DNA of 64,000 nt from Hoylesella loescheii (GTDB lineage Bacteria; Bacteroidota; Bacteroidia; Bacteroidales; Bacteroidaceae), in contig JADYUK010000004.1 of NCBI GenBank assembly GCA_021531755.1, positions 62,001-126,000 of the forward strand. Reading direction: 5' to 3'. This document shows positions 1 to 64,000 of the stretch, piece by piece. How positions within the stretch are numbered: the stretch's first letter is position 1; each line of letters opens with the position of its first letter. Below the pieces are notes generated by a model. That model made no database searches and was not told the origin of the DNA. It worked only from the letters and a program-made list of their open reading frames with translations. Made by a program: the position numbers and the translations under genes.

Positions 1-10
1 ACTTCCGTTG

Positions 11-190
11 TCAGAATTGGTTAATGCCTCTTCTGTAAACCTTTTCTTCTTTGTCCTCCTTGTTTACATTGCATACTTTTCCAATGGATGACTGAGCCCA
101 ACTTGTCCGGTCCACCTTGTCCACAATGGCAACATTGTCAACAGCGTGTACAGAATCCACATTGTCCTCTTCACCGAATCCCTCTGTCAA
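11..190 (-). CDS. Possible small ORF at element left edge, no ATG
   Basis: An open frame of about 59 codons lies just downstream of the ATPase gene, with TTG at 190 or GTG at 160 as the only start options. Its predicted product is charged and hydrophilic with a lysine/glutamate-rich C-terminus, which is compatible with real coding sequence. I do not recognise it. It could be the tail of a frameshifted gene or chance. It is listed because the interval 1-224 otherwise holds nothing. Confidence 0.25.
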   Translation of the reverse strand: MTEGFGEEDNVDSVHAVDNVAIVDKVDRTSWAQSSIGKVCNVNKEDKEEKVYRRGINQF

Positions 191-224
191 ACCAGATAGT
201 ATATGGGGGTCGCCTGGTTAATGA

Positions 225-899
225 CTAAATGGTTCTATAGGAGTCATTACTGTAGATTATTTTCTCAACCATCTCATTGAGACGGTCTGCTATACGGTCT
301 TTGTAATGCTCACGGATTTTTTGAGGAGTAAGATTCGTGGTTATAAAGGTAAACAGCTGCTCGTCGTAACGCTTGGTCAGCAAATCAATCACGGGCGTGT
401 AGACGTTACCATAAGCCAAAACCTCCATAGGTTCTGTACCCAAATCGTCTATGCCAAGCATATCTGTTTTCGCCAGTTCCAGAAACTTTTGATAATCGTC
501 CTTGCACAACTGGGCAATATATTTGGCATCCACAATTCGTATTCCGTACCTGCTATGGTCATCAGGATTTGGTATCTCCAAATGATTCAATAGTTGTTGA
601 AAAGCTTTGAGCATAGTACTCTTACCGTTGCCACACTCCCCACAAAGGAGTACCCCGAACTTAGAATCATTGGACGTTAGCCAGTGCGCCATCTGATTCA
701 ACTGAGACTTTACTTCTTCGTTGTAGATAAATTCACGATGACGATACTCAACCTCGGCCATACACGCCGCCAACAGATAGTAGTAGGCCATTTCTTCTGT
801 CATGTCGAGCCTAAAACGAGCCTTCGTAGTCCGAAGACTTAGCAGGTGTTGCTTCAACCGCTCTACGCTTGTCATGATGTCCTTGCTTGTTATTTGCAT
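225..899 (-). CDS. DnaC/IstB-like AAA+ ATPase of the element
   Basis: The 224-aa protein has a Walker A motif GECGNGKS at residues 87-94, a Walker B core (GIDD, about 149-152) and a sensor/arginine-finger region (TTNL, then DRIADRL) near residues 188-205. This layout is that of DnaC-type helicase loaders and IstB-like ATPases. In phages and islands such proteins load the replicative helicase at the element's origin. The start overlaps the 3' end of the upstream gene by up to 89 bp; an internal ATG at 875 would shorten the overlap. It pairs with the winged-helix protein at 811-1566 as an element replication module. The host helicase loader role is inferred. Confidence 0.75.
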   Translation of the reverse strand: MQITSKDIMTSVERLKQHLLSLRTTKARFRLDMTEEMAYYYLLAACMAEVEYRHREFIYNEEVKSQLNQMAHWLTSNDSKFGVLLCGECGNGKSTMLKAFQQLLNHLEIPNPDDHSRYGIRIVDAKYIAQLCKDDYQKFLELAKTDMLGIDDLGTEPMEVLAYGNVYTPVIDLLTKRYDEQLFTFITTNLTPQKIREHYKDRIADRLNEMVEKIIYSNDSYRTI

Positions 900-1566
900 T
901 GCTGAATTTGTTGTTTAACGGCTGTTTGACCAGCCAATTTACGAAATGATTCTTGCAGTCATTCTTTTCTCTTTCTAATTGCCCGGTTGCTCTCAGGTAC
1001 TGAAAGAACATACTGACTTTTTCCTTCACCATCTCTATACTTGCGTCCGTCATGCCCTTTGATAGAAGAAGTCTGAATACCGATTCGAGCCAATCTTGAT
1101 CAGCAAGAAACATTCTTTCCAAATCATCCAATCCCAAAACTTTTTTCACACGTGCGTTCGTTATTGAATTATCTTTGTCTTTTTCTTTGTCTTTTAAAGG
1201 TGACAACGACTCCGACAACAGACCCGAAAATTGAGACGGCAACTTATCCGACAACTCGCCCGACATCTGACCAGACAACTGTTCATTAGATTCCGTTAGA
1301 GTGTAAAGTGGATTGTCGTTAATGCCAGAACCAGGAGTAAAAGTTATGAGCCCCTTTCGTCTCAACCCCTCACGTGCCTTCATCACATTTTGTTTGCTTG
1401 TATTGAGATAGACACTGACTATCGCGGTGGGACAACGTATTGGCATTCGCCACATCTGCGTGTTGGCTCTGTTAAGCAAGTAGAAGTATAACGCAGCTTC
1501 GCTGGTGGTAGAACCAGAATCTTCTGCCATGCGCCAGAACCTTGCTACCAAATTAAACATGTTCAT
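811..1566 (-). CDS. Winged-helix DnaD/replication-initiation-like protein
   Basis: The open frame extends upstream to 1761, but the ATG at 1566 is preferred: it is preceded by AAGAGGAG at good spacing, and the upstream part only shadows the HTH gene. The 251-aa product has an N-terminal winged-helix-like segment (about residues 5-90, with a recognition-helix-like stretch around TSKQNVMKAREGL). A serine/leucine-rich linker follows (about 95-125, repeating SG or SD every 4-5 residues), then a charged linker and a helical C-terminal domain. This layout resembles DnaD/RepA-like initiators that sit beside DnaC-like loaders in phages and islands. The function is inferred from context. It overlaps the downstream ATPase gene, suggesting translational coupling. 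Confidence 0.6.
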   Translation of the reverse strand: MNMFNLVARFWRMAEDSGSTTSEAALYFYLLNRANTQMWRMPIRCPTAIVSVYLNTSKQNVMKAREGLRRKGLITFTPGSGINDNPLYTLTESNEQLSGQMSGELSDKLPSQFSGLLSESLSPLKDKEKDKDNSITNARVKKVLGLDDLERMFLADQDWLESVFRLLLSKGMTDASIEMVKEKVSMFFQYLRATGQLEREKNDCKNHFVNWLVKQPLNNKFSNANNKQGHHDKRRAVEATPAKSSDYEGSF

Positions 1567-1579
1567 AAACTCCTCTTTG

Positions 1580-1867
1580 TTATTTTTTAGCGTTAACATT
1601 CTTGGACTTGATAAGTTCATCAACAGCCTTCTTTGAATACAAGCTACGTCGTCCAAGTTTATAAGCCGTGATATCACCATCTTTCTCCATACGCCAGAGT
1701 TTGGTGGTGGAAACATGTAGATGGTCACATACCTGGTCACGTGTGTAATACTCTTCTTCAAGCGATGCCTGTTCTACGGGCTTTTGTCCGTTTAATATCT
1801 CTTGTACAATTTCTGTTATGAAGGCTTTAAGCTCGCCATCCTGTAACATTATAAAATTTCCTGTCAT
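1580..1867 (-). CDS. Helix-turn-helix excisionase/MerR-like DNA-binding protein
   Basis: The 95-aa protein has a C-terminal HTH_17-type domain. It contains TRDQVCDHLHVS, then a recognition segment ending in TKLWRMEKDG, and a wing with ITAYKLGRRSLYSK (about residues 42-80). The family includes excisionases and small element regulators. It lies 13 bp upstream of the winged-helix gene and 25 bp downstream of a TAATTTTGCA promoter (minus strand), so it is probably the first gene of the replication operon. ATG at 1849 is an alternative start. It could act as Xis or as operon regulator; the sequence alone does not decide. Confidence 0.7.
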   Translation of the reverse strand: MTGNFIMLQDGELKAFITEIVQEILNGQKPVEQASLEEEYYTRDQVCDHLHVSTTKLWRMEKDGDITAYKLGRRSLYSKKAVDELIKSKNVNAKK

Positions 1868-1891
1868 ATAGTTCTATGTTTTGATTTCTGC

Positions 1892-1901
1892 TGCAAAATT
1901 A
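1892..1901 (-). promoter_or_regulatory. Promoter -7 element TAATTTTGCA
   Basis: On the minus strand this reads TAATTTTGCA, matching the Bacteroidetes -7 consensus TAnnTTTG, and lies 25 bp upstream of the HTH start codon. It would drive the leftward HTH/replication operon. Confidence 0.55.
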
Positions 1902-1921
1902 GTGAGATTGCAAAACATAAA

Positions 1922-1956
1922 ACCTCGGCAAAAAATACTACGATTTCTGCCGAGGT
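1922..1956. repeat. 9-bp inverted repeat upstream of the replication-operon promoter
   Basis: ACCTCGGCA (1922-1930) and TGCCGAGGT (1948-1956) form a perfect 9-bp inverted repeat with a 17-nt spacer. It sits just upstream of the TAATTTTGCA promoter, a position suited to a regulator or integration-factor site. The rest of the gene-free interval 1868-2096 is AT-rich with no convincing coding sequence. Confidence 0.6.
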
Positions 1957-2096
1957 GATATTAACAAAAAGAGGAGAATATTTAACACAAGTCCTCAAAA
2001 CATCCGGATAAAAACTAGAAATCCCCTCCGTTTTGCCATCATTCAAAACGAAAGGGAAATAAAAGTAGATTAATGAAAACCGCTACATCTGTAGCA

Positions 2097-3497
2097 CTAT
2101 TGAATAATGTCAGGTGACATAAGCATTCGGAAACGAACAACTATATCACGCACGTGCTTCTCTGCTTGCTTAATCTGTTTACCCGTTATACTAATGTTAT
2201 AGTCTTTTCTATTTGTCAAGGCGTGATACAATGCCTCTGCATGATCAAAGCCCATCTTTATCACATACTGAGGAAACTTTTCTCTCAAAGCATTATGGTA
2301 ACTGCGATAGGAATACTTGTCATTGAGCAGTTGGCATTTGTCCAAAGCCGCAAAGATGTACGCAAAGATGGAATCTGTATCATTAAACTGTTTATCTTCT
2401 GCTATAATCTTATCCATCTCCATGATTATCTGGTCACGATATTCTGGGCATATCATTTCTTCAAGAAGCAGACAGGTGTCTCTACGTCCCCTTCTGCCTT
2501 TCAAGTCCATAAGAGCAGAGGCTACAATTTTTTTTGTAGGGCCCTTCTCTATATTCTTCCATTGGCCTTTTGTATATCCTGCCTTCTCAAAACTTGCATA
2601 TACCAGACTTTGTATTGCCTCTATTCCGAGCGTCTTTATAAAGCCAAGATTGCCATCACTCAAAAGATTCTTTGAAATGACTTCAACCGCATTTGAGAAG
2701 CCGTTATCAAAAGCCAACCAGTAAAGGGTGCTATTAAAATGTGGATTATTGCTCAGGATTTTCTGCCTGGTTGCCTCATTATTCAAAGACGAGTCCATAA
2801 TACTACCCAATCTGTCATGGAAAGACAAGTTTCCCGATGACACCATGCTCTTCGTGTATCCATCGGTACCAGGTACAAAGCATGATATTAGTGCCATCAT
2901 ATCCTTGACACCTCCAAGTGATAATATGTCCATCAGACTATTGAATCCTTTCGTCGCAAAAGTCATGTCACCATCACAAGCCTTATTCACACTGTCAAGG
3001 AACTCCGCATACTTTTGGGGATGGTCATAATGCCAACGTCGTAGAGCCAGAAGGTTCAAATCCTTCTCAATGGTTGAAAGTTCTTCTTTCTCCTCCACCT
3101 CCTTTTGCTCCACTACACTCTCCACCATCTCCAGCATGCCAAACCTCCGTAATACATCTTTGCGTATCTCTATGCTTTTAAATGCCTGTTCCAGTCCATC
3201 ATCAAAATACAAAAAGCAACAAAGGGCATACAAAAAACCATCGTTTTCTGCTATGGCTTCTGTGTATAACTCATTAATGGTCATGTTTTCCTCTTGCAGA
3301 CACATAAAAACAGTCAAGAGATTTATTAGCGATTCTATGTCAACATCAAATGTCTTGGATATTTTGGTTATGTCAGTTTCGGTAGCAAGTGCATGACACA
3401 ACTCCTTGAACTCTGCATACTCTTCATGGTTATTTGCTAACCATGTAGATAAAACCTCCTTATCTACTGTAGTTATTTCTGCGTTTCCTTCTTCCAT
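2097..3497 (-). CDS. Unknown 466-aa element protein
   Basis: I do not recognise this family. The frame is open from a GTG at 3581, but the ATG at 3497 begins the coherent protein; the upstream part crosses a 26-bp tandem duplication. The product is soluble, mostly helical and acidic in its first third. A glutamate-rich hinge (about residues 130-145) is followed by a long helical domain and a basic C-terminus. There is no signal peptide, membrane segment or recognisable catalytic motif. It lies between the DUF1016 nuclease and the HTH gene, and could be cargo, a DUF1016 partner or a replication accessory. Confidence 0.6.
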   Translation of the reverse strand: MEEGNAEITTVDKEVLSTWLANNHEEYAEFKELCHALATETDITKISKTFDVDIESLINLLTVFMCLQEENMTINELYTEAIAENDGFLYALCCFLYFDDGLEQAFKSIEIRKDVLRRFGMLEMVESVVEQKEVEEKEELSTIEKDLNLLALRRWHYDHPQKYAEFLDSVNKACDGDMTFATKGFNSLMDILSLGGVKDMMALISCFVPGTDGYTKSMVSSGNLSFHDRLGSIMDSSLNNEATRQKILSNNPHFNSTLYWLAFDNGFSNAVEVISKNLLSDGNLGFIKTLGIEAIQSLVYASFEKAGYTKGQWKNIEKGPTKKIVASALMDLKGRRGRRDTCLLLEEMICPEYRDQIIMEMDKIIAEDKQFNDTDSIFAYIFAALDKCQLLNDKYSYRSYHNALREKFPQYVIKMGFDHAEALYHALTNRKDYNISITGKQIKQAEKHVRDIVVRFRMLMSPDIIQ

Positions 3498-3532
3498 ATA
3501 TAATAAGCGTTTCCTTCTTCCATATATAATAA
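3481..3532. repeat. Perfect 26-bp tandem duplication over the start of the unknown gene
   Basis: Positions 3481-3506 and 3507-3532 are identical. Each copy carries a minus-strand ATG followed by GAAGAAGG. Because 26 is not a multiple of three, the two ATGs are in different frames. The inner one (3497) opens the 466-aa gene; the outer one (3523) opens a 16-codon frame that stops inside the gene. Confidence 0.9.
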
Positions 3533-3581
3533 GATGTGTAGATTTATATAGTTGTTTATACCAAGATATAATCTCGACCAC

Positions 3582-4793
3582 TTATTTTTCCAACTGTTTT
3601 AACAGGAAGTCTTCAAGCGTTTTCTTGTCTGGCAACTGAAGCATGTAGGTTGATACAAAGAGTTGGTTGTCCATGCCGGCGAGAGCGTATTCCACCATCT
3701 TCTTGCCTTTTCTTGTACATAGAAGAATGCCAATAGGAGGATTGTCGCCAGGTTGCATCTCGTGCTCCTTGTAATGAGAAACGTAGGCATTGAGCTGACC
3801 AAGGTTCTGATGTGAGAACTCCTCGTCCTTCAGTTCTATAATTACGCCACAATGCAGGATCCTATTATAGAACACCAAGTCAGGGTAATAATACTCGTCA
3901 TCAATGATAATGCGCTTCTGGCGTGACTCAAAACAGAACCCTTTACCCAGTTCAAGGAGAAAGTCTTGTAGGTGGTCGATAAGAGCATTCTCAATGTCTT
4001 TCTCGCCAACCACCTCATTCGCCTTCAAACCAAGGAACTCAAATGTGAATGGTTGGCGTATCTGTAATTCGTTATTGTCATGACCTTGTAAAGAAGGGAG
4101 CGAGAGCATCTTCTCAGGGTTACTGCTGATACCAGTACGCACATAGAGATTTGTGCTTATTTGACGGCGCAACTCACGCACAGACCATGTACACTTGATG
4201 CACTCCTGTTCGTAGAAGAAACGTGCAAGTGGATCATCAACAGTCATAATCTCGACAATATGCGAAAATGACAGCCTGGAAATAATCATCTGACCTGTCG
4301 TTCTGAATCCGTCCGACACTGTCGGACTTTTTTCTACGTGTTCATTTTCAGTCATTTGAGCATCGCACAATCCCGATGCATCTTTGGTCTCCAACAATTT
4401 GTCCGACACTGTCGGACTTATTACGCCAATGATGTTCTCAACCATTTGAGGATAAAGTCGGTAAAACTTTCTTGAATTCTTGAAAAGGGTTTCTGTCAGT
4501 CCTTTCCTGTTCACTCTTTCTTCCAGTCTCTTCAACAATTGAGTTCCGTACTCAGCCCGATCTTTACCATGTTGTTCAAATTCTATAATGTAATAGCCAT
4601 ATAGCCAGTTCCGCATTGTCTGCATACGGTTTATAGCTTTGACTGCAGTGGTTTGGGCTGCATCATGAGTATCTCGAATTATCTTGGTCAGTTCATCAAA
4701 AGAATGAGTATTCTGACTCCAATCCTCGACAGGCAGTTCCATGCCATCGTGGAGGTATGTTGTAGATTCGTTAGCCATAATTGTATAATTCAT
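3582..4793 (-). CDS. DUF1016/YhcG-family PD-(D/E)XK nuclease
   Basis: This 403-aa protein has the two-domain layout of DUF1016 proteins. An N-terminal helical domain contains WLYGYYIIE and GTQLLKRL (about residues 60-90) and a conserved SW.VREL segment near 203. A C-terminal PD-(D/E)XK nuclease core carries PDLVFYN (304-310) and the catalytic IELK (319-322). Family members are widespread near restriction systems and on mobile elements; their exact role is not settled and recombination or defence has been suggested. Two copies of an SPTVSD peptide 30 residues apart are encoded by identical 17-bp palindromes. It ends one base before the open frame of the next gene, so the two are probably cotranscribed. 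Confidence 0.9.
   Translation of the reverse strand: MNYTIMANESTTYLHDGMELPVEDWSQNTHSFDELTKIIRDTHDAAQTTAVKAINRMQTMRNWLYGYYIIEFEQHGKDRAEYGTQLLKRLEERVNRKGLTETLFKNSRKFYRLYPQMVENIIGVISPTVSDKLLETKDASGLCDAQMTENEHVEKSPTVSDGFRTTGQMIISRLSFSHIVEIMTVDDPLARFFYEQECIKCTWSVRELRRQISTNLYVRTGISSNPEKMLSLPSLQGHDNNELQIRQPFTFEFLGLKANEVVGEKDIENALIDHLQDFLLELGKGFCFESRQKRIIIDDEYYYPDLVFYNRILHCGVIIELKDEEFSHQNLGQLNAYVSHYKEHEMQPGDNPPIGILLCTRKGKKMVEYALAGMDNQLFVSTYMLQLPDKKTLEDFLLKQLEK
4311..4417. repeat. Two identical 17-bp palindromes 90 bp apart inside the DUF1016 gene
   Basis: GTCCGACA-C-TGTCGGAC occurs at 4311-4327 and again at 4401-4417. Each is a perfect palindrome with a one-base centre, encodes part of SPTVSD on the minus strand, and is exactly 30 codons from the other, so frame is kept. 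Confidence 0.9.
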
Positions 4794-4827
4794 TAAGTTA
4801 TGATGTAATTCGCTACGATGTGCATCA

Positions 4828-6327
4828 TTACGACAAAGCGGCGACTATTGCTTTCTTCTCTTCCTCGCTCAACCCCATCAGCATTTCAATCAGCTGCTTG
4901 TTGTCTGCCTTCTTTGCCTTAATTTTTGGAGGCTTGGAGTTAAGCAAGTAGTGGTTGTACTCCAGCATTTTTGCCAATGGGTAAGCACCAATATAGTTTG
5001 AGGTGATGTCACCATTGCCACTATGCCCCATGCTGTCGCTTATGTACTTGTAAGGAACTACGCCAGAATTATTAAGGTTGGTTGCAAAACTATGTCTTGC
5101 CCATGTTGGTGAAGGCTTTTGCTCCATTCCAAGCATATCAGCGACTTTCTTCATGTGTTCCCGAATATAGCGGTTATATCTCTGAATAACCCACACTTCC
5201 TGTTCAGGCGTTATCTCATCACTCATTATCGGGAACACTCTTCTACCCAAGCGAGGTTCGTTACCATACTTGTCAAGAATGGCTTTTAGCTCCGGAGTTA
5301 TTGGGAAGATTACCTCACTTGCGCTTTCGTTTCTGTCGCGTGTCTTGTGGCGGAGAAATCTCATCTGCTTTCCGTGGGTTGAATAGTACCAATCATCATA
5401 TGTCAGGCGGAGTGTATCGGCAAGGTTCTGCCCATCGCCAAGATACATGAACAGGAAGAGTCCAAGGTCACGGAAGATAGCTTGCTTCTCTCTTGGCATA
5501 TACAACTCATGCCCATTTTCATCAACGGCTTCATCCTTCTTCCAAAAGTCATACAGAATACGCATGGTTGCCGTATCAAGAAATTCGTGCTTGCGACTTT
5601 GGGACTTGTTGTAGCCGGAATCTTTGAACATTTCCTTTGTGTCGCCCTTTACAAGTCCTCTTGATATGCAGATATTGACGATAGTTCTGAAGCTACGCAA
5701 ACCGATGGCAATGGTTGTTACGCCAAGGCCGGACTTTTTCATTCGCTTCACCCATTCCTGCACAAAAGCCTTATCAATATCTGCAAAAGCAACATCGGTA
5801 CCCATATCCTTGACAAAACGTCTGTACACATCCTTGTTGCATCTTGCAGAGCCAGCTTTGCCTTCGTTGAGTTTGCCCTGCATGTACTCTTCCCAGATGG
5901 AGTAGATGGTTGTATTCTCGTCCTTCTTGCCCTGGTATATGTCTTGAAGTTTGCGAAGCGAGAAAGTATTGGTGTCAACCAATTCGTTTATAAGCTGGCG
6001 AATCTTCTCCATCCGATTCTTCATCTCGTCACGTTCCGCCATCTGGACACGTCGTCCAGTTTTCTCGTATTCACAAATATCTAACCACTCTTGCAAAGTA
6101 TAAGCCCTTCCAAGCCTAAGGAAAGCTTTCTGTCCTCCATGACAAACACGCACGGCAACAGGAATAGGCTGACTATAATCGCCAGCCTTACGAATGTCAA
6201 GAGTCAAAGACCCATATACACTACCGTTGGAAGACGTGAATTTGACAAGGCACTTGTCTCCCCTTTTGTTGGATTTCTGCTTCTTTATAGCATCTTTTGT
6301 GGTTTGTTCCGCTTTTTGTGACTTCAT
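4828..6327 (-). CDS. Tyrosine recombinase/site-specific integrase
   Basis: The 499-aa protein has an N-terminal arm-binding region (about residues 25-100), a SAM-like core-binding domain (about 140-235) and a C-terminal catalytic domain. The HxxR block appears as ARHSFAT (410-416), followed by MGHS (433-436) and the likely nucleophile Tyr445 in SNY. The first catalytic arginine of box I is not obvious: the segment reads GDGQNLADTL (297-306), as in several Bacteroidales integrases of the IntDOT type. It lies about 180 bp from the attachment site and would catalyse integration and excision at tRNA-Met. The leader holds a TAACTTTGCA promoter and three 9-bp direct repeats. Confidence 0.92.
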   Translation of the reverse strand: MKSQKAEQTTKDAIKKQKSNKRGDKCLVKFTSSNGSVYGSLTLDIRKAGDYSQPIPVAVRVCHGGQKAFLRLGRAYTLQEWLDICEYEKTGRRVQMAERDEMKNRMEKIRQLINELVDTNTFSLRKLQDIYQGKKDENTTIYSIWEEYMQGKLNEGKAGSARCNKDVYRRFVKDMGTDVAFADIDKAFVQEWVKRMKKSGLGVTTIAIGLRSFRTIVNICISRGLVKGDTKEMFKDSGYNKSQSRKHEFLDTATMRILYDFWKKDEAVDENGHELYMPREKQAIFRDLGLFLFMYLGDGQNLADTLRLTYDDWYYSTHGKQMRFLRHKTRDRNESASEVIFPITPELKAILDKYGNEPRLGRRVFPIMSDEITPEQEVWVIQRYNRYIREHMKKVADMLGMEQKPSPTWARHSFATNLNNSGVVPYKYISDSMGHSGNGDITSNYIGAYPLAKMLEYNHYLLNSKPPKIKAKKADNKQLIEMLMGLSEEEKKAIVAALS

Positions 6328-6361
6328 ATTGCCTTAAACCTCCGTATTTATTGAAGGTCTC

Positions 6362-6392
6362 GGTGACCTTTTGGTGACCTTCAGGTGACCTT
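6362..6392. repeat. Three GGTGACCTT direct repeats with 11-bp period
   Basis: GGTGACCTT starts at 6362, 6373 and 6384. The 11-bp spacing puts the copies on the same DNA face, between the integrase start and its promoter and about 120 bp from the tRNA remnant. This fits arm-type sites for integrase or excisionase, or an autoregulatory operator. Confidence 0.85.
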
Positions 6393-6408
6393 CTGAAATG
6401 AAAACTGA

Positions 6409-6418
6409 TGCAAAGTTA
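6409..6418 (-). promoter_or_regulatory. Integrase promoter -7 element TAACTTTGCA
   Basis: The minus strand reads TAACTTTGCA, matching TAnnTTTG, 82 bp upstream of the integrase ATG. Transcription would cross the three GGTGACCTT repeats. Confidence 0.55.
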
Positions 6419-6507
6419 GGCAATTTTCTGAAATCTACAAAATAAAAAAAGGCGTTGAATATCAGCGTTTTATGATTATTTATAATTTTGTGAAATATAT
6501 TGCAAAT

Positions 6508-6554
6508 AGACTCATAATCTGGAGGTCATAGGTTCAAGCCCTATCTGGTCCACC
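6508..6554 (+). other. Displaced 3' part of tRNA-Met(CAT): element attachment site
   Basis: The anticodon loop CTCATAA (6511-6517, anticodon CAT 6513-6515), a full T-arm (stem ATAGG 6528-6532, loop TTCAAGC, stem CCTAT 6540-6544) and the 3' acceptor strand CTGGTCC with discriminator A (6545-6552) are present. The 5' half is absent: only three bases left of the anticodon loop can still pair, and AT-rich element DNA follows. So this is the 3' segment displaced by the element; the intact tRNA should lie at the far left end outside the window. Confidence 0.85.
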
Positions 6555-6563
6555 CTGAAAATC

Positions 6564-6596
6564 AAGCAGTTAACGTCAAGTTAGCTGCTTTTTTTT
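6564..6596 (+). terminator. Rho-independent terminator of the original tRNA gene
   Basis: AAGCAGTTAAC (6564-6574) pairs with GTTAGCTGCTT (6580-6590) across a 5-nt loop, with one G-T wobble, and runs into eight T. It directly follows the tRNA 3' end. Confidence 0.8.
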
Positions 6597-6896
6597 ATGC
6601 TCTTGCGTAAACAATGCGTAAACAAACTGTTTGAGTTTACGCATTTCCGAAGTTTGAGTTTCATTGAAATGCCTTGATATTATATTATAAGGTGCTGTGT
6701 GACATTACCATGTTGCCATTTCCTTGCCAAAGAAATGGTAGTAGTAATAGTAGCTAATACGCACGGAAAAAGGTCCTTTGAATATGACAAGTTTTCTAAT
6801 TTTACCAAATATTTACTATTTAAACTTAAAATTTTCATTCTGGACAAAATGTGTGTGGATAGTTTTTTGTAATTTTGTAACTAAATATAACTGTCA
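6597..6896. other. Gene-free AT-rich interval with a 9-bp inverted repeat
   Basis: TGCGTAAAC (6615-6623) and GTTTACGCA (6635-6643) form a perfect inverted repeat with an 11-nt loop; an extra direct GCGTAAACA precedes it. No coding sequence or clear promoter is seen in the rest of the interval. Confidence 0.5.
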
Positions 6897-7099
6897 ATGA
6901 GTGATATGAATTAAGATTGTACTTGCGGGGAATAATCTTCCAAACAAGTAAATTAGGCAGAGATCAAGCAACCATCTCAAAATGGGTAACAAACTCTGCT
7001 CAACCTCCTTTGGAAACCCTCATCCAGATAGTTCAATGCTTGGATGTAGATGTACAAGAATTCATTCGAGTTCCTGAGCATAATCCATTTAAGGATTGA
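6897..7099 (+). pseudogene. Decayed XRE-family HTH regulator
   Basis: The last 48 codons (GRDQATISKW..., then TNSAQPPLETL) are a clear XRE HTH and closely resemble the intact regulator at 10491-10769 (TVSKWCTNSSQPPLESL). Upstream, the matching N-terminal coding sequence is split between frames. ATG AGT GAT ATG (6897) stops after five codons. Then IKIVLAGNNLPNK reads in another frame to a stop, and the final frame starts again at SKLG after an apparent loss of about 14-17 bp. It is therefore a frameshifted relic, placed upstream of the lipoprotein operon much as a regulator would be. Confidence 0.7.
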
Positions 7100-7179
7100 A
7101 AGTGTTAAAACCAATAAAGAAGTTCTCGCTGTTGGAGATAACTAACTTTTTCAAACTTCCACAATTAAATATTATAACT

Positions 7180-7752
7180 ATGAATCAGTTGTCAAGGTTT
7201 TTATTTGCTATTTTCGCTTTCTTTCCTTTCTTATGTACATCATGTTCCGATGATGCTGAAGAAAGAATTGAAGCTGCGAAGATTGTCGAATCGAGAAATT
7301 CTCAAGATTTAATGAACGATCTTTATCTTGCTTGTGATGGCGATGTTGAGTCATTAGCAAGAATATTACAATGTACACCGTCTTCTATTGATAGAATTAG
7401 AAATGGCAAGTCTGAAGCCACGTTGCAATTTGAAGAAAAAATAAATTCAATTGCAGTTTTCTATTACCAAAATGACAGAAAGTTTTCAAAATTACAATCC
7501 GCAATAGATTCTGAATATGGATGGTATGATTCAATTTTGAATTTCCCTTCTCACCATCCCTGGATATTTTGGATAGTAAATATAATTTTACTACTGTTGC
7601 TCGCTTTTGCGACGCTAATTGCCATATGGCCGGTTTTGTTGGAGATGCTCATCTTCCTTATAGCTTGGATTGCGAGTTTGATATGTACTCCTAATGCAAT
7701 AGAAGACAAATATATAGATACAGTAAATCCTGTTATAGAACAGTTAGTATGA
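7180..7752 (+). CDS. Lipoprotein with HTH-like segment and two membrane helices
   Basis: The open frame begins at 7096, but ATG 7180 starts a lipoprotein signal peptide ending FLCTSC; the acidic SDDAEE after the cysteine resembles the Bacteroidetes surface-export signal. The 190-aa protein then has a helical segment that reads like a helix-turn-helix (SLARILQCTPSSIDRIRNGK, about residues 60-79). Two adjacent hydrophobic helices (about 128-168) and a short C-terminal tail follow. Its stop overlaps the next start (ATGA at 7749). The tail after the helices (LICTPN...DKYIDTV) resembles that of the next gene (ILCTNYNDGKLVDSL), suggesting distant paralogy. Function unknown; it is probably an accessory to the nuclease lipoprotein. 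Confidence 0.75.
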   Translation: MNQLSRFLFAIFAFFPFLCTSCSDDAEERIEAAKIVESRNSQDLMNDLYLACDGDVESLARILQCTPSSIDRIRNGKSEATLQFEEKINSIAVFYYQNDRKFSKLQSAIDSEYGWYDSILNFPSHHPWIFWIVNIILLLLLAFATLIAIWPVLLEMLIFLIAWIASLICTPNAIEDKYIDTVNPVIEQLV

Positions 7753-8573
7753 CTAAGAAAGTCCTTCTATTTGTTTTTGCTTTATTACTGTTTTCTTGTT
7801 CCAATCAACAGGAAAAGGAACTTCGTGAGTCTATTGCTAATATAGACTCTAACGAGGTTCAAGGCATAAAAGATATGCATGGAGCAACACTATCTCAGTA
7901 TAAGGATCAAGAGAAAATTCTGACAGACAACTATATAAAAGGGTTGAAAGAAATAGTTGAAAAAAGTTTTGATCGTCAAATAGAAGAGTTTGAAGACAAT
8001 GAGTTGGGAGTTCTGTCCGGTTATAAATATATGTTTAAATATATCCTTTCTTCTGAGCAAGAATGGACAGACCTTCAACTTCAGTTAAGCGATAGATATT
8101 TTAACAGTATATTATTGCAACAAGAAGCATATGAATATAGTAACGAGTACATCAATCGAATTAAAAAACTAAGAACTCAATTCTATAAAGATAAATCTGG
8201 TGTTAATACACCTCAGGTTGAGGTTCTTCAAATTCCAAGAAATCAAATTTTCGTTGGAGGTCTAGACGAGCATTCAAGAACTAATTTAGCTATAGAAATT
8301 GGAACAGCAATTCTTGATTGGCTGTTAGGTATTTTAATTGTTTGGGTTGTTGTTAACATAATTGGATATGCAACTACAGGACCCGTGGGGTGTATAATAT
8401 CTATAGTTTCGTTCATAATAATGATGGTAATCTCTATATTATGTACAAACTATAACGATGGTAAATTAGTAGATTCATTAAAGGCACAACATGATTCTAT
8501 TGTGCTGGATTACGATACATTGCATAAATCACTAGACAATAATACAATTGATTTTTATGAGTCACTCAAATAG
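7749..8573 (+). CDS. Lipoprotein with coiled-coil body and two membrane helices
   Basis: This 274-aa product has a lipoprotein signal peptide (LLLFSC, Cys at about residue 17). A long charged, largely helical region follows (about 20-155), then two hydrophobic helices (about 188-235) and a hydrophilic C-terminal tail. It overlaps its upstream neighbour by 4 bp and the downstream nuclease gene by 17 bp, so all three are translationally coupled. The helical pair plus tail parallels gene 7180-7752. I do not recognise the family. Roles as immunity, anchoring or export partner of the nuclease are all possible; none is shown by sequence. Confidence 0.75.
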   Translation: MTKKVLLFVFALLLFSCSNQQEKELRESIANIDSNEVQGIKDMHGATLSQYKDQEKILTDNYIKGLKEIVEKSFDRQIEEFEDNELGVLSGYKYMFKYILSSEQEWTDLQLQLSDRYFNSILLQQEAYEYSNEYINRIKKLRTQFYKDKSGVNTPQVEVLQIPRNQIFVGGLDEHSRTNLAIEIGTAILDWLLGILIVWVVVNIIGYATTGPVGCIISIVSFIIMMVISILCTNYNDGKLVDSLKAQHDSIVLDYDTLHKSLDNNTIDFYESLK

Positions 8574-10152
8574 GTTAATAATTGGAATTGCTTTATTTTC
8601 CATATTTTCTTTGGTAGCATGTAAGAAGGTTGCTAAAGATGTTGCTGAAAATGTAACCGAAAAAACTATTGCAAAGGAGGTTACCAAAGAAGCTGCTGAA
8701 GAATATATTGAGAAAATAGGGAAGAAAGAATTGAAGACTCTTAAATGGGTGGACTTGTATTCTGCCTTAACAAAAAAGATGCCTTCATTGGCTCACGCGA
8801 TTGACAATTTAGACATGTCAGTCAGAGGAGCTTTTCAAAAAATTATTAACAAAGATTTAAGGTTTGTAAAAGCACTTACAACCTCTAATACAATCATCGA
8901 CGAATGTCAGGTATATTCAAAAGAAGCTCCTCTGCTCATGAAAGATGCTAACTTTATGAGGATGTTTATAAAATCAGACATTGCTCGTAAAGAGGGGAAA
9001 CAATGTGTCATTGACAATCTTGTTGCAAAAGAAGAAAAGGGATTTGTAAGATTTTACAGCAAAGAAGCAAATATTCTCATAGCCGATTATAGGGATGGAA
9101 TAATTAATGTATATGATAAATCAATAATGAGCAATGAGTTAATTCCCAATTCTTGCTATACATTAAAGGATGCAACTGGAAAGAAATGTCTCTATAACGT
9201 AGATGACCTTGGAAGAATATATTCTGTAGAAGCAAAGAATATGACTCCAGATGAGATCATCTCAGAAATTATAAATCGTACAGGAAACAATGATTTTGGA
9301 CCAGATTGGGACAAATCCTTGCGTTCCATTAAGCAGGCATCATCCAACAATGATGTGAACATCAAATGCATATTTAGCTATGCTGATGATAATGAGCTGA
9401 CACCTAAGTATGCACGTGTAAACGCAGATGTCAAAGGGAAAACCAAAATTGCTTCAACATTTGAAAACAAAGCAAAGAGGATTGGCAATGCCTTCAGTGC
9501 TGAAGAAAATAGCGCTGTGATTAAAAAATTCAGTTCAAAGCTTCAACTATCTCCAGAAAAAATCCAGCGTTTGCTTTCTGAAATGAACAGTGACAATGGA
9601 TTGGCAACTCTAATTCATGAAAATCCAGAATTTAATATTGTACGTTGGACTAAAACCCGTAATCATGTCGATCAGAAATTAATTGTACGTAGTCCTAAAG
9701 GGAAAATGCCTCAAAATGCGCGAGTATATGCGGGTAATGTTTACTATTTTAACCCACATCTAAATTCCGGATTACAGGCAAGATTAAGGAGAGGTAATGG
9801 TTTTGCCGATTTAAGAGGTATGAGTAATCTTTCTTATGATGACTTAATTAAATTGGATAAACTGTATCCCAATGGAGTTCCATTTACTAAACAGGGATTC
9901 CCGGATTTCTCGCATGTTGCAGCTAAAGGCAGAGATGGGAAGCCTATAAAAATAGATATAGGCGCTTTAACTGGGGATAGCAAAAAGGATATAAATATGG
10001 CAGAAACCATTTTTCAAAATATGGGGTATTCTTGGGAAGAGGGATTCACATGGCACCATATAGAAAACACAACAAGTTTACTAAGGGTTCCAACTCAAAT
10101 ACACCAGTTGGTTGACCATACAGGTGGTATGAGTATGTCTGGTCTAAAATAA
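8557..10152 (+). CDS. Lipoprotein with C-terminal WHH (HNH/EndoVII) nuclease toxin domain
   Basis: ATG 8557 (rather than TTG 8548) opens a 531-aa protein with a lipoprotein signal peptide ending LVAC. An alanine/lysine-rich helical region and a long unrecognised middle follow. The C-terminal 120 residues match the WHH nuclease toxins found at the ends of Rhs, CdiA and other polymorphic toxins: VYAGNVYYFN, YPNGVPFT, GFPDFS (447-452), WHHIEN (499-504), VPTQIH (511-516) and VDHTGG (519-524). The WHH and downstream His residues are the expected metal-binding/catalytic set, so it should be a DNase if delivered. Lipid anchoring of such a domain is unusual. No recognisable immunity gene follows. Confidence 0.85.
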   Translation: MSHSNRLIIGIALFSIFSLVACKKVAKDVAENVTEKTIAKEVTKEAAEEYIEKIGKKELKTLKWVDLYSALTKKMPSLAHAIDNLDMSVRGAFQKIINKDLRFVKALTTSNTIIDECQVYSKEAPLLMKDANFMRMFIKSDIARKEGKQCVIDNLVAKEEKGFVRFYSKEANILIADYRDGIINVYDKSIMSNELIPNSCYTLKDATGKKCLYNVDDLGRIYSVEAKNMTPDEIISEIINRTGNNDFGPDWDKSLRSIKQASSNNDVNIKCIFSYADDNELTPKYARVNADVKGKTKIASTFENKAKRIGNAFSAEENSAVIKKFSSKLQLSPEKIQRLLSEMNSDNGLATLIHENPEFNIVRWTKTRNHVDQKLIVRSPKGKMPQNARVYAGNVYYFNPHLNSGLQARLRRGNGFADLRGMSNLSYDDLIKLDKLYPNGVPFTKQGFPDFSHVAAKGRDGKPIKIDIGALTGDSKKDINMAETIFQNMGYSWEEGFTWHHIENTTSLLRVPTQIHQLVDHTGGMSMSGLK

Positions 10153-10195
10153 AAGTCGCAATTCATCTTATCAAGATTGACAACCAAATAAACTG

Positions 10196-10235
10196 ACCCA
10201 CTGATTTTCAGCAGAAATGCCGATTGTCAGTGGGT
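10196..10235 (+). terminator. Hairpin after the nuclease gene, likely terminator
   Basis: ACCCACTGA (10196-10204) and TCAGTGGGT (10227-10235) form a perfect 9-bp stem with a 22-nt loop, 43 bp after the nuclease stop and followed by TTGTTGTTGG. There is no long T-run, so termination is plausible rather than certain. Confidence 0.45.
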
Positions 10236-10262
10236 TTGTTGTTGGCTTCCCCTAACGGCCGC

Positions 10263-10318
10263 CGAGCTAAACCTTCCCAAAATGAATCCCACAAGCCATG
10301 TTGGGAAGGTTTAGCTCG
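10263..10318. repeat. Perfect 18-bp inverted repeat
   Basis: CGAGCTAAACCTTCCCAA (10263-10280) is the exact complement of 10301-10318, with a 20-nt spacer. It lies between the convergent nuclease operon and XRE/DUF4007 remnant and could be a bidirectional terminator or the footprint of a small palindromic element. Confidence 0.8.
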
Positions 10319-10345
10319 ACGACCGAAGGGTAAGTCAACATTATA

Positions 10346-10486
10346 TTACTTCGTCCAGTGGTAGTGAGCATCGAGCGAAAGGAAGATGACTAACAGGAAG
10401 ATGAAGTCGTTCTTGTTGGCAACAAAGTCATAGCCCTTCTTAAGCCAAAGCGACTTACAAGGGAACGATTCATGCCCTGAGAAAGT
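10346..10486 (-). pseudogene. N-terminal stub of a DUF4007 gene
   Basis: On the minus strand, 28 codons from 10486 to 10403 give the hallmark N-terminus of DUF4007 proteins (FSGHESFPCKSLWLKKGYDF). This is followed in frame by a short unrelated-looking stretch ending in a stop at 10346. There is no start codon; an in-frame TAG precedes it, immediately after the XRE stop at 10491. DUF4007 genes are usually several hundred codons and occur beside PAPS-reductase-like and other defence-associated genes. This is a deletion remnant of such a gene, formerly the next gene after the XRE regulator. Confidence 0.65.
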
Positions 10487-10490
10487 CTAT

Positions 10491-10769
10491 TTATTCTTCA
10501 TCTTTGTCAAGTTCTTCATACCTGACAAGGTCTTTAAATTCCACGCCAAGCAACCTTGTTATCTTCATCAGCGATTCCAACGGCGGTTGTGACGAGTTGG
10601 TACACCACTTAGACACAGTGGTTGGAGCACACCCCAACTGTTTGGACAGCCAAAGATTGGACTTCTTTTTCTCTGCCAATACCACTTTCAGGCGATTTAA
10701 GTCTTGGTTACTTGTCAATAAAATATGTTTATTGTTTGCCCACAAAGTTACTCGATTTATCTCAGACAA
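10491..10769 (-). CDS. XRE-family HTH transcriptional regulator
   Basis: This 92-aa protein carries a lambda-repressor-type HTH (about residues 25-80). The segment is LNRLKVVLAEKKKSN, then LSKQLGCAPTTVSKWCTN, then PPLESLMKITRLLGV. It closely resembles the broken regulator at 6897-7099. Its first 23 residues are not conserved, so a later start is possible. It lies directly upstream of the DUF4007 remnant and 43 bp downstream of a palindrome that could be its operator. It probably represses its own promoter; the original target operon is mostly deleted. Confidence 0.85.
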   Translation of the reverse strand: MSEINRVTLWANNKHILLTSNQDLNRLKVVLAEKKKSNLWLSKQLGCAPTTVSKWCTNSSQPPLESLMKITRLLGVEFKDLVRYEELDKDEE

Positions 10770-10811
10770 TAGGTCTGATTGCCCTTAAAAGTTACTAAAA
10801 CGAGTGTGTTT

Positions 10812-10828
10812 AGTGAACTTTGTTCACT
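10812..10828. promoter_or_regulatory. Candidate XRE operator palindrome
   Basis: AGTGAAC-TTT-GTTCACT is a perfect 7-3-7 palindrome 43 bp upstream of the XRE start codon, with a size and symmetry typical of dimeric HTH repressor sites. Confidence 0.5.
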
Positions 10829-10999
10829 TTATGAAGCGATTTTTATCGTTTTTTCTTGTCAGAGGCTCCAATGTCTGTTCAGGAGCGTCACAACCTTTAT
10901 GCTAAGATGACTGACGGAGCCTTCGATGAAGAAGGAGAGCAAGTAGGCACATGCAGATACTGGCAGGATAGTACCCTGTTAGTAATCTCTCCCTCACCT

Positions 11000-11060
11000 C
11001 TCTGCCTGAGAATGGATTATTCGTATGTATTATGTCCATACTCAGGCAGAGTTTTTTTTT
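11000..11060 (+). terminator. Strong rho-independent terminator
   Basis: CTCTGCCTGAG (11000-11010) pairs perfectly with CTCAGGCAGAG (11041-11051) and runs into nine T. Upstream (10856-10999) is a short open frame of unknown nature that reads through the hairpin and is unlikely to be translated as such; it may be a gene remnant or a small RNA. Confidence 0.75.
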
Positions 11061-11868
11061 ATGTATATAATCCTATGGTCATGAGGCTTTGGTGAGACTC
11101 TCTGGGGCGAGAGCGTCGTGATGGGATGAATGGGAGAGCTGGAGAGACGGATGGCTGGGAGGGAAGGATGTGATAGGGGATATATGTCTGATAGTGCGCG
11201 CATAGGGAGGTGTTTGTCGGAGAATCATTATTTTGGGGTATTGCCAGCAATTGGAATGTTGCGTACTTTTGCATGATGCAGCGTGGACATACCATGTTCT
11301 TTATGAAGATTCTATGCTTTTTATCCATAATATGACGGTGTGGGATGATTGTCATTCTGATATGTGACAGGCCTTGATGGCTGACAAAATGTTCTGGCCA
11401 ATGTCCTTGTGAGCGGGCTGTGCGACGGCGTGACATCTGGAGCCTGAGAATATCCTGAAATTCGGACGTTCTGTATATTCCTGAAAATCAATGGTCTGTG
11501 TGCTGAGGCGCAGGGATGTGGCCCTGCCTGGTGTCTGAGAGGCTACTGATTGGGGTGTATGGCGTCGTCTTTCCGGCCTGTCAGAGACAGTGTCTTGGGA
11601 GCCCAGAGATACTGCTTGGGCTGGCAAGGCAGTACCTCATGGCCTCCTCCCGATGCTGACTCAGCCTTCTGGCTGTGGATAATGGGGTGTGAATGTGTGC
11701 AGTGGGGGGCGGAAACCGCGGTCTGGGCTGTACAGGATTGCTCTGTCAGAGTGTCAGTGTTTCTTGGGCTTCCGCTCGCATATTGATAGCCGCCCACGCT
11801 GTCAGAAACAACGGAACTGTGGCCTGTGGCGGCTGTCCCCATGCTGTCAGAAAGGCTGTCCCACACTT
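11061..11868. other. Gene-free interval of about 800 bp with an isolated rightward promoter motif
   Basis: No ORF here has family resemblance or plausible composition. A plus-strand TACTTTTGCA at 11264-11273, with TTG 20 bp upstream, matches the Bacteroidetes promoter. The only frame after it is a 20-codon hydrophobic ORF (ATG 11273, stop at 11335), which would be leaderless or nearly so. The AT-rich to GC-rich transition between island and core DNA falls at the left edge of this interval. Confidence 0.45.
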
Positions 11869-11904
11869 TCAGAAACAGCGGAACTGTGGCCTGTGGCGGC
11901 TGTC
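11802..11904. repeat. 36-bp direct repeat at the 3' end of the Rid gene
   Basis: 11802-11837 and 11869-11904 are 36-bp copies differing at one base. The second copy encodes the last residues and stop of the Rid-family gene, the first lies 31 bp beyond the stop. Confidence 0.85.
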
Positions 11905-13017
11905 AATGGCCACGCACTCCATCTCGACGAGCCATGCCGGACGGCAGACGGGGGCGAGAGTGATGACGCATGGTGTCCCGGGGAATCTCTCTGTGAACAT
12001 CTGCCGGACAACGGCATAATCGGCCATATCGCGGAGATAGACTATGATGTGGGCCATATCGCCGAATGTCATGCCGCCTTCTGCCAGCAGAGCCCCGACA
12101 TTCTCCCACATCCGCTCCGTCTGCCTCACTATGTCGCCGGGATGGACCACACGCCCCTGGTTGTCGATGCTCGCTGTGCCCGAGATGTATATGTGGCCGC
12201 GGTCGCCATATTCTACCAGTGTGCCACGCTCGAAAGTCACTCCGTAGTCTATCGTGCGGTTGAGGTGGCTCGGGGCATAGAGATAGCGCTGCTGGGCGGG
12301 CGGGAGCCCCGTCATGGCGTATGTGTCGAGCTGTACGAGCGAGGCGGTGCCGGCAGGGAGGCCACCGATGCCTGTCGAGGTGATATAATGCGTCTGGGCG
12401 GTCAGCCCCTCCCGGTCGAAGATTCTGCGCCGTGCCTTGACCATGCCGGCATACTGCGTGTCGACATCGCGCACGTAGAACCATGTCCGGACACAGTTTC
12501 CGGCAAGCGTCGCGCCTCTCTCCCCGAGCTCCTCCACATATCTGCAGAGTGTCCGCTCCGTCTGCCATTCAGCGTCGCCTCCGCTCTCTGTCATCCCCAT
12601 CATCCACAGATGGCTGTAGCCGTTGTGCTGTGCGATGGTCATCCCCCTGTCCTCGCGTATCTCTGTCCCGCGCTGCAGATAGACCCATAGCGCCACCTTG
12701 CTGCCGTCGAGAGGTGGCTGCTGGATGATGCTCACGGCACATGTGTGGCTGCGCCTCATAAGGGGCTGCTGGTTGGCAGCGTCGCTGACGAAGTACCGCT
12801 TGCAGACTGCCTGGGCGCCACGGATATTATCTGCCACAGCGAGCAGCTCCTCGGCAGCTGTCAGCCTCTCCAGCTGGCTCCCGAACATCTCTCCCCGCGG
12901 CTCGACATGCAGTATGGCATGATACTCCTCAACCCCTCCGGCAGAACCGTGGGGGGAGAATGTGGCAAGCTCTGCCCATACTCCGAGTCTGTCCCATTTT
13001 ATCTTCTCGTAATTCAT
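11869..13017 (-). CDS. Two-domain Rid/YjgF-family protein, chorismatase-like layout
   Basis: ATG 13017 is chosen over the longer frame because a TAACTTTGCA promoter lies at 13046-13055, inside the extension. The 382-aa protein ends with a clear YjgF/RidA domain (about residues 255-372: IYISGTASID, WENVGALLAEGG, MAHIIVYLRD). A degenerate Rid-like N-terminal half precedes it, as in the FkbO/Hyg5/XanB2 chorismatase superfamily. Rid proteins hydrolyse reactive enamines/imines; the two-domain members act on chorismate. Which applies here cannot be read from sequence. There is no signal peptide, so it is cytoplasmic. A broken second copy lies at 17490-17806. Confidence 0.75.
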   Translation of the reverse strand: MNYEKIKWDRLGVWAELATFSPHGSAGGVEEYHAILHVEPRGEMFGSQLERLTAAEELLAVADNIRGAQAVCKRYFVSDAANQQPLMRRSHTCAVSIIQQPPLDGSKVALWVYLQRGTEIREDRGMTIAQHNGYSHLWMMGMTESGGDAEWQTERTLCRYVEELGERGATLAGNCVRTWFYVRDVDTQYAGMVKARRRIFDREGLTAQTHYITSTGIGGLPAGTASLVQLDTYAMTGLPPAQQRYLYAPSHLNRTIDYGVTFERGTLVEYGDRGHIYISGTASIDNQGRVVHPGDIVRQTERMWENVGALLAEGGMTFGDMAHIIVYLRDMADYAVVRQMFTERFPGTPCVITLAPVCRPAWLVEMECVAIDSRHRPQFRCF

Positions 13018-13045
13018 GGCTATAAAACGTTTTTTTGTATCCGGG

Positions 13046-13055
13046 TGCAAAGTTA
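13046..13055 (-). promoter_or_regulatory. Promoter of the Rid-family gene
   Basis: The minus strand reads TAACTTTGCA, matching TAnnTTTG, 29 bp upstream of the ATG at 13017. The short leader fixes the start choice. Confidence 0.6.
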
Positions 13056-13127
13056 CACGATAAACGTCATCCCGGCAATACACAAAAATTATGATTCTGA
13101 GGCTGTGACGTGGGCTTTCCCCGTTGT

Positions 13128-13367
13128 CCACAGCCCAGATTTATTCCCCCTTTGCTCTCCTGCCTTGTCGTGAATGTCAGCCCAGTCTCCGCCGCCTGCC
13201 TGCCAGTCTCTGCTGCCTGCCTGCCAGTCTCTACCTGCCTACCAGTCAGTCTCCGCCGCCTGCCTGCCAGTCTCTGCCTCGTGCCTGCCAGTCAGTCTCT
13301 GCCGCCTGCCGTCTGCCTGCCAGCGATGCTGCTAAAGACTCTTGTGGCCAACTGTTTGCAAATATAA
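13128..13367. repeat. Minisatellite with relic of a DUF4932 gene tail and an orphan promoter
   Basis: 13184-13323 consists of degenerate tandem copies built from CTGCCTGCCAGTCTC. Left of it, 13157-13181 matches 24 of 25 bases of the DUF4932 3' end at 17887-17911. Right of it, TATATTTGCA on the minus strand (13358-13367) fits a promoter with no gene behind it. Together this looks like a gene whose body was lost and replaced by repeats. Confidence 0.55.
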
Positions 13368-13431
13368 TCAATTAATCTGAATTGTGAGGATATTGTCCCC
13401 ACCTTTTTGTGTCACACCAGTAAAAAAACAC

Positions 13432-13519
13432 TACTGTCCGGTGAAACCTTAGGGTGAGAAACGATAGGTATATACCGGGGGCAACCGATGTTGCTCACCC
13501 TGAGTTTTCCCGGACAGTA
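13432..13519. mobile_element. 88-bp MITE-like inverted-repeat element
   Basis: Terminal TACTGTCCGG (13432-13441) and CCGGACAGTA (13510-13519) are perfect inverted repeats. A second perfect pair lies inside (AGGGTGAG 13451-13458, CTCACCCT 13494-13501). No coding capacity. A solitary matching end (GTTTACCGGACAGTAAT) occurs at 17548-17564, so the sequence is mobile or derived from an IS end. Confidence 0.6.
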
Positions 13520-13524
13520 ATAGT

Positions 13525-13574
13525 GAAAAAGAAAGTAGGAGACAAACACCTGTGATTAGTGTTCACCTCCTACT
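13525..13574 (-). terminator. Terminator of the pectinesterase gene
   Basis: On the minus strand AGTAGGAG (13574-13567) pairs with CTCCTACT (13541-13534), with further pairing AACAC/GTGTT inside, then TTCTTTTT. It starts 22 bp after the stop codon. Confidence 0.75.
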
Positions 13575-13595
13575 CTGTTTATGGATGGCTGGGCG

Positions 13596-16500
13596 TTATC
13601 TCTTGATTATCTTCACGCCGTTGCGTATGACGATGCCTTTGTAGTCGTCAGACACCTGCATTCCGGCAAGGTTATAGAGTTTGCCTTCTCTTGTTGTCTC
13701 GGCGTTGATAGCCTCAATAGAAGTGGCATCACCAGCGAGAGCAGCCGGTCCGAAACCGCCACGCGCGTTTGCCACACGCACCTTCGCTGATTTTATCTCT
13801 CCATTGATGGTGAGAGAAGTGTCCTGCGTGATTACAGGAGCCTCGCCGTTGATGCTTACGAGATATGCCGTCGCTGTGCCTGCGCCTTCCCATGTGAGGG
13901 TGTGCTTGTCGTCTGAGATGGCCGCCGTGGTTGTCTGCTGTGCGCATGTCACATCTGGAGCCCATGAGCCGAAGATGTTCGCCACGGTGAACTGGGATGC
14001 CTCGTCTGCTGTGAGGATGGTCTCGAACGTATTGTTGCCCGTGTCGTGTTTGAAGGTCAACACGTTTGATGCAGGCGAGATGACGTTGCCTTCAGCGTCG
14101 GTGGTGTTGTATTCGTTGAAATCTGCGGCTGCTACGTTCATGCCGTCTATGGTGAATCGTGTCGGAATGAGTCTTGAAGGCTCGAGCACCTTTGTGTTGA
14201 TATATGTCGCCTTTGGCTCTCCACCCCATGCACGTGCGAAGTTGAATTTCTCGGAGAGTGTCTCTACGGTACAGTCGAGGAAGACATATCCCCAGTTGTA
14301 ACGGTCGGCTGTCGTGGCGGTGTTGTATGGAGCACAGATGGTGCATTCGCCGTCTCTGTAGTCTTTTTTGCGGCTCTCGTTCACGAGCTTCACACGGTTA
14401 TACACCACGTTTCCGTCACCGCAGAGATAATCGACAGTGCCGTGGATCTCTGAATCCTCCCAGTAGAAGTTTGACTCGCGGTTAGAATAGTATGTGTCCT
14501 GATAAGAGAGCATCTTGACATTCTTGCAGATGGTGTTCTGTCCCTTGTCCTGCAGACAGACAGCACGGCCGGCAGAGCCTGCCGCGTAATAGTCGAGCGC
14601 GTTCTGGATTGTGAGGTCCTGTATATAGAGACCTTTTGATGTGTTCAGAAGGGTTGCGGTAGTGCCTATTCCCTCTGTCGATTTGTCTGGAGCGTTGCGG
14701 ATGATTGTGCCGTCCATAGACTCACCGATGAGCGAGAGGTTGTTGGCAGAGATAGAGGTGAGGGCAACCTCGCCGAAGTCGTATGTCCCGTTCGGGAGGA
14801 ATATCTTGTCGCCTTCCTTAGCGGATTTAAGCACGAGCATGAGGCTCGACGCATCGCCTGAAGAGATGATGTAATAGCCTGTCGCCTCGTCTTTCTGCAC
14901 GAAGTTATCAACGTTGTAGATTTCCACACCGTGGACATAAGCCGTCGAAGGATATGTCACAGTGAGCTTTGTCGGCTCACCCTCATATTGGAACGAGGCG
15001 ACAGCGCCATCGCTCTCTGCCTTTCCTTGGAATTCAGCCACCTTGTTTCCGTTGGCGTCTGTTACCGTTGCTGTCTGCTCTGATGAAAAGAAGCAGTTCT
15101 TAACGTTGACATAGCAGCGGCCTGTGACATCGACGGTGAAGCTATTGAGCGTCCAACCGTGGTTGTTGTAGTAGCTGCCGTCGATGGAGATAAGCTCATG
15201 GTCCTCAACATACCAGTAGTTCTTAGTGAGGTCGTAGTCGTAATGTGTGCCTACAGCTGCCACCTCTACGGGAGTAGCGTGTGCATAGAGCTTGAGGTCT
15301 TCAGTAAGCTCCTTGCCCTCGGCAACCTTCTGCGATGTGTTGCTCTTGCCTGCGAACCAGCCGCGGAATGCCTGTCCCTCTGGTACGGTCACATCAGCAA
15401 CTGAATATTTATACTTCAGCTCAGAAGAGCCGTCGACAACCTCCTCGCCTATCTTCTTTCCTGTTGTGTCGAAATATGTCACAGTAACAGAAGGGATGAA
15501 GTCGCAAGCTTCTGCAATGAAGAACGGGCAGTAGCTGCCGAGATTGAACGTAAGTGTGGCGGCCTTCTCTGCATTGTATGTATATGTCACACCATGTGCG
15601 TATTCACCGAATCTGCTGTCGCAGCCTGCACCGTTGGTAGGAATCTCTATTGCCGCCCCGCCATCGATTGAGACAGTAGCCTTGTCAGAGTACTGGCAGG
15701 CACCGATGTTGAATTTCACCGGACCGTCAACCGGCACTGTCATCGTCACATTGCTGTAGCCATGCTGAGCATCGTGGAACCCACCAGAAGAGATGCTTAC
15801 GCCCTCAGGCAATCCTGTCTCTGGAGCCGTGACGGTGTAAGGGTCTGTACGGAAATCGACGGTGAAGTCTTTGAATGTGCGTGGTGCCACCTCCACGTTC
15901 CCGAGAATCTCCAGCTCTGTCATGTATGCGTTTTGAGATGCGTTGAGGTTATAGAACCACAGCTGCACGTTTGTCCTGTTCACGTCAACAGAGACAGGCG
16001 TACCACTTGCAGGATCTGCAACAGCGTCAGAGACTGTCACCCAGTCGGCATCGCCATCACCCTTCACCTTCAGTCCCCAGCCACGGCTGCTTCCTGTGGC
16101 TGCATGAACAAATTTCACCTTCGTGACGCTCTTCAGCACAGAAGTCTTGATATACGGAGTGGCAGTCTTCGCAGCCATGAGATAGCCCGGAGTGATGCAC
16201 TCTGCTGTGAACTTTTCATGTGTGCCGTCTGGCTTCACCAGTGTCTCCATGAGTGAGAACACGAGTTCTTGATTGTCTGTCGTTGCTTTTGTAACCTGCG
16301 CCTCAGTTTCGCTAGACTTCATTGTCTCCCAGTTCTGGAAGTTTGTCTTGAAGATTGATTTCTCTGCAACTGTTGCTGCCTCTACCTTCTCCACAGAAAC
16401 CATTGCACAGTATGACATTCCTGATATGGTGAGCGTAGTGGCACCACCCTTGTAGTTCAATACGGTAAACTTGGAATGGTCGTTCTTCCAGCAGGTAGCC

Positions 16501-16892
16501 TCGGGAGTAGCAGATGCCACTGCCTTTCCGTTAGCATCGGTAACAGTGATATCTCCTGTGCTATATGTACATGTAGCAACAGAGATTTTTACCTTGCCTT
16601 CTACCGGCACCACAACCTTAAGGCTTGCAGATCCATGTTCACTGTGTGACTTTCCGCTTACAGTAGCCACTGAGTTTGCGGCGTCCTTTTCTACACGTGT
16701 CACAGTGCCGTCATCAGCGACTGCGACACCGAACTCATACTGTGTCCACTGTGTCGCCTTCTCTGCTGCTGTCAGCAGACTCTTCTCGCTGTTATCAACG
16801 AGAATGCTGAAATTCCTGAATTCAGCCCATGATAACTGCGATGACAGTATCAACAGGCATGAAACAAGAATGAATCTTGTAAAGTGTCTCAT
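13596..16892 (-). CDS. Secreted pectin methylesterase (CE8) with T9SS-type C-terminus
   Basis: This 1098-aa protein has a signal peptide (residues 1-23) and a long N-terminal half of repeated beta-sandwich-like modules (TVTDANGK segments near 120 and 605; an FDTTGKKIGEE Rid-of-sugar-type linker near 490). A pectinesterase beta-helix follows at about 675-960. Catalytic-region motifs are visible: YQDTYY (about 794), GTVDYLCGDG (about 815) and an RAWGG block (about 888) corresponding to the family's arginine/tryptophan site. The extreme C-terminus (YNLAGMQV, then KIIKR) is the Prevotella-type sorting tail for the type IX system. It should de-esterify pectin at the cell surface. Promoter-like TAATTTTGCA lies at 17249-17258. 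Confidence 0.9.
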   Translation of the reverse strand: MRHFTRFILVSCLLILSSQLSWAEFRNFSILVDNSEKSLLTAAEKATQWTQYEFGVAVADDGTVTRVEKDAANSVATVSGKSHSEHGSASLKVVVPVEGKVKISVATCTYSTGDITVTDANGKAVASATPEATCWKNDHSKFTVLNYKGGATTLTISGMSYCAMVSVEKVEAATVAEKSIFKTNFQNWETMKSSETEAQVTKATTDNQELVFSLMETLVKPDGTHEKFTAECITPGYLMAAKTATPYIKTSVLKSVTKVKFVHAATGSSRGWGLKVKGDGDADWVTVSDAVADPASGTPVSVDVNRTNVQLWFYNLNASQNAYMTELEILGNVEVAPRTFKDFTVDFRTDPYTVTAPETGLPEGVSISSGGFHDAQHGYSNVTMTVPVDGPVKFNIGACQYSDKATVSIDGGAAIEIPTNGAGCDSRFGEYAHGVTYTYNAEKAATLTFNLGSYCPFFIAEACDFIPSVTVTYFDTTGKKIGEEVVDGSSELKYKYSVADVTVPEGQAFRGWFAGKSNTSQKVAEGKELTEDLKLYAHATPVEVAAVGTHYDYDLTKNYWYVEDHELISIDGSYYNNHGWTLNSFTVDVTGRCYVNVKNCFFSSEQTATVTDANGNKVAEFQGKAESDGAVASFQYEGEPTKLTVTYPSTAYVHGVEIYNVDNFVQKDEATGYYIISSGDASSLMLVLKSAKEGDKIFLPNGTYDFGEVALTSISANNLSLIGESMDGTIIRNAPDKSTEGIGTTATLLNTSKGLYIQDLTIQNALDYYAAGSAGRAVCLQDKGQNTICKNVKMLSYQDTYYSNRESNFYWEDSEIHGTVDYLCGDGNVVYNRVKLVNESRKKDYRDGECTICAPYNTATTADRYNWGYVFLDCTVETLSEKFNFARAWGGEPKATYINTKVLEPSRLIPTRFTIDGMNVAAADFNEYNTTDAEGNVISPASNVLTFKHDTGNNTFETILTADEASQFTVANIFGSWAPDVTCAQQTTTAAISDDKHTLTWEGAGTATAYLVSINGEAPVITQDTSLTINGEIKSAKVRVANARGGFGPAALAGDATSIEAINAETTREGKLYNLAGMQVSDDYKGIVIRNGVKIIKR

Positions 16893-16956
16893 CTGAAATT
16901 AGTTAGTGTTTGTAATTAGGTTTTGGATATTGTCTGTGTCTTATCTTGGCTTCGCC

Positions 16957-17189
16957 CTTCTTCCACCTTGCAAGGCATAGTCCTGAACAAGCTCGGTCTC
17001 CCCCCTCTTGCTTCGTTCGTCAGTTGGCCTTCGGCCTTCTTCCTCCTTGCAAGGCATAGCCCCGAAACAGGTTCTGTCTCCCCCTCCCTCTCTTGCTTAA
17101 CGAAAACGTTCTTAAAAGTGCGTTTTCTCGCCATGGCATAGTCTGAGCAAGCTCAGCCTCTGCTCATTTGGCTTAACGAAAACGTTCTT
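16957..17189. repeat. Two families of direct repeats upstream of the pectinesterase gene
   Basis: A 24-bp repeat ending TTGCAAGGCATAG occurs at 16957-16980 and 17036-17059 with one mismatch. A 19-bp repeat GCTTAACGAAAACGTTCTT occurs at 17095-17113 and 17171-17189 and contains the near-palindrome AACGAAAACGTT. They lie within the presumed leader of the pectinesterase gene; no ORF is convincing in 16893-17489. Confidence 0.8.
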
Positions 17190-17248
17190 TGGCTTGTCGT
17201 CGTTTGGGTAGATAGTCTTCAACCAGTAGGTGCATTTATGTCCCTGAT

Positions 17249-17258
17249 TGCAAAATTA
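17249..17258 (-). promoter_or_regulatory. Probable pectinesterase promoter
   Basis: The minus strand reads TAATTTTGCA, a TAnnTTTG match, 357 bp upstream of the start codon. If used, the leader would be long and contain the direct repeats. Confidence 0.4.
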
Positions 17259-17489
17259 CATAAAATTTTGGAATAATGTGATAATATACACTTTTTTCTT
17301 AATTGTACTGAAGTCATTCGTGTGTCTTAGTGTGCATAATAACACATTCAACGGCTTATTGGAAGACAGCAGCTTGTATTATGATAGTGGCTATCAAAGT
17401 ATAGTCTTCCAGACAGTTGTCCATCATTGTATCGCCGAGGGCTACGCCCCTGGTTAAGAACGCTCCGATTCCGTACAGCCTTCCATGCT

Positions 17490-17806
17490 TCATTTATCAG
17501 TCGGGGCTGGTTCATCGTTGATGGCCACTATGTCAAGGCATTGAAACAGTTTACCGGACAGTAATATTAAAAAAAATGAGTCCACATGAAAAAATGGACT
17601 CATTGAATAATCACATAAATAGTCTCGCAAGTTGATATCTTCCGGATAGTTGACGAGCTCTCGAATATGCCGTGATGTATGCCGCGCCCTTTGTTGTCGA
17701 TGCTCGCTGTGCCCAATATGAATGTGTGGCCGCGGCCGCCATATTCTATCTGTGTGCCACAACCGGGAGTCACCCCGTAGGCTATCGTGCGGTTGAGGTT
17801 GCTGAA
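17490..17806 (-). pseudogene. Broken second copy of the Rid-family gene with an inserted IS-end relic
   Basis: The minus strand from about 17806 to 17655 encodes NLNRTIAYGV, EYGGRGHTF and LGTASIDNKGRG, aligning with residues about 240-285 of the intact protein at 11869-13017. A tail matching its C-terminus (CLDIVAIND) appears at 17490-17547 in another frame. Between them lie a terminator hairpin and a CCGGACAGTAAT end identical to the MITE end. The N-terminal two thirds are missing. It is a truncated, insertion-disrupted duplicate. Confidence 0.75.
17566..17604 (-). terminator. Terminator hairpin within the Rid pseudogene
   Basis: AATGAGTCCA (17604-17595 on the minus strand) pairs perfectly with TGGACTCATT (17584-17575) and is followed by a run of T. 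It presumably came with the inserted sequence. Confidence 0.7.
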
Positions 17807-17847
17807 GGATGATGCCCACAGCCCCTACCTTTTGTCTCTCTCTTCCT

Positions 17848-17923
17848 GCTCCCGCCTTGTTGTGAATGTCGGCTCTGACTCTACCGCTCCCGCCTTGTCG
17901 TGAATGTCAGCTCTGACTCTACC
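17848..17923. repeat. 38-bp tandem duplication at the DUF4932 gene 3' end
   Basis: 17848-17885 and 17886-17923 are adjacent copies with two mismatches. The second copy encodes the last codons of the DUF4932 protein; the stop codon lies at the junction. Since 38 is not a multiple of three the duplication moved the stop. Confidence 0.9.
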
Positions 17924-19293
17924 GCACGCCTGCCATCGTGGCTGACAAACCCCTCGCCCATAATGAGCATGCCGTATGTCGTCGACGGTCTGGTGTGGAA
18001 GAGTATGGAGAGCGTGCGGTGGTCGTCGCTCCATGTGTGGCTCTCGTATTCGGGTATCTCCTTGTCTGTCATTCCTATCGATATCCCCTCTTCCATGGGG
18101 CTGTCAAATGTTATGCTCAGTGTCAGCGGGCCAGGCGTGATATTCCGCGCGCCGTCCTTGATGCTGCATCTGTAGTGTACGCGCAGCTTGTCCGCTGCCG
18201 CCTTCTCCGCCTTCCTGCGCTTGGCGTAGGCCTTCACGCTGAACTTACCGATGTCCCTGACCAGCTCAGGCATATACGGGGTGAGACCCTTGGTCCCGTC
18301 TGCTGCTGCCTCGTAGGCGGCGAGCGACTCCTCTGTCGTCTCCGTCAGCACAAATCCTAATGCCTCCTCCCTGCCGATAAGTTCCCTCCGTTGCTGGGGG
18401 GTGAGACTCTTGTGACTGGCAAGATAACGTATGACAGAGCTGCGGACAAGTGTCTCGTACATCATGGTGCGGGGGGTGGTGTATGCCTGGCTGCTGAGCT
18501 TACGCTTCTCATAGGCGTAGGCAGAGAGAAGCGATGGCTCCATATCAGCGTAGAAAGCATCGACAAGGGGATTGCAGTAGGCATGGCAGAACTCATGGAC
18601 AAGGATGGGGAGAACTGTCGGCCCGTCGTATACTATATGGCCGTCCTTATACTCGGCACAGCCCATGACGGGGGTTAGCAGCAGTGTGCCGTCAGTAAGG
18701 TGTGAGCTGATGCCGTAGTTGTTCTGGCCCACGAGGAGACTGAGGATAATCTTGAACGACGCTCCGTTGCCGCCGAAGAATCTCCCGTACCATGCTGTGT
18801 CTATCTCGTCGGCCACTGACTTGAATGCCGATATGGCCTCAGTCCTCGTTGTGGCGGTAGAGGCGTACCAGCTGCCGAAGTCTGTCTGACGGTAGAAATC
18901 GTCGAGGGCGATGATGAATTCCTCCTGCATCTCCTGTGTCCAGCGGTTGTCAAGGGTGTTCCGCTTAAGGGAGTCCATAGCGACTCTGCCGCCTTCTGTC
19001 GTTATCATACAGCCAAACTCGGCCACGGCGTCGTATCCTGTCCCGTCACGGTAGTATGTGCGTGCCAGCTCGACAGCCTTATGGGTGCGGGCTCCGGCGA
19101 AGTGTCTGACGTGGCTTGTGGCATAGGGCGTCACAGCGCAGCGGTTGTACTCTTCAGCGCCGGCAAGCTGCCATACAGTGGCGAGAAGGTCCACGCCCTC
19201 GCTGAACTCGGCCTTTATCTTCTCTTTACCTTGTAACCCAAGCGCCGGAAGGAGTAATATCAGTGTGAGGATTATGTTTGTTCCCTTCTTCAT
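17881..19293 (-). CDS. DUF4932 family secreted metallopeptidase-like protein
   Basis: The 470-aa protein has a signal peptide (residues 1-22) and a single catalytic-looking domain. The zinc-binding motif HEFCH lies in ILVHEFCHAYCNP at about residue 231. An upstream NYGIS segment and a downstream MMYETLVRSSVIRY helix could supply the third ligand (Glu). The C-terminal 80 residues form an Ig-like fold (TFDSPMEEG, YGMLIMGEGF). This matches the Bacteroidales DUF4932 family, annotated as putative metallopeptidases of unknown substrate. No T9SS tail. The gene's 3' end is tandemly duplicated. Confidence 0.8.
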   Translation of the reverse strand: MKKGTNIILTLILLLPALGLQGKEKIKAEFSEGVDLLATVWQLAGAEEYNRCAVTPYATSHVRHFAGARTHKAVELARTYYRDGTGYDAVAEFGCMITTEGGRVAMDSLKRNTLDNRWTQEMQEEFIIALDDFYRQTDFGSWYASTATTRTEAISAFKSVADEIDTAWYGRFFGGNGASFKIILSLLVGQNNYGISSHLTDGTLLLTPVMGCAEYKDGHIVYDGPTVLPILVHEFCHAYCNPLVDAFYADMEPSLLSAYAYEKRKLSSQAYTTPRTMMYETLVRSSVIRYLASHKSLTPQQRRELIGREEALGFVLTETTEESLAAYEAAADGTKGLTPYMPELVRDIGKFSVKAYAKRRKAEKAAADKLRVHYRCSIKDGARNITPGPLTLSITFDSPMEEGISIGMTDKEIPEYESHTWSDDHRTLSILFHTRPSTTYGMLIMGEGFVSHDGRRAVESELTFTTRRER

Positions 19294-19423
19294 ATTATGT
19301 TTTTTCTCTTCTTCACATTAACAAGTTGACGGGTTGAGGGGGGGACTCGCTTACTTGTCCCCCTCAGTCTACAGAGGAGTGGACCGTGAAATAGTCTTGC
19401 TGTGTGGAGATTACAGCTCTGGA

Positions 19424-19951
19424 CTATCTGTATAGTCTTATAAGGCTGCGGAGATTGTATATGGCGCTGCCAGCGAAAAGCGCTATGAACGCGATGGCTA
19501 TGACGGTATCGCCACTGTCTCTCATGTCGTCATTGATGATTAAGGCAGCGAAAGTCACAGCAAAGGCTGCCATAACAACTGAGCTTAAAGCATATGCAAC
19601 GGTCTTCATGCCTCTCGAAATCCTTATCCTCACATAATCCTGGGTGGGGTCATCAGGCCACAGTCTCCTGCTCATGCCTCCGACGATGCCTACGAAGACT
19701 ACTGTCACAACCATAGATATGGCGAAAGCTAACATCCAATAGGCGAAACCAGAATCTGCTCCCTGGGGGAAGAAACAGAGAACCACGTTGGCAAGCCAGC
19801 TGAAGGCAAGGACATTGAGTATCAGGTCTACTGGCTTCTGTATATCATATACTCTGCCTCTTATTGATTTCTCGCGCTGGAAATAGAGACGTGAAAGCAT
19901 GAGGAACAGGAACGGGATGAATACAAGAGTTATTTCTGTGGCGTGTGTCAT
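19424..19951 (-). CDS. Small polytopic membrane protein, unknown
   Basis: The 175-aa product has about five hydrophobic helices (near residues 5-22, 43-60, 68-92, 118-140, 148-165) separated by short basic loops. No signal peptide cleavage site or known motif. It lies between the DUF4932 gene and the infB terminator as a single gene. I do not recognise it. Confidence 0.7.
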   Translation of the reverse strand: MTHATEITLVFIPFLFLMLSRLYFQREKSIRGRVYDIQKPVDLILNVLAFSWLANVVLCFFPQGADSGFAYWMLAFAISMVVTVVFVGIVGGMSRRLWPDDPTQDYVRIRISRGMKTVAYALSSVVMAAFAVTFAALIINDDMRDSGDTVIAIAFIALFAGSAIYNLRSLIRLYR

Positions 19952-20060
19952 AATTCTACTTATGTCTGATTTTTTGTGTTATGATAATTGGGTGAGTCGT
20001 TGTGGAGTATTCTTCGGATATTTCTTGCTCTACGGCTTTTTTCCATTCATAGCATCATAA

Positions 20061-20114
20061 ACCAAGAGAGCAGGGAAGCTACATTTATCGGTGTAGCGCC
20101 CCTGCTTCCTCGGT
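20061..20114 (-). terminator. Terminator of the rimP-nusA-infB operon
   Basis: On the minus strand the segment 20114-20092 folds on 20083-20061 (ACCGAGGAAGCAGGGG... with TGTAGCTTCCCTGCTCT...) across an 8-nt loop. It begins 22 bp after the infB stop and ends in TTGGTTTATG. Confidence 0.75.
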
Positions 20115-20135
20115 CTGCTGTTCTTATGGGTGGTA

Positions 20136-23087
20136 TTACAGCTTCTGCTCCACCTCTATCTCGGTGAATGTCTCTATGATATCGCCTGCCTGGATATCGT
20201 TACAGTTGACGAGCGAGATACCACACTCAAGTCCTGTGGCAACCTCCTTGGCGTCATCCTTATAGCGTTTCAGGGCGTTGATATTGCCAGTGAAGATAAC
20301 TATACCGTCACGGATGAGGCGTGCCTTGTCTGAGCGGTGTACCTTGCCGTCTGTTACCATAGCGCCGGCGACAGTGCCAACCTTCGATATCTTGAACACT
20401 TCCTTCACCTCTACCTGGCCTGTGGCTACCTCTTTCTTTATCTTGTCGAGCATACCCTCCATTGCGGCCTTGATATCGTCGATGGCGTCGTAGATGACAC
20501 TGTATGTGTTTATCTCGACTCCCTCGTTCTCAGCAAGCTTCTTCGCAGCTGACGACGGACGGACATTGAAGCCGACAATCATACCGTTCTCGGCGGTGGA
20601 TGCCAGCATGACATCGTTCTCTGATATCTGGCCTACAGCGCCCTGGATAACCTTCACCTCCACCTTCTCTGTCGAGAGCTTGATGAACGAGTCGGTGAGC
20701 GCCTCCACAGAGCCTTGGGTATCGGCCTTCACGATGAGGTTCAGCATGTGGAACTCGCCGAGGGCGATGCGGTGGGCTATCTCCTCGAGCGACAGTGTCT
20801 TTGTTGTGCGCAGACTCTGCTCACGCTGCAGCTGCATACGCTTTGATGCTATCTCGCGTGCTTCCTGCTCTGTCTCCATGATATGGAAAGAGTCGCCGGC
20901 TGACGGAGCGCCGTTAAGGCCGAGGATGATTACTGGCTCAGAGGGGCCTGCCTGCTGCACACGCTGGTTGCGCTCGTTGAACATCGCCTTGATACGTCCA
21001 TAGTATGTTCCGGCTATGACGATGTCGCCGACTTTCAGCGTTCCGTTAGATACAAGCACCGTAGAGACATATCCACGGCCCTTGTCGAGCGATGCCTCTA
21101 TGACGGAGCCTGTCGCCTTGCGGTTAGGATTTGCCTTCAGCTCGAGCATCTCGGCCTCAAGGAGCACTTTCTCCATGAGGTCCTCAACGCCGATGCCCTT
21201 CTTTGCCGATATCTCCTGACACTGGTATTTGCCGCCCCATTCCTCTACGAGGAGGTTCATCTGGGCGAGGTCCTCACGTATCTTGTCAGGGTTGGCGCCC
21301 GGCTTGTCTATCTTGTTTATGGCGAAGACCATTGGGACGTTGGCTGCCTGTGCGTGGGCGATGGCCTCTTTTGTCGTTGGCATGACAGAGTCATCGGCAG
21401 CGATGATGATGATGGCGATGTCTGTTACCTGTGTACCGCGGGCACGCATGGCGGTGAATGCCTCATGGCCTGGGGTGTCGAGGAATGTTATGCGGCGTCC
21501 GTCCTTGAGCTTCACGTTGTATGCGCCGATGTGCTGTGTGATGCCGCCTGCCTCGCCTGCTATGACGTTCGTGTTGCGGACATAGTCGAGCAGAGAGGTC
21601 TTGCCATGGTCAACGTGTCCCATGACAGTGACGATTGGGGCGCGGAACTCAAGGTCTGCCTCGTCGTCAACCTCCTCGGTTATAGCGTTCTGTACCTCGG
21701 CCGATACATACTCGGTAGAGAAACCGAACTCCTCTGCCACCATGTTGATTGTCTCTGCGTCGAGACGCTGGTTGATAGACACCATGACACCTATGGACAT
21801 GAGTGTGCCGATGAGCTTGGTGACAGGGATATCCATCATGGTGGCAAGCTCTGATACTGTCACAAACTCTGTCAGCTTCAGCACCTTGCTCTCTGCCACC
21901 TGTGCTGCCATGGCTGCGTCGCGCTGCTCGGCAGCGGCCTCACGCTTGTCCTTGCGGTACTTGGCGCCCTTCTTGTTCTGTGTCTGCTTGTTTGTGAGGC
22001 GTGCCAGTGTCTCTTTCACCTGGCGTGCCACTGCCTCGTCGTCCACCTCCTGGGGCTGGTTGGAACGGTTGTTCTTCTTCTTGTTCTTCTTGTTGTTCTG
22101 TGCGTTGCCGGCGTTCATGTTTGCCTGCTGTCCGCCCTGCTGTCCGCCACGCTTCTTCTTGTCCTTCTTTGGCTGGTTAGCTATGTCGTTAGGGTCGACA
22201 CGCTCTGTGCCTATGCGGACACGCTTCTTCTTCTGTGTGTCGCGTGCCTGCTGAGCCTTCTCCTCCCTTGCACGCTTCTTCTCCTCCTTGCTCTTCTTCT
22301 TCGGGCGTGTGCTCTGGTTGAGTGCGGAGAGGTCTATCTTGCCGAGGACATTGAGTGTCTGCTGCGGACGCTTGTTGCGCTCCAGGCGGAAAGGCTCCTG
22401 TGTCTGTGCCTCGTCGTTGCTGTCGGCTGTCACGTCAGTCTCGTCATCAGTTTTCTCTGTGTCCTCTTTGTCGGCATTCTCGGTCTCCCTGGCCTTTGTT
22501 TCGGTTGTCTTCTCAACTGTCACCTCAGGCTCTTCCTGTATTGCGGGAGCCTTCACTTCAGGAGCCTTGGCAGGAGTCTCCTCGGCCTTTGTCTCCAGTT
22601 TCTCCGGGGTCACGGTCTCTTTGATATTCTCGGTGGCTTTCTCCTCAACAGGCTTCTCTGTCTTCACAGGCTCCTGCTGTGGTGTCTCGCTCTCGGCTTT
22701 CGCGGCCTTTCTTGGTCTGTTAAGCTGGTCGAGGTCTATTTTCCCGATTGGTTTGTATTGCTGTCGTGCCGGCTGTTCGGCCACTGTGGTCTCTGTCTTT
22801 TCCTCTTTCTCTCTTGTACCGGTGTTAGCGGCCTTCGCGGCTTTGTCTGCAGTCTCTATGTCTATCGACGGCTTCTTGGCCTTGACCTTCTGTGTCAGCT
22901 TCTCGGCCTGTGAGCGCATAGCGGCATCCTTGGCGTACGCTTTCTTGAGTCCGTCATACTGTTCGTCGGTGAGCTTGAGGTTAGGATTATCGGCTCCTTC
23001 CAAGCCATAGTTCTTTGTGAGGAATTCAGCAGCTGTCTGTATTCCTATGTTCAGTTCTCTGATTGCTTTGTTTAGTCTGATGCTCAT
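20136..23087 (-). CDS. infB: Translation initiation factor IF-2
   Basis: The 983-aa GTPase delivers initiator tRNA to the 30S subunit. An N-terminal IF2_N module (residues 1-50) is followed by a long lysine/glutamate-rich linker containing two copies of a GKIDL-(D/S)-x-LN motif (115-123 and 249-257), as is common in Bacteroidetes. The G domain starts at about 480: GHVDHGKT (490-497), [12 protein letters not shown] and SAKKG (G1, G3, G4, G5). Domains II to IV follow. It is the third gene of the operon after rimP and nusA, separated from nusA by a 416-bp spacer with a 15-bp inverted repeat. Confidence 0.98.
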
Positions 23088-23432
23088 CTATTGTTTTCTT
23101 GCTGGTTTATGGTGGGTTTGTTTTGTCTTCGTTTTCTTGCCAGAGGCGTTGTCGTCAAGCAGGTCTGTACTCTGCTAATCTGGCATTTCTGAAAAACGTC
23201 AGTTTTCTTTTGTTTAATCCTCTTTCGTGGTCAGATATGTTCAAGAGAGTCCCACCGCAGTCATTTGTTTTATAATTACGGGGTGTCTTGTCATTATTCC
23301 TCGTTCTCCCGCGGGGGTATATGTTGAGTGTGCGTTATGCCTCCTCTTTCGCCCGCGTCTCTTTGTCTTTGCTATGGTATCCTCATGTCAGGCTGTTGTG
23401 CCAGACGGGGGAGACTGTTTTCTGTTAGCATA

Positions 23433-23497
23433 ATAGTGGTTTGGCAGTACGCTTTCTTCCTCTTCTCTTCAGGCTTATCGTTCTGCCAAACCACTAT
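23433..23497 (-). promoter_or_regulatory. 15-bp inverted repeat between nusA and infB
   Basis: ATAGTGGTTTGGCAG (23433-23447) and CTGCCAAACCACTAT (23483-23497) are perfect complements flanking a purine-rich (minus strand) 35-nt loop. The repeat starts 6 bp after the nusA stop. There is no T-run, so it may be an attenuating or RNA-processing hairpin rather than a full terminator. The remaining spacer to 23087 shows no gene. Confidence 0.8.
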
Positions 23498-23503
23498 GTG
23501 CCG

Positions 23504-24766
23504 TTATTTCTCGTACTCAGCCCTGATGACATTGAGCAGGTGGTCTACTGTCTCCTCCTCAAGGTCAGCCTTCTCTATGAGCATCTCGCGTGGAGCGTTG
23601 AGCACTGCCTTTGCTGTGTCAAGGCCGAGACCCTTTATCGCGTCGATAACCCATGGGTCGACCTCGTCGGCAAACTCATCAAGATAGAAGTCATCGCTGT
23701 CCTCCCCGTCGTTAGTGTCTCGGTAGACATCAATGGTGTATTCTGTCAGCAGTGATGCCAGCTTGATGTTCAGTCCGTTACGTCCGATGGCGAGGCTTAC
23801 CTCCTGTGGCTGCAGGAACACGTCAGCCTTGTGGTTCTCCTCGTCTATTGTGATGCTGTTGACATAGGCAGGCGACAATGCTCGCTGTATGAATATCTTT
23901 GTGTTGGCCGAGTAGTTGATGACATCGATATTCTCGTTGTTCAGCTCTTTTACTATGCCGTGAATACGTGCGCCCTTCACTCCGACACATGCGCCGACAG
24001 CGTCGATGCGCTCGTCATAGCTCTCCACTGCTATCTTGGCTCTCTCGCCAGGGATGCGTGCTATGCGGCGTACTGTTATGAGGCCCTCGTTTATCTCTGG
24101 CACTTCCTGCTCGAGGAGACGCTGTAGGAACATAGGGCTTGTGCGCGACAGGATAATCTTCGGGTTGTTGTTCTCGTTGTCGACACGTGCTATGACGGCA
24201 CGTACAGGCTCTCCCTTGCGGAATGTGTCGTTTGGTATTGTCTCTGATTTTGGCAGTATCAGCTCGTTGTCCTGGTCGTCGATGACAAGAATCTCGCGCT
24301 TCCATGTCTGGTATACCTCGCCTGTTATAAGCTCGCCGACACGGTCCTTGTATTGGTTGTAGAGGGTGTCATGCTCCAGCTCCAGTATCTTGGATGCCAG
24401 TGTCTGGCGCAGGTTGAGGATGGCGCGGCGACCGAAGCTTGCGAAGTTTACGCTCTGTGACACATCCTCGCCAATCTCATACGACGGGTCTATCTTCTGT
24501 GCCTCAGAGAGTTCTATCTCGCGGTTCTCGTCCTCAACCTCTCCGTCGTTGACAACGACACGGTTGCGGTATATCTCAAGGTCGCCCTTGTCTGGATTGA
24601 CAATGATATCAAAGTTCTCGTCACTGCCGAATATCTTGGCTATGACATTGCGGAAGCTCTCCTCAAGCACACTGACGAGTGTGGTGCGGTCGATGTTCTT
24701 GTTTTTCTTGAACTCGTTCAGAGTCTCTATCATCGATGGCTGCTGTGCGGTTGATTTGGTTGCCAT
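23504..24766 (-). CDS. nusA: Transcription termination/antitermination factor NusA
   Basis: The 420-aa protein has the NusA N-terminal RNA-polymerase-binding domain (residues 1-130), an S1 domain (about 135-205, LITGEVYQ onward) and two KH domains (about 230-350, with GACVGVKGARI and LAIGRNGLNIKLAS). A short acidic tail ends in a helix-hairpin-like segment (GLDTAKAVLNA). It lacks the C-terminal acidic repeats of the E. coli protein, as is normal in Bacteroidetes. It acts in pausing, termination and antitermination. Confidence 0.97.
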   Translation of the reverse strand: MATKSTAQQPSMIETLNEFKKNKNIDRTTLVSVLEESFRNVIAKIFGSDENFDIIVNPDKGDLEIYRNRVVVNDGEVEDENREIELSEAQKIDPSYEIGEDVSQSVNFASFGRRAILNLRQTLASKILELEHDTLYNQYKDRVGELITGEVYQTWKREILVIDDQDNELILPKSETIPNDTFRKGEPVRAVIARVDNENNNPKIILSRTSPMFLQRLLEQEVPEINEGLITVRRIARIPGERAKIAVESYDERIDAVGACVGVKGARIHGIVKELNNENIDVINYSANTKIFIQRALSPAYVNSITIDEENHKADVFLQPQEVSLAIGRNGLNIKLASLLTEYTIDVYRDTNDGEDSDDFYLDEFADEVDPWVIDAIKGLGLDTAKAVLNAPREMLIEKADLEEETVDHLLNVIRAEYEK

Positions 24767-24849
24767 GTTTATCTTTTTTTCTGTTTCTCTTTTTTGTTTT
24801 TAGTTCCTATGTGTCGTGGCCCGGGGGGTGGTCAGACGGTGTCTTTCGG

Positions 24850-25317
24850 TCATTTGAAGTTCAGCACATACTTTGTGTACTTCACCTCTTCCATGTCGAA
24901 TGTCACGTCTGTCTCCACCATCTGTGGGCGTTTCTGTCCCTCAAGTCTTTTCTTCTCCCTTATTGTCACGGTGAAGTGTGGTGCGTCGACACTCTTCAGT
25001 GTCCCGGTCACTTTCTTGCCGTCCTTCGGCATGACCTCAACTTCCTCTCCTATACAGTTTATATACTGTTGTTCCACTTTGAATGGTTGTCCGAGTCCTG
25101 CCGAGCCTACCTCAAGCTCATAGTCCTCCTCATCACGGTTGAGGTGTCCCTCGATATACCGGCTCAGTTCGGCACAGTCCTCTATCCAGACTCCATCCTT
25201 GTGGTCTATCTCCACTACGATACGGTCGTCAGGCGTAACATCAACATCTACGAGAAAATACTCTTTGTCTGCGAGCCACTCGCTGGCTATTGTCTTTACT
25301 GTCTCTTTGTTTATCAT
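24850..25317 (-). CDS. rimP: Ribosome maturation factor RimP
   Basis: ATG 25317 gives a 155-aa protein of typical RimP length; the frame continues upstream through the leader hairpin and is not used. Motifs are SRYIEGHLNRDE in the N-terminal domain and EVGSAGLGQPF with a C-terminal SH3-like domain (TGTLKSVDAPHFTV). It assists 30S subunit assembly. First gene of the operon, preceded by a promoter and a 5' hairpin. Confidence 0.95.
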   Translation of the reverse strand: MINKETVKTIASEWLADKEYFLVDVDVTPDDRIVVEIDHKDGVWIEDCAELSRYIEGHLNRDEEDYELEVGSAGLGQPFKVEQQYINCIGEEVEVMPKDGKKVTGTLKSVDAPHFTVTIREKKRLEGQKRPQMVETDVTFDMEEVKYTKYVLNFK

Positions 25318-25333
25318 AAATTCTTTATAATAA

Positions 25334-25367
25334 GAATGAGAGACCTCCTGAGTGAGGTCTCTCATTC
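25334..25367 (-). promoter_or_regulatory. 14-bp perfect hairpin at the 5' end of the rimP leader
   Basis: GAATGAGAGACCTC (25334-25347) and GAGGTCTCTCATTC (25354-25367) pair perfectly with a 6-nt loop. It lies between the TAACTTTGCA promoter and the rimP start, so it would sit within a few bases of the mRNA 5' end. Confidence 0.8.
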
Positions 25368-25378
25368 CACTGAACGTA

Positions 25379-25388
25379 TGCAAAGTTA
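25379..25388 (-). promoter_or_regulatory. Promoter of the rimP-nusA-infB operon
   Basis: The minus strand reads TAACTTTGCA, matching TAnnTTTG, 62 bp upstream of the rimP ATG. The expected start site lies around 25372. Confidence 0.6.
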
Positions 25389-25591
25389 CTTATATTTCTC
25401 CTATATAATTAATAATAATAAAAAAATCAGTATATCTTTAACCTTAATTAACTCTATCAGGAGATATAAATCAAGCACGCTCCATGCCGATGCAACATTA
25501 CTCATGTATGGGGATGATATCGTGGTATCCGTGTTCCCAGGCTGTATCTGGGGCTTTCCGTCCCCCGCTGCGTTGTAGTCTCGGGCTGCCA

Positions 25592-27712
25592 TTATCGCCT
25601 TGCGGCCCACTTCATGGTCTGTATGCCAGAGGTGGTCTTCACGCGTATGACATATATGCCTGCTGGCGATTGGGGGAGGTTTATGGCTATGCGCTGTGCG
25701 GCCCTCACGTCCTTGTATGCCTCTGTGTGGCATAGTGTCCCTGCCGCTGTCGTCACGGTGACCTCGGCCGATGGGGTGTCCCTGACGAACGCCAGAGTCA
25801 TCATGTTGCCGCTTATGGCTATGTCACAAGGGGCGACGGAGGGCATAGCAGCCTCTGTGATGCCTGTCGAGGCGATACACTTGGCGAGTCCGGCATAGGC
25901 GTCTATCTTCCCATGTCCCCATACGTTGTCGCCGTCAGACGGCAGGGAGCCAGTGAAGCTGTCCTGGCGTGAGGTGGAGATGATAATCTCTTTCAGCGCC
26001 TCTGGCGTCAGTGTGGGGCATGCCTGCAGCCATGTCGCCACGACGCCTGCCACGAATGGCGATGCCATGCTTGTCCCCTGCATGTAGCCATACTCTGATG
26101 TGCGGCCGTCTGTCTCGTGAGAGTAGGCGACAATCTTTGTGCCTGACTCGTCGTAGGCTGACAGGGCTGAGATGATGAAACATCCCGGTGCCGATATGTC
26201 GGGCTTGACCCTTCCGTCGGCTGTCGGGCCGCAGCTTGAGAATGACCCGCTGTCGCCTGTTGTCTCGTCGAGCTTGCCCGACGCTGTGGCTGTCTTGTAT
26301 GTGTCGCGTGTCACATAGGCTCCCACTGTCGTTATGCGCTTTCCTGTCCCGCCTATCTCTGCTATTGTCGACTCTGTCGTAGGGGCGCTGAATCCCTCTA
26401 TCGCCTTCGATTCGAGAGCGAGCCATGTGTTGTCGGCCCATATATCGACGCTTCCCGCTGTCTTAGGCTTTACGGTGAGGGCTACGGCGTAGTTGTTGCG
26501 GACGCTTGTCAGCTGTGATGTTATGAGGATATTGAGCTTCCCGTTCGTCGGGTTCACCTCTGAGGCGACGGTCATGGTGCCTGTGGCGTATGTGCCCAGC
26601 TTGACTGTCTGCTGCCCCTCGGCGGGATAGATGGTCACGGTGGTCATGTCTTTCTTGTTGAACACGCTGTAAGCCGATAGCGTCACCTCTATGTCCATGC
26701 CCTGCTCAGCCCATATCTGCACCTCTCCCCCATAGCTGTCCTTAGTGGGTTGCTGCTTGAATGCTATGAATGTGCGCAGAGGGTCGTCGCCGGCTGTTGT
26801 GAATGTCCTGCTGAGGTGGAAGGCATCCTTGCGGTGATTGCCCGCCGCACCTACGATGATTCTTCCCGGGCCCTGCATGGTGTCGGCCATACGGTCGAAT
26901 GATGATGTGCCGTCGTGTGGGCCGTCGTGGTTGCCGAGGCTGAGGTTCACGACACATGGTTTGCCCACCTCTGTCGCATAGTCGAAGATGTATTCTATGG
27001 CGTTCGTGATGTCGGCGTGGGTGCATGTCGCCTGGTCGAGCGCTACGAGGACGATGTCAGCGTCGGGCGCTGTGCCCCACCATGCGTTGTCCATGAATGT
27101 GTCCCTTCCTGCCGCTATGGCTGCCACGTGTGTGCCGTGGGAGTTTATTGAGGCGTCGGCCTTGGCCCTCTGCATAGCCTCTGCTGTTGTCATCTCTATG
27201 CCGTAGCCGTATTTAGAGGGTGCGGTGCATCCCTCGAAGCTCTCTGTCCCCTGCTCCCATACGCGCCTGATGCGTGATGTCCCGCCGTCATCGCTGCTGA
27301 ATGCCGGGTGGGTATAGTCGAATCCGGCGTCCACTACGCCCACCACTACGCCCTTGCCTGTATATGCCATGGAGAGGCTCTCGCCGTCCAGGACACGCTG
27401 CGCTCCGGTCTCCGTGCGGGCTATGTCGAGCATCTGTTGCGGGCGTGCGGTAAGTTCTATGCGCCTGATGCTGCTGCCTGATGCCATGCCCGCGAGGGCC
27501 GATGGTGTGGCATGGACTGTCGAGAGGCTGCCGTCACTGTGTGTGACATAGGCTGTCACGGCTTTCTCTCCAGACTGTCCCTTGGCCCTGCTCTCTGCCG
27601 GGAGGAGGGTTATCTGTGCGCGTGGCGACAGTGACGTCTGGGCCATGAGGGCCAAGGGGGACATGGCGAGCAACAGCGTCATGGCCAGTATGTATCGCTT
27701 GGGATTCTTCAT
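25592..27712 (-). CDS. Secreted subtilisin-like serine peptidase (S8) with T9SS tail
   Basis: ATG 27712 opens a 706-aa protein with a signal peptide (residues 1-24). The S8 catalytic triad is Asp128 (VVDAGFDYTHP), His192 (SHGTHVAAI) and Ser548 (GTSMASPF), with oxyanion Asn292 (AAGNH). A beta-rich insertion fills residues about 310-450. After the catalytic domain (to about 610), a C-terminal sorting domain ends in GIYVIRVKT...KWAARR, the T9SS type A pattern. It is probably a surface or released protease. Its transcription ends before the rimP promoter. Confidence 0.92.
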   Translation of the reverse strand: MKNPKRYILAMTLLLAMSPLALMAQTSLSPRAQITLLPAESRAKGQSGEKAVTAYVTHSDGSLSTVHATPSALAGMASGSSIRRIELTARPQQMLDIARTETGAQRVLDGESLSMAYTGKGVVVGVVDAGFDYTHPAFSSDDGGTSRIRRVWEQGTESFEGCTAPSKYGYGIEMTTAEAMQRAKADASINSHGTHVAAIAAGRDTFMDNAWWGTAPDADIVLVALDQATCTHADITNAIEYIFDYATEVGKPCVVNLSLGNHDGPHDGTSSFDRMADTMQGPGRIIVGAAGNHRKDAFHLSRTFTTAGDDPLRTFIAFKQQPTKDSYGGEVQIWAEQGMDIEVTLSAYSVFNKKDMTTVTIYPAEGQQTVKLGTYATGTMTVASEVNPTNGKLNILITSQLTSVRNNYAVALTVKPKTAGSVDIWADNTWLALESKAIEGFSAPTTESTIAEIGGTGKRITTVGAYVTRDTYKTATASGKLDETTGDSGSFSSCGPTADGRVKPDISAPGCFIISALSAYDESGTKIVAYSHETDGRTSEYGYMQGTSMASPFVAGVVATWLQACPTLTPEALKEIIISTSRQDSFTGSLPSDGDNVWGHGKIDAYAGLAKCIASTGITEAAMPSVAPCDIAISGNMMTLAFVRDTPSAEVTVTTAAGTLCHTEAYKDVRAAQRIAINLPQSPAGIYVIRVKTTSGIQTMKWAARR

Positions 27713-27889
27713 GATTGGGTTTGACTTTATCTTTGTTTCCCCGCCAGAGGCATTATGCTCAATCAAGCCTGATGGCTCCGCTTCTCTGGCTTATCTGGAA
27801 CTATGGTGTGATGGACGTTGGGAGGCTCTCCTGGAATGAGGGGATGGGCATCCGCGAGAGAGAATGATATGGTGTGATGAAGTAGCGGG

Positions 27890-29806
27890 CTATCTGACCA
27901 TTATCTTCTTTGTGACGGTCTTCGCGCCTGACTTGGCCTTGACGATGTACATGCCTGCGGGGAGTGAGGCTGCTGTGTCATGCTGGCGTCCTGTGGTGTC
28001 GAATATCTGAATGCTGTCTGCTCTTCCGTCTATCACGACACGTCCGTCGCGTACACCGATGCCGATGGCCTCGCTGCCGTTGTCCTCAACGCCCTTGATG
28101 CCTGATGTCCCGGGGGTGAAGGCGTGCTGTGTATAGCTCTCGCCGAGCTTCACCTGGACACAGTTATAGACATCGTTGAGGCCCGGGTCGCTCTCGTGGT
28201 ACCGGCCTACGTATGCCACGAGATACATGTCCTCAGCTACGGCAGGCTTCGTTATGTCCGCCTCTGTCTTTCCAGCTTCTTTGAGCAGCTTCTCTGTCCA
28301 GTAGGATGAGCGTATGGCATCGGGCAGGGTGAAGGTCTTCTCGTATGTGACAACCAGCCCAGGGGTGAAGTCTGCCTTCAGTCCCCATGCGTTGTTGGTG
28401 ACTGTTCCGCGGCATGCGCGGTTGTGGGCATAATCGTTTCCGCCGTTCGACTGTGTGTCCTTCAGTCCGTCCTGGACAAGCATTATGTTCAGAACGTTCT
28501 CCGCTCCGGGCATCTCCTCGTGTGTCAGGACATGGAACTTGACCTTCACCTCGCGTGTCGCCGCGTCATACTCGCTCTCAAGCTTGAGCGATGCGTATGG
28601 CGAGAGAGACCCTGCTAAGTCGAGGGCGTCGTTGACGTCGTTCTTCTTTATCTCCTGCACGACGCCCCCATTGCCAGCCACTGGGTAGCGGTTGACCATG
28701 AATGCAGGGGCATAGGTGCCTGAGGAACCGTAGAAGAGGGTGTACTGCATGTCCTCGTTCATAGTGAAATTGTCGGGGTAATAGCCTGCATGGTGTACCA
28801 CCTCGACCACTTTGTGGGGTGTAGAGCCTAATACCGAGTTCATCGTCGCGTGGCCGTATGGGCAGTTAGAGCAGGCCTGTCCCGTGAAAACCTCCACGAG
28901 GAGCGAGCGCTCCATGCCCTGCTCATAGAAGAAGACCTTGTGGGCGTACTTGTTGTCAGAGTCGTCGGCGTCGCTCTTGCCATTGATATTCTTCGCCTCC
29001 ATCGACATGACAATGCTGCCCGATGTCGCGGCGTGTATCTCCGGAAGGGTGAAATCGTATGTCGTGCCGGGCTTTATGCTGAGTCCCTCGAAGTGGAGAG
29101 TCTGTGTGCTGCCGGTGAATACCTCGACGTCGAAGCTGTTTATCTCCTCTGTGCCGAAGTTGTAAATCTGCCCCCAAAGGGTGTAGCTGTTGCCGGTCAT
29201 GAAGTATCCGTCGAAGAAGCTGCGCTTCATGACAACGTCGGTTAACGATGGTATCTCGTCGACCACGGCCTTGAGGTTGGCGCATCCACGGTTTGTCCCG
29301 TACATGTCCACCCATTTGTCCTTATATATAGAATATGTGCAGCCCTCCAGGTCATAGCTGCCGTCCATGGAGAGTATTTCGGTGGCTGCACTTGACGTCG
29401 TGGCATAGTAGCCCACGTAGAGACATTCCTCCTCGCCTGTGATGGTGTAAGGAGAGTCAAAGGATATTGTCCTCCATTTCGAGCTCATGTTCGACACGTC
29501 GGATGTCGACATGGTGTATTCTGTCTTTGCCAGAGGAGTCTCGTCGAGACCCTTGCTGACAAAGGCTGTCAGCGTGCCTGATATCTTGGCGCTTCCGAAA
29601 ATGCTCTCGATGCCTGTCAGCTGCTTCCCCTTGAGCAGCGCGAGCTTCTCGTGTGGCAGACGTATGGCAAGACCCTGCTTGTTCCCGTCGCCGTAATGGA
29701 AGTTCTGGAACCGGCTGTATGAGCCGTTGGTGTAGCCTATCGTGGCGCCAAATGATGCCGTGGCGCTAAGAAGGGCGATAAAGAGTGTTTGTAGAAATTT
29801 CTTCAT
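27890..29806 (-). CDS. Omp28-related secreted protein with thioredoxin-like CxxC and T9SS tail
   Basis: The 638-aa product has a signal peptide (1-20), an N-terminal beta-sandwich region and an Ig-like module (about 190-295). A thioredoxin-like Omp28 domain is centred on the CxxC of FTGQACSNCPYGH (about residue 308). A C-terminal type A sorting domain ends GMYIVKAKS...KKIMVR. Omp28-family proteins are surface proteins of Porphyromonas and relatives; the fold suggests redox or adhesion functions. It is the upstream neighbour of the subtilase, same strand, 178 bp away. Confidence 0.88.
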   Translation of the reverse strand: MKKFLQTLFIALLSATASFGATIGYTNGSYSRFQNFHYGDGNKQGLAIRLPHEKLALLKGKQLTGIESIFGSAKISGTLTAFVSKGLDETPLAKTEYTMSTSDVSNMSSKWRTISFDSPYTITGEEECLYVGYYATTSSAATEILSMDGSYDLEGCTYSIYKDKWVDMYGTNRGCANLKAVVDEIPSLTDVVMKRSFFDGYFMTGNSYTLWGQIYNFGTEEINSFDVEVFTGSTQTLHFEGLSIKPGTTYDFTLPEIHAATSGSIVMSMEAKNINGKSDADDSDNKYAHKVFFYEQGMERSLLVEVFTGQACSNCPYGHATMNSVLGSTPHKVVEVVHHAGYYPDNFTMNEDMQYTLFYGSSGTYAPAFMVNRYPVAGNGGVVQEIKKNDVNDALDLAGSLSPYASLKLESEYDAATREVKVKFHVLTHEEMPGAENVLNIMLVQDGLKDTQSNGGNDYAHNRACRGTVTNNAWGLKADFTPGLVVTYEKTFTLPDAIRSSYWTEKLLKEAGKTEADITKPAVAEDMYLVAYVGRYHESDPGLNDVYNCVQVKLGESYTQHAFTPGTSGIKGVEDNGSEAIGIGVRDGRVVIDGRADSIQIFDTTGRQHDTAASLPAGMYIVKAKSGAKTVTKKIMVR

Positions 29807-29907
29807 ATTCTTATTGTTGTTAGTTTCCCTTTGTTTGGCGTTGTGTCTTTCTGGGCTGCACGCTTAGGGCAGACGGTGCTGCTGTTCTTCCCACAGCGCC
29901 TCCTGCC

Positions 29908-29988
29908 GTGATGTTCCGCCGTAGTGAGTTGCCGCCATGGTGCCCCCCGAAGTGATGTTCCGCCGTGGTGAGTTGCCGCCATGGTGCC
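29908..29988. repeat. 37-bp direct repeat with 44-bp period
   Basis: 29908-29944 and 29952-29988 are copies with one mismatch (GTGATGTTCCGCCGT... to ...CATGGTGCC). They lie in the 990-bp gene-free interval between two divergent secreted-protein genes. Confidence 0.85.
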
Positions 29989-30201
29989 GATGGCTCCTTG
30001 TCCATACGCTGTTGTCGTGCGTGCGGGGAGAGGCACTGTTGTGGCATTGCATGTTGCATCTTCTGGCCTTTTCTGCCCTTACCCTCACTGCGGGCATGGA
30101 GCCGAAAAGCCTTTCTTCTGCTTGTCATGACGGGGGAATGGGACTTTGACGCAATGCGTTGTGCGACAAGAGTTTACCCATGCTCTTCTGAAAGGCACTG
30201 A

Positions 30202-30276
30202 ATGACCGTCCCATTTCTACTAGATGACCGTCTCATCAGTATTGTATGACCACATCATTCCTACTGTATGAGCGCC
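30202..30276. repeat. 22-bp-period tandem repeat (ATGACCGTC family)
   Basis: Units starting with ATGACCGTC or a variant lie at 30202, 30224, 30246 and 30268, exactly 22 bp apart. The second half of each unit (CATTxCTACTxx) is less conserved. The same unit recurs at 50716-50746, inside a terminator-like hairpin. Confidence 0.8.
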
Positions 30277-30464
30277 AGGCATGATATCAATCAGCAGACT
30301 GCTGACATGATGGAGCGGAATCAGGCTGCGACAACGTCCCCGCTTCAGGGATGGGATATGAGGCACATAACCATCTGTGTGTCCAACCCTTCGGGGCAGG
30401 TCATTGCCCCATGCCCGGGCTCTCTGTCCATGTGGCATATAGAGCAAGTGCTTTTCATACCGGC

Positions 30465-30474
30465 TGCAAAATTA
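30465..30474 (-). promoter_or_regulatory. Possible leftward promoter TAATTTTGCA
   Basis: A minus-strand TAnnTTTG match 659 bp upstream of the Omp28-like gene. The distance is large, so assignment is uncertain. Confidence 0.3.
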
Positions 30475-30535
30475 TGAAAATAATCGCATGGATAGGGGAT
30501 ATTTTATGTTTTTTTATTGATTTTGAGGCTTTTTC

Positions 30536-30568
30536 TTTGCTCTTCGATATTTATTTAGTACTTTTGCA
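30536..30568 (+). promoter_or_regulatory. Promoter of the giant YD-repeat protein gene
   Basis: TTTG (30536-30539), 19 bp, then TACTTTTGCA (30559-30568) is an exact Bacteroidetes sigma-ABfr promoter. The leader to the ATG at 30799 is about 220 nt. Confidence 0.75.
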
Positions 30569-30798
30569 TGCACATTTTTCATTTAATGTCTGATTTAGTA
30601 TATAGTCATATTTGCAGACATTGAGCAACATCTTCTGCCTTTTGCAGCATCTTTTGTATGTTAACTCATGAGTAATGTGAGCATTTCGGTATGAAAAGAG
30701 TATAGTCAGGGATAGACGCTGCTTATGCTGATTATTCGCAATGATTGTGTACTCCCACAAAGGGAATGTTAATTCATAAAACCAAATAATATTAATTG

Positions 30799-33700
30799 AT
30801 GAAACAACTTCTACACTTGACAGCCTTGATTTGGCTGATGACACTGCTTGGAGCGCATGAGGCGCAGGCCCAGGACTATTCTGGGAAACCAGGCCGCAAG
30901 CTCGTGTGCACCTACACCAATGGTGACGCTATGGGCGAGGCGTCGGGCATCACGAAACAGGAGCACTTCTTTGCCGGACCGACCAACCGTCCGCAGCGAG
31001 GATGCCTCCTCGGTAAGGGTACAACGACAGAGTTCTCCCTGACTAATTATTATTCTTTTGACGAGTCAAAGGACGGAGACAACACCATTGTGAAATATTA
31101 CAAGTCACAGTGGGGTAAGTATGACTATGGAGACGATGGCCTTAAGGCCCCAGCGCTTCAGGAGACAGTGACTGTCGACGCAGCAGGCAGAGTAGTCCGT
31201 AGAGTAACCTCGTCATACGCCTACGAGTATAAGTATGACGCTGCGGGAGCTCTCACTGAGGAGATATGGACGATAGCATCGTCTGGCGCTTTGAATAAGA
31301 AAATAACCTACACCAACAACGAGGCTGGACAGACTGTCATGGCCATAGAGACAAACTCCAAGGGAGCGTTCTCTTGTAAATATGTCTATGAGTATGACGA
31401 GCGAGGCAATCTCATAGAGAAGAAGACATATAAGAGGACGACCGCTACTGACGAGAAGACAGAGTATCTCTATGTTGATGAGCTATACACATACGACGAC
31501 AACGGCTACCTGACAGAATATATCAAGTATGGCAGCGGCAAAGCCACAGCCGACCCTAAACTGACAAGCCGCAAGACATACGAGCCGTATAACGGCAATC
31601 CAAACAGGAGGTACGAGATAAGCTACAGCTCACCGACAACGGCAGAGGACGGAACAGTCAGCTGGAAGAAATCTGCCACATCATATATTTATGAATATGC
31701 CGACTTCACGGATAACGGCCGCGAGCCATGGGCTATTGACGACCTCACAGCCGTCACAGCAGCAGCCAAGAACGATGTCACTATAACATTCACAGCCCCG
31801 AAGAACACCAACGACAAGACAAAGTTCGCGATATTCCGCAACGGTGTGCCTGTCGGCGTGGCTGCCTATGCCGATGTTAAGGGCGAGAGCGGCAAGTGCT
31901 CTTATACAGAGACAGGTGTGCGCCTTGGAGAGTGGGAGTATTTCGTGGTGCCTTTTGAGGGCTCCTCGCTCCTCGACATCACTGCCAACACACAGCGTTA
32001 TGTGTCAAACGCAGCGCCAGTGAAGGTGCAGACCAACACACTGAAGGCTGTCCAGAACCTCAGCTACGATGTCAAGAAAGAGACATACACACAGAATGAC
32101 GAGGATCTCGGCACACTAACCAAGACCGCTTATGTCATAACCCTCAGATGGGATGAAAACCCAGGGCTGGCCAGCAACGGGTTCACAGGCCACGATGTAT
32201 ATTTCGAGAAGGTCCTCCCCAATGGACAGAAACAGAACACGCTGATAGCTGAGTCAGCTGACCCCACAGCCACATCAGTCAATTTTGATTATCTCGACTC
32301 ATACAACGAGATGAACATCTTTGTCGTCTCACACTTCGCTGCAGGCAATGCCGTGTCTGAGAAAATCTGCATAAAGAAGGCAGACCTTGAGTCAAAGACA
32401 GCAGACCCTGTTATGCTCTATGGCCTCGCCGCGTCATGGGACGGAGCCTACACAGCGTCGTTCGATGTGGCACAGGCAAACAGCGATGACAAGCTCCCTG
32501 TCACAAAGGGAGACAAGAAGATGGAGAGCGTCTGTGCAGGCATCAAGTGTGCAGCCAATGTCGGAGACAAGTATGTGATGTTCTACGAGGATATCAACTA
32601 TAACACAGCCTTCGCCACAGTCAACTTCGAGACAGGCAATGTGGTCGATGTCAACAACTACTCATACAAGGGCGGCAAGCCAGGCGCCATGATGCAGAGC
32701 ATGACCTATAATAACAGAAAGGGAAAGCTCTACGGTATAGAGAAGGTATACAACGAGGAGATTGAGGGCTATCAGACCGCGCTCTACTCTATCGACCCTG
32801 AGACTGGCGCTCTCACAGAGGAGAAACGCTACAACGAGGAGATAGACGGCATCGTGGCTGACAGCAAAGGCCCTATGTATGTCGTGAAGAACAAGATGGT
32901 CAACTACCAGCCTGTGCCAACACTCTGGAAGCTCGACAATAGCACAATGGAGCTTCCTGAAGCACCAACAGTGGACAATACTGACGTGACAGTGCAGAAC
33001 AGTACGGACAACAGCCTCGTCATGTCGGCAGACAACAAGGTTGTATACTACATCACAGGTACACAGGTCAACGCCTTCGACCTCACTGCCAAGACATTCA
33101 CTGTGCTCGGAAACCTCGATGAACTTGTATCAGGCATCACAGCAGCCCCAGGCACAGTTGACGGCGAGGCGACACAGGCACCTGCCGAGCCTGATGCACG
33201 TAAGCTCGTCAGCAAGACATGGTACGGCGACGCTATGGGCTCAGCTCCTGGCACACAGGACATGACAAAGGAGCTCTACTTCTATAACTATGACAACAAG
33301 CTGGAGCGCATCGCAAAGTACGGACGCGGATATAACGAGGACGGAACATACGGCGACTATGAGCTGACACGCTATACAAAGAACACGCTCGACGCCAACG
33401 GTAATGTGACAAATGCTGTGACATACCAGAACGGCCTCTATGACTACGGCGACATGGCTATGAAGCTGACATCAGAGACCACATACGAGTATGACGCTGC
33501 CGGACGTCTCGTAAAGGAGAACAGCGGCTCAGGAACAGTCGGATATGAGTATGACGAGGCTGGCAATATCGTGAAGAAGACAATCACTAACGCCAACACA
33601 AACACCGTCACACAGACAATAGAGTATCTCGACTTCGCCGCGGTCAACAAACCGACTGTCTACACATCGACTGGAGCGTACGACAGCTACAACTACACAG

Positions 33701-34914
33701 GTATCATAGAGTATGACGAGAACCTCAACAAGATAAGCGACACTCACAACAAGGTGGGCGAGGACCCAGACTTCGGTACTCCGACAATGACACCATTCGA
33801 GCGTGAGGAGTGGGCGTATGAGGCAGGAGTGCTCGTCTCTTACACCAAGTACTATGCTGACGGCAATGGTGTGATGCAGCCAAACCTCCGCACAACATAC
33901 ACCCCTGTCGATGGCAATCCTGACAAGCTGAGAGTTGCCGACGAGTCATACTTCGATGGCATATGGTACTCACAGGCTGGCTCGACATGTGTCTACGAGT
34001 ACTCTGACTTCTCTGGTATGGTTGATATGACACGTGTCGACATACTCCCAATGGTCAGCGAGGATGAGGCAGGTGTTGTCGATGTGCGCTTCTCTCTCCC
34101 GGAGATAGCATACAGCTCAAACACAAACATCGCTCTCTATCGCGACGGCAAGAAGGTGGCAGAGGCTGCCGCTGTCGACTGCTACGACTTCGAGACAGGT
34201 GTCTGCAAGCTGAGAGATACTGTCGTGCCTAACGGCATACATGAGTATTTCGTCCAGCCATTGGTAGGCGTTGCCGACGAGTTTGCAGAGAATATAGAGT
34301 ATAAGGGCTTCTATATCTCAGCCATCGCAGAGGTAAAGACAGAGACATATCTCCCTCCAGTCACTGACCTCCGTCTCGCTGGAGCACGCGAGGAGAGCGT
34401 CCTGGTTGGATTCACAAGATACACCCAGCAGATAGCAACCATCGAGTGGACCAATCCGGAGAACCGTCCTGACTGCTTCATCTCTAACGACCTCTACTTC
34501 GAGGGTATGCAGTCAGGCGAGACAGCAACGACCGACGCTGACGCTACTAAGCTTGACGCGACAGTATATCTTGAGAAGCCAGGCGAGACAGCGACACTCT
34601 TCGTGCTGACACGCTATGCTCTCGGAAAGGCCAAGAGTGAGCCAATAACTATCTCTCTCGAGCAGTTCAATGAGGTCATGGCAGGCATTGACAACGTTCT
34701 GGCCGACGCAGAGGGTAACACCTTCGATATGAACGGAAGGATATTCTCTGTCAACGGAACAGCAGACATAACAGTCTACACACCAGCCGGACAGACTGTC
34801 GCCATGGCAAAGAACACAGCCAGCATAGACCTCAGCGACCTCAAGGACGGTGCGTATGTTGTCCTCGTAAAGAAGGCCAACACCGTCAAGGGCTACAAGA
34901 TTACATTGAAATAA
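30799..34914 (+). CDS. Giant secreted protein with YD-type repeats, duplicated modules and T9SS tail
   Basis: ATG 30799 (TTG at 30796 ignored) opens a 1371-aa protein with a signal peptide (about 1-25). Two homologous halves each contain a GDAMG segment, YD-like repeats (YEYDAAGRLV, YEYDERGNLIEKKTY), then a beta-sandwich with an FRNG or YRDG turn (near residues 310 and 1105). The middle (about 535-760) looks like beta-propeller repeats (TASFDVAQ, MFYEDINYNTAF). The C-terminus (VYTPAGQTVAM... YKITLK) is a type A sorting domain. It is probably surface-exposed; the ligand or function is unknown. The Rhs-like repeats lack a toxin tip. Confidence 0.8.
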   Translation: MKQLLHLTALIWLMTLLGAHEAQAQDYSGKPGRKLVCTYTNGDAMGEASGITKQEHFFAGPTNRPQRGCLLGKGTTTEFSLTNYYSFDESKDGDNTIVKYYKSQWGKYDYGDDGLKAPALQETVTVDAAGRVVRRVTSSYAYEYKYDAAGALTEEIWTIASSGALNKKITYTNNEAGQTVMAIETNSKGAFSCKYVYEYDERGNLIEKKTYKRTTATDEKTEYLYVDELYTYDDNGYLTEYIKYGSGKATADPKLTSRKTYEPYNGNPNRRYEISYSSPTTAEDGTVSWKKSATSYIYEYADFTDNGREPWAIDDLTAVTAAAKNDVTITFTAPKNTNDKTKFAIFRNGVPVGVAAYADVKGESGKCSYTETGVRLGEWEYFVVPFEGSSLLDITANTQRYVSNAAPVKVQTNTLKAVQNLSYDVKKETYTQNDEDLGTLTKTAYVITLRWDENPGLASNGFTGHDVYFEKVLPNGQKQNTLIAESADPTATSVNFDYLDSYNEMNIFVVSHFAAGNAVSEKICIKKADLESKTADPVMLYGLAASWDGAYTASFDVAQANSDDKLPVTKGDKKMESVCAGIKCAANVGDKYVMFYEDINYNTAFATVNFETGNVVDVNNYSYKGGKPGAMMQSMTYNNRKGKLYGIEKVYNEEIEGYQTALYSIDPETGALTEEKRYNEEIDGIVADSKGPMYVVKNKMVNYQPVPTLWKLDNSTMELPEAPTVDNTDVTVQNSTDNSLVMSADNKVVYYITGTQVNAFDLTAKTFTVLGNLDELVSGITAAPGTVDGEATQAPAEPDARKLVSKTWYGDAMGSAPGTQDMTKELYFYNYDNKLERIAKYGRGYNEDGTYGDYELTRYTKNTLDANGNVTNAVTYQNGLYDYGDMAMKLTSETTYEYDAAGRLVKENSGSGTVGYEYDEAGNIVKKTITNANTNTVTQTIEYLDFAAVNKPTVYTSTGAYDSYNYTGIIEYDENLNKISDTHNKVGEDPDFGTPTMTPFEREEWAYEAGVLVSYTKYYADGNGVMQPNLRTTYTPVDGNPDKLRVADESYFDGIWYSQAGSTCVYEYSDFSGMVDMTRVDILPMVSEDEAGVVDVRFSLPEIAYSSNTNIALYRDGKKVAEAAAVDCYDFETGVCKLRDTVVPNGIHEYFVQPLVGVADEFAENIEYKGFYISAIAEVKTETYLPPVTDLRLAGAREESVLVGFTRYTQQIATIEWTNPENRPDCFISNDLYFEGMQSGETATTDADATKLDATVYLEKPGETATLFVLTRYALGKAKSEPITISLEQFNEVMAGIDNVLADAEGNTFDMNGRIFSVNGTADITVYTPAGQTVAMAKNTASIDLSDLKDGAYVVLVKKANTVKGYKITLK

Positions 34915-34983
34915 ATCTCTTTCTGCATTGATGACTCTTCCTGTATGCACAGGCATAGAGGAAGACAGGACAATATAGCGATG

Positions 34984-35019
34984 ATTGCCTGCCGTTCCAC
35001 GTAGCGGCAGGCAATTTTC
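34984..35019 (+). terminator. Terminator after the YD-repeat gene
   Basis: ATTGCCTGCCG (34984-34994) pairs perfectly with CGGCAGGCAAT (35005-35015), then TTTTCT. Confidence 0.75.
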
Positions 35020-35176
35020 TCGATTGATGGTAATGTATGTCATCGAGACGGGGTCTATAAAGCATCACGGGCATGAATAACAGCGATACACCTACCGCAA
35101 GGAGATGATTTATATATCCCACACTGATACGGAAGATTAAGAAATGCTAACCAAAACCAACAAAACTGTAATATAC

Positions 35177-38100
35177 ATGAAAAGAAAGAACATCCTTTGT
35201 ATGATGCTCCTTGCCATCCTCACATGGCTCTCTCCACTGCAAATGAAGGCAGGCAAGAACGTCATACTCAAATCACCCGAGGAGTATCAGATCATGAACA
35301 TCTCGCCTAACGGACAATGGGCGTGCGGCGTTTATGTCGACTACTCAGACAATTATTATGGATTCCGCTGGAATCTTGTCAGTGGAGAGATAGAGCTCCT
35401 CAGCACAGCAAGCCAGTCAGAGGCATGGAGCGTCTCTGACAATGGCATCGTTGCCGGAAACTATGAGACATCTGTCGGTGGCTCTGCCACACAGAGCTTT
35501 CCCGCATATTATGCCGATGGCAAGTGGAACATTGTGGAGTTCCCTATAGGTAACATAGAAGGCGGCATAGCCTACGATATCACTCCTGACGGCCACTACA
35601 TGTCAGGCTCGCTCGTTGTCAACGGCCGTTACGACTCCTATATATGGAAGGACGGAAGACTACACCGCACACTCGAGAACACCCGCACCTCCATGCCATA
35701 CTGCATCTCGCCCGACGGACAGGCAGCAGGAGGATGGATAGACACAGGCAACCGCCAGGCATGCTACTGGCAGCCAGATGGCAGCGTAAAGTTCCTCTCT
35801 GCCACAAAATCGCCCTGGAGCTCGGCACGCACATTCTCACCCGACGGGAAGAAGATTCTCTTCTGGGGCGGATGGAACAAGGAAAGTGAGAGCACACAGA
35901 AGCTTCTCACAGCATACGACATCACAACAGGCGAGAACTTATGGCTCGAACCAGTGCAGTATGACTCAGACTTTGAGCTCTTCGACATCGCCAACGACGG
36001 CACCATCATAGGCGCGAACAATAACCGTGGATATATCTATACTAACGGAGAGAAATACTATCTTGATGAATATCTCACCAATAGAGGCGTAGACTTCAAG
36101 GAGCTTGATGCCTTCATACTCGACGGCACAGACTATTACCAGATAATACGCGGTATGTCTCTCAGCGCTGATGGCTCTGTCATCGGTATTCTGTATTATG
36201 CTAATTCGGGAGAGGGGCAGGCGGCTCTCCGCTCGGCAATCATAATGTTTGACTATGATGCCACTAATCTCCCGCCGTCTTCCCTCCACGCCTCACAGCT
36301 CTCAGGCATCAATGCCGCAGTGCTTACCTGGGGCGCTCCTGTCGGCGCTGAGGGCATAACAGGCTACAACATCTACCGTAACGGCACTATTGTAGCCACC
36401 GTCCCAGCAGGCTCGACAACATATTATGACGAGAATCTCGACTATACTGACTACAGCTATGAGGTGACTGTTGTCTATGGTGACAGCGAGTCTGCCAAGT
36501 GTACTGCCGCCAACCTTACTGTCCAGCAGAATAAGATACAGGCGCCACAGGCTCTCTTCTCTCGCCAGAAAGGCTATAACAACGCTTATCTGACATGGGC
36601 GGAGCCGATGTCAAACCTTATCACAAAGACCTATACCGATATAAACACAGCAAACGTGAACGGCTTCGGACCGAACAGCGATGGCTTCGAGTTTGAGGTG
36701 GCTATACGTTATGGAGCTGAGGAGGTTGCGGCATATAAGGGATGCAAGGTCACAAAAGTGGCTTTCTATCCTCTCTCTGAGCAGAAGGACTGGACTGTGA
36801 ATCTCTATACATACGAGGGCACAAAGCTCACGCTCATATACTCACAGCCTGTCACACAGAAGCTCGAGATTGGCAAGATGAACACTGTCATACTCGACAC
36901 GCCACAGCCTCTGCCTGCCGGTGAGCTCGTGGCTGGTATAGGTGTCACTGTGCCAAAAGCCAACACAAATGTCTTCGGTATAGACTTCGGCCATGCCGAT
37001 ATGCAGTATTCTGACCTCCTCCGCCTGAAGTCAGACGCCGATTTCTATTCTCTCTCAGAGATGTCATCGGCAAGCGGAAGCATGTACCGCGCGTCATGGC
37101 TTATGAATGTCATCCTCTCTCCTGAGGGCTCATCAGCCGATATCGACGATATAAAGGAGTACACAGTCTATGCGGACAATGAGCTGCTGACAACAACAAC
37201 AGCTACCGACGCTATCATCCCGACTCTCTCAGAGGGTACGCATACCATCGGTGTCAATACTGTCTATGCCGACGGAAGGACATCAGATATCGTCTCTGTC
37301 TCACAGGATATAAAGAACGATATCGCCGCCCTGCCGGCTGTCAACGATGTCTCGATATCATTCGCCAATAATACAGATATGACAGCGACATGGCAGCGCC
37401 CTGCCGACAAGGAGAAGAAGCTCGTCACATATGCCGGCGACGAGCCACACAATCTCAGCATCACCGTGCCCGACGGATACAACGATATCCTTATCGGCAG
37501 TGACTATCCCGCCTCAATGTTCAAGGGATACAAGGGCTATAACATCACATCGTGCCGCTTCTATCCTCTCTCTGATGCCCTCTACACCATTCTTCTTTAT
37601 AAGGACGGAGTGCTTGTGGCTGAGCAGCCTTGCGATGATGTTGTCCTCAACAAGTGGAATAGCTTTGCCCTCGAAACTCCGATAGAGATAGAGGAAGGAG
37701 CCAATTATCGTCTCGTGATTGACTGCTATGATGTCACTTCTGGCATGTCGGTCATCGCAGTGGATACCAATGCCCCATATTCAGGCTATTCTGACCTCTA
37801 CTCCCTCGATGGCGTGTCCTACTCATACTTCACAGCAGACACTGGCATACGCCACAACGCTATGGTAGGAATGACGATTGAGGATAAGCAGACTATGGAG
37901 CTCCCTGTCGCTGGCTATGACGTCTCTGTCGACGGGAAGAAGCTTAATGCCTCCATGCTGACAGAGCCCCGGTTCACATACACCTTCGGCTCAGCCGACA
38001 AGGAGAGCCATGCGCTGAATGTCGATGTCTATTACGAGGCTGTGCCACAGAGCGTGAAGGGCTCTGATGTGTATTTCATCATCGGAAGCTCGACAGGCAT

Positions 38101-38326
38101 AGAGGAGAACACTATAGCCTCTATCACAATACGCCAGACAGACAGCCGCATCACAGTGACAGGCAACAATGTCTCCCGTGTGTCACTCTTCTCTGCTGAC
38201 GGTGCTGCGGTTGCATCGGCTGATAGCGATACGCTTCCTGTCGGTCAGCTCTCTGAGGGCATATATGTCGTTAAGGCTATTGTCGACGGAGAGACCATTA
38301 CACGCAAGATACGCATAGTCAGATAA
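35177..38326 (+). CDS. Large secreted protein with HAF-like repeats, FN3 domains and T9SS tail
   Basis: ATG 35177 is preferred over 35144 because it starts the signal peptide (MKRKNILC... KAG). In the 1049-aa product the first 360 residues contain HAF-like extracellular repeats (ISPNGQWACG, VSDNGIVAG, ITPDGHYMSG, ISPDGQAAGG). Fibronectin III modules follow (GYNIYRNG near 400) with two jelly-roll-like modules sharing YKG-K/YN and CRFYPLSD or VAFYPLSE (about 525 and 780). The C-terminus (GIYVVKAIVD... RKIRIVR) is a type A sorting domain. It lies in tandem with the preceding giant protein, 262 bp downstream. A surface role is inferred. Confidence 0.82.
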   Translation: MKRKNILCMMLLAILTWLSPLQMKAGKNVILKSPEEYQIMNISPNGQWACGVYVDYSDNYYGFRWNLVSGEIELLSTASQSEAWSVSDNGIVAGNYETSVGGSATQSFPAYYADGKWNIVEFPIGNIEGGIAYDITPDGHYMSGSLVVNGRYDSYIWKDGRLHRTLENTRTSMPYCISPDGQAAGGWIDTGNRQACYWQPDGSVKFLSATKSPWSSARTFSPDGKKILFWGGWNKESESTQKLLTAYDITTGENLWLEPVQYDSDFELFDIANDGTIIGANNNRGYIYTNGEKYYLDEYLTNRGVDFKELDAFILDGTDYYQIIRGMSLSADGSVIGILYYANSGEGQAALRSAIIMFDYDATNLPPSSLHASQLSGINAAVLTWGAPVGAEGITGYNIYRNGTIVATVPAGSTTYYDENLDYTDYSYEVTVVYGDSESAKCTAANLTVQQNKIQAPQALFSRQKGYNNAYLTWAEPMSNLITKTYTDINTANVNGFGPNSDGFEFEVAIRYGAEEVAAYKGCKVTKVAFYPLSEQKDWTVNLYTYEGTKLTLIYSQPVTQKLEIGKMNTVILDTPQPLPAGELVAGIGVTVPKANTNVFGIDFGHADMQYSDLLRLKSDADFYSLSEMSSASGSMYRASWLMNVILSPEGSSADIDDIKEYTVYADNELLTTTTATDAIIPTLSEGTHTIGVNTVYADGRTSDIVSVSQDIKNDIAALPAVNDVSISFANNTDMTATWQRPADKEKKLVTYAGDEPHNLSITVPDGYNDILIGSDYPASMFKGYKGYNITSCRFYPLSDALYTILLYKDGVLVAEQPCDDVVLNKWNSFALETPIEIEEGANYRLVIDCYDVTSGMSVIAVDTNAPYSGYSDLYSLDGVSYSYFTADTGIRHNAMVGMTIEDKQTMELPVAGYDVSVDGKKLNASMLTEPRFTYTFGSADKESHALNVDVYYEAVPQSVKGSDVYFIIGSSTGIEENTIASITIRQTDSRITVTGNNVSRVSLFSADGAAVASADSDTLPVGQLSEGIYVVKAIVDGETITRKIRIVR

Positions 38327-38339
38327 TCTCCCTCACATG

Positions 38340-38373
38340 GCCTCTGCCGATGCCAACCGTCAAAGGCAGAGGC
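38340..38373 (+). terminator. Hairpin 14 bp after the FN3 protein gene
   Basis: GCCTCTGCC (38340-38348) pairs with GGCAGAGGC (38365-38373). It lacks a T-run; a second, larger hairpin follows at 38417-38489. Confidence 0.5.
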
Positions 38374-38416
38374 TATGGATTCTCTACACCCCCGTTATCA
38401 TCACTACTATACAACA

Positions 38417-38489
38417 CAGCGGGAAGCATGAGCTGCAGTCCCTTTTATCCTCGTCCAAGGATTTCAGGGCTGTCTCATGCTTCCCGCTG
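38417..38489. terminator. Large hairpin between convergent genes
   Basis: CAGCGGGAAGCATGAG (38417-38432) and its exact complement (38474-38489) enclose a 41-nt loop whose ends can also pair. It lies between the rightward FN3 gene and leftward comF, so it may terminate in both directions. Confidence 0.5.
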
Positions 38490-38574
38490 TTATTGTGCCT
38501 ATGGTCAGATGGTGGAGGATTGATGCTCGGCAACAGTATATCGCCATCATCCCTTGTGTTTTTCTCCCGTGTCT

Positions 38575-39300
38575 TTATCCTTCAGTCTTAGCGAAGGCGA
38601 GAATGCTTATCCTGATGTCAGGTATATCGCGCAGCTGGAGCAGACACTCACGCATGGTGGCTCCAGTGGTGATTATGTCGTCGACAAGCACTATGTGTTT
38701 CCCCCTGACTCCTTCTGCCGAGATGAGCGAGAAAGTGCCGCGCACATTCTCCTGCCTCTCCATTGCTGTCAGCCGTGTCTGGCTTTTGCTGAACGATTTG
38801 CGTGCCAGTAGTGTCTCGCATATCTCGAGATGGAACACTGTCGCTATGCCGACGCATAGCTCCCGGCTCTGGTTGTAGCCACGTTCCTTCTGCCTGTCCC
38901 CTGTAAGCGGTATGGGTACGAGAACATCGGCTGTGGAGAGTAATGAGGCACAAAGAGGGTCTGCTGCCATCAGACGCCCCGCAAAATGGCATAAGGATGC
39001 GTCATGGCCGTATTTCATGGCATGGATTGTCGAGGCGAGGATGTCTCCTGGGTTGTATACATAAACGGCTGTGGCGCTGCATATCGGCATCACGCCCCAG
39101 AAGAGACGTGCAAGGGCATTGTCCTCCACAGAAGGATAAGTAGTCTTAGGCCATGATGCGAGGCAGTTTGTGCAGACATGCCGCTCATGGCTCATGAGGC
39201 GTCCGCCACAGCAACAGCATATAGGTGGGAAGAAAACATCCACAAGACGTGACACATGCCACGCCAGCTTGCTTCTGAGAGATGTATTGTCTGCTGACAT
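38575..39300 (-). CDS. ComF-family phosphoribosyltransferase-like protein
   Basis: The 241-aa protein has an N-terminal double zinc-finger-like segment (PPICCCCGGRL, then HVCTNC, residues 26-45). The phosphoribosyltransferase fold has the PRPP-binding motif VLVDDIITTGAT (about 203-214) and the ComF signature KERGYNQS (about 138-145). ComF proteins take part in DNA uptake in competent bacteria and are widely conserved otherwise. It is the last gene of the envelope cluster, 200 bp from murI. Confidence 0.92.
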   Translation of the reverse strand: MSADNTSLRSKLAWHVSRLVDVFFPPICCCCGGRLMSHERHVCTNCLASWPKTTYPSVEDNALARLFWGVMPICSATAVYVYNPGDILASTIHAMKYGHDASLCHFAGRLMAADPLCASLLSTADVLVPIPLTGDRQKERGYNQSRELCVGIATVFHLEICETLLARKSFSKSQTRLTAMERQENVRGTFSLISAEGVRGKHIVLVDDIITTGATMRECLLQLRDIPDIRISILAFAKTEG

Positions 39301-39501
39301 GCTGAATGTTATATCCGTTCCCGTTTCGTAGGAGGGGGTACAGGAACCGGTGGAGTAGAGTAGGGTGGTGTGTGCTGAATATTAAAAATAACCGGTGCGG
39401 TCAGCCATGATGTTTTTCAGTGATATTGTCATCACCAAAGGTCAATATTGCCCTATGTTGACTGTTCCTCAACATCATATTCTTTAGTCCTAAAGCCACT
39501 G

Positions 39502-40320
39502 TCACAGGTCAACATGCTCAACTGCAACATTGCTGTGGAGGAATATCTGGGCACATTCCTTGAACCGCTCTGGGTTCTCTGTTGTCATGAACCGGACTGT
39601 CCCATGCTTTGAGCACCGTGCGTCCATATCGGGATGACGGCGGAAATAATCGGCGAGACTATTCACCACAATGTCGCCCTGTGGCACTATCCTTGTGCCC
39701 TCCGGCACAGCTTTCTCTATCGAGTGCATGAGGAGCGGATAGTGTGTGCATCCGAGAATGAGGGTGTCTATCTCTGGGTCGCGGCTGAAGAGTTGTGTTA
39801 TCCGTTTTCTTACAAAATAGTCTGCCCCGTCAGTGTCAGCCTCTCCAGCCTCCACGATGGCTGCCCATAAGGGACATGCCTGTCCTGTAACCTTAATGTC
39901 AGGGAAGAACTTCGCTATCTCAAGCTCATAGCTCATGGAGCGGACGGTCCCTTCTGTCGCCACATATCCTACGTGACGAGACTGTGTTATGTCGCCAATC
40001 TGCTCGACAGTGGGACGTATAACGCCAAGCACACGGCGTGATGGGTCATATTCAGGCAGGTCGTTCTGCTGTATTGTCCGCAGCGCCTTAGCCGACGCTG
40101 TGTTACATCCTAATATCACAAGCTGGCATCCAAATGAGAACAGACGCATCACAGCTTGCCGTGTGAACTCATATACGACATCGAACGAGCGTGAGCCATA
40201 AGGCGCACGGGCATTATCACCAAGGTAGAGATAATCATACTGTGGCAATTCTTGCTGTAATCTCTGGAGTATGGTCAGTCCGCCATATCCTGAGTCGAAT
40301 ATTCCGATAGGACTCGTCAT
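39502..40320 (-). CDS. murI: Glutamate racemase
   Basis: The 272-aa enzyme interconverts L- and D-glutamate for peptidoglycan. Both catalytic cysteines are present, in LGCNTASA (about residue 74) and LGCTHYPLL (about 189), with the substrate motifs FDSGYGGL (8-15) and LGDNARAPYG (33-42). It is the fifth gene after bamA and the skp-like genes on the same strand, matching the usual Bacteroidales order. Confidence 0.97.
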   Translation of the reverse strand: MTSPIGIFDSGYGGLTILQRLQQELPQYDYLYLGDNARAPYGSRSFDVVYEFTRQAVMRLFSFGCQLVILGCNTASAKALRTIQQNDLPEYDPSRRVLGVIRPTVEQIGDITQSRHVGYVATEGTVRSMSYELEIAKFFPDIKVTGQACPLWAAIVEAGEADTDGADYFVRKRITQLFSRDPEIDTLILGCTHYPLLMHSIEKAVPEGTRIVPQGDIVVNSLADYFRRHPDMDARCSKHGTVRFMTTENPERFKECAQIFLHSNVAVEHVDL

Positions 40321-40400
40321 TTGCTGTTCTCCTGTTATGTATATTGAGGTGCACGGCCAGTTTTCTCTTCTATAATGGGTGCAGGTGGGGGCTTTATCTC

Positions 40401-40913
40401 TTACCGTCTCATGGCCTCTATGACCACGTTTGTTATATCCTTACCGATATTGGGCGATATGAAGGGGCACGCATTGCTGTCAGTATTGACAATGAGATCC
40501 AATAATTGTTCTGCCGCAACAGCTCTCAGTGTGTCGTTTATCCGCTGCTGCACGGGCTGCACAGCATCAGCCTCGGCCTGCTTGAGCAGTCTGCGGGCCT
40601 CCTCGCGGAATCTCACATTGCTCTCCATTGTCTGCTGCAACTCAGCCTGACGTTTGCGTCTGATAGACGGCGCGAGGGTTGTCACATTGTCGAGGAACTC
40701 CTCATACTTTGTGTTGAACTCTTTCTCTGCGCGTTGTGTCTCCCGCTCGTACTGCGCTCTCAGCTGCTCAACATCAGCCATAGCCTGACGGTATTCGGCC
40801 AGTGATGCCAACACCTTGTTGTTGCTATAGTAGCCTATGCTTACCTGTGCCGATGCTGTCAGCGGGATGATGACTGTTACAATGATTGGAAGTATTATGC
40901 GTGATAGTCTCAT
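40401..40913 (-). CDS. OmpH/Skp-family periplasmic chaperone (third copy)
   Basis: ATG 40913 gives a 170-aa protein with a signal peptide (residues 1-22) and the Skp layout: a short strand (VSIGYYSNNKVLA), then a long charged coiled coil (about 40-110), then a C-terminal return strand (DLIVNTDSNACPF). It should hold unfolded outer membrane proteins. It is more divergent than the two copies next to bamA, and separated from them by a terminator. Confidence 0.82.
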   Translation of the reverse strand: MRLSRIILPIIVTVIIPLTASAQVSIGYYSNNKVLASLAEYRQAMADVEQLRAQYERETQRAEKEFNTKYEEFLDNVTTLAPSIRRKRQAELQQTMESNVRFREEARRLLKQAEADAVQPVQQRINDTLRAVAAEQLLDLIVNTDSNACPFISPNIGKDITNVVIEAMRR

Positions 40914-41090
40914 GATTATGGCTTTTGTTGGTTCTTTATGGTTGACGAGTGGCAAGTGAACGAGCTGGTGAGTTGACGAGTAAAGAAGTAAACGAGTCAA
41001 CAGGTTCACACGTTGACAAGCTGACAGGTAAACGTGTTGTCAACTACCGAAGCTTGAATACCCGTATAATGACATGTTGTGAAATGAAAA

Positions 41091-41133
41091 GCGGCGGCAA
41101 GCAAAATCACCTTTTGCTCTTGCCCGCCGCCGC
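41091..41133 (-). terminator. Terminator after the second skp-like gene
   Basis: On the minus strand GCGGCGGGCAAGAGCAAAA pairs with TTTTGCTTGCCGCCGC (41106-41091) with small internal mismatches and is followed by TTTTC. The adjoining interval 40914-41090 contains degenerate GTTGACGAGT-like repeats and no gene. Confidence 0.75.
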
Positions 41134-41283
41134 TGATAGAGTTTGTGACGCCTGTCAGGGCCATCACATTAGTCTTTGCTCTTAGTTGCCGATGTGTTAT
41201 TCTCTGGCCTGAGTTGGATTGGCGTTCCATGCAGCCTGTTGCACGATACATGCCAATCCGTCTGACACGGCTTTAGAGATAGT

Positions 41284-41790
41284 TTATTTCATCTTGTTGA
41301 GCTCTGCCTTTACGTCGGCTGATACGTCCTTGCTGAGTGTCTCGCTGATGTAAGGTATGCCGGCAGAAATGTCCATGATATAGACGTAGCCTCCAGCCTT
41401 TCCGACAGCCTTGATAGCGTTCTGTATCTTTGTTGAGATAGGCATCATCTTCTCCTGGCTTGACTTCTGCATCTTCTGCTGGTTGTCAGCGTAAGCCTGC
41501 TGTATCTTCTGGTACATCTCCTGGAGAGACTGCTCTGTTGTCTGCTGTGTTGTGGCGTTCATTGTCGCCTTGTCCTTCTCATAGGCCTCTGCCTTTGTCT
41601 GGAGCTCTTTCTGCATAGCCTGGAGCTCATTCTCGTACTGTTTCTGCTCTGCCTCGAGCTCGCCACGTGCCTTGATGAACTCAGGCATTGACTGCATGAT
41701 TGACTGTGTGTCGATGTGGCCGAACTTTGCTGTCTGTGCCATCATTGCCATTGGCATGAAGGCCAAGAGCATAAGAATAATCTTCTTCAT
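41284..41790 (-). CDS. OmpH/Skp-family periplasmic chaperone
   Basis: The 168-aa protein has a signal peptide (1-19), AKFGHIDTQSIMQSMPE after it, a glutamine/lysine/glutamate-rich coiled coil (about 40-115) and the C-terminal core YVYIMDISAGIPYIS. It should shield outer membrane proteins on the way to BamA. Second gene downstream of bamA. Confidence 0.92.
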   Translation of the reverse strand: MKKIILMLLAFMPMAMMAQTAKFGHIDTQSIMQSMPEFIKARGELEAEQKQYENELQAMQKELQTKAEAYEKDKATMNATTQQTTEQSLQEMYQKIQQAYADNQQKMQKSSQEKMMPISTKIQNAIKAVGKAGGYVYIMDISAGIPYISETLSKDVSADVKAELNKMK

Positions 41791-41904
41791 TTTAGTAGGT
41801 TTGTTGTTTTTTTTATATTTTAATTCTGTTGTTTGTTCTCTCTTGTCTCGCTTTTCAGCTGCTGTATGCAGTTGTCATTCTCTTTATCATCCAACCCCTC
41901 AGGT

Positions 41905-42432
41905 TTATTGATAGCCGAGTTTCTGCAGCACCTCGTTTGATATGTCCACCTTTGGTGAGCCATATATTATGCCATTGTCAGCCGAGCGGTCTATGACGAG
42001 TGAGTATCCTCTTGTCTCAGAGATTTCTTTCACGGTGTTGTATATCTCGTCCTGTATAGGTGTCATGAGGGCCTCGCGTTTCTTGAAGAGCTCACCCTCT
42101 GGCCCGAAGTATTTCTTCTTCAAGTCAGACGCTTCCTTCTCCTTGTCCATTATTGCCTGCTGACGTGCCTTTTTCTGCTCCTGTGAGAGGAAGACAATCT
42201 CGTTCTGGTAGTTCTTGTAGAGTGTTGCAGCGGCGTTGTTGAGAGCCTCCACCTCGGCCTGCCATTTCTTGCTTACCTGTGACAACTGCTCGTTGGCGCG
42301 CTCATAGGCAGGTATGTTCTTGAGGATATATTCCATGTCAAGGAGCGCATACTTCTGTGCCTTTGACTTTGTCGGGCATGCAGTCATCATGGCAACAGCA
42401 ATGATGACGATAGCGAAAAACTGCTTTCTCAT
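41905..42432 (-). CDS. OmpH/Skp-family periplasmic chaperone
   Basis: ATG 42432 is chosen because it starts the signal peptide (MRKQFFAIVII...SKA). The 175-aa product has YALLDMEYILKNIPAYE, a coiled coil (about 45-110) and the C-terminal SLVIDRSADNGIIYGSPKVD core typical of OmpH. First gene downstream of bamA. Confidence 0.93.
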   Translation of the reverse strand: MRKQFFAIVIIAVAMMTACPTKSKAQKYALLDMEYILKNIPAYERANEQLSQVSKKWQAEVEALNNAAATLYKNYQNEIVFLSQEQKKARQQAIMDKEKEASDLKKKYFGPEGELFKKREALMTPIQDEIYNTVKEISETRGYSLVIDRSADNGIIYGSPKVDISNEVLQKLGYQ

Positions 42433-42486
42433 ATACTTCTGTTTATGTTTTGTTTTCTTAATCATCGTGGGGACAGCTGTCAGGCA

Positions 42487-42512
42487 CCGGAAGTCACACG
42501 GTGACTATCCGG
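42487..42512 (-). promoter_or_regulatory. Short hairpin between bamA and skp
   Basis: CCGGAtAGTCAC and GTGACTTCCGG on the minus strand pair with a one-base bulge and 3-nt loop, 24 bp after the bamA stop. Without a T-run it is more likely a partial terminator or RNA-stability element. Confidence 0.4.
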
Positions 42513-42536
42513 CCTTTGTCCCGGATGTCGTGTCTT

Positions 42537-45149
42537 TTAGAATTCCTGTCCAAGGATGAAGTGGAACTGTGAGCCACCCTTTGTGCCGTAGACCTTGTCG
42601 AAACCGTATGCCCAGTCGATACCCATCAGTCCGACCATTGGGAGGAATATGCGGACACCTACACCTGCTGAGCGTTTCATTTCGAACGGGTTGAACTTCT
42701 TTGGCTCTGTCCATGCGTTGCCACCCTCGGCGAATGTGAGGGCGTAGATGGTGGTGTTGCCGAGCAGGAGAGGGTATCTGAGCTCAACAGCAAAGCGGTC
42801 ATAGGCATAGCCTGAAGCGCCGTTAGGTGTCAGCGAGCCGTTCTCATAACCGCGCAGTCCAATTGTCTCCTCTGCATATGTTGTAGAGTATCCTGTCATG
42901 CCGTCACCACCCATGTAGTATGTCTCGAATGGTGAGCGCTTGTATTTGTTGTACGAGCCGAGGATACCGAGCTCCACGCGTGTCATGAGTACGAGACATT
43001 TTGTGCCTCCGGTGAGAGCTGTGTATGTCTTCGACTTGAACTTCCACTTGTGGTATTCAATCCAGCGGTATTTCTCCTGCTGCTCTTTCTGGTATGTCGC
43101 TGACTGTGGGTTTTTCGCGAGGTTCTTATAGTCCTTTCCGTCGAACGATGACCATGGTGGGGTGATGGAGAGCGAAAGCTCGAACTCTGAGCCATGGCGT
43201 GGGAAGAGCTGGTTGTCTACTGACGCGCGTGTCAGTGCGACATTGAAGTTGAGGTTGTTACAGTTGCCTGTAGAGATGAGGAAGTATCGCCAGTTCTTCA
43301 GCATATATCTTGTGAAGGCGACTGACAGTGACAGCTGGAAATAGTCGTCAGGCCAGCGCAGGCGTTTACCCCATCCTAAGCTCGCACCGAACAGCTGTAT
43401 GTACTTGTCAGGGTCATAATAGTTCTCGTAGCTGTTGTAGTATGAGTTGCTGCCATAACCATAGAGATAGTTATAGTAGTTGTTCATATAGCCAGAGTTG
43501 TAGTATGTCGATGACACGTCAGTCTGCCGTGAGTAGTAGGCTCCGACGCTGAACTGCACTGGGCGCTTTCCTCCGAACCATCCTGTCGAGTAGCTGATAT
43601 TGTATGACTGGTAGTATGTACCGTTGGTCTGTGCTCCGAGCGACATCACCTCTCCATCGCCTATTGGCATAATGCCGCGGTGTTCCTTGTTCTTGTTGAA
43701 GAGGTTGGCCATGGAGAAGTTGTTCAGTTTCAGTCCGACACGTCCTATGACACCTGTCTGTCCCCATCCGAGTGACAGCTCCACCTGGTCGTTTGATTTC
43801 GACACAAGGTTCCAGTCGAGGTTGACATTGCCGTTCTCGTAGTCAGGCTTCACGTCTGGTACTATCTGCTCTGGGTCGAAATGTCCCATTGTGGCCAGCT
43901 CTCGCTGTGTACGCTGCAGGGCTTCCTTCGAGAACAGGTCGCCTGGTTTTGTCCTCAGCTCGCGTCGTATTACTTTCTCGTAGACACGGTCGTTGCCGTT
44001 GATACGCACCTTGTTGATGTGGGCCTGCTGTCCCTCCATGATTCTCATCTCGAGGTCAATGGAGTCGCCGACGATGTTCACCTCTGTAGGGTCGAGGCGG
44101 TAGAAGATGTATCCGTGGTTCCAGTACATGTTTCCGACGGCATCCTCGTCCTCGCTGAGGCGTTTGTGTATGAGCTTCTGGTTATACACGTCGCCCTTCT
44201 CCATACCGAGTATGGCCGACAGCTGGTCGGTGTTATACACTGTATTGCCCACCCATTTGATGTTGCGGACATAGTATTTCTGTCCCTCGTCGACCTTTAT
44301 ATAAACGTTGACGTGCTTGTCGTCGTATGGCGAGATGCTGTCGGCGACGATTACTGCGTCACGGTATCCCAGCTCGTTGTATTTGTCTATGAGGTTCTGC
44401 TTGTCGGTCTTGTATCTCTCTGGTGTGTACTTCTTTGCCTTGAAGAACGAGTAGAGCTTTCCAGCCTCATTTGTTTTTGAGAGCGCACCCTTCTTGAACA
44501 GTCCGCCCTTGATTTTCTTCAGGGTGAGGTTCTTGTTGCCTTCGATGGTGATCTGGTGAATCTTCATCTTGTCCTTCTTGTCGATATCGACATCGAGGAT
44601 AACCTTGTTCTTCTCGGCCACGTCGTCCCTCTGGCGTATGTTTATCTCGGCATTGTTGAATCCCTTGTCGTCGAAGTATTTCTTTGCGAGTGTCTTGGCG
44701 CGTGCTATCATGTTGGGCGTTATCTGCGCTCCCTTCAGCAGTCCGAGTTTCTGCTCCATATCCTCTCTCTCTGACTTCTTTATGCCGATATAGTTGATTG
44801 TCGACACTCGTGGTCTTGCCTTGAGATAGATATGCAGGTAGACATTGTCTCCGACGAGCGAGTCAGCCGCTATTGTGACATCAGAGAAGAGCCCGTGCTT
44901 CCAGTATCTCTTCACGGCCTCTGTTATCTCTGGTCCTGGTAGCTGTATCTCCTGTCCGACGGCGAGTCCGGAGATGCTCAGCAGCATATAGTCCTCATAT
45001 CCCTCTATGCCGCTAACATTCAGTCCGCCTATTGTTACGCTGCGTGGATTTCCAGCGTATGTTATTTCCGGATTGACAATCTTGTCCTGTGCCACGATGT
45101 CAGACACTGTGGCGAGGATCATGGTGAGTATAAGTATTGTTTTCCTCAT
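42537..45149 (-). CDS. bamA: Outer membrane protein assembly factor BamA
   Basis: The 870-aa protein has a signal peptide (1-20) and five POTRA domains (about 25-450; repeated G-Y-x-D-A or G-x-x-A-E-I ends such as ELGYRDAVI). A C-terminal 16-strand barrel ends in phenylalanine (HFILGQEF), the recognition signature of outer membrane proteins. A tyrosine/asparagine-rich extracellular insertion (about 540-575) is a species-specific loop. It folds and inserts outer membrane beta-barrels. Genes for the chaperones that feed it lie directly downstream. Confidence 0.97.
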   Translation of the reverse strand: MRKTILILTMILATVSDIVAQDKIVNPEITYAGNPRSVTIGGLNVSGIEGYEDYMLLSISGLAVGQEIQLPGPEITEAVKRYWKHGLFSDVTIAADSLVGDNVYLHIYLKARPRVSTINYIGIKKSEREDMEQKLGLLKGAQITPNMIARAKTLAKKYFDDKGFNNAEINIRQRDDVAEKNKVILDVDIDKKDKMKIHQITIEGNKNLTLKKIKGGLFKKGALSKTNEAGKLYSFFKAKKYTPERYKTDKQNLIDKYNELGYRDAVIVADSISPYDDKHVNVYIKVDEGQKYYVRNIKWVGNTVYNTDQLSAILGMEKGDVYNQKLIHKRLSEDEDAVGNMYWNHGYIFYRLDPTEVNIVGDSIDLEMRIMEGQQAHINKVRINGNDRVYEKVIRRELRTKPGDLFSKEALQRTQRELATMGHFDPEQIVPDVKPDYENGNVNLDWNLVSKSNDQVELSLGWGQTGVIGRVGLKLNNFSMANLFNKNKEHRGIMPIGDGEVMSLGAQTNGTYYQSYNISYSTGWFGGKRPVQFSVGAYYSRQTDVSSTYYNSGYMNNYYNYLYGYGSNSYYNSYENYYDPDKYIQLFGASLGWGKRLRWPDDYFQLSLSVAFTRYMLKNWRYFLISTGNCNNLNFNVALTRASVDNQLFPRHGSEFELSLSITPPWSSFDGKDYKNLAKNPQSATYQKEQQEKYRWIEYHKWKFKSKTYTALTGGTKCLVLMTRVELGILGSYNKYKRSPFETYYMGGDGMTGYSTTYAEETIGLRGYENGSLTPNGASGYAYDRFAVELRYPLLLGNTTIYALTFAEGGNAWTEPKKFNPFEMKRSAGVGVRIFLPMVGLMGIDWAYGFDKVYGTKGGSQFHFILGQEF

Positions 45150-45320
45150 CTGTACGTTATAGGCCTTTCCTGTCGCATACCTGCCGCCGTTCTTGTTGTC
45201 TGTGGCGTCATGGTGCTATGTCTGTGCCTTTTCTGTATGTTTAGGTAGGCATGTGGGTTGTCTGTTTGTCGCCCCGTTGCCTTGTGATGTTTTATCTCTG
45301 TCAGTCGTCCTTCGGCGTTC

Positions 45321-46040
45321 TCAGGCGTTCTGTTCTACCTGGTCGCCTGTCTTGCCGTATCGTCTTTGTCTCTGCTGATACCATTCGATAGCCTCATGGA
45401 GATGGCTCTCACGGAAGTCGGGCCAGAACGTGTCAGTGAAGTACAGCTCGGTGTATGCTATCTGCCACAAGAGGTAGTTTGATATCCTCTGTTCTCCTCC
45501 TGTGCGTATGAGGAGGTCAGGGTCAGGCGTTCCGTTTGTCTGCAGGTGTTTGTCTATGACGCTGTCGTCTATGTTGTCCGGATTCAGCATTCCGTCCCTT
45601 GCCTCTTCGGCTATTCTTCTTACAGCGTCTGTTATCTCCCATCGTGACGAGTAGCTCAAGGCGGCGGTGAGTGTCATGGTCTTGTTTCCCGCTGTGTGCT
45701 GCTCGACGTCCCTCAGCTTCCTGTTGACATCCTCAGGCAGTCTCTTTCTGTCTCCGATGACATTGAACCGTATGTCGTTCTTCTGGAACACCTCTTCCTC
45801 AAGGGCTGTCAGCACAAGTCCCATGAGGGCTGACACCTCATCCGCCGGTCTGTTCCAGTTCTCTGTCGAGAAGGCGTACACGGTCAGGTGTCTCACTCCT
45901 ATACGTGCGCTTTCAGCTGCGATGCGTGTTATAGACTCCACTCCAGCCTGGTGGCCGTAAGAGCGAGGCTTTCCCTGAGCCTTAGCCCATCGCCCGTTGC
46001 CGTCCATGATGATGGCTATGTGTTGTGGGATATTGTTCAT
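45321..46040 (-). CDS. uppS: Isoprenyl transferase (undecaprenyl diphosphate synthase)
   Basis: The 239-aa enzyme shows [14 protein letters not shown] (residues 10-23, catalytic Asp14-type), [11 protein letters not shown] (about 75-85) and [15 protein letters not shown] (about 188-202). These define cis-prenyltransferases that make the lipid carrier for cell-wall and polysaccharide units. Its place directly before bamA is the conserved Bacteroidales order. Confidence 0.97.
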
Positions 46041-46143
46041 TTATGTCTTTTTGTGATGTTTCTTCTGTCATGCGGGGCCTTGTGCTGTGGCCTTGCTGCT
46101 GTCTTCACGTCTGCCGGTCACTGTTGTCAGCTGTTCTGTTGTG

Positions 46144-46833
46144 TCACCAGTCGTCCTTGTTGCATGTGGGGCATTTCGGTGAGAAGCTATAGGTCAGAGC
46201 GAGGCGCAGTGTCGAGTAGCAGTCTGTGTTCTTGAATATTCCGCTGCTCTTTATGCCGTATGGCGACTCCATACCGTCGAGCTTGTCGCTCAGCGAGGCG
46301 TGGAATGCCCATTCGAGGTTTATGTTCAGTCTTTGCGACACCTTGTATTTTAGTCCCAGTCCGAGAGGTATGTTCGCTGTGAACGTCGTCTTCGGGTCGC
46401 CTGTTGCCAGTGTTGCGCCTAATCCTCCAAATATGTAAGGTGTCAGAGGCACAGCTCCCCGGTATTCCCTTCCTGTCCCGTAAGGCCAGAAGTTATACTC
46501 GTACACGATGTTGAGGTCGGCCATTGAGCGTTTGAATGTGTATGGCTCGTCGGCCAGTCCGGGGTAGTATGTCGTGCTGTTTGTGCTCGAACCCTTCAGC
46601 TGAGTGAATCCCATGTCGGCCCTTATGGCGGAGAATACCGACAGGTTATGCCTGTAGACGAGACTCGCGGCTGGCTGCATGCCCTTTGTCAGCGAGCCGT
46701 TGAAGTCGCCGAGATATGTTGTCATGCCGATGCCGACACCTATCTCACGGCGGTATATCGGTTCGTCCTGTGCCAGTGATGTCGCCGGTGCCGCTGTTAT
46801 TATGAATATTATTATAATAAGGTGTCTCAGCAT
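46144..46833 (-). CDS. DUF6089-family outer membrane beta-barrel protein
   Basis: ATG 46833 gives a 229-aa protein with a signal peptide (1-22), start of the mature part IGVGIGMTTYLGDFNGS and alternating beta strands typical of a small OmpA-like barrel. It ends in a cysteine-bearing tail (SPKCPTCNKDDW). Its position between the DUF6242 lipoprotein and uppS matches the conserved Bacteroidales cluster, hence the DUF6089 call. Function unknown; an envelope-assembly role is inferred. Confidence 0.82.
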   Translation of the reverse strand: MLRHLIIIIFIITAAPATSLAQDEPIYRREIGVGIGMTTYLGDFNGSLTKGMQPAASLVYRHNLSVFSAIRADMGFTQLKGSSTNSTTYYPGLADEPYTFKRSMADLNIVYEYNFWPYGTGREYRGAVPLTPYIFGGLGATLATGDPKTTFTANIPLGLGLKYKVSQRLNINLEWAFHASLSDKLDGMESPYGIKSSGIFKNTDCYSTLRLALTYSFSPKCPTCNKDDW

Positions 46834-46940
46834 TAGGTCTTCTTCCTTTCTTGCTTTCCCGCCCTGTTCCTTGGGGCAGATATGTTTATGTTGAAGGCTT
46901 GGCCGTCCAGATGGATATGTTTCTGTCCATTTTGTCGGCT

Positions 46941-48341
46941 TTATTGCCATGTGAACTGGCTCATGTATCCTCTCCAGACCTCGCCTGTCCCGCCGCATAC
47001 AATCCATATACAGCCGTATTTGTCGGCCGTCATGGTCATCTCGGTCTTGCTGCATGCCATATTCCCGGGCAGGAAGAGGCGTGAGTCGGTCCACCAGTTC
47101 AGTCCGCCATCGCGTGAGAACCACACCTTCTGTTGAGCCTCCTCGTCACATTTTCCACGTCCCTCGCCGCCAGCCATGAGCAGTCCGTCGGCGTATGGCA
47201 CGACGCTCAGGGCCTTCAGTGCAGGTGCGTGGTGCCATGTCTCAGATGTGAAAGGCTGGTACATCCATGATTGTGTCGCTGTTGCGTTCTGGTTGTCCAC
47301 GACCTTTGTCCACACGACACATGTGGCGTCCTCGGCATTGTCCCTGTTTCCTATGAGGTATACAATATCGAGGTCAGCGTTAAATCTTGATGTCACGGTC
47401 ACGGCGTTTATGTCCAGCTCTGGTAGGGCGTCGGCTGTTCCGTCGAGTGTTTCCGTTGTCCATGTCGCGCCGTTGTCCTCCGACGCCATTATCCCGCCAT
47501 TGGCAGCGAGGGCATACAATGCCTGTCTTGATGCTGTCAGCAGCCTCTTGACAGGAGCGGCCTTAGCCATGTTCTGCCATGTCTTTCCGTCGGCAGAGAT
47601 ATAGATATCCCTTTCGGCATCGAGCATGTAGAGGTTCTTCCCGTCTGTTGCCATGCTTATTGTATGTGTGGCAGACGGCATGTCAATCTCCGTCCAGTTG
47701 TTCCCATCCTTAGAACTTGTTGTGTAAGCCTTTGCCTTTCCGTTGTCTGTTCCGTAAGCCACGATGTCATTGCCCCACAGCATGGAGCGCAGTCCTGTCA
47801 GCGCCCCGAGTCTTGAGTCGCTGTTCTTGCGCTGCCAGTAGATAGAGTCCTCCTCCTCTTTGTGTACACGCACCTCGACGGTATAGTCCTTTGACCAAGA
47901 CAAGTCGTTGGCGAAGCATCGCAACACCCTTGGCACAGAGAAGTCGAGCGAGTCAGTCCCGATGTACGAGAGCGAGTCGCTGCTGATGCTCTTCAGGTAG
48001 GCAAAGCTTGAGTTCTTGGTGCCTATTGTAGGGATACACTTGTCTGTCATGACCCCCTTTGGCAGCGAGTCGACGTTGTATATGAGTCCCTTCTCCTGGT
48101 CTATGGTGAAGAGATATGAGCTATAGTCGACAGACGCGGTGTATGTTGAGTCCTGTCCTTTAGAGCCCGTCGTGTGCATCAGACGGTTCAGTTTGCCCAA
48201 AGAGAACGATGTTATGGCAGCATCGTTGTACTGCACGACCTCAATCTTGTCGTCAGAGAGACACGATGTTGTCATTGTCAGCACAGTGATGATTGCGGCT
48301 GCGGCTGTGATGAGTGTTCTTAGATGTTGTCTTGTCGTCAT
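46941..48341 (-). CDS. DUF6242-family lipoprotein with beta-propeller repeats
   Basis: The 466-aa protein has a lipoprotein signal peptide (TTSC, Cys about residue 27) followed by LSDD, similar to surface-export signals. An N-terminal domain (about 30-160) is followed by a propeller of BNR-like repeats (SSKDGNNWTEI, ISADGKTWQNM, ASEDNGATWTTE, FSRDGGLNWWTD). It is the first gene of the leftward envelope cluster, with a promoter at 48561-48570. Function unknown. Confidence 0.82.
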   Translation of the reverse strand: MTTRQHLRTLITAAAAIITVLTMTTSCLSDDKIEVVQYNDAAITSFSLGKLNRLMHTTGSKGQDSTYTASVDYSSYLFTIDQEKGLIYNVDSLPKGVMTDKCIPTIGTKNSSFAYLKSISSDSLSYIGTDSLDFSVPRVLRCFANDLSWSKDYTVEVRVHKEEEDSIYWQRKNSDSRLGALTGLRSMLWGNDIVAYGTDNGKAKAYTTSSKDGNNWTEIDMPSATHTISMATDGKNLYMLDAERDIYISADGKTWQNMAKAAPVKRLLTASRQALYALAANGGIMASEDNGATWTTETLDGTADALPELDINAVTVTSRFNADLDIVYLIGNRDNAEDATCVVWTKVVDNQNATATQSWMYQPFTSETWHHAPALKALSVVPYADGLLMAGGEGRGKCDEEAQQKVWFSRDGGLNWWTDSRLFLPGNMACSKTEMTMTADKYGCIWIVCGGTGEVWRGYMSQFTWQ

Positions 48342-48560
48342 TATTCTTGTTGTGATTCAGCGTCATGCTGGCATCCTGTCCCACCCCTGCACATATTCTC
48401 ACCTTGTGTTGTGCCCCAGGGTCATCCAGTTGTCAGGCGGCTGTTATTCCGTGTCTTACGCCGTTCAGTGGCGTTATGTTTCTATTTCTTGGTGTCTCGG
48501 CATGTCCATGGGCATTCATGCTTCGCCCCTGTTGCTCCTGCAATGGTATACCTAAAACGT

Positions 48561-48570
48561 TGCAAAATTA
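48561..48570 (-). promoter_or_regulatory. Promoter of the envelope-biogenesis cluster
   Basis: The minus strand reads TAATTTTGCA, matching TAnnTTTG, 220 bp upstream of the DUF6242 gene. The interval 48342-48945 holds this and a divergent promoter but no gene. Confidence 0.55.
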
Positions 48571-48863
48571 ATCAGAAAAATTCTAAAACCAGCATTTTCT
48601 TTCTCTCTAAATGATTTATTTATAGATTTATCTTGATTTTTTTAGGTTTGTTGACTATAAATAAGGAGAAAAATAACATTTATGTCACATATTGTGTCCG
48701 TATTCTCTTCATTGCCATCCCTGTTTCAAGTTGTCTTCCAGGCTTGAGTGTCAGGGAGCCTGGCACACCACATCCTGCCTGCTTCTTTGTCGGCATATAA
48801 GGGTGGAAACGCGAGTTCACAGCCCGTTTTGTCCCTTCTGTCAGCAAAAAAGTCAGTATAAAT

Positions 48864-48896
48864 TTTGCAGTCTCTCTGTTTTCTGATAACTTTGCA
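48864..48896 (+). promoter_or_regulatory. Promoter of the double hydrolase gene
   Basis: TTTG (48864-48867), 19 bp, then TAACTTTGCA (48887-48896) is an exact Bacteroidetes promoter, 49 bp upstream of the ATG. Confidence 0.8.
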
Positions 48897-48945
48897 TCTT
48901 GACCACACAAATTGTCATAACCATTAACCTACAAACCATAACGCT

Positions 48946-50670
48946 ATGAAAAGACCCATCCTTATCACCCTGACCCTTCTCCTGAGTCTTATGGTCATGG
49001 CCGGCGACCGTATGCCGATATGGCCGAAAGGCAAGATGCCTCATACTCAGGGACATCAGATAGCGGCCATGACAGACGAGTCATCACTCCTCGGATTCAA
49101 TCCCGACCGCCACCGCACACCATATCTCGAATGGTTCGCCCCGCCAAGTCCGGAGACTCGCAATGGAGCCTGCATGATACTCATCTCCGGTGGTTCATAC
49201 CAGAACTGCTGTGATGTGCGCCACATAAAACGCTGGAGAGAGCGGCTTACAGAGCTTGGTTTCCAGTGTGTCAACCTCGTCTACCGCACCCCGCGCCCTG
49301 TCTCGCTGCCCATCTACCAGACAGCGTGGGAAGACGGACAACGTGCTGTGCGCCTCGTGCGCAAGGAGGCTGGCAAGCGCGGCTATGACCCCGAGCGCAT
49401 CGGTACGATATCCATGTCGGCCGGCTCGCATCTCGCTCTGCTCCTCGCCACGAGTTCCCAGACCCGTGCCTACACACCTGTCGACAAGACAGACAGCATC
49501 GGCTGCCACATCAACTGGGCCATCGTCAACGCCCCAGCCTATGGCACGACAGACGGCGAGGCTGGCACACCGGCCTCACGTGACGGCTATGGGACAGATG
49601 TCACGCTGAGCAAAGTCTTCCGATTCGACAGCAAGACATGCCCCATGAGCCTCCATCATGGTGGGCTTGACCCCTACACCCCGATGACCTCAACCCTCGT
49701 CTACAGACAGCTGAGGAGAATGGGAATCCCCGCCGAGCTGCATCTCTACCCCGACAAGGGCCACGGAGTCTATGGCCTGGAGAGAGGCGTGGAGTTCATG
49801 AGGCAGATGGGATTCATGGGCGAGGTTGGAGCCGAGGTGCAGATTATGGACAGCGTCAGGGACAAGAAGCCTGGCACGCAGAAGGTCAGCATATGGCCCG
49901 ATGGAGCCATGCCCGACGCCCAGGACCACCAGTGTCTCCCGTATATAGAGTGGCATATCCCTGACACCCTCTCAACCAAGGCCGTGCAGATAGTCTTCTC
50001 GGGCGGTGCGTATGTGCGCAATGACCCTGACGGCTTTGAGGTCGCCCCGGTAAGACAATACCTCAACGACAAGGGCATGGCCGTCGTCACACTCAAGTAC
50101 CGCACGCCCCGCCCTAATAATCTCGCCAAGCACACCACCGCATGGCAGGACCTCCAGCGCACTATACGCATCGTCAGGAAAGAGGCGGCAGAGCGTGGAC
50201 TCGACCCCTCGCGCATAGGCATCATGGGATGCTCGGCCGGCGGACACCTGACACTCATGGGTGTGACATCGTCATGCCACAAGGCGTATCTCCCCATCGA
50301 CGACACCGACCGCCTGCCATGCGATGTGCAGTGGGGTGTCGCCATATATCCCGCTTATGCCCTCACTGACGGCGCCGACCAGAACAACATCCATAAGGGC
50401 AATGAGGATGTGGATATCCTTGTCCCAGAGTTCTCGTTCGACCTTAAGACAGCGCCGACGCTGTTCATACATGGCGATGCCGACGGATGGGCCGCGATGA
50501 ACTCTGTCAAATGCTGGGAGAAGATGAGGGCGATGGGAGTGCAGAGCGAGCTCCACACCCTCGCGCTGCGCAAGCACTGCTTCCAGAGAGCCAGCTCTCC
50601 AGGGACTGGCAGCTACACTTTCCTCGACAGGATTTGGGAGTTCCTGACAGAGAAAGGACTGAACAAATAG
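48946..50670 (+). CDS. Secreted protein with two tandem alpha/beta-hydrolase (esterase) domains
   Basis: The 574-aa product has a signal peptide (1-19) and two homologous hydrolase domains (about 20-290 and 305-570). Each begins with IWP-(K/D)-G-x-MP, has GG-(S/A)-Y as an oxyanion region, LxYRTPRP, then a nucleophile elbow: SMSAGSH (about 156-162) in the first and GCSAGGH (about 427-433) in the second. His candidates lie in KGHGVYG and RKHCFQ, Asp in HGGLDPYTP and HGDADGW. This resembles polysaccharide acetyl-esterases and BD-FAE type hydrolases. Probably removes acyl groups from dietary glycans in the periplasm. Confidence 0.85.
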   Translation: MKRPILITLTLLLSLMVMAGDRMPIWPKGKMPHTQGHQIAAMTDESSLLGFNPDRHRTPYLEWFAPPSPETRNGACMILISGGSYQNCCDVRHIKRWRERLTELGFQCVNLVYRTPRPVSLPIYQTAWEDGQRAVRLVRKEAGKRGYDPERIGTISMSAGSHLALLLATSSQTRAYTPVDKTDSIGCHINWAIVNAPAYGTTDGEAGTPASRDGYGTDVTLSKVFRFDSKTCPMSLHHGGLDPYTPMTSTLVYRQLRRMGIPAELHLYPDKGHGVYGLERGVEFMRQMGFMGEVGAEVQIMDSVRDKKPGTQKVSIWPDGAMPDAQDHQCLPYIEWHIPDTLSTKAVQIVFSGGAYVRNDPDGFEVAPVRQYLNDKGMAVVTLKYRTPRPNNLAKHTTAWQDLQRTIRIVRKEAAERGLDPSRIGIMGCSAGGHLTLMGVTSSCHKAYLPIDDTDRLPCDVQWGVAIYPAYALTDGADQNNIHKGNEDVDILVPEFSFDLKTAPTLFIHGDADGWAAMNSVKCWEKMRAMGVQSELHTLALRKHCFQRASSPGTGSYTFLDRIWEFLTEKGLNK

Positions 50671-50706
50671 CCGGCTTTTCCAATATGTACTGGATGAGCA
50701 CGTCAA

Positions 50707-50759
50707 AAGCACTGAATGACCGTGTCATTTGCTACCAATGAGGCGGTCATTCAGTGCTT
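50707..50759 (+). terminator. 16-bp hairpin after the hydrolase gene, containing the 22-bp repeat unit
   Basis: AAGCACTGAATGACCG (50707-50722) and its exact complement (50744-50759) enclose a 21-nt loop, 36 bp after the stop. Inside lies an ATGACCGTG unit followed 22 bp later by ATGAGGCGG, the family seen at 30202. Confidence 0.65.
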
Positions 50760-50870
50760 CTTGTTGCTGCCCTTTATAGCATAGTGTGAGTAACGATGAG
50801 TTTATTGGATATTCGCTGTGGTAATGGAATGGTCAATGGCTTGTCACTCAGTCACTTGGTGTTCTCGTTT

Positions 50871-51053
50871 TCAGGCGGGGTTGACTTCGTCTTCCTCCTT
50901 CGCGCCTCGGTCATTGAGCAAGTTTATGACTCTCAGCTTGGCGTCGGTTTCTGACAGTTGCGTCTCTTCGAGACTTATCCCTTGGACATGTTCTTGGCCA
51001 TAGCCTCTTGTATCGCCATATCTTCTGCCCTCGGTATACCTGTCGTTGCTCAT
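50871..51053 (-). CDS. Possible 60-aa hydrophilic protein
   Basis: The frame MSNDRYTEGRRYGD... to ...KEEDEVNPA has balanced, strongly hydrophilic composition and a helical-looking second half (ETDAKLRVINLLND), unlike the chance ORFs around it. A TAAAATTTGG just upstream weakly resembles a promoter. I do not recognise it; it may be a fragment of a larger lost gene. Confidence 0.35.
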   Translation of the reverse strand: MSNDRYTEGRRYGDTRGYGQEHVQGISLEETQLSETDAKLRVINLLNDRGAKEEDEVNPA

Positions 51054-51558
51054 CCAAATTTTACAGGACAGCAATATTCAAGAGTATACACGGCTTTTCA
51101 GAAAATCCCGATGAAATGGGCGAAAAATGACTGTTTGGCGTAGGAGATTATGCCAATTTTCCGGTGTAGGAGCCATCTCGTGCTGCATGCCCCAGTGATT
51201 GACGTAGGGGAGGAGACAGAGACTGAGGGAGTGATGGGCAGCGCAGGCAGAATGACGTTGTGCATTCTCCACATTCGAGGATTGCCGGGTTGAACAGTTG
51301 CTCCATATGCCCGATAGCCGTTCCCGCCGTTCTCCACTGCACATGACATGGCAGTGAGATCCCGTAAACTGATAATGATTGCCCCCACTCGGGCCATTGT
51401 TCCCCGACATGTCGCATCTGCCGCGAGAATTTTTTCCTGCCATCGCTATCAGACAAATATAAATGACGAATAACCACAATGACAGCCATAAAAACTTTGT
51501 CCTACCGTCAGAAAGAATAAAAATATATGAAAAAGATAGCATGAACGCGGGCCAAAGC

Positions 51559-51590
51559 TTTGCTTTGTGGAAAAATATTGCTACTTTTGC
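51559..51590 (+). promoter_or_regulatory. Promoter of argS
   Basis: TTTG (51559-51562), 19 bp, then TACTTTTGC (51582-51590) is an exact Bacteroidetes promoter. The next long gene is argS, starting 389 bp further on. Confidence 0.7.
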
Positions 51591-51597
51591 ACCAAAT

Positions 51598-51978
51598 ATG
51601 CCATGCCTGTCGCTATGTAAGCGGCAGACGACAGCTTGCGGCACACCCGTCGAGTCAGACTCCGGCACAGTGGCCCCCGTTGTCCCATGGCTCACACGAC
51701 AGGGCTGACGACACAGCAGAGTGTGCCCACAGGCTCTGTCCTCAAGCGACAATGGCAGGCGAGAATAGAGGCGGGTTCAAATAATTCCCACCGCCCCAAA
51801 AACATCTTTGACAGATGGTGGGCGTTTTATCAGCGTTCGGATTCTTCTCGGTTCTGATAACAAGACACATCGGTCACGCAGCCCGCTACGCTCCCTCTTC
51901 AACTTGCAATCTACCCTTGAGAATAAATGCCGAAATCTAACAAAGCGAATCAATAGCCCCCACCCCAAAAGAGAAATT
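51598..51978 (+). promoter_or_regulatory. Long structured leader of argS with a possible leader ORF
   Basis: From the predicted start site the leader is about 380 nt. A 36-codon ORF (ATG 51598, stop 51708) starts essentially at the first transcribed base. Further on, CCCACC (51787-51792) can pair with GGTGGG (51817-51822) followed by CGTTTT, and TTATCAG can pair with CTGATAA about 20 nt later. This could be an attenuator, but no known riboswitch or T-box motif was recognised. Confidence 0.35.
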
Positions 51979-53790
51979 ATGGAAATACTAAACAAAATAG
52001 AAAGCACAGCCATTGAGGCTGTCAAGTCGCTCTATGGCTTCGAGGCCTCAGAGCAGATGGTCCAGCTGCAGAAGACCCGCAGCGAGTTTGAGGGAAGCGT
52101 AACCCTCGTAGTGTTCCCCTTTGTCAAGGCGGCGCGCAAACGCCCTGAGGATGTGGCACAGGAGATAGGCGAGTATCTCGTGTCGCACAGCGGTGTCGTT
52201 GAGAAATACAACGTCGTGAAGGGCTTCCTGAACCTCACCATCGCCTCTGAGGCATGGCAGGAGCTCCTCAGACAGATGGACAGCGACGCCCACTACGGCG
52301 AGAAAGCCGCAGGAGAAGACTCTCCACTCGTCATGATTGAATACTCGTCGCCTAACACCAACAAGCCTCTCCACCTCGGACATGTCCGCAACAACCTCCT
52401 CGGATGGTCACTCGCCAGAATCATGGAGGCCAACGGCAACAAGGTTGTGAAGACAAATATCGTCAACGACCGTGGCATACACATCTGCAAGTCGATGCTC
52501 GCATGGCTCAAATGGGGCAACGGAGAGACACCCGAGACATCAGGAAAGAAGGGCGACCACCTCATCGGCGATTACTATGTCCTCTTCGACAAGCACTACC
52601 GTGAGGAGATAAAAGAGCTCACAGCCAAGTTCGTAGCCGAGGGCATGGAGCCCGCCGAGGCTGAGGAGAAGGCAAAGAAAGAGGCCCCTCTGATAGTCGA
52701 GGCACACGAGATGCTCGTCAAGTGGGAGCAGAACGACCCTGAAGTGCGCGGGCTATGGAGGAAGATGAACGAGTGGGTATATGCCGGATTCGACGAGACA
52801 TACAAGATGATGGGCGTGTCGTTCGACAAGATATACTACGAGTCAGACACATACCTTGAGGGCAAGGAGAAAGTCGAGGAAGGTCTCGAAAAGGGATTCT
52901 TCTACCGCCGTCCGGACAATTCAGTCTGGGCCGACCTCACCGCTGAGGGCCTCGACGAGAAGCTCCTGCTGCGCTCTGACGGCACATCGGTGTATATGAC
53001 ACAGGATATCGGCACCGCCAAGCTGCGCTTCCAGGACTTCCCTATCGACAAGATGATATACGTTGTCGGCAATGAGCAGAACTACCACTTCCAGGTTCTC
53101 GCCATCCTCCTCGACAAGCTCGGGTTCAAGTGGGGTAAAGACCTTGTCCACTTCTCTTACGGCATGGTCGAGCTGCCCAACGGAAAGATGAAGTCGAGAG
53201 AGGGCACTGTCGTCGACGCCGACGACCTCATGGCAGCCATGATAGCCGAGGCACGGCAGACAAGCGACGAGCTCGGGAAGTTCGCCGATATGACAGAAGA
53301 GGAGAAACAAGAGGTGGCACGCATCGTCGGCCTCGGAGCATTGAAATATTTCATCCTAAAGGTCGATGCCCGCAAGAACATGCTCTTCAACCCAGACGAG
53401 TCGATAGACTTCAACGGAAACACAGGCCCCTTCATCCAGTATACCTACGCCCGCATACGCTCAATACTTCGCAAGGCAGAGGCTGAGGGCCTCACAGCCG
53501 AGGCTGTCAAGGGCACACCGCTCGAGACAAAGGAGACAGACCTCATACAGAAGATAAGCCAGTATGCCGACGCTGTGGCACAGGCAGGCAAGGACTTCAG
53601 TCCGTCGGGCATCGCCACATACTGCTACGAGCTGACAAAACAGTTCAACCAGTTCTATCATGACTACAGCATCCTCAATGCAGAGACAGAGGAACTGAAG
53701 AAGCAGCGCCTCCTCATAGCACGCAATGTGGCTAAGACAATTAAGAACGCCATGACTCTCCTGGGCATCGAGGTGCCAGAGAGAATGTAA
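51979..53790 (+). CDS. argS: Arginyl-tRNA synthetase
   Basis: ATG 51979 gives a 603-aa class I synthetase of normal length; the open frame upstream belongs to the leader. It has an N-terminal Add-1 domain (residues 1-105), the HIGH-type motif PLHLGHVRNN (about 134-143), the KMSKS-equivalent KMKSREG (about 404-410) and a C-terminal anticodon-binding DALR domain (about 490-603). It charges tRNA-Arg. Confidence 0.97.
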   Translation: MEILNKIESTAIEAVKSLYGFEASEQMVQLQKTRSEFEGSVTLVVFPFVKAARKRPEDVAQEIGEYLVSHSGVVEKYNVVKGFLNLTIASEAWQELLRQMDSDAHYGEKAAGEDSPLVMIEYSSPNTNKPLHLGHVRNNLLGWSLARIMEANGNKVVKTNIVNDRGIHICKSMLAWLKWGNGETPETSGKKGDHLIGDYYVLFDKHYREEIKELTAKFVAEGMEPAEAEEKAKKEAPLIVEAHEMLVKWEQNDPEVRGLWRKMNEWVYAGFDETYKMMGVSFDKIYYESDTYLEGKEKVEEGLEKGFFYRRPDNSVWADLTAEGLDEKLLLRSDGTSVYMTQDIGTAKLRFQDFPIDKMIYVVGNEQNYHFQVLAILLDKLGFKWGKDLVHFSYGMVELPNGKMKSREGTVVDADDLMAAMIAEARQTSDELGKFADMTEEEKQEVARIVGLGALKYFILKVDARKNMLFNPDESIDFNGNTGPFIQYTYARIRSILRKAEAEGLTAEAVKGTPLETKETDLIQKISQYADAVAQAGKDFSPSGIATYCYELTKQFNQFYHDYSILNAETEELKKQRLLIARNVAKTIKNAMTLLGIEVPERM

Positions 53791-53897
53791 TGAACTCTTA
53801 ACAACCACACTACCACGGCAGGCTTTATACATGTCCACACCAACCCTACGGAATGTGGGCGGCATAGAGCCTGCCGTGAAAACACAGACAATACCGA

Positions 53898-54320
53898 ATG
53901 CCTGAGACACAGAGAATGACAAGCGCATGGGCCGTCGACGCAGCCTGTTCGGGCAATCCCGGGCCTATGGAATACCAGGCCGTGGATGTCCAGACAGGGA
54001 AAAGGATATTCCACTTCGGACCCCTCCACGGGACCAACAACATAGGGGAGTTCCTCGCCATCGTACACGCTCTTGCGCTCATGGAGCAGAGAGGAGTGAG
54101 GAATACTGTCATATACTCTGACTCGGTCAATGCGCAGATATGGGTGAGAAACAAGAAATGCAAGACCACACTGAAGCGGGACAGCGAGACAGAACAGCTA
54201 TATGACATCATACAGAGAGCCGAGACATGGCTCAAAACACATACCTTCCGCGTCCCGATACTGAAATGGGACACAAAGGAATGGGGAGAGATACCGGCCG
54301 ATTTCGGACGGAAGAAATGA
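53898..54320 (+). CDS. Ribonuclease HI-like protein
   Basis: The 140-aa protein has the RNase H fold with the carboxylate set Asp14 (VDAACSGNPGP), Glu51 (GTNNIGEFLA), Asp75 (IYSDSVNA) and Asp125 (KWDTKEWGE). It corresponds to the stand-alone catalytic domain; in many Bacteroidales it is fused behind a viroplasmin domain, which is absent here. It degrades RNA in RNA-DNA hybrids. It lies between argS and the polysaccharide genes. Confidence 0.9.
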   Translation: MPETQRMTSAWAVDAACSGNPGPMEYQAVDVQTGKRIFHFGPLHGTNNIGEFLAIVHALALMEQRGVRNTVIYSDSVNAQIWVRNKKCKTTLKRDSETEQLYDIIQRAETWLKTHTFRVPILKWDTKEWGEIPADFGRKK

Positions 54321-54397
54321 CAGCCGCAGCCCAATGGCACACCAGCATCCCGCCCTCGACATGCCCCAATAACCATCCTGACGCAAGACAACAAACC

Positions 54398-55498
54398 ATG
54401 AACAACCCCAAGATACCATACCTTTCGCTGAAAGACATAACATCAATGCACATGGACGAGATACTCCAGGCTGTGACAAGAGTCACGGCAGGGGGGTGGT
54501 ATCTGCATGGCGGGGAGACAAGGCTGTTCGAGCAGGAGTATGCGCGCTATACCGGCTACAGGCACTGCATAGGATGTGGCAACGGACTCGACGCGCTTAC
54601 AATGATTCTCAGAGCCTATATGGAGCATGGGAATATGGCCCCGGGCGACGAGATAATAGTGCCGGCGAACACGTACATAGCATCAATCCTCGCCATCAGC
54701 GAGTGTGGGCTGACACCCGTCTTGGTAGAGCCGAGGGCAGACAACTTCCAGATTGACAGCAGCAGGATAGGCGCGGCGCTGACAGAGAGGACACGCGGCG
54801 TGATGATAGTCCATCTCTATGGCTACAACGCCTATGACGAGAGGATAGGGCAGATATGCCGTGAGCGCGGACTGATACTCATTGAAGACTGCGCGCAAGC
54901 CCACGGACTGCTGCGCCAGGGGGCGAGAGAGGGCATGGAGAACTGTGCCGCCTACTCTTTCTATCCCGGCAAGAACCTCGGCGCGCTGGGCGATGCGGGA
55001 TGCGTCGTGACAGACAATGAACAGATAGCCGAGACGGTCAGGATGATAGGCAACTATGGGTCGGCAGAGAAATATGTCTTCAGATATAAAGGCCGCAACT
55101 CCCGAATTGACGATATTCAGGCGGCTGTGCTGAGGGTGAAGCTGAGATATCTCGACGCTGACAACGCCCGCCGGAAAGCCATTGCCCACCGATACATCAG
55201 CGAGATAACAAACGATGCCGTCGTGATGCCGCCAGAGGGAGGGGTCTTCCATATCTTCGCCGCACGATGCGGACATAGGGACAGACTCATGGCACACCTC
55301 GCCAGCCAGGGCATATCAACCATGATACACTACCCCGTGCCGCCCCACAAGCAGCAGGCTTATGCCGAATGGAACACCATGTCTCTCCCTGTGACAGAGC
55401 TGATACACCGTGAGGAGATATCCCTGCCCTGCAACCAGGCCATGACAGACGATGAGTGTGCATACGTCATAAGCACGATAAACAACTTCATGCCTTAG
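54398..55498 (+). CDS. DegT/DnrJ/EryC1/StrS-family sugar aminotransferase
   Basis: ATG 54398 (rather than in-frame 54227, which overlaps rnhA) gives a 366-aa PLP enzyme. Motifs are GCGNGLDAL (about 59-67), PANTYIAS, EDCAQAHG (about 166-173) and the PLP lysine Lys192 in YPGKNLGALGD. The pattern is close to FdtB/QdtB-type dTDP-3-oxo-6-deoxyhexose aminotransferases. It probably makes an amino sugar for the surface glycan assembled by the genes downstream. Confidence 0.93.
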   Translation: MNNPKIPYLSLKDITSMHMDEILQAVTRVTAGGWYLHGGETRLFEQEYARYTGYRHCIGCGNGLDALTMILRAYMEHGNMAPGDEIIVPANTYIASILAISECGLTPVLVEPRADNFQIDSSRIGAALTERTRGVMIVHLYGYNAYDERIGQICRERGLILIEDCAQAHGLLRQGAREGMENCAAYSFYPGKNLGALGDAGCVVTDNEQIAETVRMIGNYGSAEKYVFRYKGRNSRIDDIQAAVLRVKLRYLDADNARRKAIAHRYISEITNDAVVMPPEGGVFHIFAARCGHRDRLMAHLASQGISTMIHYPVPPHKQQAYAEWNTMSLPVTELIHREEISLPCNQAMTDDECAYVISTINNFMP

Positions 55499-55536
55499 CT
55501 GCCGGGCAATCAGAAAAGGACAAACATACAAGAAGG

Positions 55537-56970
55537 ATGTACTACAAGATATTCAGCGAGATAAACAATATACCACGTCCCTCACACCATGAGGAGCGCA
55601 TTGCAGACTATCTCTGCCACTTCGCAGAGAGCCATGGCCTCACATGGCGACGCGACGGGGAGAACTGCACTGTGATAGAGAAACCGGCGACACCAGGCTA
55701 TGAGGACCATGAGCCTGTCGTCATACTGAACCATTGTGACATGGTCTGCGTGGCAGAACAGGGGCGCAGGTTCAATGCCCTGACCGACCCCATAAAACAA
55801 GTCATAAAGACCGACAGCGACGGAGAGCGCTGGATGTACGCCGACGGGACATCGCTCGGCGCTGACAACGGCATAGGACTCTCCATGGCGCTCGCCATAC
55901 TTGCCGACAACACCCTCTGCCACCCACGACTTGAAGTGCTGACGACAACTAACGAGGAGGACGGAATGAGCGGCGCGATGGCCATGAGAAGCGATTTCAT
56001 TAAGGGACGCCGTGTCCTCAACCTTGACTCCGAGGCGTACGACGAGATAACGACAGGAGCCGCAGGGGCTTTCATGCAGAAGGCCACAATGCCGTGGAGA
56101 CGCATAGCGATGCCCAAGGGCTATACTGCATACGATGTCGTCATAAGCGGAGGAAAGGGCGGACACAGCGGAGTGGACATAACAAAGGGGCGGGGCAACG
56201 CCATAAAGATTCTCGCCAACCTCCTCCTCGTGGCCGTGAGGCAGAGGGACATAAAGCTATACATAGCCACGATAGGCGGTGGCGACGCAGCAGCCTCAAT
56301 CCCCGGAATGGCACAGGCGAAGATTGTCATACCCGACACCGACGTGGAGAATTTCGAGACACTCGTGACACAATGTGACGAGGCTCTCGAGAGACAATAT
56401 GCCGAGACAGACCCTGAGCTGCAGGCCGACTGCCAGCGGGGGGTATGGAGAGGACCTGTCGCCGACGAGGAGACAACACATCTGCTGCTGGCTTCCATTA
56501 ACGGTATACCTACCGGCCCGACAGCCATGCTCGACGAGACAACGGCTCAGACAAGCAACAATATCGGGACATTGAGGCTGGAGGACAACACCATCGTCAT
56601 GACAACCCACACGAGAAGCTTCGACAACGAGGCTATGGAGAACCTCGCAGGGCAGATAGCACGCATCCTCGAAGTGAGCGGGGCACACGTGGAGACCGTC
56701 ATGAAAGCTCCGGCATGGAAGGAGGACGAGGACAACGAGACTGTCAACCTCGCATGCCAGACATTCAATGATGTACTCGGCTTCACACCGCGCAAAGTCA
56801 ATATGCACTTCGTCCTGGAGGCTGGATTCCTCGTCGAGAAATTCCCCGGGCTGCATATCGCGAGCATTGGTCCACGCATAATAGAGCCACACAGCACCAA
56901 CGAGCATGTCCAGATGTCAACAATAGACAATATCTGGAAAGTCGTCGTGGAGATGCTATGCAGGATGTAG
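55537..56970 (+). CDS. pepD: Aminoacyl-histidine dipeptidase (PepD, M20 family)
   Basis: ATG 55537 gives a 477-aa protein of normal PepD length. Metal-site motifs of the M20C family are visible: LNHCDMVC (His about 65), TSLGADNGIG (Asp about 112), TNEEDGMSGA (catalytic Glu pair, about 141-142) and a C-terminal SIGPRIIEPHS with the last His ligand. It hydrolyses dipeptides such as Xaa-His in the cytoplasm. It is a housekeeping gene within the glycan cluster. Confidence 0.93.
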   Translation: MYYKIFSEINNIPRPSHHEERIADYLCHFAESHGLTWRRDGENCTVIEKPATPGYEDHEPVVILNHCDMVCVAEQGRRFNALTDPIKQVIKTDSDGERWMYADGTSLGADNGIGLSMALAILADNTLCHPRLEVLTTTNEEDGMSGAMAMRSDFIKGRRVLNLDSEAYDEITTGAAGAFMQKATMPWRRIAMPKGYTAYDVVISGGKGGHSGVDITKGRGNAIKILANLLLVAVRQRDIKLYIATIGGGDAAASIPGMAQAKIVIPDTDVENFETLVTQCDEALERQYAETDPELQADCQRGVWRGPVADEETTHLLLASINGIPTGPTAMLDETTAQTSNNIGTLRLEDNTIVMTTHTRSFDNEAMENLAGQIARILEVSGAHVETVMKAPAWKEDEDNETVNLACQTFNDVLGFTPRKVNMHFVLEAGFLVEKFPGLHIASIGPRIIEPHSTNEHVQMSTIDNIWKVVVEMLCRM

Positions 56971-57071
56971 GCAACAGAAGAGTAGGGGAGGGACACAGCA
57001 GAATGCTGGACGACAGTCGGCAAGGAGCATGATATGAGCCCGCCGATGTCCAAGAAAAAAGAAATGACAGA

Positions 57072-58280
57072 ATGAAGAAGGTCCTGATAATAAGCACATA
57101 CCGCAATGCCGGAGGAGCGGCGATAGCGGCAGGGAGACTGACGGCGGCACTGAACCGTAACGGCATGCAGGCCACAATGATGGTCAGCCCTAAGGGTGTC
57201 GTGAAGGGGAAGACCATACCCTTCATAGCTGAGCGCCTCGCCATATACGCCCGTAACCTTTTCTCGACAAGACATCTCTATGCCATAGACATAGCATGCT
57301 GTGGGGAGGACATACTGAAGACAGAGGCTTTCAGGACAGCCGATGTGGTCCATCTCCACTGGATAAACCAGGGAATGCTGTCGCTGGGGACAATAAGGCG
57401 GATAATAGACAGCGGGAAACGCGTCGTCTGGACTATGCACGACGCATGGAACTCGACAGGGATATGCCATCTGACAATGGGATGCGACCATTTCACGAGA
57501 GAGTGTGGCGACTGCCAGTATCTAAGGCTGCGGGGCGCCTCCGACCTGTCTCACCGTGTCTGGAAGAAGAAGAAAGCCCTCTATGCCGACCACCGCATGA
57601 CATTCGTCACATGCAGCCGGTGGCTCCAGGGGGAGGCGATGAGAAGCTCGCTACTTGCCGACCAGGATGTCAGAGCCGTGCCAAACCCCATCGACACAGC
57701 ATATTACACCCCGCTGGACAAGGCGGCATGCCGTGATGCCCTACATCTCCCACACGACAAGAAGCTCGTGCTCTTCGTCGCGCAGAGTGTCGGCAATCCA
57801 TACAAGGGCATGGACTATCTCGCCGAGGCTGTAAACAAGATAGGAGACAAGGACATCGAGCTCGTCATGCTCGGATCGAAAGAGACGGGCATAGCAGAGA
57901 GGGTCAGAGACACAAAGGTTCACGCCATGGGGTATATCAGCGACCCCGACATAATCCGCAAGGCGTATTCGGCAGCCGACGCCTTTGTCCTTCCGTCACT
58001 GTCAGAGAATCTCCCCAACACCATCATGGAGGCCATGGCGTGTCAGACACCATGTGTGGGATTCGATGTCGGAGGCATACCCGAGATGATAGACCATAAG
58101 GAGAATGGCTATGTGGCACAATACCGTGATGCCGATGACCTCGCCGAGGGACTGGCGTATGTCCTCCAATACGCCGACGCGTTAGGGGCGAGATGCCGTG
58201 AGAAAGTGATAAGGGAATACAGCGAGGACGCTGTGGCAGAGAAATACATAAAGATATACGAATCATGCGTAGAATACTGA
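57072..58280 (+). CDS. Glycosyltransferase family 4
   Basis: The 402-aa GT-B enzyme has an N-terminal ISTYRNAGGAAIAAGRL loop, a mid-protein HLHWINQGML and HDAWNSTG (donor/acceptor cleft), and the C-terminal family 4 signature SENLPNTIMEAMACQTPCVG (about 314-333) with the conserved E-x7-E pair. It transfers an activated sugar to a growing glycan. Its 3' end overlaps the next gene by 16 bp. Confidence 0.93.
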   Translation: MKKVLIISTYRNAGGAAIAAGRLTAALNRNGMQATMMVSPKGVVKGKTIPFIAERLAIYARNLFSTRHLYAIDIACCGEDILKTEAFRTADVVHLHWINQGMLSLGTIRRIIDSGKRVVWTMHDAWNSTGICHLTMGCDHFTRECGDCQYLRLRGASDLSHRVWKKKKALYADHRMTFVTCSRWLQGEAMRSSLLADQDVRAVPNPIDTAYYTPLDKAACRDALHLPHDKKLVLFVAQSVGNPYKGMDYLAEAVNKIGDKDIELVMLGSKETGIAERVRDTKVHAMGYISDPDIIRKAYSAADAFVLPSLSENLPNTIMEAMACQTPCVGFDVGGIPEMIDHKENGYVAQYRDADDLAEGLAYVLQYADALGARCREKVIREYSEDAVAEKYIKIYESCVEY

Positions 58281-59713
58281 ACATCTTCCGCATCAATCCA
58301 GAAGAGCGCCTGCTGGCATTCTTCTCAGCCATAATATTCGCGCTGCTCAACACGTTGACGGTAGTGAGATACTATGGCTCGTTCAGTCAGCTGAGCGACT
58401 CATACCACAGGCTCTTCGTGAGGACATTCCACATATCCGGATTCGACCCCCTCACCTATGAGCTCCTCTCTAACTGGGACACTGTATACAATGTCTACCG
58501 CCACCCGCTGCTGGCATTCATGCTCTGGCCCCTGAACCAGGTGAACCAGGGGCTGATGATTCTCACGGGGACAAACTTCGCCACAACAGTGACAGCACTG
58601 CTCCTCGTGGCGTGCTCGGTATACTCGTGCATATTCCTGTTCCGTATCCTCACGCGCGTGATAGAGACCGGCACGACCGACGCCTACATGCTCTGCGCCA
58701 TGTATTACGGCTTCGCCTTCATCATGCTCTCAACGATGGTGCCCGACCATTTCATCCTCTCCATGGCAGCACTCCTCCTGACTCTCTATATATCCGGCAT
58801 GAAGATAAAACGTGGAGAGATGCTTGGCACATGGCAGACAATAGCCCTTTTCGTAGTCACGGCAGGCATATCGCTGAACAACGGACTGAAAGTGTTCATC
58901 GCGGCACTGGCGACACGACGCCTGAGATTCTTCCGCCCAGCATACCTCATCATGGCTGTCGCACTGCCCTCAATGCTGATATGGGGATTCGCACGATGGG
59001 AATACCGCACCTTCGTGTGGCCGAAGGAGATGGCACGCAACGAGCTGAGGATGAAGAAAAGCCGCGAGCAGACAGAGAAGATACGGCAGGAAGTGAGAGA
59101 CTCGATAGGCGCGGCCGACTCCGCAAGGGTGGAGAAGATGGTCAAGGCCATAAAGCAGAAACGCGCGGTGGAGAAATACCGCGCTGACCATAAGAAGATA
59201 TGGAACCGCAACACGGGCAAGCCGATAGCGAAGGGAGAGTTCATGAGATGGACCGATATCACCACACCACGATGGGACACCGCCGTGGAGAACCTCTTCG
59301 GGGAGGCCATAATCCTACACAGCGACTATCTCCTTGGCGATGTGCTACGTGACCGTCCCGTCATCGTCAGATACCGATGCCCCGTGAATTATGTCTTCGA
59401 GGCGTTGATAATCCTCCTATTCGCAGCTGGAATATGGTTCGGACGGAAGAGCCTCTTCATGTGGACAGCGATGGCTTTCTTCATGATGGACATGGCGCTC
59501 CACGTCGGACTGGGATTCGGTATAAACGAGATATACATCATGTCGCCACATTATCTCTTCGCCATACCTATTGCCATTGCCTTCCTGCTGAGAAGACTGC
59601 AAAGCGGTGGAGCCATGAAGAGATGGCAGCGGACAGTGCGCACAATGGTCGTGGTGACAGCCGCGTGGTGCTGGATGAATAACCTCTATCTGATAATATC
59701 CTACATGCTATGA
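58265..59713 (+). CDS. Polytopic membrane protein, DUF6080-like
   Basis: The 482-aa protein has about eight to ten membrane helices and a large charged soluble segment (about 255-340, rich in Lys/Glu/Arg). A conserved GFD...YRHPLLAFMLWPLNQ block near residues 62-100 and VPDHF near 160 recur in the next gene. The layout (periplasmic GFD motif, then helices) resembles lipid-linked sugar glycosyltransferases of the GT-C type, and I associate it with DUF6080 without certainty. It overlaps the next gene by 4 bp. Confidence 0.65.
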   Translation: MRRILNIFRINPEERLLAFFSAIIFALLNTLTVVRYYGSFSQLSDSYHRLFVRTFHISGFDPLTYELLSNWDTVYNVYRHPLLAFMLWPLNQVNQGLMILTGTNFATTVTALLLVACSVYSCIFLFRILTRVIETGTTDAYMLCAMYYGFAFIMLSTMVPDHFILSMAALLLTLYISGMKIKRGEMLGTWQTIALFVVTAGISLNNGLKVFIAALATRRLRFFRPAYLIMAVALPSMLIWGFARWEYRTFVWPKEMARNELRMKKSREQTEKIRQEVRDSIGAADSARVEKMVKAIKQKRAVEKYRADHKKIWNRNTGKPIAKGEFMRWTDITTPRWDTAVENLFGEAIILHSDYLLGDVLRDRPVIVRYRCPVNYVFEALIILLFAAGIWFGRKSLFMWTAMAFFMMDMALHVGLGFGINEIYIMSPHYLFAIPIAIAFLLRRLQSGGAMKRWQRTVRTMVVVTAAWCWMNNLYLIISYML

Positions 59714-61053
59714 GCCTCATGACAAGAAAACACAGGGAGACAGCCATAGTCATGGCGGCCGGACTGATAGTCATCGTGGCCCTCAATGTCATGATGCTCT
59801 TCTATCATTATGACTTGTGGACCAATCCGAAGGTGGGCTTCTGGACAGCCTTCTGGAACAAGTTTGAGGTCTCGGGATTCGACTCCTATACGTATATCAT
59901 TATAAGCAAATGGCGCCCGCTCTATGCCTTGTCGCGCCATCCGCTCCTCGCGGCCATGGTGTGGCCCTTGTCTGAGCTGAATATGTGGCTGAGGGATGTC
60001 ACGGGGATAAACTGTGCCATACACATAGTGGCTGTCGTGTGGAGCGTTGCCAGCCTGTGCTCGTGGATGCTTATGTACCGCATCATGCGCCGTGTCGTCG
60101 GCATCAGCATGGCCGACAGCCTTCTCCTGACATTCTTCTTCTTCTCTTTCTCACATGTCATGCTGACAATCTTCACCCCCGACCACATGACACTGTCGCT
60201 CCCGCTGCTCCTCCTCGCTGTCTATCTCGCTGCGAGAGCCATACAGCGCGGCACTGTGCCACGGCTCTGGCAGATGCTCCTGCTGACGCTCGTCGCAACA
60301 GGCGTGACAACGACAAACTGCCTGAAGGTATATCTGGCGGATATCTTCGCCACATGGAGGAGAAAGAGTGTCAAGGCCATCATGATGCGCACACTGGCCT
60401 ATGCCATACCGATGGCGCTCATAGCGGCGGCATACATATACCAGGACCGCACCACACAGGTCGAGGAGAAACGATATACGGAAGAGATAATAGCAAAACG
60501 CTCGCAACGTGACAGTGTCTTCGCTGAGACAATAGAGCGCTCCAAGGCTGCTACGGAGGTCATACGGGACAAGCAGCTCATAGGCCTCTCAATAGTCACC
60601 AACACAGAGTATCACATCGACCGCCTGCCATCGCTGACAGAGAATGTCTTCGGCGAGGGGTTCATACTGCACGAGGAATACACGCTGAAGGATGCCAACC
60701 GCCACCGTCCTGTACTCGTCAGGTACACCAATCCCTTCAACTACTTCGTCGAGGCGCTTGTTGTCATCCTCTTTGTGGCGGGAGTGTGGTATGGGCGGCG
60801 TGAGCGGCTGGTGTGGATGGTGATGTCCATGTTCCTGTTCGATATGCTACTCCATGTCGGCCTTAACTTCGCCTCGGCCGATGTTTATATAATGACCGCA
60901 CACTGGGCTTTCGCCATACCAGTCGCTGTGGCTGTCATGATGAGGAGTCTCAAGGGCAGGAGACAGACAGCTGTACGTCTCGCTGTGTTCTTCCTTACCA
61001 TATATATGTGGGTGCATAATGTATGGCTCACAGCACTGCATATAATCCATTGA
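59710..61053 (+). CDS. Paralogous polytopic membrane protein, DUF6080-like
   Basis: This 447-aa protein is a clear paralogue of its upstream neighbour: GFDSYTYIIISKW...SRHPLLAAMVWPLSE (about 57-86), a TPDHMTLSL block near 155, a charged soluble segment (about 250-310), then ENVFGEGFILHEEY matching ENLFGEAIILHSDY. Both therefore arose by tandem duplication. The conserved blocks on the periplasmic side suggest a GT-C-type or glycan-modifying role in the surface polysaccharide pathway. Confidence 0.65.
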   Translation: MSLMTRKHRETAIVMAAGLIVIVALNVMMLFYHYDLWTNPKVGFWTAFWNKFEVSGFDSYTYIIISKWRPLYALSRHPLLAAMVWPLSELNMWLRDVTGINCAIHIVAVVWSVASLCSWMLMYRIMRRVVGISMADSLLLTFFFFSFSHVMLTIFTPDHMTLSLPLLLLAVYLAARAIQRGTVPRLWQMLLLTLVATGVTTTNCLKVYLADIFATWRRKSVKAIMMRTLAYAIPMALIAAAYIYQDRTTQVEEKRYTEEIIAKRSQRDSVFAETIERSKAATEVIRDKQLIGLSIVTNTEYHIDRLPSLTENVFGEGFILHEEYTLKDANRHRPVLVRYTNPFNYFVEALVVILFVAGVWYGRRERLVWMVMSMFLFDMLLHVGLNFASADVYIMTAHWAFAIPVAVAVMMRSLKGRRQTAVRLAVFFLTIYMWVHNVWLTALHIIH

Positions 61054-61182
61054 CCACGACGCCCCACAATGCCGGACGTGATATACACCGCCATAGTCCG
61101 GCGGGAAAGCCGCCTGGGGAGCCTCTTCCTGATTAGTCTTCCCCATCAGAAACGTTACCCACCATAATACCTGCTTGCCACA

Positions 61183-63198
61183 ATGTCAACAGCAACAACG
61201 CCACAGATAGCCTTCCTCATATCGGCACACACCGACCCACAACAGCTCGCAAGGCTCATCAGAGCCCTGCCACAGGAGGCGCGCTTCTTCGTCCATGTCG
61301 ACAAGAAGGCCAATATACGTGAGTTTGAGGATGCTGTGAGAGGGATAGCGGATGTCTCCTTCACACACGAGCGCTATAACGTCATGTGGGGAAGTTTCGG
61401 GCAGGTGAGGTACCAGATGGCGCTTATACGCCAGGCCCTCGCTGAGGCTCCTGACGCTGAATACTTCTTCTCGCTTTCAGGACTGGACTATCCGCTATGG
61501 CCAGAATGGCAGATACGGGATGCTGTGCGCTGTGCTGGAGGACGCCAGTTCCTCTATGCCACACCGATGGCCATGCGTGGCGACGAGGCAAGGCTCTACC
61601 GTGAGTACCGCCTGCTCAACACACACCCATGGCGGTATGGCACACTGAAAAGCAAGATGCGTGTCGCGCTGCGCCATATCATAAAGGCACTGGGCATAAG
61701 GAAACCACTCGTCATAAGGAGCGATAGCGGACGCATGTACTCTCTCTATAAGGGAGGCTCGTGGTGGGGAATAACACGTGGACTCGCCACGGAGGCTCTC
61801 AATATGTATGACAACGACAAGAGATTCACACGATATTTCGTCAACGCTTTCGGTCCCGACGAGACTTTCATACATACCATAGCCATGAACAACCCGCGTT
61901 ATGCCAGCCGCTCCACACTCGTGCGCTCCACACGTCTTGAGGACCTCTCGCCCCTGACATATATAGAGTATGGCAGTGAGATAAAGACCTTCACGGAGAA
62001 GGACCTCGATACGCTGCTCTCCTCTGGCAAGATGTTCTGCCGCAAGACTGTCAGCGGGATTAGCGAGAGACTCATGACGCTCATAGGCGACCATTGGAAA
62101 AGTCTGGCTGCTGACCGCGAAACCACGACCCAGCCGCCCCAGCCATGTCCTGCTCCAGAGGCAGAGACAGCCCCCGGCAACCCTGCTGGCAACAACAGGG
62201 ACAATGACAAGGAGAATCTGCCACCATCCGTGGGTGAGGAGGGCGACAGCCGTCCCGCCGTCACGGTCATCGTGCCCGTATACAAGGTGGAGCGGTATAT
62301 CGGGGAGTGTGCTGAGTCTTTGTTCGGACAGACATACGAGAACGTTGAGTATATCTTCTGTGACGACTGCTCTCCCGATGGCTCAATATCTGTCCTGCGC
62401 GATACCCTGGAGCGTTTCCCTCATCGTAAGCCTCATGTCCGCATCGTATGCAACGAGAAGAACAGCGGACTGGGAGCATCGCGCCGGCATCTTGCCAGCC
62501 TCGTCTCCACCCCGCTGTTCACCATTGTCGACAGTGATGATGTACTCCCTACCGACGCTCTCGATGTCCTTGTCACTGTCATGGAGCGGACCGCGACTGA
62601 CAGTGTGGAGGGAGCATATACCGAATACTGTGGAGGACGCCATTCCACACCTCACCGCCCGTACCACGGCTCCAGCCAATCCTACCAGAGACGTGTGCTC
62701 TGTCAGAATCTCATCGGCAACCACGTCTGGGGACGGCTGTTCCGTACAGCCATCCTTGACCGTCTCCCCGACGCCTTCATTCCCGGTATAGATTATGCCG
62801 AGGACTACTGTTTCTCAGCACGCCTCGCCGCCATCGCCTCACGCTCAGTGACTGACCATGTCGTCTATCATTACCGTACAGACAACCAGACATCATACAC
62901 CAATAATGTCTCCCACCGCAGCGTGATGTCCTATCTGCATGCCTCCGCCGTCGTCTCACGTTTCTATACGGAGCGTGGCGGCATCTCGCTGGCCCTTGAG
63001 ACAGGTCTGCTGAACACTATCCGCGCATGCCATGACGCATCCATCGCCCCCTCTGTGGCCATGGAGATAGTCAGATACACTCCGCGACACCTCATGGCAC
63101 GCCTCGTCAGCCGGATGCTCATGGCTGGAGGGATAAACTATTCCATAGGCAATATCCTCTACAAACTCTTGCGCCGCTATGCGGCCTTTATACCCTGA
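61183..63198 (+). CDS. Fused GT14 (core-2/I-branching type) and GT2 glycosyltransferase
   Basis: The 671-aa protein joins two glycosyltransferases. Residues 1-310 are a GT14-type domain: IAFLISAHTDPQQLARLI, HVDKKANI, SLSGLDYPL and GSWWGITR with the downstream DETF. After a proline/asparagine-rich linker (about 312-355), a GT2 domain starts at about 357: VIVPVYKVERYIGE, CDDCSPDGS and the DxD-like VDSDD (about 447-451). One chain may therefore add two consecutive sugars. It lies in the polysaccharide operon, 130 bp after the second membrane protein. Confidence 0.9.
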   Translation: MSTATTPQIAFLISAHTDPQQLARLIRALPQEARFFVHVDKKANIREFEDAVRGIADVSFTHERYNVMWGSFGQVRYQMALIRQALAEAPDAEYFFSLSGLDYPLWPEWQIRDAVRCAGGRQFLYATPMAMRGDEARLYREYRLLNTHPWRYGTLKSKMRVALRHIIKALGIRKPLVIRSDSGRMYSLYKGGSWWGITRGLATEALNMYDNDKRFTRYFVNAFGPDETFIHTIAMNNPRYASRSTLVRSTRLEDLSPLTYIEYGSEIKTFTEKDLDTLLSSGKMFCRKTVSGISERLMTLIGDHWKSLAADRETTTQPPQPCPAPEAETAPGNPAGNNRDNDKENLPPSVGEEGDSRPAVTVIVPVYKVERYIGECAESLFGQTYENVEYIFCDDCSPDGSISVLRDTLERFPHRKPHVRIVCNEKNSGLGASRRHLASLVSTPLFTIVDSDDVLPTDALDVLVTVMERTATDSVEGAYTEYCGGRHSTPHRPYHGSSQSYQRRVLCQNLIGNHVWGRLFRTAILDRLPDAFIPGIDYAEDYCFSARLAAIASRSVTDHVVYHYRTDNQTSYTNNVSHRSVMSYLHASAVVSRFYTERGGISLALETGLLNTIRACHDASIAPSVAMEIVRYTPRHLMARLVSRMLMAGGINYSIGNILYKLLRRYAAFIP

Positions 63199-63219
63199 TA
63201 TTATCAAAGAGACCCACTG

Positions 63220-64000
63220 ATGAAAGAGACATTGAAGCAACGAGCGGCAAAGGGACTGTTCTGGGGAGCGCTGAACAGCGGCACGACACAGATACTCAAC
63301 CTTGTCATTGGCATATTCCTCGGACGGCTCCTCACACCGTCTGATTATGGCATCGTGGGCGTCCTCACCATCTTCACCGCCATTGCTGCCGACCTCCAGA
63401 GCTCTGGCTTCACACAGAGTCTTGTCAATCTGCATCGCCCGTCAGCACGTGATTACAATGCTGTCTTCACCTTCAATGTCGCCGTGTCGGCCACACTGTA
63501 CATCATTCTCTTCCTCTCCGCCCCGCTCATATCCTTATTCTTTCATGAGCCATGTCTGACAGCTGTCTCACGTTTCGTCTTCCTCGGCTTCTTCATCGCC
63601 TCGCTGAGCATAGCCCATGGAGGATATATGACGAAGAACATGATGAACCGTGAGATAGCCATCATAGGCGCTGTGGCTCTCATCGTGGCAGGCGGCGTGG
63701 GCATAACGCTCGCTGTCCTTGGCTATGGATACTGGGCATTGGCATGGCAGCAGGTGGCATATATCGCCGTAATAACAGTCGGAAGATACATCTGTGTCCC
63801 ACAGCGCATCACACTGACCACACACATCGCCCCCGTCATCGCCATGACACCCTTTGCCGTCAAGATTCTTGTGACGAAGATTCTCAACACACTCTCGACG
63901 AATGTCCTCACACTGCTCTTCGGCCGTCTCTATGCCATGAGTCAGGTGGGCAACTACTCTCAGGCGTACAAATGGAATACCATGGCGTCATCGCTTGTCT
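63220..64000 (+). CDS. Wzx-type lipopolysaccharide/oligosaccharide flippase, cut by window end
   Basis: The frame from ATG 63220 stays open to the end of the window (260 codons). It begins KETLKQRAAKGLFWGALNSG, the usual N-terminus of Wzx/RfbX-type flippases, and shows at least six membrane helices with GRLLTPSDYGIVG between the first two, a family hallmark. It would move lipid-linked glycan units across the inner membrane, completing the pathway set by the upstream transferases. The C-terminus lies outside the window. Confidence 0.9.
   Translation, partial: MKETLKQRAAKGLFWGALNSGTTQILNLVIGIFLGRLLTPSDYGIVGVLTIFTAIAADLQSSGFTQSLVNLHRPSARDYNAVFTFNVAVSATLYIILFLSAPLISLFFHEPCLTAVSRFVFLGFFIASLSIAHGGYMTKNMMNREIAIIGAVALIVAGGVGITLAVLGYGYWALAWQQVAYIAVITVGRYICVPQRITLTTHIAPVIAMTPFAVKILVTKILNTLSTNVLTLLFGRLYAMSQVGNYSQAYKWNTMASSLV

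Follow-up and report, generated by a model that had tools for sequence, protein, structure and literature searches.

Most of the DUF1016 (YhcG) nuclease genes compared here carry, in frame and typically shortly past the codons of a putative DNA-reading helix, a palindrome that the product of the same gene very probably reads. The palindrome is probably the binding site of that product and would serve some form of self-control, a reading drawn from comparison of genes across the family.

The window, that is, the whole 64,000-nucleotide stretch of Hoylesella loescheii DNA that was analysed, contains on its minus strand (3582–4793) a gene for a DUF1016/YhcG nuclease of 403 residues, identified from its open reading frame and Pfam. 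Both Pfam matches of the protein lie above the curated cut-off (YhcG_C 180.1 bits, cut-off 32.5; DUF1016_N 91.9 bits, cut-off 32.8). The YhcG_C domain, a PD-(D/E)XK nuclease domain, covers residues 244–392 (3618–4064, minus strand), and the catalytic columns of the alignment fall at D305 and E-L-K322. The gene contains two copies of the palindrome GTCCGACA(C/G)TGTCGGAC, which is odd, with 8-bp arms around one unpaired base. In gene order the first site, AATAAGTCCGACAGTGTCGGACAAATT, occupies 4396–4422 of the minus strand in the 27-bp frame of the family (17-bp core 4401–4417) and the second occupies 4306–4332 of the same strand (core 4311–4327). A sequence-only reading of this DNA had noted that the two 17-mers are identical, in frame, 30 codons apart and encode SPTVSD both times, all of which we confirm on the minus strand. 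It had also placed them between the two domains of the protein; they lie instead in an insertion inside DUF1016_N, whose Pfam match is split in two, and after the putative helix-turn-helix recognition helix (window residues 101–113; codons 4455–4493, minus strand, placed from the alignment and the structural model described below, with coordinates worked out by hand). The gene is flanked by a tyrosine-integrase-like gene (4828–6327, minus strand) and a DUF6043 gene (2097–3581, minus strand), and is perhaps the cargo of a mobile element.

The two window copies are the only ones in the H. loescheii genome, in which no third copy of the 17-mer was found, either exact or with up to 2 mismatches, and a reversed control pattern occurred at 5 places. 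In dinucleotide shuffles of the window the average was 0.16 matches when as many as 3 mismatches were allowed, and 0.00 exact matches to the 15-mer TCCGACANTGTCGGA. Among the other 392 genomes of the order, 7 have a single copy of this 15-mer, about the number expected by chance by our own estimate, and the seven loci (up to ~3 kb each) encode no DUF1016 relative detectable by tblastn. Since the string turns up elsewhere in the order outside DUF1016 genes, exact-string counting misses the feature. The check proposed in the sequence-only reading, whether the palindrome clusters in DUF1016 genes, would largely fail for the exact 17-mer, which was found in just one of 20 related loci (L028): the string is specific to a clade, and what is conserved is the palindromic layout. 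The corresponding stretch of the gene in these 20 loci often bears other palindromes, for example GTGCGACACTGTCGCAC, GTGCATCAGTGATGCAC and AAAAGTCCGACGGCGTCGGACTTTT. Some close relatives of the window gene, such as L012–L015 and L017, are weak in this respect, with no palindrome with 8-bp arms in that stretch.

The family occurs in Bacteroidota, in viral contigs and in E. coli K-12. Of the 198 Bacteroidota genomes sampled, 68 contain at least one match to the PF06250 profile (one genome has 11, several of them fragments). The loci scored came from 30 + 80 PF06250 loci plus E. coli K-12, and the final set comprised 163 non-redundant DUF1016 genes, 115 of them nearly all from Bacteroidota and 48 from viral contigs. 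Incomplete hits to the profile were left out (17 of 140 in the first set, 16 of 104 in the viral set), as were near-duplicates (8 of 123 and 40 of 88, respectively, many of the latter being the same contig). A scan of viral sequences with the window protein alone as query gave no match. Each palindrome was scored as the number of paired arm positions out of ten, at offsets 3–12, with synonymous-codon shuffles as the control. By this measure 109 of the 163 genes have an odd palindrome in codon phase 0 in which 9 or all 10 of the arm positions pair, against ~5 in the shuffles; 85 of them have one such site, 19 have two and 5 have three. No 9/10 site was found in 54 of the 163 genes and no 8/10 site in 21. 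The best site in the 115-gene set reaches 10/10 in 38 genes and at least 9/10 in 73 (shuffles 0.25 and ~4), and 95 odd centres that have 9 or more pairs fall on codon position 1, against 2–5 for every one of the five remaining centre classes. The viral-contig genes, analysed as a replication, gave the same picture, with a best site of 10/10 in 21 of 48 and of at least 9/10 in 36 (shuffles 0.1 and 1.2), and with 43 phase-0 odd centres against 0–8 in the other classes (8 in one class, 0–2 in the rest). The window copies score only 8 and 7 on this scale because full pairing is confined to offsets 1–8: at the first site these eight pairs are perfect and 8 of 10 positions pair over offsets 3–12, whilst at the second 7 of 10 do so.

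The 27-bp layout AATT-N7-CA-N-TG-N7'-AATT recurs across the family with sequences that differ between clades. In the 77 best sites it consists of an A/T box at offsets 10–13 (mostly AATT), a central CA-N-TG and a variable middle. Pairing falls to about background at offsets 14–16, with a small unexplained excess at offsets 17–19 and 21 (39 against 28.8 at offset 18), and arms of up to 18 bp occur (for example ATTCAATTGGGAAACAGCCTGTTTCCCAATTGAAT, in L040). A search of the 198 genomes for AATT-N7-CANTG-N7-AATT gave 9 palindromic places (6 or 7 of 7 arm pairs, judged by eye) among the 75 matches listed; 6 of these are in PF06250 genes, 2 are inside a truncated DUF1016 gene or immediately ahead of it (L253) and 1 is outside any DUF1016 gene (L254).

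The position of the site in the gene is also regular. The distance from the codon of residue 60 (reference numbering throughout, unless window residues are specified) to the site centre has a median of 21 codons and is 18, 19, 21 or 22 codons in 96 of 142 genes, so that the typical site lies 18–22 codons past the start of the recognition helix. Some members have further palindromes of the same type in an N-terminal helix or in the linker that precedes the nuclease domain (L139, L140, L178, L252; L100, L091, L072), as if a peptide already there had been bent to accommodate the site. Extra copies of a gene's own core are frequent within the coding sequence, with 64 in 60 of the 142 genes where the cores of other genes give a mean of 8.1, but are at about chance level overall in the 400-nt flanks (5 against 3.9), which is not what an ordinary promoter operator would give. 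A promoter operator was accordingly rejected as the rule, the exceptions being three loci with a copy 18, 35 and 9 nt ahead of the first in-frame ATG (L253, L043 and L061, respectively) and the E. coli copies after the stop codon. In a search blind to the core, strong palindromes within the 300-nt flanks numbered 12 in 48,600 upstream positions and 9 in 42,422 downstream ones, against 7 in 76,861 and 6 in 63,330 further out; most of the strong flank palindromes so found are unrelated in sequence. Inversion between two palindromes was also considered and was dropped since a single strong site is the usual case (85 of the 109 genes that have any).

The window protein gave a structural model (mean pLDDT 64) of insufficient quality in the N-domain, and a model of a compact member, L166, was used (48-sequence alignment, mean pLDDT 83). 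The nuclease domain of this model resembles EndoMS (5gke_A, Z 12.3 over 116 residues, 3.5 Å). Its residues ~9–130 resemble the DNA-binding domains of Noc and ParB, with the Noc-type 7nfu_A at Z 8.2 (98 residues, 3.2 Å) and the ParB-type 7bnr_A at Z 7.7 (94 residues, 3.0 Å); the ParB/Noc matches range over Z 7.2–8.2 for the model of one member, and such values for helical domains may reflect a common arrangement. The Pfam family HTH_ParB matches 15 of the 48 members at E values up to 1 (best 8e-5), and two of ten members scanned singly match it, below the Pfam cut-off, over the part from the palindrome onwards; Pfam gave no HTH_ParB match for the window protein. Sequence searches of solved structures gave no clear relative, with one match at E 0.088, and no CTP-binding domain is among the 25 Pfam families listed for the 48 members. 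The model thus suggests that DUF1016_N resembles a ParB/Noc-like helix-turn-helix domain. Every full member retains the catalytic residues: across the 163 genes D214 is present in 162 (with one gap), E or D at position 229 in 162 and K231 in all 163. At one locus (L031:2970–4032) the N-terminal part of DUF1016 continues into another reading frame, which by its motif looks like that of a Vsr mismatch endonuclease.

If the product of a gene reads the palindrome of that gene, the arm bases and the residues that read them must change together. Co-variation was calculated for 142 genes and 320 alignment columns, the 21 genes with no 8/10 site being excluded and, at each offset, genes with non-pairing arm bases. 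Outside the columns encoded by the palindrome itself (~73–82), the strongest links join offset 7 to residue 60 (Z 8.9), offset 8 to residue 63 (Z 8.8) and offset 3 to residue 113 (Z 7.3). Residues 60, 63 and 64 lie in the helix 59–71 of the L166 model, VRQLERARQFYRM, and correspond in the alignment to T102, K105 and N106 of the window protein. At offset 7, R60 goes with G in 56 of 58 genes and T60 with T in 16 of 19; at offset 8, E63 goes with C in 17 of 17 and W63 with T in 18 of 19; and at offset 3, K or R at 113 goes with C in 34 of 37 and A113 with G in 9 of 9. The window protein, with T102 at position 60 and T at arm offset 7, has a common pairing. The links also hold in 70 disjoint pairs of close relatives, with P values, nominal over 7 offsets × 320 columns, of 2e-4 (7–60), 7e-6 (8–63), 3e-4 (5–64) and 7e-6 (3–113); at offset 7, columns 253 and 6 perform no worse than residue 60 in this test, and offset 3 with residue 114 gave P = 0.69. 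In a parsimony test on the 282 branches of a tree built without the regions concerned, co-change (again with nominal P values) was found for offset 7 with residue 60 (21 of 34 changes, P = 3e-9), offset 9 with residue 63 (24 of 37, P = 8e-11) and offset 3 with residue 85 (20 of 27, P = 9e-16), each residue being the best column for its offset, as well as for offset 6 with residue 64 (20 of 38, P = 2e-7), offset 5 with residue 64 (14 of 26, P = 2e-5) and offset 3 with residue 113 (10 of 27, P = 5e-4); at offset 8 residue 63 came just fourth (P = 5e-3). Residue 85 corresponds to window S177 (codon 4263–4265, minus strand, placed by eye) and residue 113 to window V205 (codon 4179–4181, minus strand, coordinates by hand). 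As the reading residues are encoded 7 to 35 codons from the site centre in the reference, outside the 27 bp, the link is no coding artefact. As judged from the aligned genes, site and protein change together in evolution. The earlier proposal of a functional site, such as one for self-recognition, is in this way strongly supported computationally, the arms co-evolving with the helix by which the gene product is predicted to read DNA.

We propose that a dimer of the DUF1016 N-domain would read the 27-bp palindrome, the recognition-helix residues 60, 63 and 64 contacting the outer arm at offsets 5–9 and residues 85 and 113 the inner arm at offsets 3–4. Each gene would hold its private version of the site, usually one and sometimes two or three, in frame shortly past the recognition-helix codons. 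Bound within the gene, ahead of the codons of the nuclease domain, the dimer could act as a road-block to transcription and so keep a dangerous nuclease scarce. This self-limitation by autorepression is our first choice for the main outcome of binding, although we infer it tentatively and would put it at somewhat under an even chance. A pure repressor would not need the catalytic residues, which are kept, so that the nuclease could also be cutting at its site or be restrained by it.

The first of these outcomes, in which the product reads its palindrome as a target for cleavage or nicking and cuts its own gene, so that DUF1016 genes would be converted, spread or rearranged, we consider unlikely. 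It is consistent with the conserved nuclease residues, with the genome that has 11 PF06250 matches including fragments, and with broken alleles that break at a palindrome (L027 and two in E. coli). E. coli K-12 yhcG has three palindromes, one of them AAAGATTTGGCAGACGCTGTCTGCCAAATCTTT. Among seven E. coli alleles examined, those of B and O25 are broken at nt 406 and nt 385, in the third palindrome, where the yhcG match of L143, L144 and L150 stops (nt 406) or begins (nt 385). A yhcG match is present in 4417 E. coli genomes and covers at least 80% of the gene in 3310, the gene being incomplete in many. The breaks are weak evidence because they are IS-linked or clonally inherited. A nuclease that constantly cut its own gene ought also to be damaging, and the neighbourhood of E. 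coli yhcG showed no methylase that could give protection. Further copies lie outside the gene, one 14 nt past the yhcG stop in K-12, O157 and O102 and a palindrome with the yhcG core 14 nt past the gltD stop in K-12 and O25 (L142:632–658 in K-12). The latter marks the edge of a gltF–yhcF segment that is absent from O157, O102 and B.

Restraint of the nuclease by its site can be taken further, in a proposal that is distinctly unlikely as a whole. DUF1016 nucleases would be self-addressed, the site in the gene being the address of the product, and the DNA of the gene would restrain the nuclease by holding it, so that loss or replacement of the gene would free a DNA-specific nuclease. The gene would then be both a DNA-level antidote and an identity tag, and the site would be kept beside the specificity codons so that recombination could not part specificity from address.

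An mRNA hairpin controlling translation or message decay would account for long perfect arms in a coding sequence and for arms that stay complementary where their sequence differs, but is very improbable. Mismatches in the 9/10 sites comprise 10 G-T, 13 A-C and 32 others (n = 55), and those in the 8/10 sites 16 G-T, 23 A-C and 89 others (n = 128). G-T is thus no commoner than A-C, with no sign of RNA wobble, which argues for a DNA site and not an mRNA hairpin; RNA structure would, moreover, leave the link to the DNA-reading residues unexplained. On the evidence of these mismatches the palindrome is conserved as DNA.

It is equally improbable that the palindrome has no function and is a quasi-palindrome, due to chance or inherited from an ancestor, that template-switch mutation keeps perfect. 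The E. coli copies differ at offsets 7–9 between copies and strains (L142, L146 and L147) and are still complementary, which sequence-specific reading alone does not predict and which is unexplained; template switching accounts for complementarity at positions that differ between copies. It does not explain the fixed edges, the A/T boxes and the central CA-N-TG, the recurrence of one core at a second position within a gene or the co-change with residues 60, 63 and 64. The idea that short palindromic elements were inserted, raised in the sequence-only reading and suggested by in-frame palindromes in several copies in some genes, is barely credible for mobile elements like those of Rickettsia (RPEs) or REPs, since place, codon phase and 27-bp layout recur whilst the sequence is specific to each clade, since neither the window core nor the core of the second DUF1016 gene of this genome is found there outside its own gene, and since RPEs, in the part of PMC4316617 available, are ~100–150 nt long and inserted in many places.

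The reading that we prefer, a site bound by the gene's own product, concerns a known family. The window protein is a direct member of the YhcG/DUF1016/COG4804 nuclease family, the candidate system PDC-S02 of PADLOC, a database of known and candidate systems; the PDC-S02 profile matches it at E 1e-120 and E. coli YhcG at E 2e-131. The accessible text of PMC11719660 lists PDC-S02 as a candidate anti-phage defence system, and that of PMC1189080 likens the DUF1016 nuclease to archaeal Holliday-junction resolvases and describes an N-domain without known fold. Neither a DNA site nor a palindrome for DUF1016 was found in a full-text literature search (mostly open-access and without preprints, so that a report elsewhere is possible) or is mentioned in the available portions of PMC1189080, PMC4316617, PMC2635572 and PMC11341870; as far as this search goes, the site within the gene appears not to be in print, and no substrate of the family came up in it either. 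The palindrome gives a predicted DNA site for most members directly from the gene sequence, together with a first residue-to-base code. The DNA target of DUF1016 becomes testable at once in a laboratory strain, and the many natural variants in the family would allow the specificity of helix-turn-helix domains to be studied on a large scale. It also raises the question of why an apparently active nuclease keeps its own site within its own gene.

Several known systems share features with this arrangement. In the intragenic operators of autorepressed genes a protein-binding site within a coding sequence can block transcription, but in DUF1016 reader and site share one gene throughout the family, at one recurring place, and evolve together. 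In RAYT–REP systems a protein is paired with a gene-linked palindrome, but the REPs are dispersed and outside the gene, whereas the DUF1016 palindromes are inside it. Rickettsia palindromic elements are likewise palindromic DNA in frame in genes, but as selfish elements found in many genes (PMC4316617, in part) they differ from a 27-bp, clade-specific site confined to one family. ParB–parS and Noc–NBS show a likeness in the fold match of the modelled N-domain, the weak Pfam match to HTH_ParB and the dimeric reading of a palindrome, which is predicted here from co-evolution. DUF1016 differs from ParB and Noc in having a C-terminal nuclease domain, and no CTPase domain was seen among the Pfam families listed for its members. 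The parS site is nearly identical across bacteria, and in B. subtilis there is a parS inside spo0J; the DUF1016 site, unlike parS, is 27 bp long, lies in frame in the gene of its own reader and has its own version in each clade. In ParB the outer base is read by R173, in the region of the recognition helix, and the inner base by residue 201 (PMC7383237, in the part available), and the co-variation suggests the same division in DUF1016, with the outer bases read by the recognition helix and the inner bases by a later one.
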